Source of the DNA: Chloroflexota bacterium
GTDB lineage: Bacteria > Chloroflexota > Limnocylindria > QHBO01
NCBI GenBank assembly: GCA_013816405.1
Contig: JACDEL010000006.1
Location: 24,794-68,020 of the forward strand
Direction of reading: 5' to 3'
DNA length: 43,227 bases
The position numbers and the translations under genes were made by a program. The notes beneath the pieces were generated by a model. It was given only the letters and a program-made list of their open reading frames with translations, did no database searches and had not been told where the DNA came from. Below are positions 1-43,227 of this stretch, piece after piece (position 1 is the first letter of the stretch; the number at the start of each line of letters is the position of its first letter).

Positions 1-1
1 G

Positions 2-379
2 ATCGCGCCAGGTGCCGGACGCTGGACCTACCCCGGCGGCTTCCTCGAACTGGGAGAGGCTGCGCAGGAGGGAGCCCGGCGCGAAACGGAGGAGGAGACG
101 CAGCTGCGGGTCGAAGTGGGGCGGCTGCTGGGCGCCTACTCGCGGCCGTATGCCGGGGTCGTGACACTGATCTACGAGGCGATGGTGGTGGGCGGTGAGC
201 TGCTGCCGGGCGTGGAGACGAGCGAGGTGCACGCGTTTGGGCCCGACGAGATCCCGTGGGAGGAGCTCGCTTTCTCTACGGTCGAGAGCGCGCTCCGAGA
301 CTGGGTCGCCTCGCTCCCGGGACGGGGCGTGCGATTCGAGCCGGAGCTGTACGTCACCGGCGACCCGGCGGAGGGCTAG
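2..379 (+). CDS. Nudix hydrolase, 5'-truncated by window edge
   Basis: The frame is open from base 2, upstream of the ORF-track GTG at 116, and begins inside the Nudix fold. Residues read from base 2 contain a Nudix box of the form G-x5-E-x7-RE-x2-EE (GFLELGE...RRETEEE). The usual Gly near the end of the box is Gln. Nudix enzymes hydrolyse nucleoside diphosphates linked to other moieties, using Mg2+ held by the box glutamates; the substrate cannot be told from sequence. The N-terminus lies outside the window. The stop shares the tetranucleotide CTAG with the stop of the convergent ketosynthase gene. Function within the Nudix superfamily is left open. Confidence 0.8.
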   Translation: MAPGAGRWTYPGGFLELGEAAQEGARRETEEETQLRVEVGRLLGAYSRPYAGVVTLIYEAMVVGGELLPGVETSEVHAFGPDEIPWEELAFSTVESALRDWVASLPGRGVRFEPELYVTGDPAEG

Positions 380-1635
380 CCTGCCGCCTCGTAGCGACGG
401 AAGACGGCCACCGCGTTCTGGCCGCCGAAGCCGAACCCGTTGATGATCGCGATCCGCACCGGCGCCTGGCGGGCCTCGTTCGGGACGTAGTCCAGGTCAC
501 AGGCCGGGTCCGGGTTCTGGTAGTTGATGGTGGGCGGGATCATCCCGTCACGGATCGAGCAGACCGCTGCGATCGCCGAGATCGCTCCGGCAGCTCCCAG
601 GGTGTGCCCGACCATGCTCTTGTTGCTGCTCAGCGCCAGCCGGGCGGCATGCTCCCCGAACGCGACGTGGATCGCCTTTGTCTCGGTGGCGTCGTTCAGC
701 GGTGTGCTCGTCCCGTGGGCGACCACGTAGTCGACCTCCTCGGGCGCGACCCCGGCGTCGCGCAGGGCCTTGACCATCGCGCGTGCCGCACCCTCGCCGG
801 TGGGGTCCGGGGCGCTGATGTGGAATGCGTCGGCGGTCATCGCTCCGCCGGCCACCTCGGCGATGATCCGCGCACCCCGGCGCTCCGCGTGCTCGGCGGA
901 CTCGACGGTCAGCACCGCGGCCCCCTCGCCGAAGACGAAGCCGTCGCGCTTTGCGTCGAACGGCCGCGAGGCGCCGGCGGGGTCGTCATTGCGCTTGGAG
1001 AGGGCGCCCATGTTGGCCAGCGCGGCGAACGCGACCGGAAGGATGGCGCTCTCCGTTCCACCGGCGAGGACGACCTCCGCGTCGCCATGCTCGATCAGGC
1101 GCTGCGCGTCGATCAGGGCCTGCACGCCCGAGGCACAGGCTGCGACCGATGCGATCACCGGCCCGTGCAGCCCGTTCTGGATGCTGATCTGGCAGGCCGC
1201 CATCGAGGGAGAGAGCATCGGCACCATGAATGGGCTGACTCGCTTGCCGCCCTGCTCGAGGAAGACGCGCTCGCCCAACGCCACGTCGCCGATGCCGCCG
1301 CCGCCGGTATTGACGATCACGCCGATGTCGTCGCGGTTGGCGTCGGTGATCTCCAGCCCCGCGTCGGCGATGGCCTGGGCTGCGGCCGCCACCGCGAACT
1401 GGGAGAAGCGGCTCATGCGGCGCGCCTGCTTGAAGTCGATCCAGGTGGCCGGGTCGAAGCCCTTCACTTCGGCGGCAATGCGAACCTCCTCGGCAGACGC
1501 GTCGTAGGCGCTGATCGGCCCCACCCCGCTGGTTCCGGCCAGCAGGCTCGCCCAGAAAGTGGCGGCGTCGTTGCCGATCGGCGTGATGGCCCCCAGCCCG
1601 GTCACGACCGCTCGACGGGCCGGATCGCGCCTCAT
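376..1635 (-). CDS. fabF: 3-oxoacyl-ACP synthase II (second ketosynthase of the operon)
   Basis: A KAS II type condensing enzyme of 419 residues that elongates acyl-ACP with malonyl-ACP in fatty acid synthesis. The thiolase-fold active site is intact: nucleophile Cys167 in SVAACASG, His307 in VAHGTSTPLND, Lys339 and His344 in NKSMVGHTLGAAG. Length is normal for FabF. It lies 10 nt downstream of another complete ketosynthase and is co-transcribed with fabD. No clear Shine-Dalgarno precedes the ATG, so translation may depend on coupling. Tandem ketosynthases after fabD recall mycobacterial fabD-acpM-kasA-kasB, but no acyl carrier protein gene is present here. A specialised chain-length role is possible but not shown. 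Confidence 0.93.
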   Translation of the reverse strand: MRRDPARRAVVTGLGAITPIGNDAATFWASLLAGTSGVGPISAYDASAEEVRIAAEVKGFDPATWIDFKQARRMSRFSQFAVAAAAQAIADAGLEITDANRDDIGVIVNTGGGGIGDVALGERVFLEQGGKRVSPFMVPMLSPSMAACQISIQNGLHGPVIASVAACASGVQALIDAQRLIEHGDAEVVLAGGTESAILPVAFAALANMGALSKRNDDPAGASRPFDAKRDGFVFGEGAAVLTVESAEHAERRGARIIAEVAGGAMTADAFHISAPDPTGEGAARAMVKALRDAGVAPEEVDYVVAHGTSTPLNDATETKAIHVAFGEHAARLALSSNKSMVGHTLGAAGAISAIAAVCSIRDGMIPPTINYQNPDPACDLDYVPNEARQAPVRIAIINGFGFGGQNAVAVFRRYEAAG

Positions 1636-1645
1636 CAGGTGGCGC

Positions 1646-2929
1646 TCACGCCTCGACCCGGCCCAGGATCAGCGTGCTGTTGTGACCGCCCAGCCCCATC
1701 GAGTTGGAGAGCGCCACGCGGCTGTCGATCTGGCGCGCCTCGTTCGGTACGTAATCGAGCGTGAGCTCCGGATCGGGGTGCCGCAGGTTGATGGTCGGCG
1801 GGATGCAGCCGGTCTGGACGACGCGGGCGCAGACGAATGCCTCGAAGGCGCCGGCGGCACCCATCATGTGCCCGGTCATGCTCTTGCTCGAGCTGACCGC
1901 GAGGCGGGATGCGTGCTCGCCGAAGACCGCGCTGATTGCGGCCGATTCGTATCGATCGTTGAGCGGCGTGCTGGTCCCGTGGGCGTTGATGTAGTCGACC
2001 GCCTCTGGCTCGATCCCGGCCCGCTCCAGGGCTGCTTTCATCGAGCGCTGGCTCCCCTCGCCCCGCTCGGCGGGCGCCGCCATGTGGGAGGCATCCGACG
2101 ACGAGCCATAGCCGATGACCTCCGCGATGGGCGTCACTCCGCGGGCTCTTGCGTGCTCGAGCTCTTCGAGCACGAGTACCGATGCGCCCTCCGATACGAC
2201 GAAGCCATTCCGGGTGAGGTCGAAGGGTCGCGAGGCGATGGTCGGGTCGTAGGCCCCGGTGTCTGGATCGATCGGGGAGCCGAGGGCGCGCATCTGGCCG
2301 AAGCCGGCGAACGCGATCGGCACGATCACGGCCTCCGTGCCGGCGCCCAGCATCAGGTCCGCCTGGCCACGGACGATTGTCTCCATCGCCTCGCCGATGG
2401 CGTGGCCGCCGGTGGCGCAGGCGCTGACCACCGCCAGGTTCGGGCCGCGGATACCGTACTGGATGGCGACCATCCCCGAGGCTGCATCGGGGATCATGTG
2501 CGGCAGCAGGAACGGAGAGACCCGGCCCGGCCCGCGCTCATTCAGCGTGGCCAGCCCGTCCGCGATCATCCCGATGCCGCCGATCGCGGTCCCGACGATC
2601 ATCCCGAAGCGGTCCGCATCGGCCTGTGAGGTGTCGAGCATGCCGTCGGCGTTCAGCAGGCCGGCATCCTTGAGTGCCTCACCACTGGCGGCAACCGCGA
2701 AGTGCGTGTTGCGGTCGTGCCGCCGGGCGTCCTTGCCGTCCATGTACTGGGTGGCGTCGAAGTCCTTGACCTCGCCGGCGACATGGATCTCGTAGTCGGT
2801 CGTGTCGAAGAGCGTGATGTCGGCAATGCCCGATCGGCCCGCCACCAGGTTGTCCCACGAAACGCCGGCGCCGATCCCGACCGGCGAGACGACCCCAATG
2901 CCGGTGACGACCACCCGTCGTGCCGTCAC
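1646..2929 (-). CDS. fabF: 3-oxoacyl-ACP synthase II (first ketosynthase of the operon)
   Basis: The ORF track starts at 2959. The better start is the GTG at 2929, which overlaps the fabD stop as GTGA and begins the family-typical VTGIGVVSPVG strand at once, giving 427 residues. The active site is complete: Cys171 in VVSACATGG, His317 in NAHGTSTPLND, Lys349 and His354 in SSKSMTGHMMGAAG. It is therefore a working condensing enzyme, not a chain-length-factor-like partner lacking Cys. Translation is probably coupled to fabD. Differences from the downstream paralogue (for example SACATGG versus SVAACASG) suggest an old duplication rather than a recent one. Confidence 0.93.
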   Translation of the reverse strand: MTARRVVVTGIGVVSPVGIGAGVSWDNLVAGRSGIADITLFDTTDYEIHVAGEVKDFDATQYMDGKDARRHDRNTHFAVAASGEALKDAGLLNADGMLDTSQADADRFGMIVGTAIGGIGMIADGLATLNERGPGRVSPFLLPHMIPDAASGMVAIQYGIRGPNLAVVSACATGGHAIGEAMETIVRGQADLMLGAGTEAVIVPIAFAGFGQMRALGSPIDPDTGAYDPTIASRPFDLTRNGFVVSEGASVLVLEELEHARARGVTPIAEVIGYGSSSDASHMAAPAERGEGSQRSMKAALERAGIEPEAVDYINAHGTSTPLNDRYESAAISAVFGEHASRLAVSSSKSMTGHMMGAAGAFEAFVCARVVQTGCIPPTINLRHPDPELTLDYVPNEARQIDSRVALSNSMGLGGHNSTLILGRVEA

Positions 2930-3936
2930 GCAGTCGCCTCGAGGGAGCCCGGGAGCCACAGGGCACCGTTGCCGGGCGCGTCCAGTGCGTGAGTCTCGGT
3001 TTCGGGCGAGATCCGCTTGATGAGGCCGCTGAGCACGCGTCCCGGACCGATCTCGACGAAGTCGGTCACGCCGTCAGCGGCCATGCGGCGCACCGAATCC
3101 GTCCATTGCACCCCGTGGACGAGGTGCTCCGACAGCTCGCGTCGCAGTCCCTCGGCGGTGCGGATGACGCTGGCGTGGACGTTGCCCAGCATCGGCACGC
3201 GGGGCTCACGGAACGGGACCTTGGCCAAGATCTGACTGAACTCGTCGCGAGCGCGACGCATCAGCGGGGAATGGCTTGCCACGCTGACCGTCAGGCGCAC
3301 GGCCTTGCGAGCGCCGATCGTCTTGCTCATCTCCAGCGCGAAGGCGAGGGCGGGAATGACGCCGGAGAGGACGATCTGCCCAGGTGCGTTGGCATTGGCG
3401 ACGCCAATCTCGCCGTGCTCGCGCGCGGCGTCCACCACCTCGTGGACCTGTTCGTCGGTGAGGCCGATGACCGCTCCCATGCCGCCCTGGATGCCCCGCT
3501 CCTGCATGATCCGCCCGCGCTCGCGGACGAGGCCGATGGCCGTCTCGAAGTCAATCGCGTCGGCGGCGACCGCGGCGGCGTACTGGCCGGCCGAGTGCCC
3601 GGCCAGGCGCAGCGGTGCCAGCTCGATGCCCGCGGCCGCCGCCTCGGCCCGCATCGCTTCGAGGTACGCGACGCTGGTGGCCAGGATCGCTGGCTGCGCA
3701 TTCACCGTCAGGTCGAGCACTTCGGCCGGTCCATCGGAGATCAGGTGCGACAGCGGGAAGCCGAGTGCTGCGTCGGCTCGCTCCATGACAGCCGCCGCCG
3801 CCGGCGAGCGCTCGAGCAGGGCAGCCCCCATCCCCACGTACTGCGAGCCCTGGCCGGGGAAGACGAACGCGTGGGCGCGCGGCTGTGGAGCCGGATCGTG
3901 GGGATCGGAGGAATCGGTCTGGTCGGTCATTCGCAT
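2926..3936 (-). CDS. fabD: malonyl-CoA:ACP transacylase
   Basis: Transfers malonyl groups from CoA to acyl carrier protein, supplying the extender unit used by the two ketosynthases downstream. Visible family motifs are FPGQGSQ near residue 27, QPAI near 81, the nucleophile elbow GHSAG with Ser115, the RERGRIMQE helix and VASHSPLM with the catalytic His. Start is ATG at 3936; an in-frame ATG at 3930 is equally possible. A TATACT -10 box at 3962-3967 on the minus strand gives a short 5' UTR. It heads a three-gene unit with both downstream ketosynthases. fabH, fabG and acpP are absent and presumably encoded elsewhere. Confidence 0.94.
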   Translation of the reverse strand: MRMTDQTDSSDPHDPAPQPRAHAFVFPGQGSQYVGMGAALLERSPAAAAVMERADAALGFPLSHLISDGPAEVLDLTVNAQPAILATSVAYLEAMRAEAAAAGIELAPLRLAGHSAGQYAAAVAADAIDFETAIGLVRERGRIMQERGIQGGMGAVIGLTDEQVHEVVDAAREHGEIGVANANAPGQIVLSGVIPALAFALEMSKTIGARKAVRLTVSVASHSPLMRRARDEFSQILAKVPFREPRVPMLGNVHASVIRTAEGLRRELSEHLVHGVQWTDSVRRMAADGVTDFVEIGPGRVLSGLIKRISPETETHALDAPGNGALWLPGSLEATA

Positions 3937-3961
3937 CTGAACGTCGGTGGACTTGGTCGCG

Positions 3962-3967
3962 AGTATA
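3962..3967 (-). promoter_or_regulatory. -10 box of the fabD operon
   Basis: On the minus strand this reads TATACT, about 25 nt upstream of the fabD ATG at 3936. It lies in the 55-bp gap before the neighbouring M20 gene's stop. No convincing -35 hexamer was seen. Confidence 0.5.
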
Positions 3968-3991
3968 GCCGAGCGCCCCCTCGATCCCCGA

Positions 3992-5404
3992 TCAGCCTGG
4001 CATCTCGCGGGTCACGAATCGGCTGACCACCTCGTGCAGGACCGGCAACCCGAATTCGATGGCGCTGACCGGTACGCGCTCGTCGTGGCCGTGGAACAGC
4101 GAGAGAAATGGCATGTCGGCAGCAAGCAGCAGCGGCGCGAAGCCATAGGTGGGGATGGCCAGCCTGGCGAGCGCCTTCGCGTCCGTGCCCGGGGTGATCA
4201 TCATCGGCACAGCCATGGCCTCGGGGTCGGCCGCCAGCAGGGCGCTCCGCATCAGCTCGACGATCGGCGCGTCACTGGCCGCCTCGATGGCGGGCAGCAT
4301 GATGACGGGCTCGACCCGGGCAAGGGTGCCGACCGTGGCCTGCATCTCTGCCAGCAGCGCGTGCTGATCGGTGCCTGGCAGGGTGCGCACGTCGATCTGC
4401 GCCTCGCCGCTGCCAGGGATGACGTTCATCTTCTTGCCTGCCTGGATCATCGTGGTGGTCACGGTGTCCCGCAGCATGGCGGCGATCGATCGGCGGAGAA
4501 CGGGGTCCTCCACCCCTGCCTCGAGTGCGGCGAAGGCCGATGCCTCGTCCCCGGAGCGGATGCCATCGGCGACCGCGGTAAGGCCCAGCGCGGCCAGGAA
4601 CCTCTCCACCACCGGCGTCAGGCGCGCGGGTTGCGGAGCGGCCGCCAGGCGCGTCACCGCCTCGGCGAGCTTGAGGGCCGCGTTATCGGGGTTCGGCATT
4701 GAGCCATGTCCGGTTGTTCCGCTGGCATGCATCCGCGTCCAGGCGATCCCCTTCTCGGCGACCTGGATGCCGTACACCCGCCGCCCGCGGACCGTCATCG
4801 AATATCCACCCACCTCGTTCAGCGCGGCCGCCGCCGGACGACCGGCCGCGTCGCTGAACAGGTCGGGGCGCTCCGATGCCCAATGCCCGGCCCCGAAGAC
4901 GCCGCCCGCCTCCTCGTCGGCGACCGCCGCGAAGATCAGGTCACGCGACCGCTCCCCACCGGCGCGAGCGAGGGCCAGCATCACGCTGAGCTCCATCGCC
5001 ACCATGTCCTTCATGTCGACCGCCCCGCGGCCCCACACCACGCCGTCGATCAGCTCGCCGCCAAACGGGTCGTGGCTCCACGAGTCCACGTCGACCGGCA
5101 CCACGTCCACGTGGGAGAGGAGGACGAGCGGCGGCTCGGGGTCCGCGACGGTGGCGGGCAGGCGCGCGAAGCACGAACCGCGGCCGGGGATCGTCTCGAG
5201 CACCTCTGCGGCCACGCCGGCCGAGGTAAGCACCTCGGCACAATACGCGGCGGCGGCCGTCTCACCGCCGGTCGAGTCCATGCCGGCGGCCGCATCGGCG
5301 ACCCCCGGGGGGTTCACGCTCGGGATCCGGATCAGGGCGCGCAGGTGCTCCACGCATTCCGCGGACGCCTGGTCCCAGTCGACGGCTGGCGCGGCTCCGG
5401 TCAT
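3992..5404 (-). CDS. M20-family metallopeptidase / amidohydrolase
   Basis: The 620-codon ORF is a read-through of upstream sequence. The real gene starts at the ATG at 5404 (MTGAAPAVDW), 5 nt after the stop of the upstream membrane-protein gene, giving 470 residues. Co-catalytic zinc ligands of the M20/ArgE/DapE/CPG2 family are visible: His98 in SHVDVVP, Asp130 in GRGAVDMKD, base and ligand Glu164-Glu165 in ADEEAGG, and a late His in FHGHDERVP. The dimerisation domain sits between them (ASGTTGHGSMP). These enzymes hydrolyse peptide or N-acyl bonds; the exact substrate (dipeptide, N-acyl amino acid) cannot be assigned. No signal peptide is seen, so it is probably cytoplasmic. Confidence 0.85.
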   Translation of the reverse strand: MTGAAPAVDWDQASAECVEHLRALIRIPSVNPPGVADAAAGMDSTGGETAAAAYCAEVLTSAGVAAEVLETIPGRGSCFARLPATVADPEPPLVLLSHVDVVPVDVDSWSHDPFGGELIDGVVWGRGAVDMKDMVAMELSVMLALARAGGERSRDLIFAAVADEEAGGVFGAGHWASERPDLFSDAAGRPAAAALNEVGGYSMTVRGRRVYGIQVAEKGIAWTRMHASGTTGHGSMPNPDNAALKLAEAVTRLAAAPQPARLTPVVERFLAALGLTAVADGIRSGDEASAFAALEAGVEDPVLRRSIAAMLRDTVTTTMIQAGKKMNVIPGSGEAQIDVRTLPGTDQHALLAEMQATVGTLARVEPVIMLPAIEAASDAPIVELMRSALLAADPEAMAVPMMITPGTDAKALARLAIPTYGFAPLLLAADMPFLSLFHGHDERVPVSAIEFGLPVLHEVVSRFVTREMPG

Positions 5405-5409
5405 ATGGC

Positions 5410-6360
5410 TTAGCGGTAGCTCTGCGCCGGCGCCTGGCCGGCGTCTGGCATGGCTCGCTGCGTCGAGGCGTGCGCCGCGTTGTGGCGGGCGTGGACCAGG
5501 CGCCCGAGCGGCCATTCCGCGGCCAGCAGGACCACGGCCGCGATGAGCAGCACCGGGAGCTGCCAGGCGGCGCCGATCAGCACCAGGGCGGTGATGAAGA
5601 ATCCGTGGATCGCCACCCGGGTGCCCAATGCCAGGCCGAGATCGAGGATCGCCAGCCGGTCGCCGTTCGGTCGCGCCCGGTCGCGCCCCCAGACCGCCCA
5701 GCCCGCGACCGCCAGGAAGCCCGCGAAGACGATCACGAACAGCAGCATCCCTCCTCCGGGTCGCCGGTCGACGATTGGCTGCAGGATGGCGAACGGCACG
5801 ATCCCGGCCAGCAGCAGCCCGAAGGCCGGCAGCGGAACAACGAGCTGGAGCCACTCGAGGGCAGGCCGCCGCGCTGCCGCGTCACGCAGCCACCTCGTCA
5901 GGCTGCCGAAGGCCAGGGTCACGATGAGCCACGAGTAGAAGTTGCCCGCGGGCACGCCAAACCAGCCTTCGGACGGCCCGATGCCACGCCAGGTCCACAG
6001 GCCCATTCGGATGGCGATCGCGTCGAACGCGAGGTCGAGGCTGATCGCGAGCACGGCGTCCACGAACGGCGCGTATCGGCGGCGCACGCCAAGCGCGTCG
6101 GTCAGGCGCATGGCACCCGCGATGATCAGCGCCCAGGTCAGGCCGATGACGACCGGTGCCCGGTCGATGGTCAGGAACCAGTCGGCCGAGTAGTGGTACG
6201 TCTCGAAGACGAGCTGGTCGCCCTCCTCCAGCAGGATCCCGAACGCGGCCGCCGAGATGAGCTCCAGGAAGGGGAGGCGTCCCCGTCGCAGGGCCGCCAG
6301 CGCCGCGCCGATGAAGAAGATCGACGCGGAGGCCTCGATCAGCAGGTAAAGCGGGTTCAC
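5410..6360 (-). CDS. DUF422 / carotenoid-biosynthesis-type membrane protein
   Basis: A 316-residue integral membrane protein with about eight hydrophobic segments. The middle segment DLAFDAIA...GLWTW followed by WFGVPAGNFYSW matches the pattern of the Caroten_synth family (Pfam DUF422), which includes CruF-type carotenoid 1,2-hydratases. That family carries paired aspartates before a W-x-W and a FGxPxxNFxxW motif. The start is GTG at 6360. It is followed after 5 nt by the M20 peptidase, so the two are probably one unit. No other carotenoid genes (crtB, crtI) are in the window, so a pigment role is inference from family resemblance; a general membrane function is possible. Confidence 0.5.
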   Translation of the reverse strand: MNPLYLLIEASASIFFIGAALAALRRGRLPFLELISAAAFGILLEEGDQLVFETYHYSADWFLTIDRAPVVIGLTWALIIAGAMRLTDALGVRRRYAPFVDAVLAISLDLAFDAIAIRMGLWTWRGIGPSEGWFGVPAGNFYSWLIVTLAFGSLTRWLRDAAARRPALEWLQLVVPLPAFGLLLAGIVPFAILQPIVDRRPGGGMLLFVIVFAGFLAVAGWAVWGRDRARPNGDRLAILDLGLALGTRVAIHGFFITALVLIGAAWQLPVLLIAAVVLLAAEWPLGRLVHARHNAAHASTQRAMPDAGQAPAQSYR

Positions 6361-6395
6361 GGGTCCGATGATACGAGGCAGCGCCCGGCCGGTCG

Positions 6396-6401
6396 TAGAA
6401 T
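6396..6401 (+). promoter_or_regulatory. -10 box, probably leaderless aldehyde dehydrogenase promoter
   Basis: TAGAAT followed by only 6 nt (GCCGCC) before the GTG start at 6408. Initiation 6-7 nt after a -10 box would fall at the start codon itself, giving a leaderless mRNA. No Shine-Dalgarno is present. Confidence 0.5.
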
Positions 6402-6407
6402 GCCGCC

Positions 6408-7850
6408 GTGACCACGCAGGTGACCTCCGAAACGGTTCCCATCTTCCTCGCCGGCGAGTTCGTCAACGCTGGAACGCCGCTCGAGGTGCGCGACCCCGCC
6501 ACCGGCGAGCTGGTGGCGACCACCTGGCAGGCCGGACCCGAGGAGCTGGAGCGCGCCACGGCCGCGGCGGTCGAGGCCTTCGCAGCCACCCGACGCCTGG
6601 CGAGCTTCGAGCGCCGAGACGCGCTGGCGCACATTGCGGATCGGATCAGCGAGGACGCGGACGAGCTGGCCGAGCTGCTCAGCCGGGAGTCGGGCAAGCC
6701 GATCCGCGATGCGAATGGCGAGGTGGCGCGCGGCGCGCTGACGTTCCGCATCGCGGCCGAGGAGGCGCTGCGCATCAACGGTGAGTGGCTGCCGCTCGAC
6801 TGGAGCGCCGCCAACCGCGGGCGAAGCGGGATCGTGCGGCGCTATCCGATCGGTCCTGTCGCCGGCATCAGCCCATTCAACTTCCCGTTGAACCTGGCGG
6901 CCCACAAGGTCGCGCCGGCGATCGCGGCTGGCTGCAGCATCGTGCTCAAGCCACCGTCGAAGGACCCGCTGGTGATGCTTCGCGTCGCCGGCTACCTGGC
7001 GGAGACGAACCTGCCCAAGGGGGCCGTCTCGATCCTGCCGATGGATCGTCCCACCGGGGATCGGATGGTCGCCGACGATCGGTTCAAGCTCCTCAGCTTC
7101 ACCGGCAGCCCGTCGGTCGGCTGGAAGATGAAGGCCGAGGCCGGCAAGAAGAAGGTCGTCCTTGAGCTGGGTGGCAACGCCGGGGCGATCGTGGACGACA
7201 CGGCGGACCTTGAATGGGCCGTCGCGCGCCTTGCATACGGCGCCTTCGCCTACTCGGGGCAGGTCTGCATCAGCGTCCAGCGCATTTACGTCGTGGAGTC
7301 GATCTTCGCCGACTTCCGGCGCCTCTTCGTCGACAAGGTCCGCCAGCTGAAGGTCGGCAGCCCGCTCGACCCGGCGACCGATCTGGGGCCGATGGTCAAT
7401 GCCAGGGCGGTGGCGCGCACGCACGAGTGGGTCGGCGAGGCACTGGAGCGGGGCGCAAAGGCGCTCGTCGGGGGCGAGCCCGACGGGCTCTTCTATCCCC
7501 CCACCGTGCTGGTGGACGTGTCGAAGGATGCGCGCGTCTGCGGGGAGGAGGTCTTCGCGCCGGTGGTCAACCTCTTCGCGGTGCCCGACTTCAAGGCGGC
7601 GATCGCCGAGATCAATGACAGCCAGTTCGGCCTGCAATGCGGCGTCTTCACCAACGATCTGGAGCGCACGCTGCTCGCACACGACGAGCTGGAGGTCGGC
7701 GGGGTGATCGTCAACGACGTCCCGACCTGGCGCACCGACGCGATGCCGTACGGCGGGGTCAAGGACTCGGGCCTCGGCCGCGAAGGCCTGCGCTGGTCGA
7801 TCGAGGACATGACCGAGCCGCGCCTGCTGGCGTTCGCGCGGCCGCTGTAG
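6408..7850 (+). CDS. NAD(P)-dependent aldehyde dehydrogenase
   Basis: A 480-residue ALDH-superfamily enzyme oxidising an aldehyde to its carboxylate. The catalytic Cys287 lies in SGQVCISVQR and the general base Glu253 in LELGGNAGAIVDD. The N-terminal cofactor domain has PFNFPLNLAAHKVAPA and KPPS, with FTGSPSVGWK following. The C-terminal GGVKDSGLGREG motif is also standard. The ELGGNAG and GQVCISVQR variants are commonest in semialdehyde/lactaldehyde-type ALDHs, but the substrate is not determinable. The start is the GTG at 6408 directly behind a -10 box. It is 7 nt upstream of a Rieske gene, so co-transcription is likely. Confidence 0.9.
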   Translation: MTTQVTSETVPIFLAGEFVNAGTPLEVRDPATGELVATTWQAGPEELERATAAAVEAFAATRRLASFERRDALAHIADRISEDADELAELLSRESGKPIRDANGEVARGALTFRIAAEEALRINGEWLPLDWSAANRGRSGIVRRYPIGPVAGISPFNFPLNLAAHKVAPAIAAGCSIVLKPPSKDPLVMLRVAGYLAETNLPKGAVSILPMDRPTGDRMVADDRFKLLSFTGSPSVGWKMKAEAGKKKVVLELGGNAGAIVDDTADLEWAVARLAYGAFAYSGQVCISVQRIYVVESIFADFRRLFVDKVRQLKVGSPLDPATDLGPMVNARAVARTHEWVGEALERGAKALVGGEPDGLFYPPTVLVDVSKDARVCGEEVFAPVVNLFAVPDFKAAIAEINDSQFGLQCGVFTNDLERTLLAHDELEVGGVIVNDVPTWRTDAMPYGGVKDSGLGREGLRWSIEDMTEPRLLAFARPL

Positions 7851-7857
7851 CCTCTCC

Positions 7858-8226
7858 ATGACGGACGTGGCCGCAGCGCCGGCCGATGCCGCGATCCGCT
7901 ATGCCCGGGTGCTGCCCGCCTCGGAGCTGCGCGACGGAGAGCTGATCCCGGTCGAGATCGACGGCCGCCCCGTGGTCCTGGTGCGCCATGCCGGTGCGTT
8001 CTACGCCGTGCAGAACAACTGCTCGCACAAGGACTTCCCACTCTCGGAGGCGGGCTTTGACCCACGCGACGAGGTCCTGGTGTGCGCCTGGCACGGCGGC
8101 TGCTTCGACCTGCGAACTGGCGAGGCGATTGTTCCGCCGGCGACGGAGCCGGTCGAGATCTTCCCGGTACGGGTCAGCGCCGATGGCTGGGTCGAGATCG
8201 GGCTCACCGGCAGCCTCGCTCGCTGA
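7858..8226 (+). CDS. Rieske-type [2Fe-2S] ferredoxin
   Basis: A 122-residue single-domain Rieske protein. The cluster ligands are C55-S-H57 in NNCSHKDFPLSE and C76-A-W-H79 in LVCAWHGGCFDL. It lacks a membrane anchor, so it resembles the soluble ferredoxins that pass electrons to ring-hydroxylating oxygenases or other oxidoreductases. No oxygenase alpha subunit is next door. Neighbours are an aldehyde dehydrogenase 7 nt upstream and a polytopic membrane protein 10 nt downstream; a shared redox role is suggested by layout only. The electron partner is unknown. Confidence 0.88.
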   Translation: MTDVAAAPADAAIRYARVLPASELRDGELIPVEIDGRPVVLVRHAGAFYAVQNNCSHKDFPLSEAGFDPRDEVLVCAWHGGCFDLRTGEAIVPPATEPVEIFPVRVSADGWVEIGLTGSLAR

Positions 8227-8236
8227 GCGGCGACTG

Positions 8237-9016
8237 ATGGATCTCGAGGCGCTCCCCTTCGTCAACTGGATCTTCTGGGCGGCGCTCACCTCGGGATCGC
8301 TGCTCGTGGTCGGTGGGACCGAACTGGTGGGCGGCACGACCCGCGGCTATCGGCTCTTCATGGCCGCGCTGCTCGCCGTATGCGCTGCCGTGCTGCTCCT
8401 CTCCGAGCTGAACCTCTCGCCCGGGACGGTTGCGGACTCGACGGCCGGGGTTCGCCGCGGCATGGTCTGGGGGCTGGCAGCCCTGACCGCGGCATACCTC
8501 GTCGCCTCGATCGCCCGCTTGCCGCGCAGCGGCCTGGCGATCGCCGGGGGGTCGGCCGGAATCTTCGCCCTTGCGGCGCTGGCGTCTGCCGGCGGCACGC
8601 TCAGTGCGCCCCTCTTTGCCGCCCAGCTGATCCTGGTGGCGGTCGCGCTGGGAGCCGTCACCGCGGCCATGCTCCTTGGCCACTGGTACCTGGTCACGCC
8701 GAAGCTCTCGCCCGCCCCCCTGCGCCGGATGATGTGGCTGCTCCTGGCCGCCCTTGCGCTGCAGGCGCTCCTCTTTGTCGTCGCCGTGACCGCGATCAGC
8801 AACGGGCCGCTGGGTGGACCGATCGGATGGCTCACCTGGCTGCGCCTGGTGGCTGGCATCCTCCTGCCGATCGGGATCACGGTCCTGGCGCTGCTCGCGA
8901 GCCGCGCGGCATCCCTCCAGGCCAGCACCGGCCTGCTGTACATCGGCCTTGCGCTGATCATGGCGGGATCGATCGCGGGCGCCAGCCTCGCCTACCTGAC
9001 CGGCGTGCCGGTCTGA
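8237..9016 (+). CDS. polytopic membrane protein of unknown function
   Basis: The ORF-track entry starting at 7988 overlaps the Rieske gene. The credible start is the ATG at 8237 (MDLEALPFVNW), which immediately begins a membrane segment and gives 259 residues. About seven to eight hydrophobic helices are evident, with a short motif GHWYLVTPKLS between helices. I do not recognise a characterised family. The position after a Rieske ferredoxin suggests a membrane redox or transport role, but no haem- or metal-binding signature is clear. MoaD-MoaE follows within 10 nt, so the gene belongs to the same transcription unit. Confidence 0.75.
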   Translation: MDLEALPFVNWIFWAALTSGSLLVVGGTELVGGTTRGYRLFMAALLAVCAAVLLLSELNLSPGTVADSTAGVRRGMVWGLAALTAAYLVASIARLPRSGLAIAGGSAGIFALAALASAGGTLSAPLFAAQLILVAVALGAVTAAMLLGHWYLVTPKLSPAPLRRMMWLLLAALALQALLFVVAVTAISNGPLGGPIGWLTWLRLVAGILLPIGITVLALLASRAASLQASTGLLYIGLALIMAGSIAGASLAYLTGVPV

Positions 9017-9024
9017 CGATCGTG

Positions 9025-9681
9025 ATGCAGGTCGCGGTCCGCTGCTTCGCCACCCTGCGCGAGCTGGCCGTGGACCGTACGACGCTGGCGCTGCCCATCG
9101 GGGCGGTGGTTGCGGACGTGTGGGCTGCTCTCGCAGAAGCGTACCCCGGGCTGGCGCCGCACCGTCCGTTCGTGCGTGCGGCACGGAATGGTGCCTATGC
9201 CGGCTGGGACGCGGTGCTCGAGGACGGCGACCAGGTCGCGTTCCTGCCACCGGTGAGCGGTGGGGGACCGAGCGGCCTGACGGACGGCACCATCGACATC
9301 GGAAGCCTGGAGGCAGCGGTGGCGGCGACAGGCCACGGGGCGCTGGTCAGCTTCGTCGGGCGGGCGCGAGATCGAGCCGATGACGGCCGCGAGGTGCTGG
9401 AGCTCGAGTACGAGGCCTTCCCTGAGATGGCCACCGACGTCCTGGCTGAGATCGTCACCGAGGCGGAAGACCGATGGGCGGGCTGCGCAGTGGCGTTGGT
9501 GCACCGGATCGGCGTGGTGCCGATCGGTGAGGCGGCGGTTGCGATCGTCACCGCGGCGGCTCATCGCTCGGAGGCGTACGAGGCCAATCGGTTCGTCATC
9601 GAGGCGATCAAGGAGCGCCTCCCGATCTGGAAGCGGGAGCGGTTTGCGGATGGGACCGAGTGGAAGCGTCCGGGCGCCTAG
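9025..9681 (+). CDS. MoaD-MoaE fusion, molybdopterin synthase in one chain
   Basis: The start ATG at 9025 (or GTG at 9022) gives 218 residues. Residues 1-81 are MoaD-like, a ubiquitin fold ending in PPVSGGG at 76-81, where the glycine pair normally carries the thiocarboxylate. Residues about 88-218 are MoaE-like, with RADDGREVLELEYEAF, the AAHRSEAYEA stretch, and lysines K196 and K203 in AIKERLPIWKRE corresponding to the active-site lysines of MoaE. Together they convert precursor Z (cPMP) to molybdopterin. In mycobacterial MoaX, a similar fusion is processed after the glycines. The stop lies in a CTAG shared with the opposing pseudogene remnant. Confidence 0.88.
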   Translation: MQVAVRCFATLRELAVDRTTLALPIGAVVADVWAALAEAYPGLAPHRPFVRAARNGAYAGWDAVLEDGDQVAFLPPVSGGGPSGLTDGTIDIGSLEAAVAATGHGALVSFVGRARDRADDGREVLELEYEAFPEMATDVLAEIVTEAEDRWAGCAVALVHRIGVVPIGEAAVAIVTAAAHRSEAYEANRFVIEAIKERLPIWKRERFADGTEWKRPGA

Positions 9682-9910
9682 CCGATCTCCCGTGCCAGGT
9701 GCGTCAGCCAGCGCTCGGCTTCGCGCACTGATCGGAGGCGGACTACCACCAGCTCGGGCCGAGCGCGAGCAGTGTGGGGTACTCGCGGCGATGCCTCCGG
9801 TAGGTGGACAGAATCCACAACAACAATTCCCGACTGAAGAGCTGGGTCGAGAGACGCTCGCGGTTGCCGCTCCACAGCTCTTCCCGACGCGCCCAAAACT
9901 GGCCAGCCAT
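9678..9910 (-). pseudogene. C-terminal remnant of an adenylate-kinase-like P-loop protein, frameshifted
   Basis: Two minus-strand frames each look protein-like over half of this stretch. From the ATG at 9910, preceded by AGGAGG, 55 codons read WARREELWSGNRERL... and RELLLWILSTYRRHRREYP, then stop at 9743. In the next frame the sequence continues as RPELVVVRLRSVREAERWLTHL to a stop at 9678. Joined, these resemble the C-terminal lid and end of actinobacterial-type adenylate-kinase-related proteins (GNRE motif, YRRRRREYP, RLRSPRE). The N-terminal P-loop half is missing. I read it as a truncated gene with one frameshift; the 55-aa frame could still be translated. Confidence 0.5.
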
Positions 9911-10028
9911 GTTCCTCCTACACCGGTCGACGGGAGCCCGACATTCTAGGAGGCGGTGGCTCCCGGTCCCGCTCCCGGCAGGTCCGTGGGTGGCGGATGC
10001 TGCCCAGCCTCATGTAACCTGCGGCCGT

Positions 10029-11213
10029 ATGTCCACCCCCCTCCCCGGGCAGATTCGTTGCCCAACATGCCACCGCTCGACGCCCCCGGCAGCCTTCTGC
10101 ACGCAGTGCGGGACGGCGATTCCGGCATCCGCCCGGGCAAGGCCGCGGGGCCTCGATCGCGAAGAGCTGCAGGATCGCATTCGCGTTCACCGCCCGGGTG
10201 ATGCCGCGTTCCGGCGAGGCTCGCCCGTTGGCGAGGCGTCCGGTGCTGCGGCATCCGCGTACCAGCCCTACAAGCCCGAGCCCGAGGACGACCTGGTGGT
10301 CTCGGGCGCCGGTGCGGACACTGACGAGGACGCGCCACACATCGATAACACGCCGCCAGGGTTCGACGAGCGGCCGGTGGTCGCTCCTGTGCCGACGCCC
10401 GCCTCGCCGCCGGTGCGCGTCTTCAGGGATCCACCTCCGCCGGTGACCCTTGCTCCGCAGACGGCTGCGGTTGCAGCCCCGGTCGACGCCGGTCCGCCGT
10501 CTCCGCAGGCACCCGAACCGGTCGCCGCGCCGGCTGCAAGTCAGCTCGACCCCCCGGAGCAGCCATACGATCCCGCCGAGCCATACGACTACGGCTATCC
10601 GCCCCCCGATGAGGAGTGGCGACGCCGTAGTTCCGGCATCAGCCCGTTGGCGATCGGTGGCTTCGTGCTGCTCGGGATCCTGGCGATCGCAGTGGGCGCG
10701 GTCATGTCCGGCCTCTTCTCCGGCGGCGTTGCGCTCGAGTCGCCATCCGGCACTCCGCTGGTGTCGGGCGTACCCAGCACGGCAGCGAGCCTGGCCCCGA
10801 CCGTGGCGGGTTCGCTGCCGGCAGCCACCCCGACCCCATCCGGCGGCGGCGGGCCGGTCGTCTTCCCGGACGGCTTCTCGGCGCGGACCGAGCCGTGCGC
10901 CCAGGAGCCGTCGAGCCAGGATGGCTGCAACTCGAGCGGCGCCACGATCAGTGGTGGATCGGTGTGGGTCTGGGTCGGTTGGCGGAAGGGCAACAATGCC
11001 GACACCATTGGCGCGACCATCGTCGATGCCGCGGGTACGGCCGTGGCAGACGGCCACATTCCGCTGAGCTCCATCGGCGCGAACGGATGTGGGTCTTCCT
11101 GCAACGGCTGGGCGAGATTCAAGTTCAGCGGTCTGGCCGTCGGGAACTACACCATCCGCGTGGATCGCAACGGCACATTGGCAGCCGAGGCGACGTTCAC
11201 GGTCACCGGCTAG
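10029..11213 (+). CDS. zinc-ribbon, single-pass membrane protein with extracytoplasmic domain
   Basis: The start ATG at 10029 gives 394 residues. There is an N-terminal zinc ribbon C11-x2-C14...C24-x2-C27, then a Pro/Ala-rich low-complexity linker (about 80-200). One membrane segment follows at about 205-231 (ISPLAIGGFVLLGILAIAVG), then a Ser/Thr/Pro stalk and a C-terminal domain of about 110 residues. That domain has paired cysteines (PCAQEPSSQDGCN, NGCGSSCNG) and beta-rich sequence resembling an Ig-like ligand-binding fold. The ribbon would be cytoplasmic and the C-domain outside. Such proteins are common in Chloroflexota and Actinobacteria but uncharacterised. It stands alone and converges on the ureohydrolase gene with a shared CTAG. 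Confidence 0.7.
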   Translation: MSTPLPGQIRCPTCHRSTPPAAFCTQCGTAIPASARARPRGLDREELQDRIRVHRPGDAAFRRGSPVGEASGAAASAYQPYKPEPEDDLVVSGAGADTDEDAPHIDNTPPGFDERPVVAPVPTPASPPVRVFRDPPPPVTLAPQTAAVAAPVDAGPPSPQAPEPVAAPAASQLDPPEQPYDPAEPYDYGYPPPDEEWRRRSSGISPLAIGGFVLLGILAIAVGAVMSGLFSGGVALESPSGTPLVSGVPSTAASLAPTVAGSLPAATPTPSGGGGPVVFPDGFSARTEPCAQEPSSQDGCNSSGATISGGSVWVWVGWRKGNNADTIGATIVDAAGTAVADGHIPLSSIGANGCGSSCNGWARFKFSGLAVGNYTIRVDRNGTLAAEATFTVTG

Positions 11214-12286
11214 CCGTCCCGCGAGCGCCCGCTGGGCCGCGGAGTACCCCCGGCGTCGCGCCGCTTGGCGGCGAGCGCACTGATCGCCTCCATCACGCAC
11301 CGATGGGCGGCCGCGGCCGTGATCTCGCTGACGTCGTAGACCGGCGCCACCTCGACCACGTCCATGCCCGCGAGGTCAACCGTCCCGACGATCTGGCGGA
11401 TGGCCCGCAGCACCTCCCGCGACAGCATCCCGCCGGGCTCGGGGGTGCCGGTCCCGGGCGCCATCCCCGGGTCGATCACGTCGATATCGATCGACAGGTA
11501 GATGAGCTCGGGTCCATCGAGCGCCTCGGCGATCGCATCGGCCACCACGGCCTCGGCTCCGCGTTCCTCGATCTCCGTCATGAAGTGGACTCGCAGCCCG
11601 TGCCGTTCCATCCATTCGAGGGTGACGGGGGGTGGCCAGTACCCGCGCAACCCGACCTGCACGAAGTTGCGGCCTTCGATGGCCCCCGATTCGATCAGCC
11701 GCCGCATCGGCGTTCCGTGCGATGCGAGGACCCCCCAGGTGCTGTTTGCGGCGTCGGCATGCGCGTCGAAGTGGACCATCCCCAGCCGCTTCGGGGCGAC
11801 CGCCTCGGCAACGGCCGAGGCCGAGGGAAACGTGATGGAATGATCCCCGCCGAGCACGATCGGGATCGCGCCGGCCTGCGCCACCTCGAGCACCTTGCGT
11901 CGAATGACCGCGTGACCGCGCTCGAGGTTGGCCGGGACGACGGGGGCGTCTCCGGCGTCGACCACATCCATCCACTCGAATGGCTCGATGCCGAGCTGTA
12001 GCGAGTTGGGCGAACCGGCGTGATAGGTCGCGGCGCGGATCGCGCGCGGTCCGAACCGGGCGCCGGGCCGGTGGCTGACCGCGTCATCAAAGGGGGCGCC
12101 GACGATGGCGATGTCCGGGTGGCGCGCCCGCAGCGCGTCACCATCGGTCAGCTCAGGGAGCTTCTGGAAGCTGGTGCGACCCATGTAGGCGGGAAGGTCG
12201 AAGTCGTCGTACTCGGTGTACGGATCCAGTCCGCTGGGTGGGTCCTCGTCGTTGGGGCCGCGATGGCGGCGCGTCTCATCTGCCAT
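11210..12286 (-). CDS. agmatinase-family ureohydrolase
   Basis: A 358-residue arginase/agmatinase-superfamily hydrolase. The binuclear manganese site is complete: GGDHS, FDAHAD and SIDIDVIDP carry the conserved His and Asp ligands. PGARFGPRAIR and SHGTPMR are the substrate-side motifs. Members split guanidino compounds (agmatine, guanidinobutyrate, guanidine) to urea and an amine; the specificity here is not decidable from sequence. No polyamine genes adjoin it, so speB is not assigned. The ATG at 12286 is preceded by a TAGGAT -10 box about 80 nt upstream, divergent from DUF2203. Its stop shares CTAG with the zinc-ribbon gene. Confidence 0.85.
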   Translation of the reverse strand: MADETRRHRGPNDEDPPSGLDPYTEYDDFDLPAYMGRTSFQKLPELTDGDALRARHPDIAIVGAPFDDAVSHRPGARFGPRAIRAATYHAGSPNSLQLGIEPFEWMDVVDAGDAPVVPANLERGHAVIRRKVLEVAQAGAIPIVLGGDHSITFPSASAVAEAVAPKRLGMVHFDAHADAANSTWGVLASHGTPMRRLIESGAIEGRNFVQVGLRGYWPPPVTLEWMERHGLRVHFMTEIEERGAEAVVADAIAEALDGPELIYLSIDIDVIDPGMAPGTGTPEPGGMLSREVLRAIRQIVGTVDLAGMDVVEVAPVYDVSEITAAAAHRCVMEAISALAAKRRDAGGTPRPSGRSRDG

Positions 12287-12367
12287 CGGTGATGGCTGAC
12301 GCCCTCCTGCGAAACGATCGCGGGCGCCGTCGCGGCGCGGAGCAGGCCCGCAGCTGAAGCGGTCCCG

Positions 12368-12373
12368 ATCCTA
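12368..12373 (-). promoter_or_regulatory. -10 box for the ureohydrolase gene
   Basis: Reads TAGGAT on the minus strand, about 82 nt upstream of the ATG at 12286. It lies in the divergent intergenic region shared with the DUF2203 promoter. Confidence 0.35.
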
Positions 12374-12401
12374 CCAGAGGGGTCCAGCGAAATCGTCCTG
12401 C

Positions 12402-12407
12402 TACCAT
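12402..12407 (+). promoter_or_regulatory. -10 box, probably leaderless DUF2203 promoter
   Basis: TACCAT with 9 nt between it and the ATG at 12417, and no Shine-Dalgarno. The same layout (TACCAT, then 9 nt, then ATG) recurs at obg. Confidence 0.45.
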
Positions 12408-12416
12408 CGATCGGCC

Positions 12417-12812
12417 ATGCCACAAGAGCGCCGGACGTACACGCTCGACGAGGCCAACGCCCTCGTCCCGCAGGTACGCGCCGTGCTGCTGCAGCTCGCG
12501 GTCGAGCAGCGTCGCCTTGACACATCACACGCCGAGATGCATCGGCAGCTCGACGCCAACGGGGACCCCGACAGCGCCGCCGCGGCGGGGCGTCAGGAGG
12601 CCGAGACGGCAGAGATCAGGGAGGGGATGCGCACCCTGCTGGTGCACCTCAGCGAGATGGGGATCGAGGTGCGAGACCTGGAGATGGGCCTCGTCGACTT
12701 CCCGGGCGAACGGGATGGCGAGTCGGTGTGGCTCTGCTGGCGGCTTGCCGATGCGCGAGTCGCCTTCTGGCACCCGACCAATGAGGGCTACGCGACCCGG
12801 CGGCCCTGGTGA
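12417..12812 (+). CDS. DUF2203 family protein
   Basis: A 131-residue protein matching DUF2203: N-terminal RTYTLDEANALVPQVR, a helical middle, then GIEVRDLEMGLVDFP and the closing VWLCWRLADARVAFWHPTNEGYATRRP. The family is widespread in Chloroflexota, Deinococcus, Firmicutes and Actinobacteria and has no established function. The conserved WH near the C-terminus hints at a binding surface but nothing more can be claimed. It is followed after 10 nt by psuK and psuG, so all three probably share a transcript. Confidence 0.85.
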   Translation: MPQERRTYTLDEANALVPQVRAVLLQLAVEQRRLDTSHAEMHRQLDANGDPDSAAAAGRQEAETAEIREGMRTLLVHLSEMGIEVRDLEMGLVDFPGERDGESVWLCWRLADARVAFWHPTNEGYATRRPW

Positions 12813-12822
12813 CCGTCGGCTG

Positions 12823-13743
12823 ATGGCGATCACCGTCATTGGCGACTCCACTCTGGACGTGACGGTCCGTGCGGCAGAGCCTCCGCGAGCCGGCGGCGAC
12901 GTCCCGGCCAGGATCTCGATCGCGCCGGGGGGGCAGGGAGCCAATGTCGCGGTGCGCCTGGCTCGCGCCGGCGCGGACGTTCGACTGGCCACCGCGATCG
13001 CCGATGACGCCGCCGGGCGCCTGCTGGCTGCATCGGTCGAGGCCGACGGAGTGGTCGTCGTGCAGCTTGGGGGCGAGCGCAGCGGCCTGGTGATCTCGCT
13101 GCTCGATGCCGGCGGCGAGCGGACGATGCTGTCCGACCGGGTCCCGCTCAAGCCGACCGCGCTGGCAGCCGCGTGTGCCGGAGCGCAATGGGTTCATTGC
13201 TCGGGATACGCACTGGCGGACGATGCCACGGGCGACGCCGTTGCCCGGGTCCTTGGGTCGCTGCCGCCATCGACGAGGGTGAGCGCCGGCGGGGGATCGC
13301 TGCCCGACGATCCGGCACGGTCCGCACGGGTCCGCGCGCGCCTCGCGGCTGCGGGCGTCGCCCTGTTGATCCTCTCCAGGGACGAGGCCGCCGCGTTGCT
13401 CGATCGGCCGCTCCCATCGCTCGCCGCCGCTGCGGATGCCCTGGCAGGCGCCTTTCCGGGGCTGATCGCCGTCGTCACCGGCGGCGCTGCGGGCTCGTCA
13501 GCGGCGGGACCTGGCTTCGCCCTCTCAGTGCCGGCCGTCGATCAGGCGACTCCCATGCTGGACGCGACCGGGGCCGGCGATGCCTATGTCGCGGCGTTGA
13601 TCCTGGGCCTCATGAAGGGAGGGTGGCCACCCGGCGCGCTTCTGCTCCGCGAGGCGATGGAGCGAGGTGCCCGGGATGGCGCACTGACCTCCCGCGTGCT
13701 CGGAGCGCAGGGCAGGACGGCGGCGGAGCCAGTGATCCCGTGA
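12823..13743 (+). CDS. psuK: PfkB-family kinase, probable pseudouridine kinase
   Basis: The ORF-track start lies inside DUF2203. The proper start is the ATG at 12823 (MAITVIGDSTLDV), giving 306 residues of the ribokinase fold. GGQGANVAVRLARAG near residue 36 and LDATGAGDAYVAAL near 245 are the PfkB signatures, the latter with the catalytic Asp and anion hole. Family alone would allow any sugar or nucleoside kinase. The tight GTGA overlap with a pseudouridine-5'-phosphate glycosidase makes pseudouridine the likely substrate: PsuK phosphorylates it and PsuG then breaks the C-C glycosidic bond. Confidence 0.8.
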   Translation: MAITVIGDSTLDVTVRAAEPPRAGGDVPARISIAPGGQGANVAVRLARAGADVRLATAIADDAAGRLLAASVEADGVVVVQLGGERSGLVISLLDAGGERTMLSDRVPLKPTALAAACAGAQWVHCSGYALADDATGDAVARVLGSLPPSTRVSAGGGSLPDDPARSARVRARLAAAGVALLILSRDEAAALLDRPLPSLAAAADALAGAFPGLIAVVTGGAAGSSAAGPGFALSVPAVDQATPMLDATGAGDAYVAALILGLMKGGWPPGALLLREAMERGARDGALTSRVLGAQGRTAAEPVIP

Positions 13744-14675
13744 GCGCGTCTGCACTCCTCTCGATCTCCGACGAGGTCGCCTCGGCGATCGCCGCGGGCC
13801 GGGCGGTGGTGGCGCTCGAGTCGAGCCTCATCGCGCAGGGATTGCCGTCGTCGCAGAACCTGGACACGGCGATCGCGTCCGAGCGCGCCGTGCGCGACGA
13901 GGGGGCAGTGCCGGCCACCACCGCGATCGATGCCGGGAAATTGCTGGTTGGCATCCCGCAGGCTACGCTCGAGCGACTGGCCGACCCGCAGAGCCACTCG
14001 GCCAAGGCCGGCTCCCGTGACCTTGCGCCGCTGCTCGCGTCAAGAGGCCTTGCATCGACCACTGTCAGCGCCGCCGTTCGGATCGCCGCGATGGCCGGCA
14101 TCTCCCTGCTCGCCACGGGGGGCATCGGTGGCGTGCATCGCGGCGCCGCCAAGACTTTCGACGTGAGCAGCGATATCGACGAGCTTGCGGCGACCCGTGT
14201 CGCCGTCGTGTGCAGTGGCGCGAAGTCCATCCTCGACCTGCCCGCCACCCTGGAGCTGCTCGAGACCCGGCGCGTACCGGTCATCGGCCTGGGCGTCGAC
14301 GAGCTCCCCGCCTTCTACAGCGCCAGCTCGGGGCTGCGTCTGCCACACCGGGTCCAGGGGCCGGGAGAGGCAGCGGCGGTGCTTGCCCTCCACCTCGCCA
14401 TCGAGGGCTCGCACGGAATCGTGTTCGTGCAGCCTGCCCCGGCCGACCTGGCCATCCCCTCGAACGAGGTTGCATCCTGGCTCGACATCGCCGACGCGGA
14501 CGCTGCCCGGCAGGGGATTCGCGGCGGCGCCGTGACCCCGTTCATCCTCGGCCGCATCGCCGAGCTGTCCGCCGGACGCACGCTCCGCACCAACGTCGGC
14601 CTGATCGTGAACAACGCCAGGACGGCTGCCCAGGTGGCCGTCGCCTTCGCCCAGTTGCGAACCAGCATCCCCTGA
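13740..14675 (+). CDS. psuG: pseudouridine-5'-phosphate glycosidase
   Basis: The start GTG at 13740 overlaps the psuK stop as GTGA; the 500-codon ORF extends spuriously upstream. The 311-residue product has the IndA/PsuG signature: ALESSLIAQGLP, GGIGGVHRGA, SSDIDELA, VVCSGAKSILD and NVGLIVNNARTAAQVA. Residues E27, K89, D145 and K162 align by a constant offset of four with the E. coli PsuG active-site residues E31, K93, D149 and K166, the last forming the covalent intermediate with ribose. The reaction releases uracil and ribose 5-phosphate, salvaging pseudouridine from RNA turnover. Confidence 0.93.
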   Translation: MSASALLSISDEVASAIAAGRAVVALESSLIAQGLPSSQNLDTAIASERAVRDEGAVPATTAIDAGKLLVGIPQATLERLADPQSHSAKAGSRDLAPLLASRGLASTTVSAAVRIAAMAGISLLATGGIGGVHRGAAKTFDVSSDIDELAATRVAVVCSGAKSILDLPATLELLETRRVPVIGLGVDELPAFYSASSGLRLPHRVQGPGEAAAVLALHLAIEGSHGIVFVQPAPADLAIPSNEVASWLDIADADAARQGIRGGAVTPFILGRIAELSAGRTLRTNVGLIVNNARTAAQVAVAFAQLRTSIP

Positions 14676-14696
14676 GGAATCGCGTACATCGGCTGG

Positions 14697-14702
14697 TATC
14701 CT
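14697..14702 (+). promoter_or_regulatory. -10 box upstream of the 14748 gene
   Basis: TATCCT about 45 nt before the ATG at 14748. It sits in the 4-bp-armed palindrome CTGG-N7-CCAG. A GGGAGG Shine-Dalgarno follows near 14738, so this promoter is of the leadered kind. Confidence 0.4.
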
Positions 14703-14747
14703 GCCAGTCAGCCCGCGACGGGCCGCGACACAGAAGAGGGAGGTCGC

Positions 14748-15287
14748 ATGCGGATCTACGAGGGGAGTCCGCGGCAGGACTGGGAAGAGGTGCTCCGCAG
14801 CATCGGTGCATTTGCCGACCGTGAGCGGATGAAGGAGCTGCTGCTGCTGGAGCTCGACGCCGGGTTCATCCTGCAGGGCATGGGGCTGCCGCAGGCAGGC
14901 GCGCGGACCGAATCCGAGGGGTCGCTCACCAAGATCACGCGCGAGCTGCCCGATGATGAGGTCGCCGAACTGATGGATGTCGCCACATCCAACCGCACGG
15001 ACGCGGCGCCCGGTACGCCTCATACCGAGATCGCGAACTACTACGAGCACGCGATGCGGGTGGTCGGCGCCTACCTTGACCTGCAGCATCCGCGCGACGT
15101 CTTCTTCTTCGAGCAGGGAGGGGCGTTCGTCCTGCGGCTGCTCCTCGTCGGGGCGGGTGCCGCCCCGGCCGGGCATCAGCTGGTCGAATTCACCAAGGAC
15201 GACATCATGTCTATGATCGACGCTGCACCGACGCAGCGAAACAAGCCGGCCCAAGAATCTGGGCCCCCTGGGGAGACCGTGCCATGA
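14748..15287 (+). CDS. conserved protein of unknown function
   Basis: A 179-residue acidic soluble protein with a good GGGAGG Shine-Dalgarno 5 nt before the ATG. I do not recognise the family. Features seen are a helical N-terminus (WEEVLRSIGAFADRERMKELLLLE), a central ELPDDEVAELMDVATSN segment, a YYEHAMRVVGAYLDLQHPRDV stretch, and an FFFEQGGAFVLRLLL strand. There are no transmembrane helices and no obvious metal motif. Its stop overlaps the start of a 50-residue membrane peptide as ATGA, so the two form a translationally coupled pair, perhaps a cytoplasmic protein with its membrane partner. Confidence 0.7.
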   Translation: MRIYEGSPRQDWEEVLRSIGAFADRERMKELLLLELDAGFILQGMGLPQAGARTESEGSLTKITRELPDDEVAELMDVATSNRTDAAPGTPHTEIANYYEHAMRVVGAYLDLQHPRDVFFFEQGGAFVLRLLLVGAGAAPAGHQLVEFTKDDIMSMIDAAPTQRNKPAQESGPPGETVP

Positions 15288-15436
15288 AGCTCATCAAAAT
15301 CCTGTTCGTCACCATCGGGGCCGTCCTGGCCGCGATGATCATCATCCCGCTGACCGTCCTGGCCGGGCTCTTCGTCTGGCTCAAGCTGACCGAGGAAGGC
15401 GACGAGGACGACCTCGAGATCGAGGACGCCGTCTAG
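15284..15436 (+). CDS. 50-residue single-pass membrane protein
   Basis: Too short for the ORF track. The ATG at 15284 overlaps the upstream stop as ATGA, and the frame gives 50 codons. Residues 4-34 form one long hydrophobic helix (FVTIGAVLAAMIIIPLTVLA), followed by a strongly acidic tail EEGDEDDLEIEDAV. Coupling to the upstream gene, a balanced hydrophobic and acidic design, and a stop that coincides with the shared CTAG support a real gene. Function is unknown; it may anchor or modulate the upstream product. Confidence 0.65.
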   Translation: MKLIKILFVTIGAVLAAMIIIPLTVLAGLFVWLKLTEEGDEDDLEIEDAV

Positions 15437-16251
15437 CCGGTACTCAGCGCCCAGGCCGCCGTCCAGCTGACGGCTGCCAGCAGGATTCCGTACCACAGCC
15501 TGCGCTCGCCCGTCGTTCCCGCCGCGATGGCAAGCAGGCCGATCAGCCCCAGCGCGACGCTCCCCGGCGAGGATCGCCCGCCGATCAGCAGCGCGCCGCC
15601 CACTCCCAGGCCGACGGCCAGCGCCAGTCCCGCGGCCAGCAGCCGGCTTGTGCGCCTGCCCAGCACCTGCGCGAGGCTGCGCGAGGAGCCGGCGGCGTCC
15701 GCCTCGAAGTCGCGCAGTGTGTTCGCCAGGTGCGCCGCCATCGCGAAGGGCGCGACCAGCGGGATCGCTGGCAGCACCCGCTCGACGGGAATGCCAATCC
15801 CGGCTGCGATCCAGGCGGGAAGCAGGCCGAAGCTGATGAGGTAGGGGAGCGGCGAGAGCGGCGTTCGCGACAGGAACAGGTTGTAGGCAAGTGCCGAACC
15901 GGATGCCACCGCTCCGAGCATCAGCGGCAGCGCGCCGGTGCGCCATGAGGCCGCGAGCTGCACTGCCAGCCCGATCGAAACGATCCAGGTCGCGGCATTG
16001 AGGCTCAGCTCACCAGCGGGGATGGGCTTCTCCGGTCGGACGGTCGCATCGCGGAAGCGATCTGCGATGTCGTTGGTCGCCCCGGTGAAGATCTGCGAGC
16101 CTGCAACCGCCAGCACGGTGAAGACCCACCGCTCGCCGATCGGCACGCCAGCCTGCGCAGCGAGGATCGCGCCGAGCGCGGCGCTCAGGGCGACCACCGC
16201 CAGTGCCGGCGCAGGGTGAATGAGGCGAATCGCGGCAGGCATCGATGTCAT
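15433..16251 (-). CDS. UbiA-family prenyltransferase
   Basis: The 703-codon ORF is a read-through across pyrG. The true start is the ATG at 16251 (MTSMPAAIRL), giving 272 residues with about eight transmembrane helices. The first aspartate-rich motif N60-D61-x2-D64-x3-D68 (NDIADRFRD) and a second, DFEADA near residue 177, are the Mg-diphosphate sites of UbiA enzymes. These attach prenyl chains to aromatic or other acceptors (menaquinone, chlorophyll, haem O, archaeal-type lipids). RPEKPIPAG after the first motif is typical. The acceptor is unknown, and no quinone genes adjoin. It is divergent from pyrG. Confidence 0.85.
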   Translation of the reverse strand: MTSMPAAIRLIHPAPALAVVALSAALGAILAAQAGVPIGERWVFTVLAVAGSQIFTGATNDIADRFRDATVRPEKPIPAGELSLNAATWIVSIGLAVQLAASWRTGALPLMLGAVASGSALAYNLFLSRTPLSPLPYLISFGLLPAWIAAGIGIPVERVLPAIPLVAPFAMAAHLANTLRDFEADAAGSSRSLAQVLGRRTSRLLAAGLALAVGLGVGGALLIGGRSSPGSVALGLIGLLAIAAGTTGERRLWYGILLAAVSWTAAWALSTG

Positions 16252-16259
16252 TGGTGCGC

Positions 16260-16265
16260 TAGACT
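16260..16265 (+). promoter_or_regulatory. -10 box of pyrG
   Basis: TAGACT in the divergent ubiA-like/pyrG intergenic region, leaving a leader of about 80 nt before the pyrG ATG at 16351. No attenuator-like hairpin with a T-run was found in that leader. Confidence 0.35.
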
Positions 16266-16326
16266 GACCTCCCGAGTACGGCGTTGGCGTCCGGTGCTCG
16301 CGTGTTCCTTTTGAAGGCACGCTTGA

Positions 16327-18051
<1,725 letters not shown>

Positions 18052-18055
18052 GCCG

Positions 18056-19630
18056 ATGAGCCCGCGCGCCGTCGCCGCTCGTAAGGCGGCCTTCGACCGG
18101 TCTGCCTACGAGCGCGACCTTGGCGCCTTCATCGGCGAGCGTGAGGAGGAGCTGTACCAGCACGGCGCCGGCCTGCACGATGAGCTTGCCCTCGGACCGA
18201 TCTACGAGCGCCATGCGTCGCTGTTCAGCCTTCCCATTGTCGATGCCCTGCGACGCCTGCTCGACGCCGGTGGCCCGGAGACCGGCCACAACCGCGCCCT
18301 GCTGGCAGCCGCCACCGACGGGTACATCGAGCGAGAGACCGCCGAGCTGACTGACGCCATCGGGACCGCCGAGGCGACCGCCGTCGTCGTCTGGCGTGGC
18401 GAGTCGATCCCGTATCGGGGCCTTCGCAACCGGATCAGCGAGATCAGCGGCCGCGCTGAACGGAATGGCCTGTACGCCTCGTACCTGGAGGCGGAGGAGG
18501 CCCTGAACCCGATCCGTCGGCAGCGATTCGATCGGATCGGCGGCCTGGCCCGCGACCTCGGCTACGGCGACTACGTGGAGCTGATCAAGACCACCCGCGG
18601 CTTCGACCCCGACGAGCTGGCAGTCGGGCTGCGTGGCTTCCTCGGCGAATCGGAGACGCCCTACTTCGCGGCCCTGCGACGCTACCTTGCGCGCATCGAG
18701 ATCGAACAGGGCGATGCGAGCCTCGCCGACCTTTGGTTCCTGATGCGCGGCAGCGGCTGGGACAACTGGTTCGATGGGCGGCGGATCCTCACGGTCCTGG
18801 GTGCGACGCTCCGCGGTCTCGGCATCGAGCTACGGGACCAGCCCGGCGCGACGCTGGACGTGGAGCCGCGGCCGAACAAGTCGCCACGCGCATTCGTGGC
18901 GGTCGTGAATGCCCCGCGCGACGTTCGCCTCGTGATCCAGCCGCGCGGGGGATGGGATGACTACGGCGCGGTGCTGCACGAGGCGGGGCACCTAGAGCAC
19001 TTCCTGCACGTCGACCCTGATCTGCCCGTGTCGCTGCGCGAGCTGGGTGATGCAAGCGTCACGGAGGGCTACGCCATGACCTTCGAACGGCTGCTGGCCG
19101 AGCCCGAGTGGCTGGTCGCGGAGATCGGCATGCCGGCCGAGCACGCGGCCTCCTTCGCCGACTTCTTCTCGCTCTACCACCTCGTCCTGCTGCGCTCGCT
19201 AGCCGCGCGTCACCTGCACGAGCTCCGCATGCATCGAGGTGGCGACGAGGTGGTGCATCGGGCCACCTACGCTGGGCTTGCCGGCCTGCTGACTGGGGTG
19301 CGCGAGCCGGAGGAGCGCTACCTGGTCATCGACGACGGCATGTACGCCGCTTCATACCTGCGCTGCTCCATGCTGGACGCGGCGCTGACCGACTACCTCA
19401 TCGCACGGCACGGCAACACCTGGTGGCGCTCCGCAGCCGCCGGCGAGACGCTCAAGCGAGCGTGGAGTCGGGGACAGGAATGGAACGCCGAACAGGTGGT
19501 TGCACATCTCGGGTATGATTCCCTCGACTGGCGACCGGTCGTGCGTCAGATTCGGGCCAAGCTCGTCGGCGAGATGAGCGGCTATGGCGGGCCCAACATC
19601 ACCACTCGCGCAGGGACCCGTAAGGTCTGA
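18056..19630 (+). CDS. M3-like zinc metallopeptidase (HEAGH)
   Basis: A 524-residue, mostly helical protein with the gluzincin motif HEAGH in AVLHEAGHLEHF and a downstream zinc-ligand Glu in SVTEGYAMTFERLL. The arrangement resembles M3/M32-type oligopeptidases, which cleave short peptides in the cytoplasm. No signal peptide is seen. Several YEPEERY-like aromatic segments near the C-terminus would line the deep cleft of that fold. It sits 4 nt after pyrG; the link is positional only. Assignment to a particular M3 subfamily would need a profile search. Confidence 0.75.
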   Translation: MSPRAVAARKAAFDRSAYERDLGAFIGEREEELYQHGAGLHDELALGPIYERHASLFSLPIVDALRRLLDAGGPETGHNRALLAAATDGYIERETAELTDAIGTAEATAVVVWRGESIPYRGLRNRISEISGRAERNGLYASYLEAEEALNPIRRQRFDRIGGLARDLGYGDYVELIKTTRGFDPDELAVGLRGFLGESETPYFAALRRYLARIEIEQGDASLADLWFLMRGSGWDNWFDGRRILTVLGATLRGLGIELRDQPGATLDVEPRPNKSPRAFVAVVNAPRDVRLVIQPRGGWDDYGAVLHEAGHLEHFLHVDPDLPVSLRELGDASVTEGYAMTFERLLAEPEWLVAEIGMPAEHAASFADFFSLYHLVLLRSLAARHLHELRMHRGGDEVVHRATYAGLAGLLTGVREPEERYLVIDDGMYAASYLRCSMLDAALTDYLIARHGNTWWRSAAAGETLKRAWSRGQEWNAEQVVAHLGYDSLDWRPVVRQIRAKLVGEMSGYGGPNITTRAGTRKV

Positions 19631-19755
19631 CCGGTCATCCGCCCGCGCGTCCCCCCGGACGAGAGCCACACGCTTCCGCGTGGTCCCGCAGAACCTCGCC
19701 CGACTGCGACGTTCGCTACCCAGATTTTCTTCTGATCGAGGTTACAGGCACCCCA

Positions 19756-21228
19756 ATGAACGACGAAACCCGCTCCCAGCGCCGCGGTCGGCCACGACGC
19801 AGACCCGATGGAGGAGGCCCGCGCCGGCAGGCGCCGCGCCCGGTCTACCAGGGTCGGCGCAACAACTACGCGACCGGCGGCTACTCGTCTATCTTCGCCG
19901 GCCCGTTTCCCCGCGAGGGCGACGGGACCGACGAGGGCTGGAACCTCGCCGACCTCCAGGCCCGCAGCCTGGAGGAGCTTCGCGAGCTGGGCAGTGAGCT
20001 GGGCGTCGAGGGAGCCGACGAGCTCGACCACTCCGACCTCGTCCTGAAGCTGCTCGACGTCGTGCCGCTCACCCCGGCGCAGCCTCGCCTCGACCAGAAC
20101 ACCGAGCCGGGGATCGCGACCGGAGTTCTCGAGATCGTGGACGAGGGGTTCGCCTTCCTGCGCCGACACGGCGTCATGCCCTCCAACGACGACATCTACG
20201 TCAGCTCGTCGCAGGTCCGCCGCTTTGGGCTGCGGACCGGGGACAAGGTCGAGGGACAGACGCGTCCCCCGAAGGACCAGGAGAAGTACTGGGGCCTGCT
20301 GCGGGTCGACACCGTCAACGGCGTTGATCCCGACACCGCTCGCCGGCGTCCGTACTTCGACACGCTGGTGCCGGTCTTCCCGGACGAGATGTTCGACATC
20401 GAGACCGATCAGAAGAACCTGACCCAGCGCCTGATCAACCTGATCAGCCCGATCGGCAAGGGCCAGCGTGGGCTGATCCTCTCACCGGCCAAGGCGGGCA
20501 AGACGACCGTCCTCAAGCACATCGCTGCTGGGATCACCGACAACTACCCCGAGGCCGTCCTGATGGTCGCCCTGATCGGCGAGCGGCCAGAAGAGGTCAC
20601 CGACATGAGTCGGAGCGTCAAGGGCGAGATCTTTGCCTCAACCTTCGACGAGCCGACCGAGAACCACACTCGCGTCGCCGAGATGTGCCTTGAGATCGCC
20701 AAGCGCCAGGTCGAGACGGGCCGCGACGTCGTGGTCCTGCTGGACTCGATCACGCGCCTGGCACGTGCCTACAACCTGGCACTGCCGGCGTCCGGCAAGA
20801 CGCTGTCGGGTGGCGTCGACCCCATCGCCCTCTACCCGCCCAAGCGCTTCTTCGGCGCCGCTCGCAACATCGAGGGCGGCGGCAGCCTGACGATCATCGC
20901 CACCTGCCTGGTCGACACCGGCTCGCGCATGGATGACGTCATCTACGAGGAGTTCAAGGGGACCGGTAACATGGAGCTGGCGCTCGACCGCAAGCTGTCG
21001 GAGAAGCGGATCTTCCCGGCCATCGACGTCCTCCGCTCCGGCACCCGCCGCGAGGAGCTCCTGCTCGACGAGAACACACTGCGCATGATCTGGACGATGC
21101 GCCGCATGCTCTCCGCGGTCGGCCCCAACGAGGGGATCGAGCTGCTGATGCAGCGGCTCGGCAAGACGACGAACAACGCCGAGTTCCTCGTCTCCCTCAG
21201 CAAGAGCGTCGAAGCCTCCGAGCGCTGA
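19756..21228 (+). CDS. rho: transcription termination factor Rho
   Basis: A 490-residue hexameric RNA helicase that releases RNA polymerase. The N-terminus (1-40) is Arg/Gly-rich and disordered, as in Actinobacteria and Chloroflexota. The primary RNA-binding CSD is at about 118-170 ([31 protein letters not shown]). The ATPase core has Walker A SPAKAGKT at 243-250, Walker [11 protein letters not shown] and [20 protein letters not shown]. Walker A has SPAKAGKT where PPRAGKT is more usual. A 125-nt leader precedes the ATG; it holds a small CACGC-TTCC-GCGTG hairpin. I saw no clear autoregulatory site. Confidence 0.97.
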
Positions 21229-21242
21229 CCCGGCCGCGTCCC

Positions 21243-22616
21243 ATGCTGCAGTCCGCGCGTCGCCAGTTCGCCGCGCTGCTCGGGAGCGCCGTGCTGCTCT
21301 CGGCCTGCGGCCCCGCCACTCCCAGTCCCAGCGTCGGGGAATCGGTTGCACCATCAGCATCGATGGCGGCAAGCTCCGGCGCCGGTGAGGTGGTCCCGGC
21401 GCCCGGCTCGTCGAGCACGGTCTACGAGCCGAATCCCGGCGCCATCGTCGTGGCGATCGATCCCGGCCACGGCGGCTGCCTCGACTGGGGCGTCCCGGAC
21501 CCGCAGGAGCGAGGTGCCGCGTTCAGCGAGAAGGTGATGGCCCTCGCCATCGGCCTCGAGCTTAAGCGCCTGCTCGAGGAGCAGGGCATCACGGTGGTCA
21601 TGACCAGAGAGTCCGATGTGGCGCTGGCCGGTGACGACTATCCCGACCTGGGCTGCAACGGGCCGCCGTTCCGCGACGTGAACGGCGACGGCGAGACGGG
21701 CTTCGACCCGGAGGGCAAGACACGCACCCACGATGAGCTGCAGGCGCGCCTGGACCTCGTCAACCTGGCGCGCGCCGACCTGCTGGTCAGCATCCACATC
21801 AACTCGCTCACCCAGAACGGTGTCGTCTTCGAGATCGCGGCCACCCAGACCTACTACACCGATGAGACCCCATGGGGCGTCAGCGCCACCCAGCACCTTG
21901 CCCAGCAGGTGCAGGACGGCGTCGTTGGGGCGATGGACCGTGCCGCGCCGTATGAGCGCCAGGACCGCGCCATCTCCGCAGTCAACTTTTTCATCGTGGC
22001 GCCGCCACTCTTCGCGACGACCCCGGATCGTCCGGACCCCACCAAGCAGCCGAGGCGTGGCGCGCTCATGCCCGCGGTGCTGACCGAGGTCGGCTCCATC
22101 ACGCTGGCCGCCGAGCATGACCTGCTGCTGTCATCCGCGGGGCAGGCTGCCGCCGCGCAGGGGATCGCCAGCGGTTTTGACGGCTACTTCGCAAATCGGC
22201 CGCTGGCGGCGCGCTTCGACGCGCTCATCCCGCTCGGGGAGGCTGGGCTCGTCCCAACCGCCGTGGGTGGTAGCGGACCGCCGTTCTGGGGCACAGGAGT
22301 GCGCCGTGCCGAGCTGTCCGTTGGGGTTCCGATGCGGGTGACCAACACAGGCACGAAGCCGTGGCCGGACGATCTTCGAGTGATCGCTGGCTGGGAGCTG
22401 AGCACCGAGCCATATCTCCGTCAGGCCCCCGCTGCGCTCGACGATATCGGCCTTGATGTCCCTCCGCTTGCGCCGGGCGAATCGGTCGTGCTGGTGGTCA
22501 AGCTCGATGTTCCGGTCTCGGAACGGGGGATGTTGTGGATCACACTGGGGAACGGGGTGGCGTCGCTCGATGACTTGGGATCAGCCCCCCTTCAGCTGTC
22601 CACGGAAGGGCCATAG
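21243..22616 (+). CDS. N-acetylmuramoyl-L-alanine amidase, lipoprotein (Amidase_3)
   Basis: 457 residues starting 14 nt after rho. A lipoprotein signal peptide ends in LLSAC with the lipidated Cys22, followed by a Ser/Pro-rich linker. The Amidase_3 domain begins near residue 68: AIDPGHGG with zinc-ligand His76, DLLVSIHINS, and a late Glu in LTEVGSITLAAEHDLL. It cleaves the amide between MurNAc and the stem peptide during wall remodelling. A C-terminal region from about 330 (GTGVRRAELSVGVPMRVTNTG) looks like an Ig-like or NBD94-type beta domain, perhaps wall-binding. The M23 peptidase that follows is a likely functional partner. Confidence 0.88.
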   Translation: MLQSARRQFAALLGSAVLLSACGPATPSPSVGESVAPSASMAASSGAGEVVPAPGSSSTVYEPNPGAIVVAIDPGHGGCLDWGVPDPQERGAAFSEKVMALAIGLELKRLLEEQGITVVMTRESDVALAGDDYPDLGCNGPPFRDVNGDGETGFDPEGKTRTHDELQARLDLVNLARADLLVSIHINSLTQNGVVFEIAATQTYYTDETPWGVSATQHLAQQVQDGVVGAMDRAAPYERQDRAISAVNFFIVAPPLFATTPDRPDPTKQPRRGALMPAVLTEVGSITLAAEHDLLLSSAGQAAAAQGIASGFDGYFANRPLAARFDALIPLGEAGLVPTAVGGSGPPFWGTGVRRAELSVGVPMRVTNTGTKPWPDDLRVIAGWELSTEPYLRQAPAALDDIGLDVPPLAPGESVVLVVKLDVPVSERGMLWITLGNGVASLDDLGSAPLQLSTEGP

Positions 22617-22689
22617 GACTCCGATAGGACTGCTAGCCTCAGCCGAATGGGGGCGCGCCGCAAGGTTGACCGGGTCTTCGCGCCGCTGC

Positions 22690-22695
22690 TACCAT
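22690..22695 (+). promoter_or_regulatory. -10 box upstream of the M23 peptidase
   Basis: TACCAT in GCTACCATCGG, the same word seen before obg and DUF2203. The GTG at 22718 would then have a 5' UTR of about 15-18 nt. Confidence 0.4.
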
Positions 22696-22717
22696 CGGTG
22701 CGCACGACTCGCAGCCG

Positions 22718-23548
22718 GTGTCGTCGCCCATGCCGGCAGAAGAGCGGGGTCGGGCACCAGACAGACCAAGGAATGCAACCGCGGGAGCTTCTGTATTGCC
22801 CGATAAGCGACGGCCTTCTCGCCGCGCGACCGACGAGCGACCAACTGCACGAGCGGTCTCACATCTCGCCGTGCTCGCCCTCATCGCGGTGACCGTCATC
22901 GTCGGTGTGCAGGCCACGACCGAAGACGCAACCACAGGCAGCACTCATCGTGGCTTCCCGTTCGGCCTCATCGCCGTGGCACAGGGAGCTGACGCGGCGT
23001 CGCTGGAGCAGCAGGCGGTCCGCTACGACCTGGTGCCGCAGCCGCAAAGCCCAGAGCCGATGCCCGACCGGGGCGCTCGCGCCGAACTGCCCGTGATCAC
23101 ACCCCTTCCCACGCCGGTCGCTCCGCCGCTTCCTCCACCCCCGCCCGCCCCGAAGCCCGTCTACGTCAAGGCGGCACCGGTCGTTGGCACGGGACAGCTC
23201 CAATGGCCCGTCCGCGGCGGCGTGATCACCCAGTACTACAGCTCGTACCACCGGGCGCTCGACATCGCGGCGCCGACGGGCAGCAAGGTGATCGCGGCAG
23301 ATGCCGGAACCGTGACTTGGTCCGGCTGGAAGAACAACGGCGGCGGACTGGTGATCGCCATCGATCACGGCAACGGGATCGTTACCGTTTACAACCATCT
23401 CGGTAGCCTGTGGGTCGCTGCCGGCACGGCGGTTGCGGCCGGACAGGGGATCGCTGCCGTGGGCTGCACCGGCGTCTGCACCGGGCCACACGTCCACTTC
23501 GAGGTGATCGTCGGCGGGGTCATCGTCAATCCCCTCCGCTACCTCTAG
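22718..23548 (+). CDS. M23-family peptidoglycan endopeptidase, membrane-anchored
   Basis: 276 residues from GTG at 22718; the ATG at 22730 is an alternative. A basic cytoplasmic N-terminus (1-46), one membrane helix at about 48-65, a Pro-rich spacer (123-150), then the LytM domain. Zinc ligands are visible as His178 and Asp182 in YHRALDIAAPTG and the HxH of GPHVHFEV. Such enzymes cut peptide cross-bridges, or activate amidases when degenerate; here all ligands are present. It follows a peptidoglycan amidase, so both probably act in cell-wall remodelling. Confidence 0.88.
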   Translation: MSSPMPAEERGRAPDRPRNATAGASVLPDKRRPSRRATDERPTARAVSHLAVLALIAVTVIVGVQATTEDATTGSTHRGFPFGLIAVAQGADAASLEQQAVRYDLVPQPQSPEPMPDRGARAELPVITPLPTPVAPPLPPPPPAPKPVYVKAAPVVGTGQLQWPVRGGVITQYYSSYHRALDIAAPTGSKVIAADAGTVTWSGWKNNGGGLVIAIDHGNGIVTVYNHLGSLWVAAGTAVAAGQGIAAVGCTGVCTGPHVHFEVIVGGVIVNPLRYL

Positions 23549-23567
23549 CCCCATTCGCACGCGCGGC

Positions 23568-23584
23568 GCCGGTCCTCGACCGGC
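23568..23584 (+). terminator. hairpin after the M23 gene
   Basis: GCCGGTC-CTC-GACCGGC, a perfect 7-bp stem with a 3-nt loop, about 20 nt after the M23 stop and ahead of the obg promoter. No T-run follows, so it is a weak or Rho-assisted terminator candidate. Confidence 0.35.
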
Positions 23585-23607
23585 CAGGGTTGCGCCAATC
23601 TCGTCGC

Positions 23608-23613
23608 TACCAT
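23608..23613 (+). promoter_or_regulatory. -10 box, probably leaderless obg promoter
   Basis: TACCAT followed by 9 nt and then the ATG at 23623, with no Shine-Dalgarno. The layout is identical to the DUF2203 promoter. Confidence 0.45.
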
Positions 23614-23622
23614 CGGTCACCC

Positions 23623-24921
23623 ATGTTCGCTGACCAGGTTCGGATCCTCGTGGCCGGCGGCGCCGGTGGCGATGGATCGGCCTCGTTTCGGCATGAGGCT
23701 CACGTTCCTCGCGGGGGACCCGATGGGGGGGATGGCGGCTCGGGCGGCTCGGTCGTGCTGGTCGTCGATGCCGGCATGACCACGCTTGGCGACCTGCGCC
23801 ACCATCGGCACCATCGGGCCACGCCGGGCGGTCGCGGCGCCGGCCGCAAGGCGCACGGCAAGAACGCCTCTGACGTGCTCGTGCCTGTTCCACCCGGCAC
23901 CGTCGTCCGGCTGGCGGCCACCGGCAACGAATCCGACCCCGACGGCTCGCTCCTGGGCGAGCTCCTGGCGCCGGGGGAGCGGCTGGTGGTCGCCAGTGGC
24001 GGGCGCGGCGGACGCGGCAACGTTCATTTCGTCAGCTCCACGCACCAGGCGCCGACGCATGCCCAGAAGGGCGAGCCGGGCGAATCGCGCTGGGTCGAGC
24101 TCGAGCTGAAGCTGATCGCCGATATCGGCCTGGTGGGCGCTCCCAACGCCGGGAAATCCTCGCTGCTTGCCGCGCTGACCGCGGCCACGCCGGAGGTCGG
24201 GGACTATCCATTCACCACGATCTCCCCCAACCTGGGCGTGATCGAGCTCGACGAGGAGCGTCGCGCAGTGATCGCCGACCTGCCTGGACTGATCGAGGGT
24301 GCCTCCGAGGGTCGGGGGCTCGGGCACGCCTTCCTGCGCCACGCAGAGCGGACCCGGGTGCTGGTGGCGGTGGTCGACGGTGCCGCGGCCGATCCACTCG
24401 GCGAATGGCAGGCCGTTGAGGGCGAGCTTCGCGAGCACGATCCGTCGCTCATGGACAGGCCGATGCCGATGGTCGTCACCAAGCAGGACCTGCCCGAGGT
24501 GCATGCCGCCTGGCCCGCGATGCGCCGGACGCTGCGGACAATCGGTGCTCAGCCGATCGCCGTCTCCGCGCACGCCGGTACCGGCGTGCCGGAGCTGCGG
24601 AGGGCAATGACCGAGGCGCTCGACGAGGCCCAGCTCCGTTCCGCAGCGGAGCCATTGCCGGGGGCGGTGCGCCTGCATCGGTTCGACCCGCTCGACGCCG
24701 GATGGCAGGTGATCGCCGAGTCCGATGGCCTCAGGGTGCGGGGCCGCCGCATCGAGACGACTGCCGCACGGACCAATTTCGAGAACGACGAATCGCGCGA
24801 TCGATTCCAGCGCACCTTGGAGCGGATGGGGATCGATGCCGAGCTGCGACGCCTGGGAGCGCGCAGCGGAACCATGGTCCGCATCGGCTCGGTCGAGCTG
24901 GAGTGGGGGGACGAGGATTGA
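23623..24921 (+). CDS. obg: Obg/CgtA GTPase
   Basis: The ORF-track start overlaps the M23 gene; the ATG at 23623 (MFADQVRILVAGG) begins the Obg fold exactly and gives 432 residues. The glycine-rich Obg domain covers 1-158, and the G domain has P-loop GAPNAGKSS at 172-180, G2 around TTISP, and G3 DLPGLIEGASEGRGLGHAFLRH. G4 reads TKQD where NKxD is usual, a mild deviation. The C-terminal OCT domain ends in LEWGDE. Obg GTPases assist 50S ribosome assembly and stress responses. It overlaps nadD, and rsfS follows, a common ribosome-related cluster. Confidence 0.95.
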   Translation: MFADQVRILVAGGAGGDGSASFRHEAHVPRGGPDGGDGGSGGSVVLVVDAGMTTLGDLRHHRHHRATPGGRGAGRKAHGKNASDVLVPVPPGTVVRLAATGNESDPDGSLLGELLAPGERLVVASGGRGGRGNVHFVSSTHQAPTHAQKGEPGESRWVELELKLIADIGLVGAPNAGKSSLLAALTAATPEVGDYPFTTISPNLGVIELDEERRAVIADLPGLIEGASEGRGLGHAFLRHAERTRVLVAVVDGAAADPLGEWQAVEGELREHDPSLMDRPMPMVVTKQDLPEVHAAWPAMRRTLRTIGAQPIAVSAHAGTGVPELRRAMTEALDEAQLRSAAEPLPGAVRLHRFDPLDAGWQVIAESDGLRVRGRRIETTAARTNFENDESRDRFQRTLERMGIDAELRRLGARSGTMVRIGSVELEWGDED

Positions 24922-25610
24922 GGACCGCGGAGCGTGCCTCCGAGCCTCGCTTGGCTTCGCCCGAGACCGCCCCGCAACCCGGGCGAAGGGCCCGAGCCAG
25001 GAGGGTCGGGATCCTGGGCGGCACCTTCGACCCGCCGCACATCGGTCACCTCTGGCTGGCCACCCTGGCCGCCGACAGTCTTGGGCTCGGCCATGTCCTG
25101 CTCATGCCCGCCGCCCGACCGCCGCACAAGGGCCGCAAGGCGGTGAGCAACGCCGCCGACCGGGTGATGATGACCCGCCTGGCGATCAGTGGCGACCCGG
25201 GGCTGGACCTCTCGCTGGTCGAGATGGAGCGTCCCGGCCCGTCCTACACCGTCGACTCGCTGGTGCAGCTCCGTGCCCACCTGGGCGAGGAGGTCCGGCT
25301 GGTGCTGATCATGGCCTCGGACTCGTTCGCGGAGATCGAGACCTGGCGCGACCCTGATCGGCTGCTCGAGCTGGCGGACTGGGCCGTCGGGCCGCGTCCC
25401 GGCACCCCGCTGCCGAACCCCCAGGCGCTGCGCGAGCGCTTCGGTGCCGCGGCGGCCCGCATCCACCTGCTGGACGGTCCGTCGCTCGACGTCAGCAGCT
25501 CCGACATCCGCGCCCGGGTGGCGGCGGGTCGTCCCATCCGTTACCTTGTCCCGCGGGCCGTGGAGGAGCTGATCACGGCCCGGCGCCTGTATCGAAGGAG
25601 GAGACCATAG
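24918..25610 (+). CDS. nadD: nicotinate-nucleotide adenylyltransferase
   Basis: Makes nicotinic acid adenine dinucleotide in NAD synthesis. The core signature GILGGTFDPPHIGH carries the HxGH nucleotidyl-transfer motif, and DVSSSDIRARV is the ISSTxIR-type C-terminal motif. No ATG is usable near the N-terminus. The likely start is TTG at 24918, overlapping the obg stop as TTGA; GTG at 24903 inside obg is an alternative. The product is 230 residues, slightly long at the N-terminus because of a basic, Pro/Ala-rich extension before the Rossmann strand. obg-nadD-rsfS is a familiar gene order. Confidence 0.9.
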   Translation: MRTAERASEPRLASPETAPQPGRRARARRVGILGGTFDPPHIGHLWLATLAADSLGLGHVLLMPAARPPHKGRKAVSNAADRVMMTRLAISGDPGLDLSLVEMERPGPSYTVDSLVQLRAHLGEEVRLVLIMASDSFAEIETWRDPDRLLELADWAVGPRPGTPLPNPQALRERFGAAAARIHLLDGPSLDVSSSDIRARVAAGRPIRYLVPRAVEELITARRLYRRRRP

Positions 25611-25981
25611 AGGACCGCGCAGACGGGCTGACGGCGATCGATCCCGGCGATCTCGCGCATCGGATCGTGGACCTGGCCTCCGACAGGAAGGCGGTCGACA
25701 TCGTGATGCTCCGGACGACCGAGGTGACGACCATGGCCGACTACTTCGTCATCGGCACCGGCCGCAGCGACCGTCAGCTGCAGGCGCTGGCCAACGGGAT
25801 CATCGACGAGCTGCGCGACGAGGGGATCCGTCCACTGGGCGTCGAGGGCAAGGGTGCGGCCCGCTGGGTCCTGCTCGACTACGGCGCGGTGATCGTCCAC
25901 CTCTTCGCCCCCGAGGAGCGCGAGTACTACGGCCTCGAACGGCTGTGGAGCCACGCCGCGCAGGTCGTCCGGCTGGTCTGA
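25607..25981 (+). CDS. rsfS: ribosome silencing factor RsfS
   Basis: Binds L14 of the 50S subunit and blocks subunit joining under starvation. Family motifs are DRKAVDIVMLRTTEVTTMADYFVIGTG, SDRQLQALANGI and VLLDYGAVIVHLFAPEEREYYGLERLW. The ORF-track GTG at 25667 would remove part of the first helix (LAHRIVDLASDRKA). No ATG, GTG or TTG lies in frame further upstream. A strong AAGGAGGAG ends 3 nt before an ATA codon at 25607 that overlaps the nadD stop as ATAG. I therefore propose an AUA start, giving 124 residues; CTG at 25628 is an alternative. Confidence 0.9.
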   Translation: MEDRADGLTAIDPGDLAHRIVDLASDRKAVDIVMLRTTEVTTMADYFVIGTGRSDRQLQALANGIIDELRDEGIRPLGVEGKGAARWVLLDYGAVIVHLFAPEEREYYGLERLWSHAAQVVRLV

Positions 25982-25994
25982 CCTCGGCCGCAGG

Positions 25995-26000
25995 TACTAT
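25995..26000 (+). promoter_or_regulatory. -10 box upstream of the 26042 gene
   Basis: TACTAT about 42 nt before the ATG at 26042, in the gap after rsfS. Confidence 0.3.
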
Positions 26001-26041
26001 CCGGGTACCAGTCGGGGCACACCGGACCTCCTATTGAGCCG

Positions 26042-26341
26042 ATGGGGGGCCGCTTCCATGCTCAGCCCATGGACGAGCACGCCATCGAGTACACGAGCGA
26101 GGAAACGCAGGCGGAGTCATGCCGCTTCTGCGGCGGCGGCCTACTGACCAGCGTCTTCGACACCTCGTTCCGCGACACGGCCGCGGAGGAGCGACTCTTC
26201 TTCGCCATCCCCGGGGCCTTGTGCGTGCCATGCCGCCAGCTGTACGTCGACCGCCAGCTGATCGGGATCCTTGGCCTCTCCGAGTCGCAGTGCACGTTCG
26301 CCATCCAGAGCGACCGGGTCCTGCGCGCGGGCGCGGCCTAG
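26042..26341 (+). CDS. small zinc-finger protein, YgiT/MqsA-type
   Basis: A 99-residue protein with two CxxC pairs, CRFC near residue 27 and CVPC near 61, separated by about 33 residues. It then reads RQLYVDRQLIGILGL. This spacing resembles the YgiT-type zinc-binding domain found in MqsA-like antitoxins and in many stand-alone proteins. No helix-turn-helix follows and no toxin gene adjoins, so a toxin-antitoxin role is not supported. An internal ATG at 26069 (MDEHAIEYTSEE) is an alternative start. The gene ends 9 nt from the convergent holA stop. Confidence 0.6.
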   Translation: MGGRFHAQPMDEHAIEYTSEETQAESCRFCGGGLLTSVFDTSFRDTAAEERLFFAIPGALCVPCRQLYVDRQLIGILGLSESQCTFAIQSDRVLRAGAA

Positions 26342-26350
26342 GCCCATCCC

Positions 26351-27379
26351 TCAGCCGCGCGTTGGGCGCGTGGCGAGCAGGTACTCCCCGAGCCAGGCCA
26401 CCAGCGCCGGCTCCTCGGCCATCTCGTTTGCCTTGATCGACAGGTCCGCCTCGAACAGGCCGCGCAGCATCCCCTCCAGCTCGACCATCGAGTAGCGACG
26501 CGCCGACTGGGCGATCCGCTCGGCCATGCGCGCATTGCCGCGCCGAACCCGCTTCGTGAGGTCCTGCGGGGTGGCGCCGCTGGCGCCCAGGTCGCAGGCC
26601 ACGATCAGGTCGGCGATCCTCCCCTCCAGCGCCGCCAGGATGCGCAGCACCGGCTGTCCCTCGTCGATCGCCCGCTCGACCGCCGCGGCTGCTGCCGCCG
26701 GCTCGCGTCGGTCGATGGCGTTGGTGATCGCGAACACGCTCGCCGGCCGCGTATCGGTCACCAGCGCCTCGACGTCCGCCGGCGTGATCGGGCGCGCGCC
26801 GGCATAGGTCGCCAGCTTGCGCAGCTCGCCATCTGCCACCCAGGTCTGTTGCCCGCGCTCGATGTCCGACTCCCACACGGCGCCGCCGACGCGTTCGGCT
26901 AGCACCGCGGCGGCTCGGGGCTCGATCGGGATGCCCAGGGCTTCGGCGTGCCCCCGGATCCAGCCCTGAAGCTGGTTACGCCGGGGCGTGGCCCGTTCCT
27001 CGACCGTTCCGCCACGCGCGACGACTGCCTCCGCGATCCGCTGCAGCAAGGCGGGAGGCCGCCCGGCATCGCGCGACGGCCTGAGCTCGGCCAGGGCCAG
27101 GGCGGCGCCGTCGGGCAGCTCCGCGACGAAGGCGAGCAGCTTGTCGGTTGCCGCGGTCGAGCGGCCAGCGGCAAAGATCGGCTGGTGGAGGACTGCCAAA
27201 TGCGCGCCGAACATGCCGACCGTGGCCGATTCGAGTCGGGCGCGGTCAATGGCCCCTTCATCCGGGCTGTGCTCGGGCGTGATCTCGGTCCTCTCCGCCG
27301 CCTCGACGCGCGCCGCGAAGGCGGTAAGGGACTGATCGATGCCGAAATCGTCGTCACCGTGGACGAAGAGGAGCGTCAT
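26351..27379 (-). CDS. holA: DNA polymerase III delta subunit
   Basis: A 342-residue clamp-loader subunit that opens the beta sliding clamp. The N-terminus TLLFVHGDDDFGIDQSL is the usual degenerate P-loop-like start of HolA. It continues through the domain II region (GIPIEPRAAAVLAERVGG) and the C-terminal helical collar (YSMVELEGMLRGLFEADLSIKA). The ATG overlaps the HD-domain gene stop as ATGA. Proximity to comEC is a common bacterial arrangement. It is the last gene of the comEA-comEC-HD-holA unit. Confidence 0.9.
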   Translation of the reverse strand: MTLLFVHGDDDFGIDQSLTAFAARVEAAERTEITPEHSPDEGAIDRARLESATVGMFGAHLAVLHQPIFAAGRSTAATDKLLAFVAELPDGAALALAELRPSRDAGRPPALLQRIAEAVVARGGTVEERATPRRNQLQGWIRGHAEALGIPIEPRAAAVLAERVGGAVWESDIERGQQTWVADGELRKLATYAGARPITPADVEALVTDTRPASVFAITNAIDRREPAAAAAAVERAIDEGQPVLRILAALEGRIADLIVACDLGASGATPQDLTKRVRRGNARMAERIAQSARRYSMVELEGMLRGLFEADLSIKANEMAEEPALVAWLGEYLLATRPTRG

Positions 27380-27939
27380 TCGCCCTGCCCCTCATCCCAC
27401 GCTGCTCGCAGGCGAGCCTCGAGCTCGTCAACGGTGAGTCCGGCGGCAGTCGCCAGGTCGGCCTGCATGGCATGTGCCCGCGCGCGGGCAGCGTCCAGGC
27501 TCGTGCGGAATTCGGGGTAGCGGCTGGCCTGGTCGTCGATCCGCTCGTCGATCGAGACGAAGGCCTGCGCAACGTGCCGGTCTGCCACCGCCACTGCCAC
27601 CGAGGCCCAGCCTCGCGGGGACCGCGACGGATCCAGGAGGCAGCCGATCGGATGCGACGCGATCAGCTCCGCCAGCTCCGGGAATCCACGCTCGGCCATC
27701 CATTGCGCCCCGAGCAGCCCATGACGATCGCCATCCCCCCGCGTCATGGGCTTGTCGATGTCGTGCAGCAGGGCGGCGACCGCGACGAGGTGCGGATCGA
27801 CCTCGACGCAGGCAGCCGCGAGGAGGCGCGCCGCCTCCGCCGCGACGTGGCTGACGCCACGAGAATGGGCAGCGATCCCGTCCGGGAGGTCGAAGGAGGC
27901 GAGCAGCAGCTCGGCCTCGGGGAGGGTGGGTACGGCCAT
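27376..27939 (-). CDS. HD-domain phosphohydrolase
   Basis: 187 residues with a metal-dependent HD fold: HSRGVSHVAAEAARLL supplies the first His, ALLHDIDKPM the HD pair, and a later DGDRHGLLGAQWM further ligands. HD proteins hydrolyse phosphate esters, often nucleotides, here of unknown identity. The start region overlaps the reading frame of comEC by about 196 nt, and its stop overlaps the holA start as ATGA, so translation is tightly coupled. The order comEC-HD-holA suggests co-expression but not necessarily a shared function. Confidence 0.8.
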   Translation of the reverse strand: MAVPTLPEAELLLASFDLPDGIAAHSRGVSHVAAEAARLLAAACVEVDPHLVAVAALLHDIDKPMTRGDGDRHGLLGAQWMAERGFPELAELIASHPIGCLLDPSRSPRGWASVAVAVADRHVAQAFVSIDERIDDQASRYPEFRTSLDAARARAHAMQADLATAAGLTVDELEARLRAAWDEGQGE

Positions 27940-30470
27940 GCGCCGATGCTACGCGTCGGCCGGTTGGCTGTGATCGGCGCGGCGACCACCAGGCGCCACG
28001 AATCGGTGACCAGCCGGCTACGCACCTGGTAGCGAAGGCCGTCGGTGACGACCTCGATGCTGCCCTCGAGGTCGGTCCGATGCAGTCGCAGGCTTGGGAC
28101 CGCCCGAAGGTGGTCGAGGGTCTCCTGGTGCGGGTGGCCAAAGGCGTTGCCGACCCCGCACGAGATGATGGCGACGCGCGGCCGCGCGGCACCGAGCAGG
28201 TCCGCGCCAGTGCTGGAACGTGAGCCGTGATGCCCGACCTTGAGGACGTCGACCCTCGTCAGGAGGCGGCGATCGGCCAGCATCGCCTCGATCGGAATGT
28301 GTGCGTCGCCGGTGAGCAGGGCGCTGAAGCCCCCGAAGCGGAGCAGCGCGACCACCGATGCATTGTTGATGTCGCCCTCCGGCAGCGAGGCCGCAACGTC
28401 ATCGGGGGTGGGGTACAGGAGGGTCAGCGTGGTTTTCGCGTCGAGGCGCAGTCGCTGGCCGGTGCGCGCCGCGATCAGCCGCCCTCCCGGCTCGGATCGC
28501 GCCAGCGCAAGGAACCTCGGATAGGTTGGGTTCGCGTAGTCGCGACCCGTATCGAGGACCAGGCCAACCTCGTATCGCTCCAGGGCGGCCACGAGGCCTG
28601 CGACGTGGTCCTGGTGGGGGTGCGTCAGGATCAGGATGTCGATGCGCCGATGCCACCATGGCAGCCGCTCGCCAAGTCGACGGAGCAGGAGGTCTGGATC
28701 CGGGCCGCCGTCGATGAGCATGGTGGAGCCGGATGGCGTCACGACCAGGATCGCATCGCCCTGGCCCACGTCGAGCGCGATAAGGTGGAGTTCGCCATCC
28801 GGCATGCTCGACGCGGTCAGTGCGATCAGCAACACTCCGGCGGCGGCGACCCCCGCCACCGGACGCGCCAGGATCCGCCTGTGCGACAGGACGGCGGCGA
28901 GCGCCTCCTGCGCAGACGACCGCGGGCTGGAGGGATTGAGTGACCAGAGGTCGTCCGGCAAAGCGGGCTCGCGACCCGACCGCCGAGCCGATCGACGCCA
29001 GGCCAGCCCAAGCGCGGGGTACCAGGCGATCGCCAACCAAGCGGGTGCTGCCACCGGCATGGCTGCCAGCGGGACCGATGCGGCGACCTGGCCGGCCAGG
29101 ATCATCGCGTGCAGAAGCAGCCAGGCACTGCCGCCAGCCGCCCATCGCACCCCATCTGTCAGCAGCCCCACCTGCAGGGCCGCCGTCAGGGCGCCGAGCG
29201 GCGCCGCGATGGCGCACGTCAGCATCACGAGCGGAACGAGAGGCACGACCGCCACGTTGGCGATGGGCGCAATCAGCGACAGCCGTCCGAAGCTGCCGAC
29301 GACCACCGGTAGCGTCGTGAGCTGGGCAGCGAGGGTCAGCGCGATCGGTTCCCGCAACCAGGCGGGCCAGCGAGCCAGCCGTGCCTCGATCGACGCTGCG
29401 AACAGGATCAATCCCGCAGTCGCCAGCGCGGAGAGCTGGAAGCCGACGTCCCACAGAACCGCCGGCGCCACGACGAGCATGACCAGCGCGGCGAGCCCCA
29501 GCGCCGATGCCGCGTGGGCCCGCGAACCGCCAAAGCGAGCGACCATCATCGCTCCCGCCATCAACGCCGCCCGGACGACCGAAGGCGATGCGCCGGTCAG
29601 CACCACGTAGCCCGCGATGGTCGCGCCGGCTGCGGCGGGGGCGAGCCATCGTCCGCCGCGGTGTCGCTCGAGTGGGCGCATCAGTCCCCCGACGATCGCC
29701 GCCACGATCGCGATGTTCCAGCCGGAGATTGCGACGACATGCGTAAGGCCCGCGACGGCGAAGTCGTCCGAGATCTCAGGCGCGATGCTGCTCCTCACCC
29801 CAAGTAGGATTCCGGCGCCGAGTGCGGCTTCCGGCTCGGGCACCATCTCGTTTAGGCCATCCAGGAGCCACATCCGCGCGGCGGCCGCGATTTCTGCCAG
29901 ACCGGTCCGCCCCGGCTCGTCGAGCACGCGGGCCTCGCGCGTCCGGACCAGGGCGCCGATTCCCTGGCGAGCGAGGAATGCCGGGTAGTCGAAGCGGTCA
30001 AACGCGGCTGGTGCCTCGACAACGCCCACCGCCACGACTCGCTGCCCCACGGCGAGCGACAGGTCGCGAGGCAGCGTCGCCAGCACCCGACCCCGGACCG
30101 CATGCGTCCGGCCATTCACCCGGCCCATCAACTCGTCGATGACGACCTGCTGGGTGGATCCACGGGGCCGTGGGTCGTCGAGAACCGTGCCGACCAACTC
30201 GACCTCGCCACGGTCGACCAGGTGGGAGATGCTCCCGGGACCGGACGGCAGGGCGATGGCCGTGCCGCGCCATGAGCCAACCAGCAAACCAATGGCCAGT
30301 GCAGCGCAGGCCATGGCGATGCTCGCCGAGCGCATCGACAGCACGACGGCCGTCGCGATGCCGGCGAGCGCGGCCGCGCCAAGCGCCACCGCTGCGGCGC
30401 CGCCATCTGCCGCGATGATCCCGAGGACCAGGCCGGCGAGGGCGCCGGGGAGCGCAAGACGGGTCGCCAT
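27744..30470 (-). CDS. comEC: ComEC/Rec2 competence DNA channel
   Basis: A 908-codon frame. An N-terminal DUF4131-like region, then the polytopic Competence domain (GAGILLGVRSSI, VVAISGWNIAIV) that forms the membrane DNA pore, then a C-terminal metallo-beta-lactamase domain with THPHQDHVAGL and VGHHGSRSSTG. It imports single-stranded DNA during transformation and is 17 nt downstream of comEA. Recognisable homology ends around LEGSIEVVTDGLRYQV. The last roughly 90-100 residues are shadow-like, and the final 196 nt run out of frame through the HD gene. The ancestral stop may have been lost. Confidence 0.9.
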   Translation of the reverse strand: MATRLALPGALAGLVLGIIAADGGAAAVALGAAALAGIATAVVLSMRSASIAMACAALAIGLLVGSWRGTAIALPSGPGSISHLVDRGEVELVGTVLDDPRPRGSTQQVVIDELMGRVNGRTHAVRGRVLATLPRDLSLAVGQRVVAVGVVEAPAAFDRFDYPAFLARQGIGALVRTREARVLDEPGRTGLAEIAAAARMWLLDGLNEMVPEPEAALGAGILLGVRSSIAPEISDDFAVAGLTHVVAISGWNIAIVAAIVGGLMRPLERHRGGRWLAPAAAGATIAGYVVLTGASPSVVRAALMAGAMMVARFGGSRAHAASALGLAALVMLVVAPAVLWDVGFQLSALATAGLILFAASIEARLARWPAWLREPIALTLAAQLTTLPVVVGSFGRLSLIAPIANVAVVPLVPLVMLTCAIAAPLGALTAALQVGLLTDGVRWAAGGSAWLLLHAMILAGQVAASVPLAAMPVAAPAWLAIAWYPALGLAWRRSARRSGREPALPDDLWSLNPSSPRSSAQEALAAVLSHRRILARPVAGVAAAGVLLIALTASSMPDGELHLIALDVGQGDAILVVTPSGSTMLIDGGPDPDLLLRRLGERLPWWHRRIDILILTHPHQDHVAGLVAALERYEVGLVLDTGRDYANPTYPRFLALARSEPGGRLIAARTGQRLRLDAKTTLTLLYPTPDDVAASLPEGDINNASVVALLRFGGFSALLTGDAHIPIEAMLADRRLLTRVDVLKVGHHGSRSSTGADLLGAARPRVAIISCGVGNAFGHPHQETLDHLRAVPSLRLHRTDLEGSIEVVTDGLRYQVRSRLVTDSWRLVVAAPITANRPTRSIGAWPYPPSPRPSCCSPPSTSRTGSLPILVASATSRRRRRASSRLPASRSIRTSSRSPPCCTTSTSP

Positions 30471-30487
30471 CGCGGTAGCGCTGTGCC

Positions 30488-31081
30488 TCAGCCGAGCGTG
30501 ACGAGGTCGCGGATCTTGTCCACCTGGGCGTTGGTCAGGACCTTGCGGGTCACCATCTCCTCGAGGGAGCCGAACGGCTGCTCGCTCCTCGCCGCGACGA
30601 TCTTCTGGACCGTGACCGGGCCGATCCCGGGCAGCGCGTCGAGCGCCTCCGGGCTCGCGGTGTTCAGGTCGACCAGGCCTCCGGCGCCGCCGTTCCCGGA
30701 CCCGCCAGCGGTTGCTGCCCCGACCAGCGGCACCACGATCTGCTGACCGTCGCGCAGGACCGCGGCGAGGTTGACCTGGGTGGCTGCCGCTGCCAGGTCG
30801 ACGTGAGGCCCGTAGCCACCAGCCGCCTCGATGGCGTCCGCCACGCGTGACCCCGTCGGAAGCTGGATGATTCCCGGACGGAGCACGGCACCCTCCACGT
30901 CGACCACCAGCGCCTCCGACAACACCGCGATGGCCGAGCCTGAGGGCTCGCTAAAGAAATCCAGCGAGCCGTCCGCCGTTGCCGGCGCTGCACCGGTCGC
31001 CAGCAGAAGCCACGCGCCCAGTGCCACCGCCACCAGGGCGGTCGCGAGCGACGCGACGGCGATCCGGTCACCAATCGTCAC
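30488..31081 (-). CDS. comEA: ComEA-like DNA receptor
   Basis: The start is the GTG at 31081 (MTIGDRIAV), with GGGAGGAGGGG a few nt upstream; the ORF-track ATG at 31150 lacks such a site. The 197-residue product has one N-terminal membrane helix (IAVASLATALVAVALGAWLLL), an SLBB-like segment (VDVEGAVLRPGIIQLPTGSRV) and a C-terminal helix-hairpin-helix domain (VDLNTASPEALDALPGIGPV). It binds incoming double-stranded DNA at the cell surface and hands it to ComEC, encoded 17 nt downstream. Confidence 0.9.
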   Translation of the reverse strand: MTIGDRIAVASLATALVAVALGAWLLLATGAAPATADGSLDFFSEPSGSAIAVLSEALVVDVEGAVLRPGIIQLPTGSRVADAIEAAGGYGPHVDLAAAATQVNLAAVLRDGQQIVVPLVGAATAGGSGNGGAGGLVDLNTASPEALDALPGIGPVTVQKIVAARSEQPFGSLEEMVTRKVLTNAQVDKIRDLVTLG

Positions 31082-31128
31082 GCGCCCCTCCTCCCGTCGC
31101 TGGGAGGCGAGCGGAGTGCAAGACCTGT

Positions 31129-31167
31129 CCGGAGCCCGGCGTCCGGGCACTCGACCCCGGGCTCCGG
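31129..31167 (-). terminator. strong hairpin between leuS and comEA
   Basis: Perfect 11-bp inverted repeat CCGGAGCCCGG / CCGGGCTCCGG with a 17-nt loop. It lies about 70 nt after the leuS stop and about 48 nt before the comEA start. There is no T-run on either side, so it may be a terminator acting with Rho, an mRNA-processing element, or a regulatory hairpin in the comEA leader. Confidence 0.4.
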
Positions 31168-31238
31168 AAGCAGGACGCGCAGCCTAGCGGCGGATCTCTT
31201 ATCCGCGGCTTACCGGCGGCTCATCGACGTTCGGGCGG

Positions 31239-33698
31239 CTACTCCCCGGGAGTGACGATGTTCACCAGGCGACCCGGGATCTGCACCACCTTGCGCGGCG
31301 CGCGTCCCTTCAGGTAGGCCTGCACCCGCTCGCTGGCCAGCGCCAGGCGCTCGATCTCCTCGGGAGCGGTATCGGGCGCCACCGACAGCCGGTCGCGCAG
31401 CTTGCCATCGACCTGGACCGGCAGCTCGATCATGTCGGAGACGACCAGCGCGGGGTCGTAGGTCGGCCAGGTCTGCTGGTGGACGCTGTACGGCTTGCCG
31501 CGCCGCGACCACAGCTCCTCGCTGATGTGCGGCGCCATCGGCGCCAGCAGCAGAAGCAGCGTGTCGACCGCCTCGGCGTAGGCATCGGTCCCGGCCAGGC
31601 CGTCGTCGCGCGCGCTGCCCAGAGCATTGGTCAGCTCCATCAGCCTGGAGAGGGCCGTATTGAAACGGAACTGGGCGAAGTCTTCGCCAACCTCCTTGAT
31701 GGCCCGATGGGTGGCCTGCCGCAGGCCCCGCGTCTCTCCGCTTCCCGGCCCCGACCCAGACGCCTGGGCCACGGCCCAGACCCGGCCAAGGAAGCGATGG
31801 ACCCCCTCGATGCTCGAGGGATTCCATGGACCGCCCTGGTCCCAGGGTCCGATGAACATCAGGAAGCAGCGCACCGTGTCCGATCCGAAGCGCGAGGTCA
31901 GGTCGTCGGGGTTGACCACGTTGCCGCGCGACTTGCTCATGCGATGGTGGTCGGCGCCGAGAATCTGTCCCTGGTTGCGCACTGCGCTGAACGGCTCGTC
32001 GAAGTCGAGCAGCTGCATGTCGCGCAGGGCCTTGGTAAAGAAGCGGGCGTACAGGAAGTGCAGGACGGCGTGCTCGGCGCCGCCGGTGTAGAGGTCGACC
32101 GGCATCCAGCGTATGACCGCCTCCGGGTCCCACGCCCGCGTCTCGTCGTGGGGCGAGCAGTAGCGCAGGAAATACCAGGATGAATCGACGAAGGTGTCCA
32201 TGGTGTCGGTCTCGCGGCGCGCCGGCTTGCCACACACCGGGCAGGAGGCGTTCAGGAACTCGGCGTGGGACTGAAGCGGGCTGACCCCGGTTGGAGCGAA
32301 GTCCACGTCGCGCGGCAGCAGGACGGGCAGCTGGTCCTCCGGCACCGGCTGCGGGCCGTGCTCGTCGCAGTACACGATCGGGATCGGGGCGCCCCAGTAG
32401 CGCTGCCGGCTGATCAGCCAGTCTCGGATGCGATAGGTGATGGCCGCCGCTCCCTGGCCGCGCTCTGCCAGGTTCTCGGTGATGGCCGCGATGGCATCGG
32501 ACGCGGCCATGCCGGTGAAGTCGCCGGAGTCGACCAGCACCTCGTCGTCGGTGTGCGGCAGGAAGGCCTCGCCCTCCGGCAGCGTGCCGTCGCGCGGGGC
32601 GACCACGTAGCGGATCGGCAGGTCGTAGCCGGTTGCGAAGGCGTAGTCGCGCTCGTCGTGAGCGGGGACGCCCATCACCGCACCGGTCCCGTAGGTGGGC
32701 AGCACGTAATCGGCGATCCAGATCGGGATGCGCTCCTCGGTCATGGGGTTCACGGCGTAGGCACTGATGAAGACCCCGCTCCGCTCGCGCTCTGTGCCCA
32801 TCCGCTCGATCTCGGTCTCCCGTCGGGCCGCGGCCACGTAGGCCTCCACCTCGGTGCGCCGGTCGTCGGTGGTCAGGGCAGCCACGGCGGGGTGCTCCGG
32901 GGCCAGGACCATGAAGGTCGCGCCGAAGATGGTGTCGGGACGGGTGGTGAAGACGCGGATCGGCGCGACGCCATCGGCCTCCACCGCGAAGTCGATCTCG
33001 GCGCCCTCGCTGCGACCGATCCAGTTGGTCTGCATCAGGCGGATCGGCTCCGGCCAGTCGATCCTGCTGAAGTCCAGCAGCTCGTCCGCGTAGCGGGTGG
33101 TGCGGAAGAACCACTGCTCCAGGTCGCGCTTGATGACCGGCGTGCCACAGCGCCAGCAGTGCCGATCGGCTCCCTCGACCTGCTCGCGCGCCAGCACCAC
33201 CTGGTCCTTGGGGCACCAGTCGACCGGCGACATGGCCCGATATGCCAGCCCGGCCTTGAAGAATTGCAGGAACAGCCACTGGGTCCATCGGTAGTAGGAC
33301 GGGTCGCTGGTGACCACCTCCCGCGACCAGTCGAACATGCAGCCCATCGAGCGGAACTGGGTCCTCATCCGCTCGACGTTGCTTTCGGTCCAATCCCAGG
33401 GATGCACGCCGCGGTCGATGGCGGCGTTCTCGGCCGGTAGGCCGAACGAGTCGAAGCCCATCGGAAACATCACGTTCAGGCCCTGCATGCGGCGCATGCG
33501 CGCCACGATGTCGGGCCCCGTGGCCGCATACCAGTGCCCGATATGCAGGTCGCCCGACGGGTACGGGTACATGGTCAGCAGGTAGTGCTTGTCCCGCGGG
33601 TCGTCGTCATCGGCCCGATACAGGTCGTCCGCAGCCCATCGATCCCGCCACCCGGATTCGTAGGTCCTCGGATCGTACCGCTCGCCGCGCTCGGTCAT
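31239..33698 (-). CDS. leuS: leucyl-tRNA synthetase
   Basis: An 819-residue class I synthetase charging tRNA-Leu. The HIGH motif is at 52-55 in YPSGDLHIGHWY, and the KMSKS loop reads RMSKSRGN. The CP1 editing domain is present (FTTRPDTIFGATFMVLAPEHP, YGTGAVMGVPAHDERD), as are a zinc-binding CWRCG and a CPVCGKPA pair. Bacterial length is usual. Its ATG overlaps the stop of the GNAT gene as ATGA, and the T-box leader upstream of GNAT controls both. Expression should rise when uncharged tRNA-Leu accumulates. Confidence 0.97.
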   Translation of the reverse strand: MTERGERYDPRTYESGWRDRWAADDLYRADDDDPRDKHYLLTMYPYPSGDLHIGHWYAATGPDIVARMRRMQGLNVMFPMGFDSFGLPAENAAIDRGVHPWDWTESNVERMRTQFRSMGCMFDWSREVVTSDPSYYRWTQWLFLQFFKAGLAYRAMSPVDWCPKDQVVLAREQVEGADRHCWRCGTPVIKRDLEQWFFRTTRYADELLDFSRIDWPEPIRLMQTNWIGRSEGAEIDFAVEADGVAPIRVFTTRPDTIFGATFMVLAPEHPAVAALTTDDRRTEVEAYVAAARRETEIERMGTERERSGVFISAYAVNPMTEERIPIWIADYVLPTYGTGAVMGVPAHDERDYAFATGYDLPIRYVVAPRDGTLPEGEAFLPHTDDEVLVDSGDFTGMAASDAIAAITENLAERGQGAAAITYRIRDWLISRQRYWGAPIPIVYCDEHGPQPVPEDQLPVLLPRDVDFAPTGVSPLQSHAEFLNASCPVCGKPARRETDTMDTFVDSSWYFLRYCSPHDETRAWDPEAVIRWMPVDLYTGGAEHAVLHFLYARFFTKALRDMQLLDFDEPFSAVRNQGQILGADHHRMSKSRGNVVNPDDLTSRFGSDTVRCFLMFIGPWDQGGPWNPSSIEGVHRFLGRVWAVAQASGSGPGSGETRGLRQATHRAIKEVGEDFAQFRFNTALSRLMELTNALGSARDDGLAGTDAYAEAVDTLLLLLAPMAPHISEELWSRRGKPYSVHQQTWPTYDPALVVSDMIELPVQVDGKLRDRLSVAPDTAPEEIERLALASERVQAYLKGRAPRKVVQIPGRLVNIVTPGE

Positions 33699-34255
33699 TC
33701 GGGTGCTCCTTCATCCGGGAACCAGGCCATCAGCAGCTCATCGCGGTACTCGCCCCCCGGGACGCGGTACTGGCGGCGGCGGAGCCCCTCGCGCTCGAAG
33801 CCGGCGCGTTCGTACACGGCAATCGCCCGGTCGTTGTCAGGGAATACCCCCAGCGCCACCTTGGCCAGGCCACACTGGGCCGCCCAGACCGTGGCCGCCT
33901 CGACCAGCGCCGACCCGATCCCGACCTCGCGCCAGCCGTCCGCCACGCAGATCGACAGGGTGCCGACATGGTCGCTCACCACGCTGTGCTCGACGCTTAC
34001 GAGCACGTTGCCGACCACCTCCCCGTCCGCCTCGGCCACCAGGACCAGGCTGCTCGAGTCGCGGATCATCTCGCCGATGTAGAACGCCTCCGACGGCTGG
34101 CTCACCGCCGAGGCAGGCGTCACCAGCCAGCGTCCCTCGCGCCGCACGTCCGCGAACAGGCTCGCCAAGGCACGCGCATCCGTTGGGCGTGCCGGGCGAA
34201 GCGTCCACGGTCGGCCATCCCTGGCCATTCGCGGCTGGGCCTCGGTGATCGTCAT
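33695..34255 (-). CDS. GNAT-family N-acetyltransferase
   Basis: The start ATG at 34255 (MTITEAQPRMARDG) lies 45 nt after the T-box terminator; the ORF-track extension to 34411 runs into the leader and is not a gene. 186 residues with the GNAT core: LRPARPTDARALASLF, VAEADGEVVGNVLVS, LSICVADGWREVGIGSALV (acetyl-CoA-binding Q/RxxGxG/A-like loop) and NDRAIAVYERAGFEREG. The substrate is unknown; RimI-like protein N-acetylation or small-molecule acetylation are both possible. Being the first gene under leucine T-box control is unusual and suggests a link to translation or leucine status. Confidence 0.85.
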   Translation of the reverse strand: MTITEAQPRMARDGRPWTLRPARPTDARALASLFADVRREGRWLVTPASAVSQPSEAFYIGEMIRDSSSLVLVAEADGEVVGNVLVSVEHSVVSDHVGTLSICVADGWREVGIGSALVEAATVWAAQCGLAKVALGVFPDNDRAIAVYERAGFEREGLRRRQYRVPGGEYRDELLMAWFPDEGAPE

Positions 34256-34299
34256 GCTGGCCACATCACCCTCATCGGTCTTCCTTGCTCGGGTACGAC

Positions 34300-34335
34300 A
34301 AAGCCCCCGCCTCGTCAGTGACGAAGGGGGGCCTT
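34300..34335 (-). terminator. T-box terminator hairpin
   Basis: On the minus strand AAGGCCCCCCTTCGTC-ACT-GACGAGGCGGGGGCTTT, two stacked helices (GCCCCC/GGGGGC and CGTC/GACG) with an internal loop, ending in CTTTGT. It directly abuts the T-box sequence at 34336, as in transcriptional T-box leaders. The U-tract is short. Confidence 0.75.
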
Positions 34336-34354
34336 CGCGGTACCACGCTGACTT

Positions 34355-34452
34355 GACCGATTGGGGTGGTGGAGCTGGGGGGACTCGAACCCCCGACCCC
34401 CTGCATGCCATGCAGGTGCTCTCCCAGCTGAGCTACAACCCCACGATCGGTC
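34355..34452 (-). repeat. 7-bp inverted repeat bracketing tRNA-Ala
   Basis: GACCGAT (34355-34361) and ATCGGTC (34446-34452) are perfect reverse complements lying 6 nt and 4 nt outside the tRNA gene on its two sides. Without the tRNA they would close a compact hairpin just upstream of the antiterminator, in the place of T-box Stem III. Confidence 0.7.
34367..34442 (-). tRNA. tRNA-Ala (anticodon GGC), CCA encoded
   Basis: A 76-nt canonical cloverleaf: acceptor GGGGTTG/CAGCTCC with the G3-U70 identity pair, D arm GCTC/GAGC, anticodon arm CCTGC-ATGGCAT-GCAGG, variable loop GGGTC, T arm GGGGG-TTCGAGT-CCCCC, discriminator A and encoded CCA. The anticodon GGC reads GCC and GCU. It lies inside the leucine T-box leader in the same orientation, so it is most simply transcribed from the leader promoter at 34609. 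Confidence 0.97.
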
Positions 34453-34608
34453 CACTCATCGGCGCTGCTATCGGACGCCATCCCGGCCGCTGTTGGCGGC
34501 TGCTCGGCGGGCGAGGTCGGGGTCTCTGCGATCGCCGGCTTGCACCTTCCCGGCTCGCTGCGGATCGAGGCGGACGCCTACTGTTCCCGCGTCAACGCGT
34601 TCGGGCGG

Positions 34609-34614
34609 AGTATA
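34609..34614 (-). promoter_or_regulatory. extended -10 box of the T-box/tRNA-Ala/leuS transcript
   Basis: On the minus strand GCTGATATACT, an extended -10 (TG-A-TATACT). Initiation near 34602 places Stem I just inside the transcript. The same 11-nt word lies before the second tRNA-Ala gene. No good -35 is seen, as expected for an extended -10 promoter. Confidence 0.65.
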
Positions 34615-34664
34615 TCAGCCGTGCGTGGACGCTCCATCTCGAGGTCCTTCAGGCCTTCAGGAGC

Positions 34665-34810
34665 CAAACCAAAGTCACGCCAGGCCGAACGGGCGGGTCA
34701 TTCGTGCGCGAGGTCGCACCGCCGATAGTCGCGGCATGCCCGGCCCGCCCAAGAGCCGTCGCGGCAGAATCGGCGCCTTCGCGCTGGTCCCCACCGCAAA
34801 CCAAAGTCAC
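34665..34810. repeat. 14-bp direct repeat in the stretch between the T-box promoter and the epimerase gene
   Basis: CAAACCAAAGTCAC occurs at 34665-34678 and again at 34797-34810, 132 bp apart, the second copy entering the 3' end of the epimerase gene. The 186 bp between the T-box promoter (34620) and the epimerase stop (34807) otherwise show no gene or structure that I can support. Confidence 0.5.
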
Positions 34811-35877
34811 TTCTCGGACGCCCCTGCCGCGCCTGCATCGGTGCCCTCCGGGCTGCCGACGCTACCCGGCGCGAGCATGCCGGCTGGGCCATCGCCATTC
34901 GACCTCGACCTCAGAAGCGTCCGCAGCCCTGCGTCGAGGTCGCGCGTCTGGTAGCCGAGCTCACGGCGGGCCTTGGCATCGGTTGCCCAATAGGTGACGT
35001 CATCGGCCGCGCCGATCACCTCGGCCAGATTCGGCGCCACCCCCATCGCCGGACCGATGAGCCCGCCCAGCGGCGCAATCCCCCGCAGCAAGACGGTCGG
35101 AATGCGGAGCCGCGGTGGTCTGCGGCCCGCGGCAGCGGCGGCACGCTGCACCATCTCACGTACGGTCGTGTTTTCTCCCCCCAGGATGTACTGCTCCCCG
35201 ATCCGCCCACGATCATGGATCAGCAGGATCCCGGCAGCCAGATCCTCGACGTGCACCACGTTCAGGCCAAGATCGGGGAACGTGATGGCCGGGAGGGTGC
35301 CCGCCAGCGCCTGGGCGATTGTCCCGCCGAACTGGGATGGGTCGTGCGGTCCGTATACCTGGGCGGGGAGCGCGATCGAGATCGGGGCGCCGGCGGCGAT
35401 CCGATCCTCGGCCTCCAGGTGCGCGAGGTACTTGGTCTGGTCGTAGTAGGACAGGAACCGGGGCGGCTGTTCGCGCCGGTAGGTCTCGTCGACCACCCGA
35501 CCCTTCGTGTTGCCGTACGCATTCACGGTCGAGATGCAGGTGATGCGCGGCGTGCCCACGGCCATCGCCACGTCCAAGACGCGTTGCGTGGCGACCACAT
35601 TGGCGGCGTACATGGCCAGGTGTTCCGTTGCCCGGATCCCGATCCGATACCTGCCGGCAAGGTGGAAGACACCGTCGGAGCCTCGCATCGCATAGGTGAG
35701 CGCCGCCTGCGGCATCGTGGCAAGGTCGTCCTCGACCAGCTCGCAGCCGAGCTCGTGAAGCCGATCACCGCGGCCGGCATGGCGAATCACGGCGACGACC
35801 TCGTCGCCTCGCGCGCGGAGCTGCCGCAACAGCTCGGCCCCGATGAAGCCGATCCCGCCGGTGACGAACGCCCTCAT
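34807..35877 (-). CDS. NAD-dependent epimerase/dehydratase (extended SDR)
   Basis: 356 residues with the Rossmann glycine motif TGGIGFIG at the N-terminus and the SDR catalytic pair in YYDQTKY (Tyr and Lys). STVNAYGNTKG supplies the Ser/Thr strand and PAQVYGPHDPS the substrate-binding segment. This pattern fits extended SDRs such as dihydroflavonol-reductase- or HpnA-like enzymes acting on nucleotide-sugars, sterols or hopanoids. The substrate is not identifiable. Its ATG overlaps the SRPBCC gene stop as ATGA, so the two are coupled. The C-terminal 30 residues are Gly/Ser/Pro-rich and probably disordered. Confidence 0.85.
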   Translation of the reverse strand: MRAFVTGGIGFIGAELLRQLRARGDEVVAVIRHAGRGDRLHELGCELVEDDLATMPQAALTYAMRGSDGVFHLAGRYRIGIRATEHLAMYAANVVATQRVLDVAMAVGTPRITCISTVNAYGNTKGRVVDETYRREQPPRFLSYYDQTKYLAHLEAEDRIAAGAPISIALPAQVYGPHDPSQFGGTIAQALAGTLPAITFPDLGLNVVHVEDLAAGILLIHDRGRIGEQYILGGENTTVREMVQRAAAAAGRRPPRLRIPTVLLRGIAPLGGLIGPAMGVAPNLAEVIGAADDVTYWATDAKARRELGYQTRDLDAGLRTLLRSRSNGDGPAGMLAPGSVGSPEGTDAGAAGASEK

Positions 35878-36311
35878 CGTTCCGCGATAGCGGCCCGCAA
35901 TCGGGCCAGGCTGGCGTCGAGGTCGCGCTCCGCGGCGTCGGTGACCATGCGTTCCAGCGGCGCCATGAAGACGTTCTCCGCGCGCACCTCCGATCCCAGC
36001 GTGATCTGCGTGCCACCGTCATGCGGTGCAAGGTCAAGGATGGCCACGATCCCCATTCCGCTGACGCTGCTGGCGAGGGCGAGGCGTCGCTCGGGCTCGG
36101 CTTCCCGGACGGTGATCTCGGCACTCACCTGCTGGCCCATCAGCTCCAGCACGACGCGTGCCGTCGAGCCGACCGCCGTGGGTGGGGGGGAAGTGCGCTC
36201 GGCGGCCACGATCCCCGCCTGCCAGCGCGGCAGGTTGGCGGGATCGGCCAGGAACGCGTACACCTCGGCCGGCGTGGCGGCCATCTGTGCGGTCCGTTGC
36301 ACGCGACGCAT
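35874..36311 (-). CDS. SRPBCC (START/Bet v 1-like) family protein
   Basis: 145 residues with the polyketide-cyclase/CoxG-like pattern: QRTAQMAATPAEVYAFLADPANLPRWQ at the N-terminus, a beta-sheet middle, and a long C-terminal helix (FMAPLERMVTDAAERDLDASLARLR). These proteins form a hydrophobic cavity that binds lipids, hormones or aromatic intermediates, and sometimes act as cyclases or chaperones. Translational coupling to the downstream epimerase suggests that both handle the same hydrophobic compound. The ligand is unknown. Confidence 0.8.
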   Translation of the reverse strand: MRRVQRTAQMAATPAEVYAFLADPANLPRWQAGIVAAERTSPPPTAVGSTARVVLELMGQQVSAEITVREAEPERRLALASSVSGMGIVAILDLAPHDGGTQITLGSEVRAENVFMAPLERMVTDAAERDLDASLARLRAAIAER

Positions 36312-36392
36312 GGGTCCTAAGGTAGTCGACCGGGCGGGCGCGGCGAGTGGCCCATGACCATCGGTCTACGCTGGTCTCCAGCCGTACCGGCG

Positions 36393-36398
36393 TATCCT
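36393..36398 (+). promoter_or_regulatory. -10 box of the lipoprotein gene
   Basis: TATCCT about 37 nt before the GTG at 36435. A GGGAGGGG Shine-Dalgarno (36421-36428) is well spaced from the start and fixes the GTG rather than the earlier ORF-track start at 36354. Confidence 0.45.
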
Positions 36399-36434
36399 GC
36401 TCGCGAACTCATTCATTTCAGGGAGGGGCCGCAG

Positions 36435-37211
36435 GTGCTCCGCAAACTCGCACCGCTCCTGGTCGCCATGCTTGCCGTGCTGGCCGCCTGCCAGAGCACG
36501 CCGGCGATCACCGACCCGGTTGACATCATCACCCAGGGCCTCGAGGCCACCGCCAACCTCAAGAGCCTCCATGTCTCGTTGGCGCTGGATGGAACCTTCA
36601 AGGCTCCCAACGGGGGCGGTTCATTCGGCCTCGACGCGACTAAGCTCGAGGCCGACGTCGACCTGAAGGCGAAGAGCCTCCGAGCGACATTGGCCGTGCC
36701 TGCCTTCCTCAACCTGACGGCGGATGCGATCGTCATCGGCCAGGACGTGTGGTACCGGACCAGCCTGGGCGGCACCAAGTGGTTCCACCAGGCGAACGAC
36801 GTGATGGGCAGCCCGTCTCCATCCGCTTCACTCGATCCAGCCGCGATGGTCGCCAAGGTCAAGGAGGCACTTGCAACTGAAGGCGTCGTGACCAAGAAGC
36901 TCGCCGACGTGGCCTGCGGTGACCGCCAGTGCTACCAGATCAGCGTGACTGCTCCATCGGCCCTCATGAAGGCGGCCGGGGCGGCCGCCTCGATGGATCC
37001 TTCCTTGGTCTTCGGCGACGCGATGGTGATCAATGTGCTCTTCGATCGCGAGAAGCTGTGGCTGACCGAGGTCTCAACCAGCGTCGACAGCGCGACGGTC
37101 GGCACCATCAAGGCCACTCTGAGCTTCAGCAACTTCGACGAGGCAGTGAACTTCAGTCCGCCTCCCTCCCCGGACGTCACTGAAGGGGAGTTCACGATCC
37201 CGGGGATGTGA
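36435..37211 (+). CDS. LppX/LprAFG-like lipoprotein
   Basis: 258 residues from GTG. The signal peptide VLRKLAPLLVAMLAVLAAC ends in a lipobox with the modified Cys. The body alternates beta strands and matches the half-barrel style of the LppX_LprAFG (DUF1396) family: LKSLHVSLALDGTF, LRATLAVPAFLNLTADAIVIGQDVWYRTSLG, and a C-terminal GTIKATLSFSNFDEAVNFSPP. A CGDRQC pair could form a disulfide. In mycobacteria such lipoproteins carry lipids to the outer layers; here the cargo is unknown. It is a single gene convergent with the Crp-like regulator. Confidence 0.75.
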   Translation: MLRKLAPLLVAMLAVLAACQSTPAITDPVDIITQGLEATANLKSLHVSLALDGTFKAPNGGGSFGLDATKLEADVDLKAKSLRATLAVPAFLNLTADAIVIGQDVWYRTSLGGTKWFHQANDVMGSPSPSASLDPAAMVAKVKEALATEGVVTKKLADVACGDRQCYQISVTAPSALMKAAGAAASMDPSLVFGDAMVINVLFDREKLWLTEVSTSVDSATVGTIKATLSFSNFDEAVNFSPPPSPDVTEGEFTIPGM

Positions 37212-37220
37212 CCGCCGGCG

Positions 37221-37249
37221 CGCTGGAGAAGTGGCCTGAATCGCCAGCG
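37221..37249. terminator. hairpin between convergent lipoprotein and Crp-like genes
   Basis: CGCTGG and CCAGCG form a 6-bp inverted repeat with a 17-nt loop in the 41-bp convergent gap. It could serve both genes. There is no T-run, so the support is weak. Confidence 0.25.
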
Positions 37250-37252
37250 TGA

Positions 37253-38005
37253 CTAGCTTGCGGCGTCAGTGGCACGCTCAAGGTCGCGGAGGCGCTGAGC
37301 CTCCGTGGCGATGATGTTGATGCAGTTGCACGACTTCTCAGCCAGCCCCTCGTGGTTGGCGATGCTGATCTGGCCGCGCGCGTAGTGGACGAGACCCGCG
37401 TCCTTGAACTGGCGCATCACCACGGACAGGCCGGGACGCCTGACGCCGATCATCTGGGCGAGGAATTCCTGCGTCACGTGGAACGGCTTTTCGTCAACGC
37501 GTTCGTCCACCTGGAGCAGCCAGCGGGCCGCCCGCTGGTCGAGCCGATGCATGCGATTGCACAGGATCAGCTGCGCCATCGTCACCATCACGACCTGGGC
37601 ATGCCGCTGCAGCATTCGCACCAGGGTGCCTCCACGGGGCAACTCATCCAACAGGACCTCGGATCGCATTCGCACGCCCGTGAGCGGCACCTGGACGATG
37701 GTGCGGACGGGCGACTGCCCGGTGCCCAGGAAGACCGGAAGGCCGGTCATCCCCTCCCGCCCGATCATGGCCGTATCCACCGACTCGCCACCCTCCTCGA
37801 GCGCCACGATGGAGGCGACGCCGCTCGTGGGGAAGTACACGAACTCGATCGCCTCGTTGGGCGACTCGAGTTCCGCGGAGCGCTCGAGGCGAACCGGTTC
37901 GAGTGCGGCGTGGATCCGGTCGAACTCCTCGTCCGTCAACCCGCGCAGCAGGTGGTTGACTCGGGGATCGACGGTCTGCGGTTCAGTACGGGCGTTGCTT
38001 CGCAT
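37253..38005 (-). CDS. Crp/Fnr-family transcriptional regulator
   Basis: 250 residues. The N-terminal cyclic-nucleotide-like beta barrel (LESPNEAIEFVYFPTSGVASIVALEEGGESVDTAMIGREG) lacks the RxSAE-type phosphate-binding signature of E. coli Crp, so the ligand is uncertain. The C-terminal winged helix (VTQEFLAQMIGVRRPGLSVVMRQFKDAGLVHYARGQISI) is standard. A CNCIN pair lies near the end. It is divergent from a PAS-domain gene, with a 74-bp shared regulatory region holding an inverted repeat, so it may regulate itself and the PAS gene. Confidence 0.85.
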   Translation of the reverse strand: MRSNARTEPQTVDPRVNHLLRGLTDEEFDRIHAALEPVRLERSAELESPNEAIEFVYFPTSGVASIVALEEGGESVDTAMIGREGMTGLPVFLGTGQSPVRTIVQVPLTGVRMRSEVLLDELPRGGTLVRMLQRHAQVVMVTMAQLILCNRMHRLDQRAARWLLQVDERVDEKPFHVTQEFLAQMIGVRRPGLSVVMRQFKDAGLVHYARGQISIANHEGLAEKSCNCINIIATEAQRLRDLERATDAAS

Positions 38006-38031
38006 GAGGACCTATCGTCTCCTTGTCGCCG

Positions 38032-38058
38032 TATGTCCGAAAGCGTACAGACGACATA
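38032..38058. promoter_or_regulatory. inverted repeat in the crp-like/PAS divergent region
   Basis: TATGTC (38032-38037) and GACATA (38053-38058) are 15 nt apart in the 74-bp gap between divergent starts. This is a candidate operator for the adjacent regulator. It does not match the Crp consensus TGTGA-N6-TCACA. Confidence 0.35.
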
Positions 38059-38079
38059 TGGGACATTGTCATCCTCGGG

Positions 38080-38643
38080 ATGACGACGAATGTTTCAGAC
38101 CGATTGCAGAAATTCCGTGAGATGACCAGCCAGATGCAGATCCCAACCAGCGGTCAAGGTGCCGAGGCAGTGCTCAGCCTCGATGCGACCGGCCGCTACA
38201 TCGGCGCCAACAAGCCCGCGCTCGAGCTCCTCGGTGTCACGCTTGCGGAGCTGCGTGCTTCACCCGCGGACCGATTTGCGATCCGGCCTGCGAACCACGC
38301 CGAGCAGGCGGCCCTGCGTGCCGAGTGGGAATCCGACGGTTCACAGCCGCTGGTGGGCACAACTGGTATGAAGCGTGCCGACGGAACGACCATTCGAATC
38401 TCGTATGCCCTCGAGACCGCACCCGCGGGATATAGTGCCCGCATTTGGGAGGTCGAGGGCGAGCCCGAGGCGCCGCCGACCGTCTTCGTGGTCGGCCGCG
38501 TCCTTCGCGAATGGCGCGCGGCCGAACGAAACCTGGCCGAGCTGCTGCCCGGCACTCCGGAATGGAGGCGCACCGTGGGGGAGATTGAGCTGCTGCGCGA
38601 TCGTTACCAGGAGCTCTTCAAGTCGGTCATGCCCCAGGCCTGA
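38080..38643 (+). CDS. PAS-domain protein
   Basis: The start ATG at 38080 (MTTNVSDRLQKF) is preferred over the GTG-rich upstream extension, giving 187 residues. A short N-terminal helix is followed by a PAS fold: AVLSLDATGRYIGANKPALELLGVTLAEL, then GMKRADGTTIRISYALETAPAG. The C-terminus is a helix (VGRVLREWRAAERNLAELL...EIELLRDRYQELF) that may transmit the signal by coiled-coil contact. No output domain is fused, so it probably works with a partner; the divergent Crp-like regulator and the downstream cyclase are the nearest candidates. Confidence 0.75.
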   Translation: MTTNVSDRLQKFREMTSQMQIPTSGQGAEAVLSLDATGRYIGANKPALELLGVTLAELRASPADRFAIRPANHAEQAALRAEWESDGSQPLVGTTGMKRADGTTIRISYALETAPAGYSARIWEVEGEPEAPPTVFVVGRVLREWRAAERNLAELLPGTPEWRRTVGEIELLRDRYQELFKSVMPQA

Positions 38644-38824
38644 GCTCCCTTCCGTCGCCGACCTGGTCTGCCACCGGCCGTGGTCGGCCAAGGAGGAAGC
38701 CCCGAGCCAACCGTATCTCCAGGGTCCCCAGCATCTCGAGCTCGGCCTCCGTCCCGATCCCTCCCGCGATCAGCAGGCAGCCCACGGAGCGCGCGAAGTG
38801 GCGCAGGCCGACGACCATGGCCTG
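38627..38824 (-). pseudogene. C-terminal remnant of an EAL-domain (c-di-GMP phosphodiesterase) gene
   Basis: On the minus strand one frame reads QAMVVGLRHFARSVGCLLIAGGIG, TEAELEMLGTLEIRLARGFLLGRPRP, the last third of an EAL domain. The normally invariant A-E-G-[IV]-E motif has become A-G-G-I-G, losing both glutamates, and the preceding two thirds of the domain, including EAL itself, are absent upstream. This is a decayed fragment. The remaining sequence up to 39101 shows no recognisable coding signal on either strand. Confidence 0.7.
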
Positions 38825-39151
38825 GCTGCAAAGCGGAGGTCCGACCTGCTCCGACCCGCCCCCTCCCGATCGGGTCCGCCGGTCGACGCGTCGTGGAGCG
38901 CTCGGAGTCGGGCACATCCGGGGTTGTGCTGCGAAACAGCGATCTCTGGGCCCGATGGTACACCGCGTCATCAGCCGGACGCCAAGCCTCGGCGACTTCG
39001 GGACTGCCCCCTGGCTGACGTGTCATTCCTGGCGACCTTCTCCCAACCCGCGCCCACAGATGGAGCTGTGAGTTTCCCGTCGGGGCACACAAGGGAAGCA
39101 AGGAACTTGTTTCAGCACTCGATCACGGAACTGCGCCACAATGCGGGTCGC

Positions 39152-42100
39152 ATGGATGTTCGCAGTGAACGTCGCCTCGTCACCTGCCTCTTCATCGACG
39201 TGGTCGGATCGACCGATGCGACGGTCCGGCTCGGGCCTGAGCGCATGCAGCGGCTCCTGCGTGATGCCTTCGCCGAGATGAGCACCACCATCAGCCAGTA
39301 CGGCGGCACCATCGAGACCTACGTGGGCGATGCGATCTTCGCGCTCTTCGGAGCGCCGGTCGCGCAGGCCGACGACGCCGAGCGCGCGCTCCGAGCTGCG
39401 GATGCCTGCACGCGCTGGTCATCGGCTCCAGCGGCGGCAGGCGCCAGACTGGCGGTTCGGGTCGGGATCGAGACGGGCGAGGCCCTCGTCGACCTCGCGG
39501 GCGTCGATCGTCACCAACGAATGGCCATCGGCGAGTGCGTGAATATCGCGGCGCGCCTGCAGCAGCAGGGAGAGCCCGGCGAGATCATCATCGGGCCGAC
39601 CTGCCACGAGGCCACAAGGGAAGTCGCGCGGTTCGAGCCGCTCGGTGCGTTGAGCCTCAAGGGGCTTGGGGAAGTCGAGGCGTGGCGCTTCACCGACTTT
39701 GGCGCCGGCGATGGCGCGCAGCCGGTCGCGTTCGTAGGACGCGAGGCGGAGCTTCGCGTCCTCGGCATTGCGTTCGAGCGCGCGCAGAGTGGCACGGCCA
39801 CGCTCGCACTGGTTGTCGGCCCTCCCGGACAGGGGAAGAGTCGCCTGACGTCAGAGGCGATCGGAACCTGGAGCGCGGTGCGACTCATCCAGGCGCGGTG
39901 CCGGCCTGGTGCCGAGACCGGCAGCAACACGCCACTGCGCCAGCTGGTGAATGCGGACCTGCCGGACCCGACGCAGGAAGGCCTCCGCGCGCGCCTGTCC
40001 GCCTTGCTCGGTGCGAGCGATGGCCCCGACGTCGCGGCCGCAGTTGGTCACAGCGCTGGCCTTGCGGTCGACGAACGCCTGTTGACCTCCGGACGGATGG
40101 AACAACGCGACATGATCGCGGACGCGTGGCGGCAGTATCTGGCCGCAGTCGCGCGCGAAGCCACCCTCGCCGTCTGGATCGAGGACGTTCACTGGGCGGA
40201 CCCCGTCCTCCTCCGGATCATCGACCAGCTCACATTCGATCTGGACGCGCCAATCGTGGTGATCGCGACCGCACGCCCCGAGTTCGTGGGCAGCGCGCAC
40301 CTCCGCCCGAGCGAGAATCGGCTCCAGGTCGATCTGGAGCCGCTCGACGTTGAGGCGGCACAACGCCTTGCGCTGTCGGCCGGGGACGGCCCGACTGACG
40401 CTGCCAGGGCTGCCGGCAATCCACTCTTCATCATCGAGATGGCGCGGTCCCGCTCCGCCACGGGCGAGATGCCGGTGACCATCCAGGCTGCGATCGCCGC
40501 TCGGCTCGACGAGCTGTCCATATCCGAGCGGGAACTGCTCCAGCGCGCCAGTGTCGTGGGCGAGACGTTCGACGTACGCGACGCGGCCCTCCTCAACGAA
40601 CGCGAGCCACACGAGGTGGCCGGCGCCCTTGGCCGGATCGCTCACCTTGGATTCGTCGCGCCGGTGGATGCTCGGTATCGGTTCCACCACGCTCTCGTGC
40701 GGGAAGTGGCCTATGGCCGCCTGCCGGTGGCGGAGCGGATGGCGCTGCACGCGCGCTATGCGCTCGAGGGCGTCGATACCGCAGACGTCGAGGCACTGGC
40801 GCACCACTGGTGGGAGGCCGTTAAGCCAGACGACGCCGGCTGGGTCTGGGAGGACCCCGCCAGGCTGGCGGCGATGCGGACGAGGGCCTTCGCAGCGCAC
40901 ATGGCGGCCGGACGTCGGCTCGAGGACCGCAATGCCTACGAGGAGTCGCTCGACATCTTTGCCCGGGCCATCGAGCTCGCCGATGACCCCGCCGCCCAGG
41001 CAGCGGCGGAGGCGGCGGTCGGCCGCGCCTACACGCGGCAAGGGAGCGGCGACGAGGCCTGGGAGCATCGGCTGAAAGCCATCGAGCTGTTCTCGAAAGC
41101 GGGGCAGAAAGCGCCGGCTGAGCTGTATGCCGACATGCTGGAGATCGCCACGCTGAACTGGGGCTACTTCCAGCACCTTCCCGAAGATGACTCCGTGCTG
41201 CAGCTCCTCGACGAAGGGGAGCGGATCGCCCGCGACTCCGGGGACGAGGTCTCGCTGGCCCGCCTCCTCGAGGAGCGCGCCTCATTCACCGATGACGTGT
41301 CCGGCGCCGACGAGATCATGAGCTTCGTCGATTCACCCGACGCCGTCCGCTTCGCCGACGCCGCGCACCGCATGGCGATGCTCTACCTCTGGAACGGAAA
41401 GGTCGACCGCGCCCTGGAGCTTTATGAGACGGTCGTCGACCGCCTCATCCCTGCCGGCGGGATCGTCTACGAGCCGGAGGCGCTGCTGTGGTACTCACTC
41501 GCGGCGTTCCATGCGGGTGACGGCGACCGCGCCGATGCCATCGCCGAGCGCCTGCTCGAGGACGCGCCGCGACGCAGCCCGCACACTCGGCAGCACGCCT
41601 ATGCGCTCAAGACGTTTCTCCCCTTGGCGCGAGGGAACTGGGCTCGCGTGGCGAGCGCGAGGCAGGAGCTGGCGGAGCTCGTCGACGCGAATCCGGACGC
41701 GGGTTTCTGCCTCATCGGAGCCGCGGGTTCCGCCTACGGCGCGGTCGCCGACATCCTCGCGGGGCGGTCTACGGATGGCCTCGATGAAGTCGTGGCACGG
41801 ATGGTCCCGGACTCGACGCTAGTCCAGGCGAGCTCGGTGATGGTGCCCCACGTCATGGAGGGTGATGGAGCCGCGGTTGATGAGGGCCTCAAGGCCTATG
41901 GGCCCGGCCTTCGCCTGTGGGACCGGCAGCGCACATGGGACGTTTTCGACCTGATGCCTGGCGTTGCGCTGACGATGCTTGAACGATGGGACGACCTCGG
42001 GCCTTCACTCGACCGGCTCGATCTGTTCGCCGAAGGTGGCAGTCGTTTGGCGGCCGCCACAGCGGCAGCCATCCGCGAGGAGAAAGCCGCGGCCGAAGGG

Positions 42101-42208
42101 GGTCCAGCGCCAACGCACGATCAGCTGCTTGGGTTGGGCTGTGCAGGCATCAGCCAGCTGCTCCGATTCCGCCCAACCTCGAGCGCAAAGGCTGTGAAGG
42201 CGTCCTAG
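39152..42208 (+). CDS. class III nucleotide cyclase-AAA ATPase-TPR protein
   Basis: The start ATG at 39152 (MDVRSERRLVTCLF) gives 1018 residues; the ORF-track start lies in unrelated sequence. The CHD cyclase domain covers about 8-165: metal aspartates D16 (LFIDVVGST) and D60 (YVGDAIFALFG), and transition-state residues N131 and R135 (VNIAARL). The purine-specifying Lys usual before GD is Thr57 and the usual GD before xVN reads GE, so activity or substrate may be altered. An STAND-like ATPase follows: Walker A GPPGQGKS at 223-230 and Walker B LAVWIEDVHWADP. The C-terminal half is helical TPR-like repeats. Confidence 0.85.
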   Translation: MDVRSERRLVTCLFIDVVGSTDATVRLGPERMQRLLRDAFAEMSTTISQYGGTIETYVGDAIFALFGAPVAQADDAERALRAADACTRWSSAPAAAGARLAVRVGIETGEALVDLAGVDRHQRMAIGECVNIAARLQQQGEPGEIIIGPTCHEATREVARFEPLGALSLKGLGEVEAWRFTDFGAGDGAQPVAFVGREAELRVLGIAFERAQSGTATLALVVGPPGQGKSRLTSEAIGTWSAVRLIQARCRPGAETGSNTPLRQLVNADLPDPTQEGLRARLSALLGASDGPDVAAAVGHSAGLAVDERLLTSGRMEQRDMIADAWRQYLAAVAREATLAVWIEDVHWADPVLLRIIDQLTFDLDAPIVVIATARPEFVGSAHLRPSENRLQVDLEPLDVEAAQRLALSAGDGPTDAARAAGNPLFIIEMARSRSATGEMPVTIQAAIAARLDELSISERELLQRASVVGETFDVRDAALLNEREPHEVAGALGRIAHLGFVAPVDARYRFHHALVREVAYGRLPVAERMALHARYALEGVDTADVEALAHHWWEAVKPDDAGWVWEDPARLAAMRTRAFAAHMAAGRRLEDRNAYEESLDIFARAIELADDPAAQAAAEAAVGRAYTRQGSGDEAWEHRLKAIELFSKAGQKAPAELYADMLEIATLNWGYFQHLPEDDSVLQLLDEGERIARDSGDEVSLARLLEERASFTDDVSGADEIMSFVDSPDAVRFADAAHRMAMLYLWNGKVDRALELYETVVDRLIPAGGIVYEPEALLWYSLAAFHAGDGDRADAIAERLLEDAPRRSPHTRQHAYALKTFLPLARGNWARVASARQELAELVDANPDAGFCLIGAAGSAYGAVADILAGRSTDGLDEVVARMVPDSTLVQASSVMVPHVMEGDGAAVDEGLKAYGPGLRLWDRQRTWDVFDLMPGVALTMLERWDDLGPSLDRLDLFAEGGSRLAAATAAAIREEKAAAEGGPAPTHDQLLGLGCAGISQLLRFRPTSSAKAVKAS

Positions 42209-42280
42209 CTCGTCGACTTCCGGCGCCGATGTCACCTTTTGGAGCCGATCGGTTCCTGTAGGGGCATAGGGGCGACCAGC

Positions 42281-42355
42281 GTGGCTCACATTGCGGCAAG
42301 CGACGAGGTTGAGGCGGTCTACCGCCAAGACGCGGATCGCCTGTGGCGTGCGCTA
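42281..42355 (+). pseudogene. N-terminal remnant of an ECF sigma factor
   Basis: From GTG at 42281 the frame reads [21 protein letters not shown], matching the start of sigma-70 region 2 in ECF factors of this lineage (pattern [12 protein letters not shown]). The match stops abruptly at about 42350, where a Kelch-repeat sequence begins in another frame. Only about 25 codons remain, so the sigma factor is lost. Confidence 0.55.
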
Positions 42356-42897
42356 AACACACCGCCACGCTGCTGCCCGATGGCAGGGTGCTGGTGGCCG
42401 GTGGCAACAGCAGCCGCGGCCCTCAGCTCGCGTCAGCAGAGCTGTACGACCCGGGCACCGGTTCGTGGACCGCCACCGGGAAGATGGTCGGGGACCATGC
42501 CGGGCACACGGCCACGCTCCTGCCCGATGGCAGAGTGCTGGTGTTGGGCGGCAGCAGCGGAAGCGGCCCGGAGGCCACCGCAGAGCTCTACGACCCAATC
42601 ACCGGCTCCTGGGCCGCCACCGCCAACATGAACGGGGAACATCAGAGAGGCACCGCGACCCTGCTTGACGATGGCAGCGTGCTGGTGGCGGGCGGTGGCA
42701 GCAGCGGCGGCAGCGGTGGCGAGGAGTTGTACGACCCCGGCACTGGATCCTGGACCGCTACCGCGAGCATGCTTGATGGGCGCTGCTGCCACACGGCCAC
42801 GCTGCTTGACGATGGGACCGTGCTGATGGCTGGCGGTAGCAGCCCTCGCGGCATGCTGGCAACCGCGGAGCTGTACGAGCCGGGCAACGGGAATTGA
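42343..42897 (+). pseudogene. Kelch-repeat protein fragment (four blades)
   Basis: A 184-codon frame made of Kelch blades with the pattern [16 protein letters not shown] and [11 protein letters not shown]. Kelch propellers normally need six or seven blades, and extracytoplasmic members carry a signal peptide; neither is present here. The nominal GTG start lies inside the sigma-factor remnant. I read this as the 3' part of a larger Kelch gene fused to the sigma remnant by a deletion. The frame stays open, so a fragment might still be made. Confidence 0.65.
42358..42880 (+). repeat. Kelch-encoding tandem repeats
   Basis: Four copies of a unit of roughly 140-147 bp, each containing CACACGGCCACGCTGCTGCC or a close variant followed by GATGGCAGNGTGCTGGTGG, beginning near 42358, 42505, 42649 and 42790. 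DNA-level similarity between copies is high. Confidence 0.7.
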
Positions 42898-42921
42898 GCG
42901 CAGCTGGCAGGTAGGGAGACG

Positions 42922-42997
42922 TGGTGGAGATGAGGGGACTCGAACCCCTGACCCCTGCGATGCGAACGCAGTGCTCTCCCAACTGAGCTACATCCCC
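42922..42997 (-). tRNA. tRNA-Ala (anticodon CGC), CCA encoded
   Basis: A 76-nt canonical cloverleaf: acceptor GGGGATG/CATCTCC with the G3-U70 pair, anticodon arm CTGCG-TTCGCAT-CGCAG, T arm AGGGG-TTCGAGT-CCCCT, discriminator A and encoded CCA. The anticodon CGC reads GCG. Together with tRNA-Ala(GGC) at 34367 it covers part of the alanine box; the UGC isoacceptor is not in this window. Confidence 0.97.
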
Positions 42998-43009
42998 ACG
43001 GGCCGGGGC

Positions 43010-43015
43010 AGTATA
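43010..43015 (-). promoter_or_regulatory. extended -10 box of tRNA-Ala(CGC)
   Basis: On the minus strand GCTGATATACT, ending 12 nt before the tRNA 5' end, so the primary transcript would have a leader of only about 6 nt. It is the same 11-nt word as in the T-box leader promoter. Confidence 0.6.
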
Positions 43016-43042
43016 TCAGCGGCCATTTGGGGCTTCCCAAAC

Positions 43043-43058
43043 TAGAACATCTGTTCTA
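43043..43058. promoter_or_regulatory. LexA-type SOS box
   Basis: TAGAACATCTGTTCTA is a perfect 7-bp-arm palindrome containing GAAC-N4-GTTC, the core of the Bacillus/actinobacterial-type LexA operator. It overlaps the -10 box (TATCAT, 43057-43062) of the gene starting at 43073, an ideal place for repression. Confidence 0.65.
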
Positions 43059-43062
43059 TCAT
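43057..43062 (+). promoter_or_regulatory. -10 box, probably leaderless, of the RecA/ImuA-like gene
   Basis: TATCAT with 10 nt to the ATG at 43073 and no Shine-Dalgarno. It overlaps the SOS box by two bases. Confidence 0.45.
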
Positions 43063-43072
43063 CGGTTGGGCC

Positions 43073-43227
43073 ATGACCGGTGTCGCACGGCCCATCCAAC
43101 CGCTCCCCGAGCTCCTCGAGGCGCTCCGTGACCATGGGCTGCGGCGTGGGGTTGATCCCGGACCGATGGTCGCCGCCAACCCCCTTCCCACGGGTCAACC
43201 CGGGCTCGATGTCGCGCTGCGCGGCGG
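43073..43227 (+). CDS. RecA/ImuA-like protein, 3'-truncated by window edge
   Basis: Fifty-one codons are visible. An N-terminal helix (PELLEALRDHGLRRG) is followed by NPLPTGQPGLDVALRGG, which resembles the pre-P-loop TG-x2-xLD-x-AL segment of RecA-like proteins, including ImuA/SulA-type mutasome partners of ImuB and DnaE2. The P-loop itself lies beyond the edge. The SOS box immediately upstream supports a DNA-repair role. RecA proper is less likely because the N-terminal domain is atypical. Identity remains provisional. Confidence 0.5.
   Translation, partial: MTGVARPIQPLPELLEALRDHGLRRGVDPGPMVAANPLPTGQPGLDVALRG

Follow-up and report, generated by a model that had tools for sequence, protein, structure and literature searches.

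A tRNA-Ala(GGC) gene nested in the predicted leucine T-box leader of leuS in bacteria of several phyla

Organisation of the leader and its surroundings

The DNA analysed here, referred to as the window, is a stretch of 43,227 nucleotides from the genome of a Chloroflexota bacterium. Its minus strand carries, from position 34614 to 34300, a -10-like box, a T-box leader, a tRNA-Ala(GGC) gene, an antiterminator and a terminator; a GNAT gene and then leuS lie beyond them. The GNAT acetyltransferase gene is the first one past the leader (33695-34255, minus strand; Pfam PF00583, E = 3.2e-17), and its stop is overlapped at 33695-33698 by leuS, encoding leucyl-tRNA synthetase (31239-33698, minus strand; Pfam PF13603, LeuRS editing domain, E = 6.5e-64). 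The GNAT gene lies between leader and leuS in the window's family; in most other lineages leuS comes directly after the leader, with no GNAT gene in between.

A preliminary description of this DNA had proposed that a leucine T-box lies at the locus, and the comparison with the Rfam T-box model bore this out. With the tRNA left in place and at a permissive threshold, RF00230 was aligned over its full length (model positions 1-219) to 34604-34314 on the minus strand, with a score of 39.7 bits (E = 1.8e-7). An insert of 84 nt, ACCGAU[84 nt]AUCGGU, falls precisely at the Stem III tip of this alignment and is the tRNA-Ala(GGC). Because the Rfam gathering score for RF00230 is 93, the T-box is missed by default annotation, and the tRNA is the sole match that Rfam reports at the locus at its default threshold.

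The individual elements of the leader (34314-34604) can be placed on the minus strand as follows. The -10-like box, TATACT (34609-34614), was recognised from the sequence just 5' of Stem I, and no clear -35 element accompanies it. Stem I, defined by the Rfam alignment, spans 34502-34598 and includes the specifier CUC (34515-34513), a leucine codon that pairs with tRNA-Leu(GAG) and was identified from the sequence and from its conservation in other nested leaders; the amino acid of the specifier matches the downstream gene, CUC standing ahead of leuS. The arms of Stem III are GACCGAT (34446-34452) on the 5' side and ATCGGTC (34355-34361) on the 3' side, as indicated by the Rfam alignment, by register-specific pairing in relatives and by the predicted fold of the window leader, in which the two arms pair. 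The purine motif RRRxG, here GAGTG (34453-34457), precedes the 5' arm, and AA (34353-34354) follows the 3' arm; these two elements flank Stem III in known T-box discriminators (PMC7583486). Next comes the antiterminator (34317-34349, Rfam alignment), with the bulge UGGUACC at 34345-34339, so that the RRRxG-Stem III-AA discriminator and a UGGN bulge, UGGU in the window, are both present. A terminator hairpin, CCCCCC...GGGGG with a short T tract (34300-34331), was predicted from the fold of the leader, and its 5' half overlaps the 3' half of the antiterminator. Minimum-energy folds of whole leaders did not reliably show the cloverleaf of the tRNA, such folds being uninformative for GC-rich RNAs.

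The nested tRNA-Ala(GGC) gene (34367-34442, minus strand) was called by both ARAGORN and Rfam (62.5 bits). It has a cloverleaf, a GGC anticodon, an encoded CCA and the identity pair G3:U70. The Stem III arms bracket it, and the earlier claim that a complete tRNA-Ala sits inside this helix is supported. The pair G3:U70 and a discriminator A occur in 151/151 of the distinct nested loci described below, and a U at position -1 occurs in 120/151. Among the 50 tRNA matches in the window's genome, three tRNA-Ala types were recognised, TGC (adjoining tRNA-Ile), CGC and GGC. The nested tRNA is the sole tRNA-Ala(GGC) found among the typed matches, three weak or partial matches lying outside the typing of this approximately 95% complete assembly. 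The window itself holds a second tRNA-Ala, with anticodon CGC, which stands alone at 42922-42997 on the minus strand. In six further assemblies whose nested copy lies on contig 1 (G453, G459, G486, G665, G676 and G711), BLAST with a tRNA-Ala, which diverged second copies could escape, gave one GGC isoacceptor each, at the nested position; a separate search of 14 genomes gave at most one GGC copy per genome. The identity pair, the discriminator A, the frequent U at -1 and the status of sole GGC isoacceptor found make the nested tRNA-Ala look functional, and the last of these gives indirect support to its release from the leader and use in translation. In addition, tRNA-Leu(GAG), the partner of the CUC specifier, is present in the window's genome and ends in ACCA, matching the UGGU of the bulge.

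Four T-boxes were found in this genome, and only the one in the leuS leader has a tRNA inside. The other three (L001, L002 and L003) also lie below the Rfam cut-off; they precede TrpB-like (specifier UGG), valS-like and ileS-like genes, named by eye from their translations.

Distribution and conservation of the nested arrangement

The preliminary description had proposed looking for this order of elements in related genomes, and there the order was conserved. We collected 174 nested loci, 151 of which were distinct after dereplication, and the arrangement of promoter, Stem I with CUC, Stem III 5' arm, tRNA-Ala(GGC), Stem III 3' arm, antiterminator, terminator and leuS recurs among them. Downstream leuS was found on the same strand in 119 of the 129 loci checked, and the remainder lie mostly near contig ends. 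The nested order is present in the window's family and in two further families of the same class; outside the class it occurs in Bacillota, Thermomicrobiota and Armatimonadota. A DNA search of 60 relatives yielded 17 loci from the window's family in which tRNA and leader matched together, all 17 with tRNA-Ala(GGC). In a second family (f2), ten loci gave full-length T-box matches of 77-90 bits around a tRNA-Ala(GGC) with other Stem III arms, and a third family (f4) is also nested (L299). Carriers in Bacillota include Syntrophomonas wolfei and Desulfofundulus; since cultured strains exist among the carriers, namely Syntrophomonas wolfei subsp. methylbutyratica JCM 14075 and Desulfofundulus thermosubterraneus DSM 16057, experiments are possible.

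Pattern searches gave a broader view. An exact pattern, consisting of the 3' half of the tRNA followed within 35 nt by GTGGWACCGCG, was applied to one genome per species and matched at least 119 stretches. Among the matches listed, all tRNAs called by ARAGORN were tRNA-Ala(GGC), and the other matches were mostly due to chance, a few being clipped by contig ends. At least 101 nested loci came from this pattern, with at least 67 in Bacillota, at least 14 in Chloroflexota, at least 7 in Thermomicrobiota, at least 3 in Armatimonadota and a few under other labels, although some of the minor phylum labels may reflect misbinned MAGs. A slightly looser pattern matched 43 of 400 genomes in the window's phylum, where at least five matches are due to chance; in the phylum of Syntrophomonas wolfei, 58 of 300 genomes matched. 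These counts are lower bounds because a match requires that the T-loop read GGTTCRA and that CC or CCA be encoded, so that nested tRNAs of other kinds lacking these would escape. Every nested tRNA in the collected loci is Ala(GGC). Two chance matches from a viral scan (L204 and L205) and a tRNA-Gly(TCC) match with no T-box (L237) were rejected.

We give almost no weight to the idea that the tRNA entered a single genome by chance or through a recent insertion and retained a promoter of its own. The arrangement recurs in many genera and several phyla, always as Ala(GGC) with a leucine T-box, a conservation over 151 distinct loci that rules out chance, and the promoter-like sites precede Stem I rather than the tRNA. 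In a LeuRS tree, the nested state appears both in the Bacillota part and in the part comprising Chloroflexota, Armatimonadota and Thermomicrobiota; the tree was built by a quick method, and deep ancestry with losses and transfer are not separable from it.

All nested leaders scored, including that of the window, cover RF00230 positions 1-219. The window, all ten f2 loci, L148, L121, L100 and L144 fall below the gathering score, and L093, L143, L132 and L091 lie above it. The specifier is CUC in 146 of the 148 nested leaders of sufficient length; the other two are L162, from an Actinomycetes MAG, in which the specifier has decayed, and L190, which has no recognisable Stem I. At L190 the promoter leads directly into Stem III, which holds the tRNA-Ala, and the antiterminator and leuS come next. 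The CUC specifier and the Stem I motifs are kept in nearly all of the 148 leaders across phyla. Two leaders from Coprothermobacterota and Caldisericota (L100, 2087-2325, and L121, 7219-7455) are much shorter in Stem I, which lacks its distal T-loop region, and in one Bacillota group (L129, L140, L159, L194, L281, L283 and L285) Stem I runs nearly straight into Stem III, Stem II and Stem IIA/B seemingly being missing. The codon after CUC is GCC, an alanine codon, in 95/138 leaders and otherwise also GTC, ACC or ATC. A role for GCC as a second specifier was set aside because this codon varies, because GCC is found in tRNA-free T-boxes too (L292 and L295), and because it sits where the Stem I helix resumes.

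The pairing of Stem III is likewise maintained around the tRNA. The RRRxG and AA anchors were found in 144/151 loci, and there are 72 distinct Stem III 5' arms. The anchored arms pair at 5.30 of 6 positions, compared with 3.83 ± 0.07 when partners were shuffled (300 shuffles, highest value 4.08), a difference that shared ancestry inflates. When the 3' arm was moved by 1-3 nt, pairing dropped from 5.24 in register to at most 2.89; this slide test retains ancestry, and its anchors were picked for maximal pairing, which favours the unslid register. An unanchored test gave 7.2 versus 6.1 bp, a weaker separation than the anchored one. In many loci the arms begin no more than a few nucleotides from the ends of the tRNA, and the 5' and 3' linkers differ among loci in both sequence and length. 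As to the terminator, four consecutive T were present within 120 nt in 123/151 nested loci.

The upstream regions of leuS were also inspected in 30 further genomes selected for lacking the pattern. Nested tRNAs were found there both without a full encoded CCA (L293, L297-L300 and L312) and with one (L301). At L292, tRNA-Ala(CGC) and tRNA-Ala(GGC) form a tandem pair just ahead of a leuS T-box, inside which there is no tRNA, and L295 and L310 are leuS T-boxes without any tRNA. In two more families of the class to which the window belongs, f3 and f5 (L287, L291 and L296), no T-box motif was found and a tRNA-Ala(GGC) lies 50-315 nt before leuS. The tandem at L292 and the T-box-free loci extend the linkage of tRNA-Ala(GGC) to leuS past the nested form. 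In large-genome Chloroflexota (family f21; L245-L259, L263, L293, L298 and L301), a tRNA-Ala(CGC) is located about 300-450 nt 5' of the nested tRNA-Ala(GGC) and perhaps shares its transcript.

Some relatives have thus lost the T-box while keeping tRNA-Ala before leuS, which indicates that the switch is dispensable there. Together with the decayed specifier of L162 and the absence of Stem I from L190, these f3 and f5 relatives could suggest that the T-box is a relic and that the leader now serves merely as a tRNA-Ala precursor ahead of leuS. We consider this very improbable for the nested leaders, since nearly all 148 of them, across phyla, retain CUC, the Stem I motifs, the antiterminator and a paired Stem III.

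Transcription, switching and tRNA processing

Promoter-like sites, defined by at most one mismatch to TTGACA-N16-18-TATAAT, were found before Stem I in 64/140 loci and within the 150 nt before the tRNA in 1/140. Lower-GC relatives have near-consensus promoters at the position of the window's -10-like box, and promoters are less clear in GC-rich genomes, including that of the window. The tRNA is most likely transcribed from the promoter of the leader. The earlier suggestion that tRNA-Ala would be produced irrespective of leucine status agrees with the presence of promoter-like sites 5' of Stem I and with the location of the tRNA upstream of the terminator.

We think it probable that the locus is a working leucine T-box that attenuates transcription ahead of leuS, or of GNAT-leuS in the window, that the tip of its Stem III is the tRNA-Ala(GGC) gene, and that the RNA switches during transcription and is processed to tRNA afterwards. 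A single promoter before Stem I would give a single leader, in which Stem I would read tRNA-Leu(GAG) through CUC as transcription proceeds. The nested tRNA-Ala would fold as an independent domain capping Stem III, whose tip would be a permissive site, and the RRRxG-Stem III-AA discriminator and the UGGU bulge would test the 3' end of tRNA-Leu. Uncharged tRNA-Leu would then lead to read-through into leuS, and charged tRNA-Leu to termination. Because tRNA-Ala lies upstream of the terminator, we infer that terminated and read-through RNAs would both be tRNA-Ala precursors, and the attenuated leader, usually waste, would be turned into a supply of tRNA. The sequences themselves show the anatomy of the leader, its conservation, the pairing of Stem III and the position of the promoter-like sites. 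Several observations count against this reading: the low T-box score, unclear -35 and short T tract of the window, the folds without a reliable cloverleaf, the loss of the T-box in some relatives, and L190 without Stem I.

The preliminary description also noted that processing by RNase P would separate Stem I from the antiterminator, both of which are needed for switching, and this conflict is real in logic. Under the attenuation reading, the T-box decision would precede the cut, and RNase P and 3' nucleases would mature the precursor once the decision is over. The main rival links the two processes, making processing part of the control: either the folded discriminator would gate the release of tRNA-Ala, or release by RNase P would set the 5' end and stability of the read-through leuS mRNA, and leucine status and tRNA-Ala yield would consequently affect each other. 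The flanks of the pre-tRNA, with which RNase P would make contact, lie in Stem III, whose arms start within a few nucleotides of the tRNA ends in many loci; nesting is kept across phyla despite the existence of tandem and T-box-free arrangements; and RNA decay shapes at least one T-box operon, the met leader of S. aureus (PMC3771891). However, the linkers on both sides are variable, and passive insertion would explain the same facts, so that we regard control by processing as unlikely. A possible but doubtful extension is that the locus is a composite gene of ancient origin, whose Stem III, shared by the discriminator and the pre-tRNA flanks, would gate RNase P and thereby couple tRNA maturation mechanically to the riboswitch decision. 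If such coupling were true, leucine status would alter the release of tRNA-Ala, or processing by RNase P would set the fate of the leuS mRNA.

A further proposal was that the encoded ACCA of the nested tRNA-Ala competes in cis, pairing with the UGGU bulge of the same RNA and thereby modulating antitermination. The geometry on which it was based is correct, since the ACCA (34370-34367) ends 21 nt before the TGGT (34345-34342), close to the 20 nt or so first noted, and the discriminator A is universal. However, the 3' strand of Stem III intervenes and would have to open, and the full encoded CCA is absent in 10/151 nested loci; several loci encode no CCA or only CC (among them L293, L297, L300 and L312). 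Because the encoded CCA is not universal, cis-competition is disfavoured, it fails as a general mechanism, and we attach very little probability to it.

Relation to known systems and implications

The nested leaders resemble the leuS-type transcriptional T-box (RF00230) in having Stem I with a specifier, Stem II and Stem IIA/B in most cases, a Stem III flanked by RRRxG and AA, a UGGN antiterminator, a predicted terminator and an aminoacyl-tRNA synthetase gene downstream. Because all testable T-box features are present, we classify them as a variant of the T-box riboswitch and not as a new class. They differ at the tip of Stem III, where the usual short loop is replaced by a complete gene for the tRNA of a different amino acid, alanine. 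tRNA genes also occur in operons with translation genes, such as tRNA-tufB of E. coli, where the tRNA shares a transcript and must be cut out of it; in such operons, however, the tRNA is not known to form a structural element of a riboswitch. The L292 arrangement, with tRNA-Ala genes just before the leuS T-box, looks closer to these operons.

T-boxes with insertions in Stem III and other domains have been described, in which extra discriminator sequence is tolerated; they were called curious and of unknown function, and none is described as a tRNA gene in that review (PMC7583486). In agreement with the preliminary description, no tRNA gene inside a T-box was found in the searchable full-text literature, including T-box reviews and surveys; a mention in classic surveys beyond it (Vitreschak 2008, Gutierrez-Preciado 2009) is possible. 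The design, in which a single RNA provides both a riboswitch and a tRNA gene, appears undescribed, and it is conserved across phyla with a fixed pairing of tRNA-Ala(GGC) with a leucine switch. It also marks a blind spot of annotation, because the insert leaves many nested leaders below the Rfam T-box cut-off.

In many anaerobic and soil bacteria, one stem of the predicted leucine switch of leuS ends in a complete tRNA-Ala gene, so that sensor and tRNA precursor seem to be one molecule. It thereby offers a way to test how a tRNA is excised from an RNA that must stay whole for sensing, whether an attenuated leader is necessarily waste, and why the supply of alanine tRNA and leucyl-tRNA synthetase became tied.
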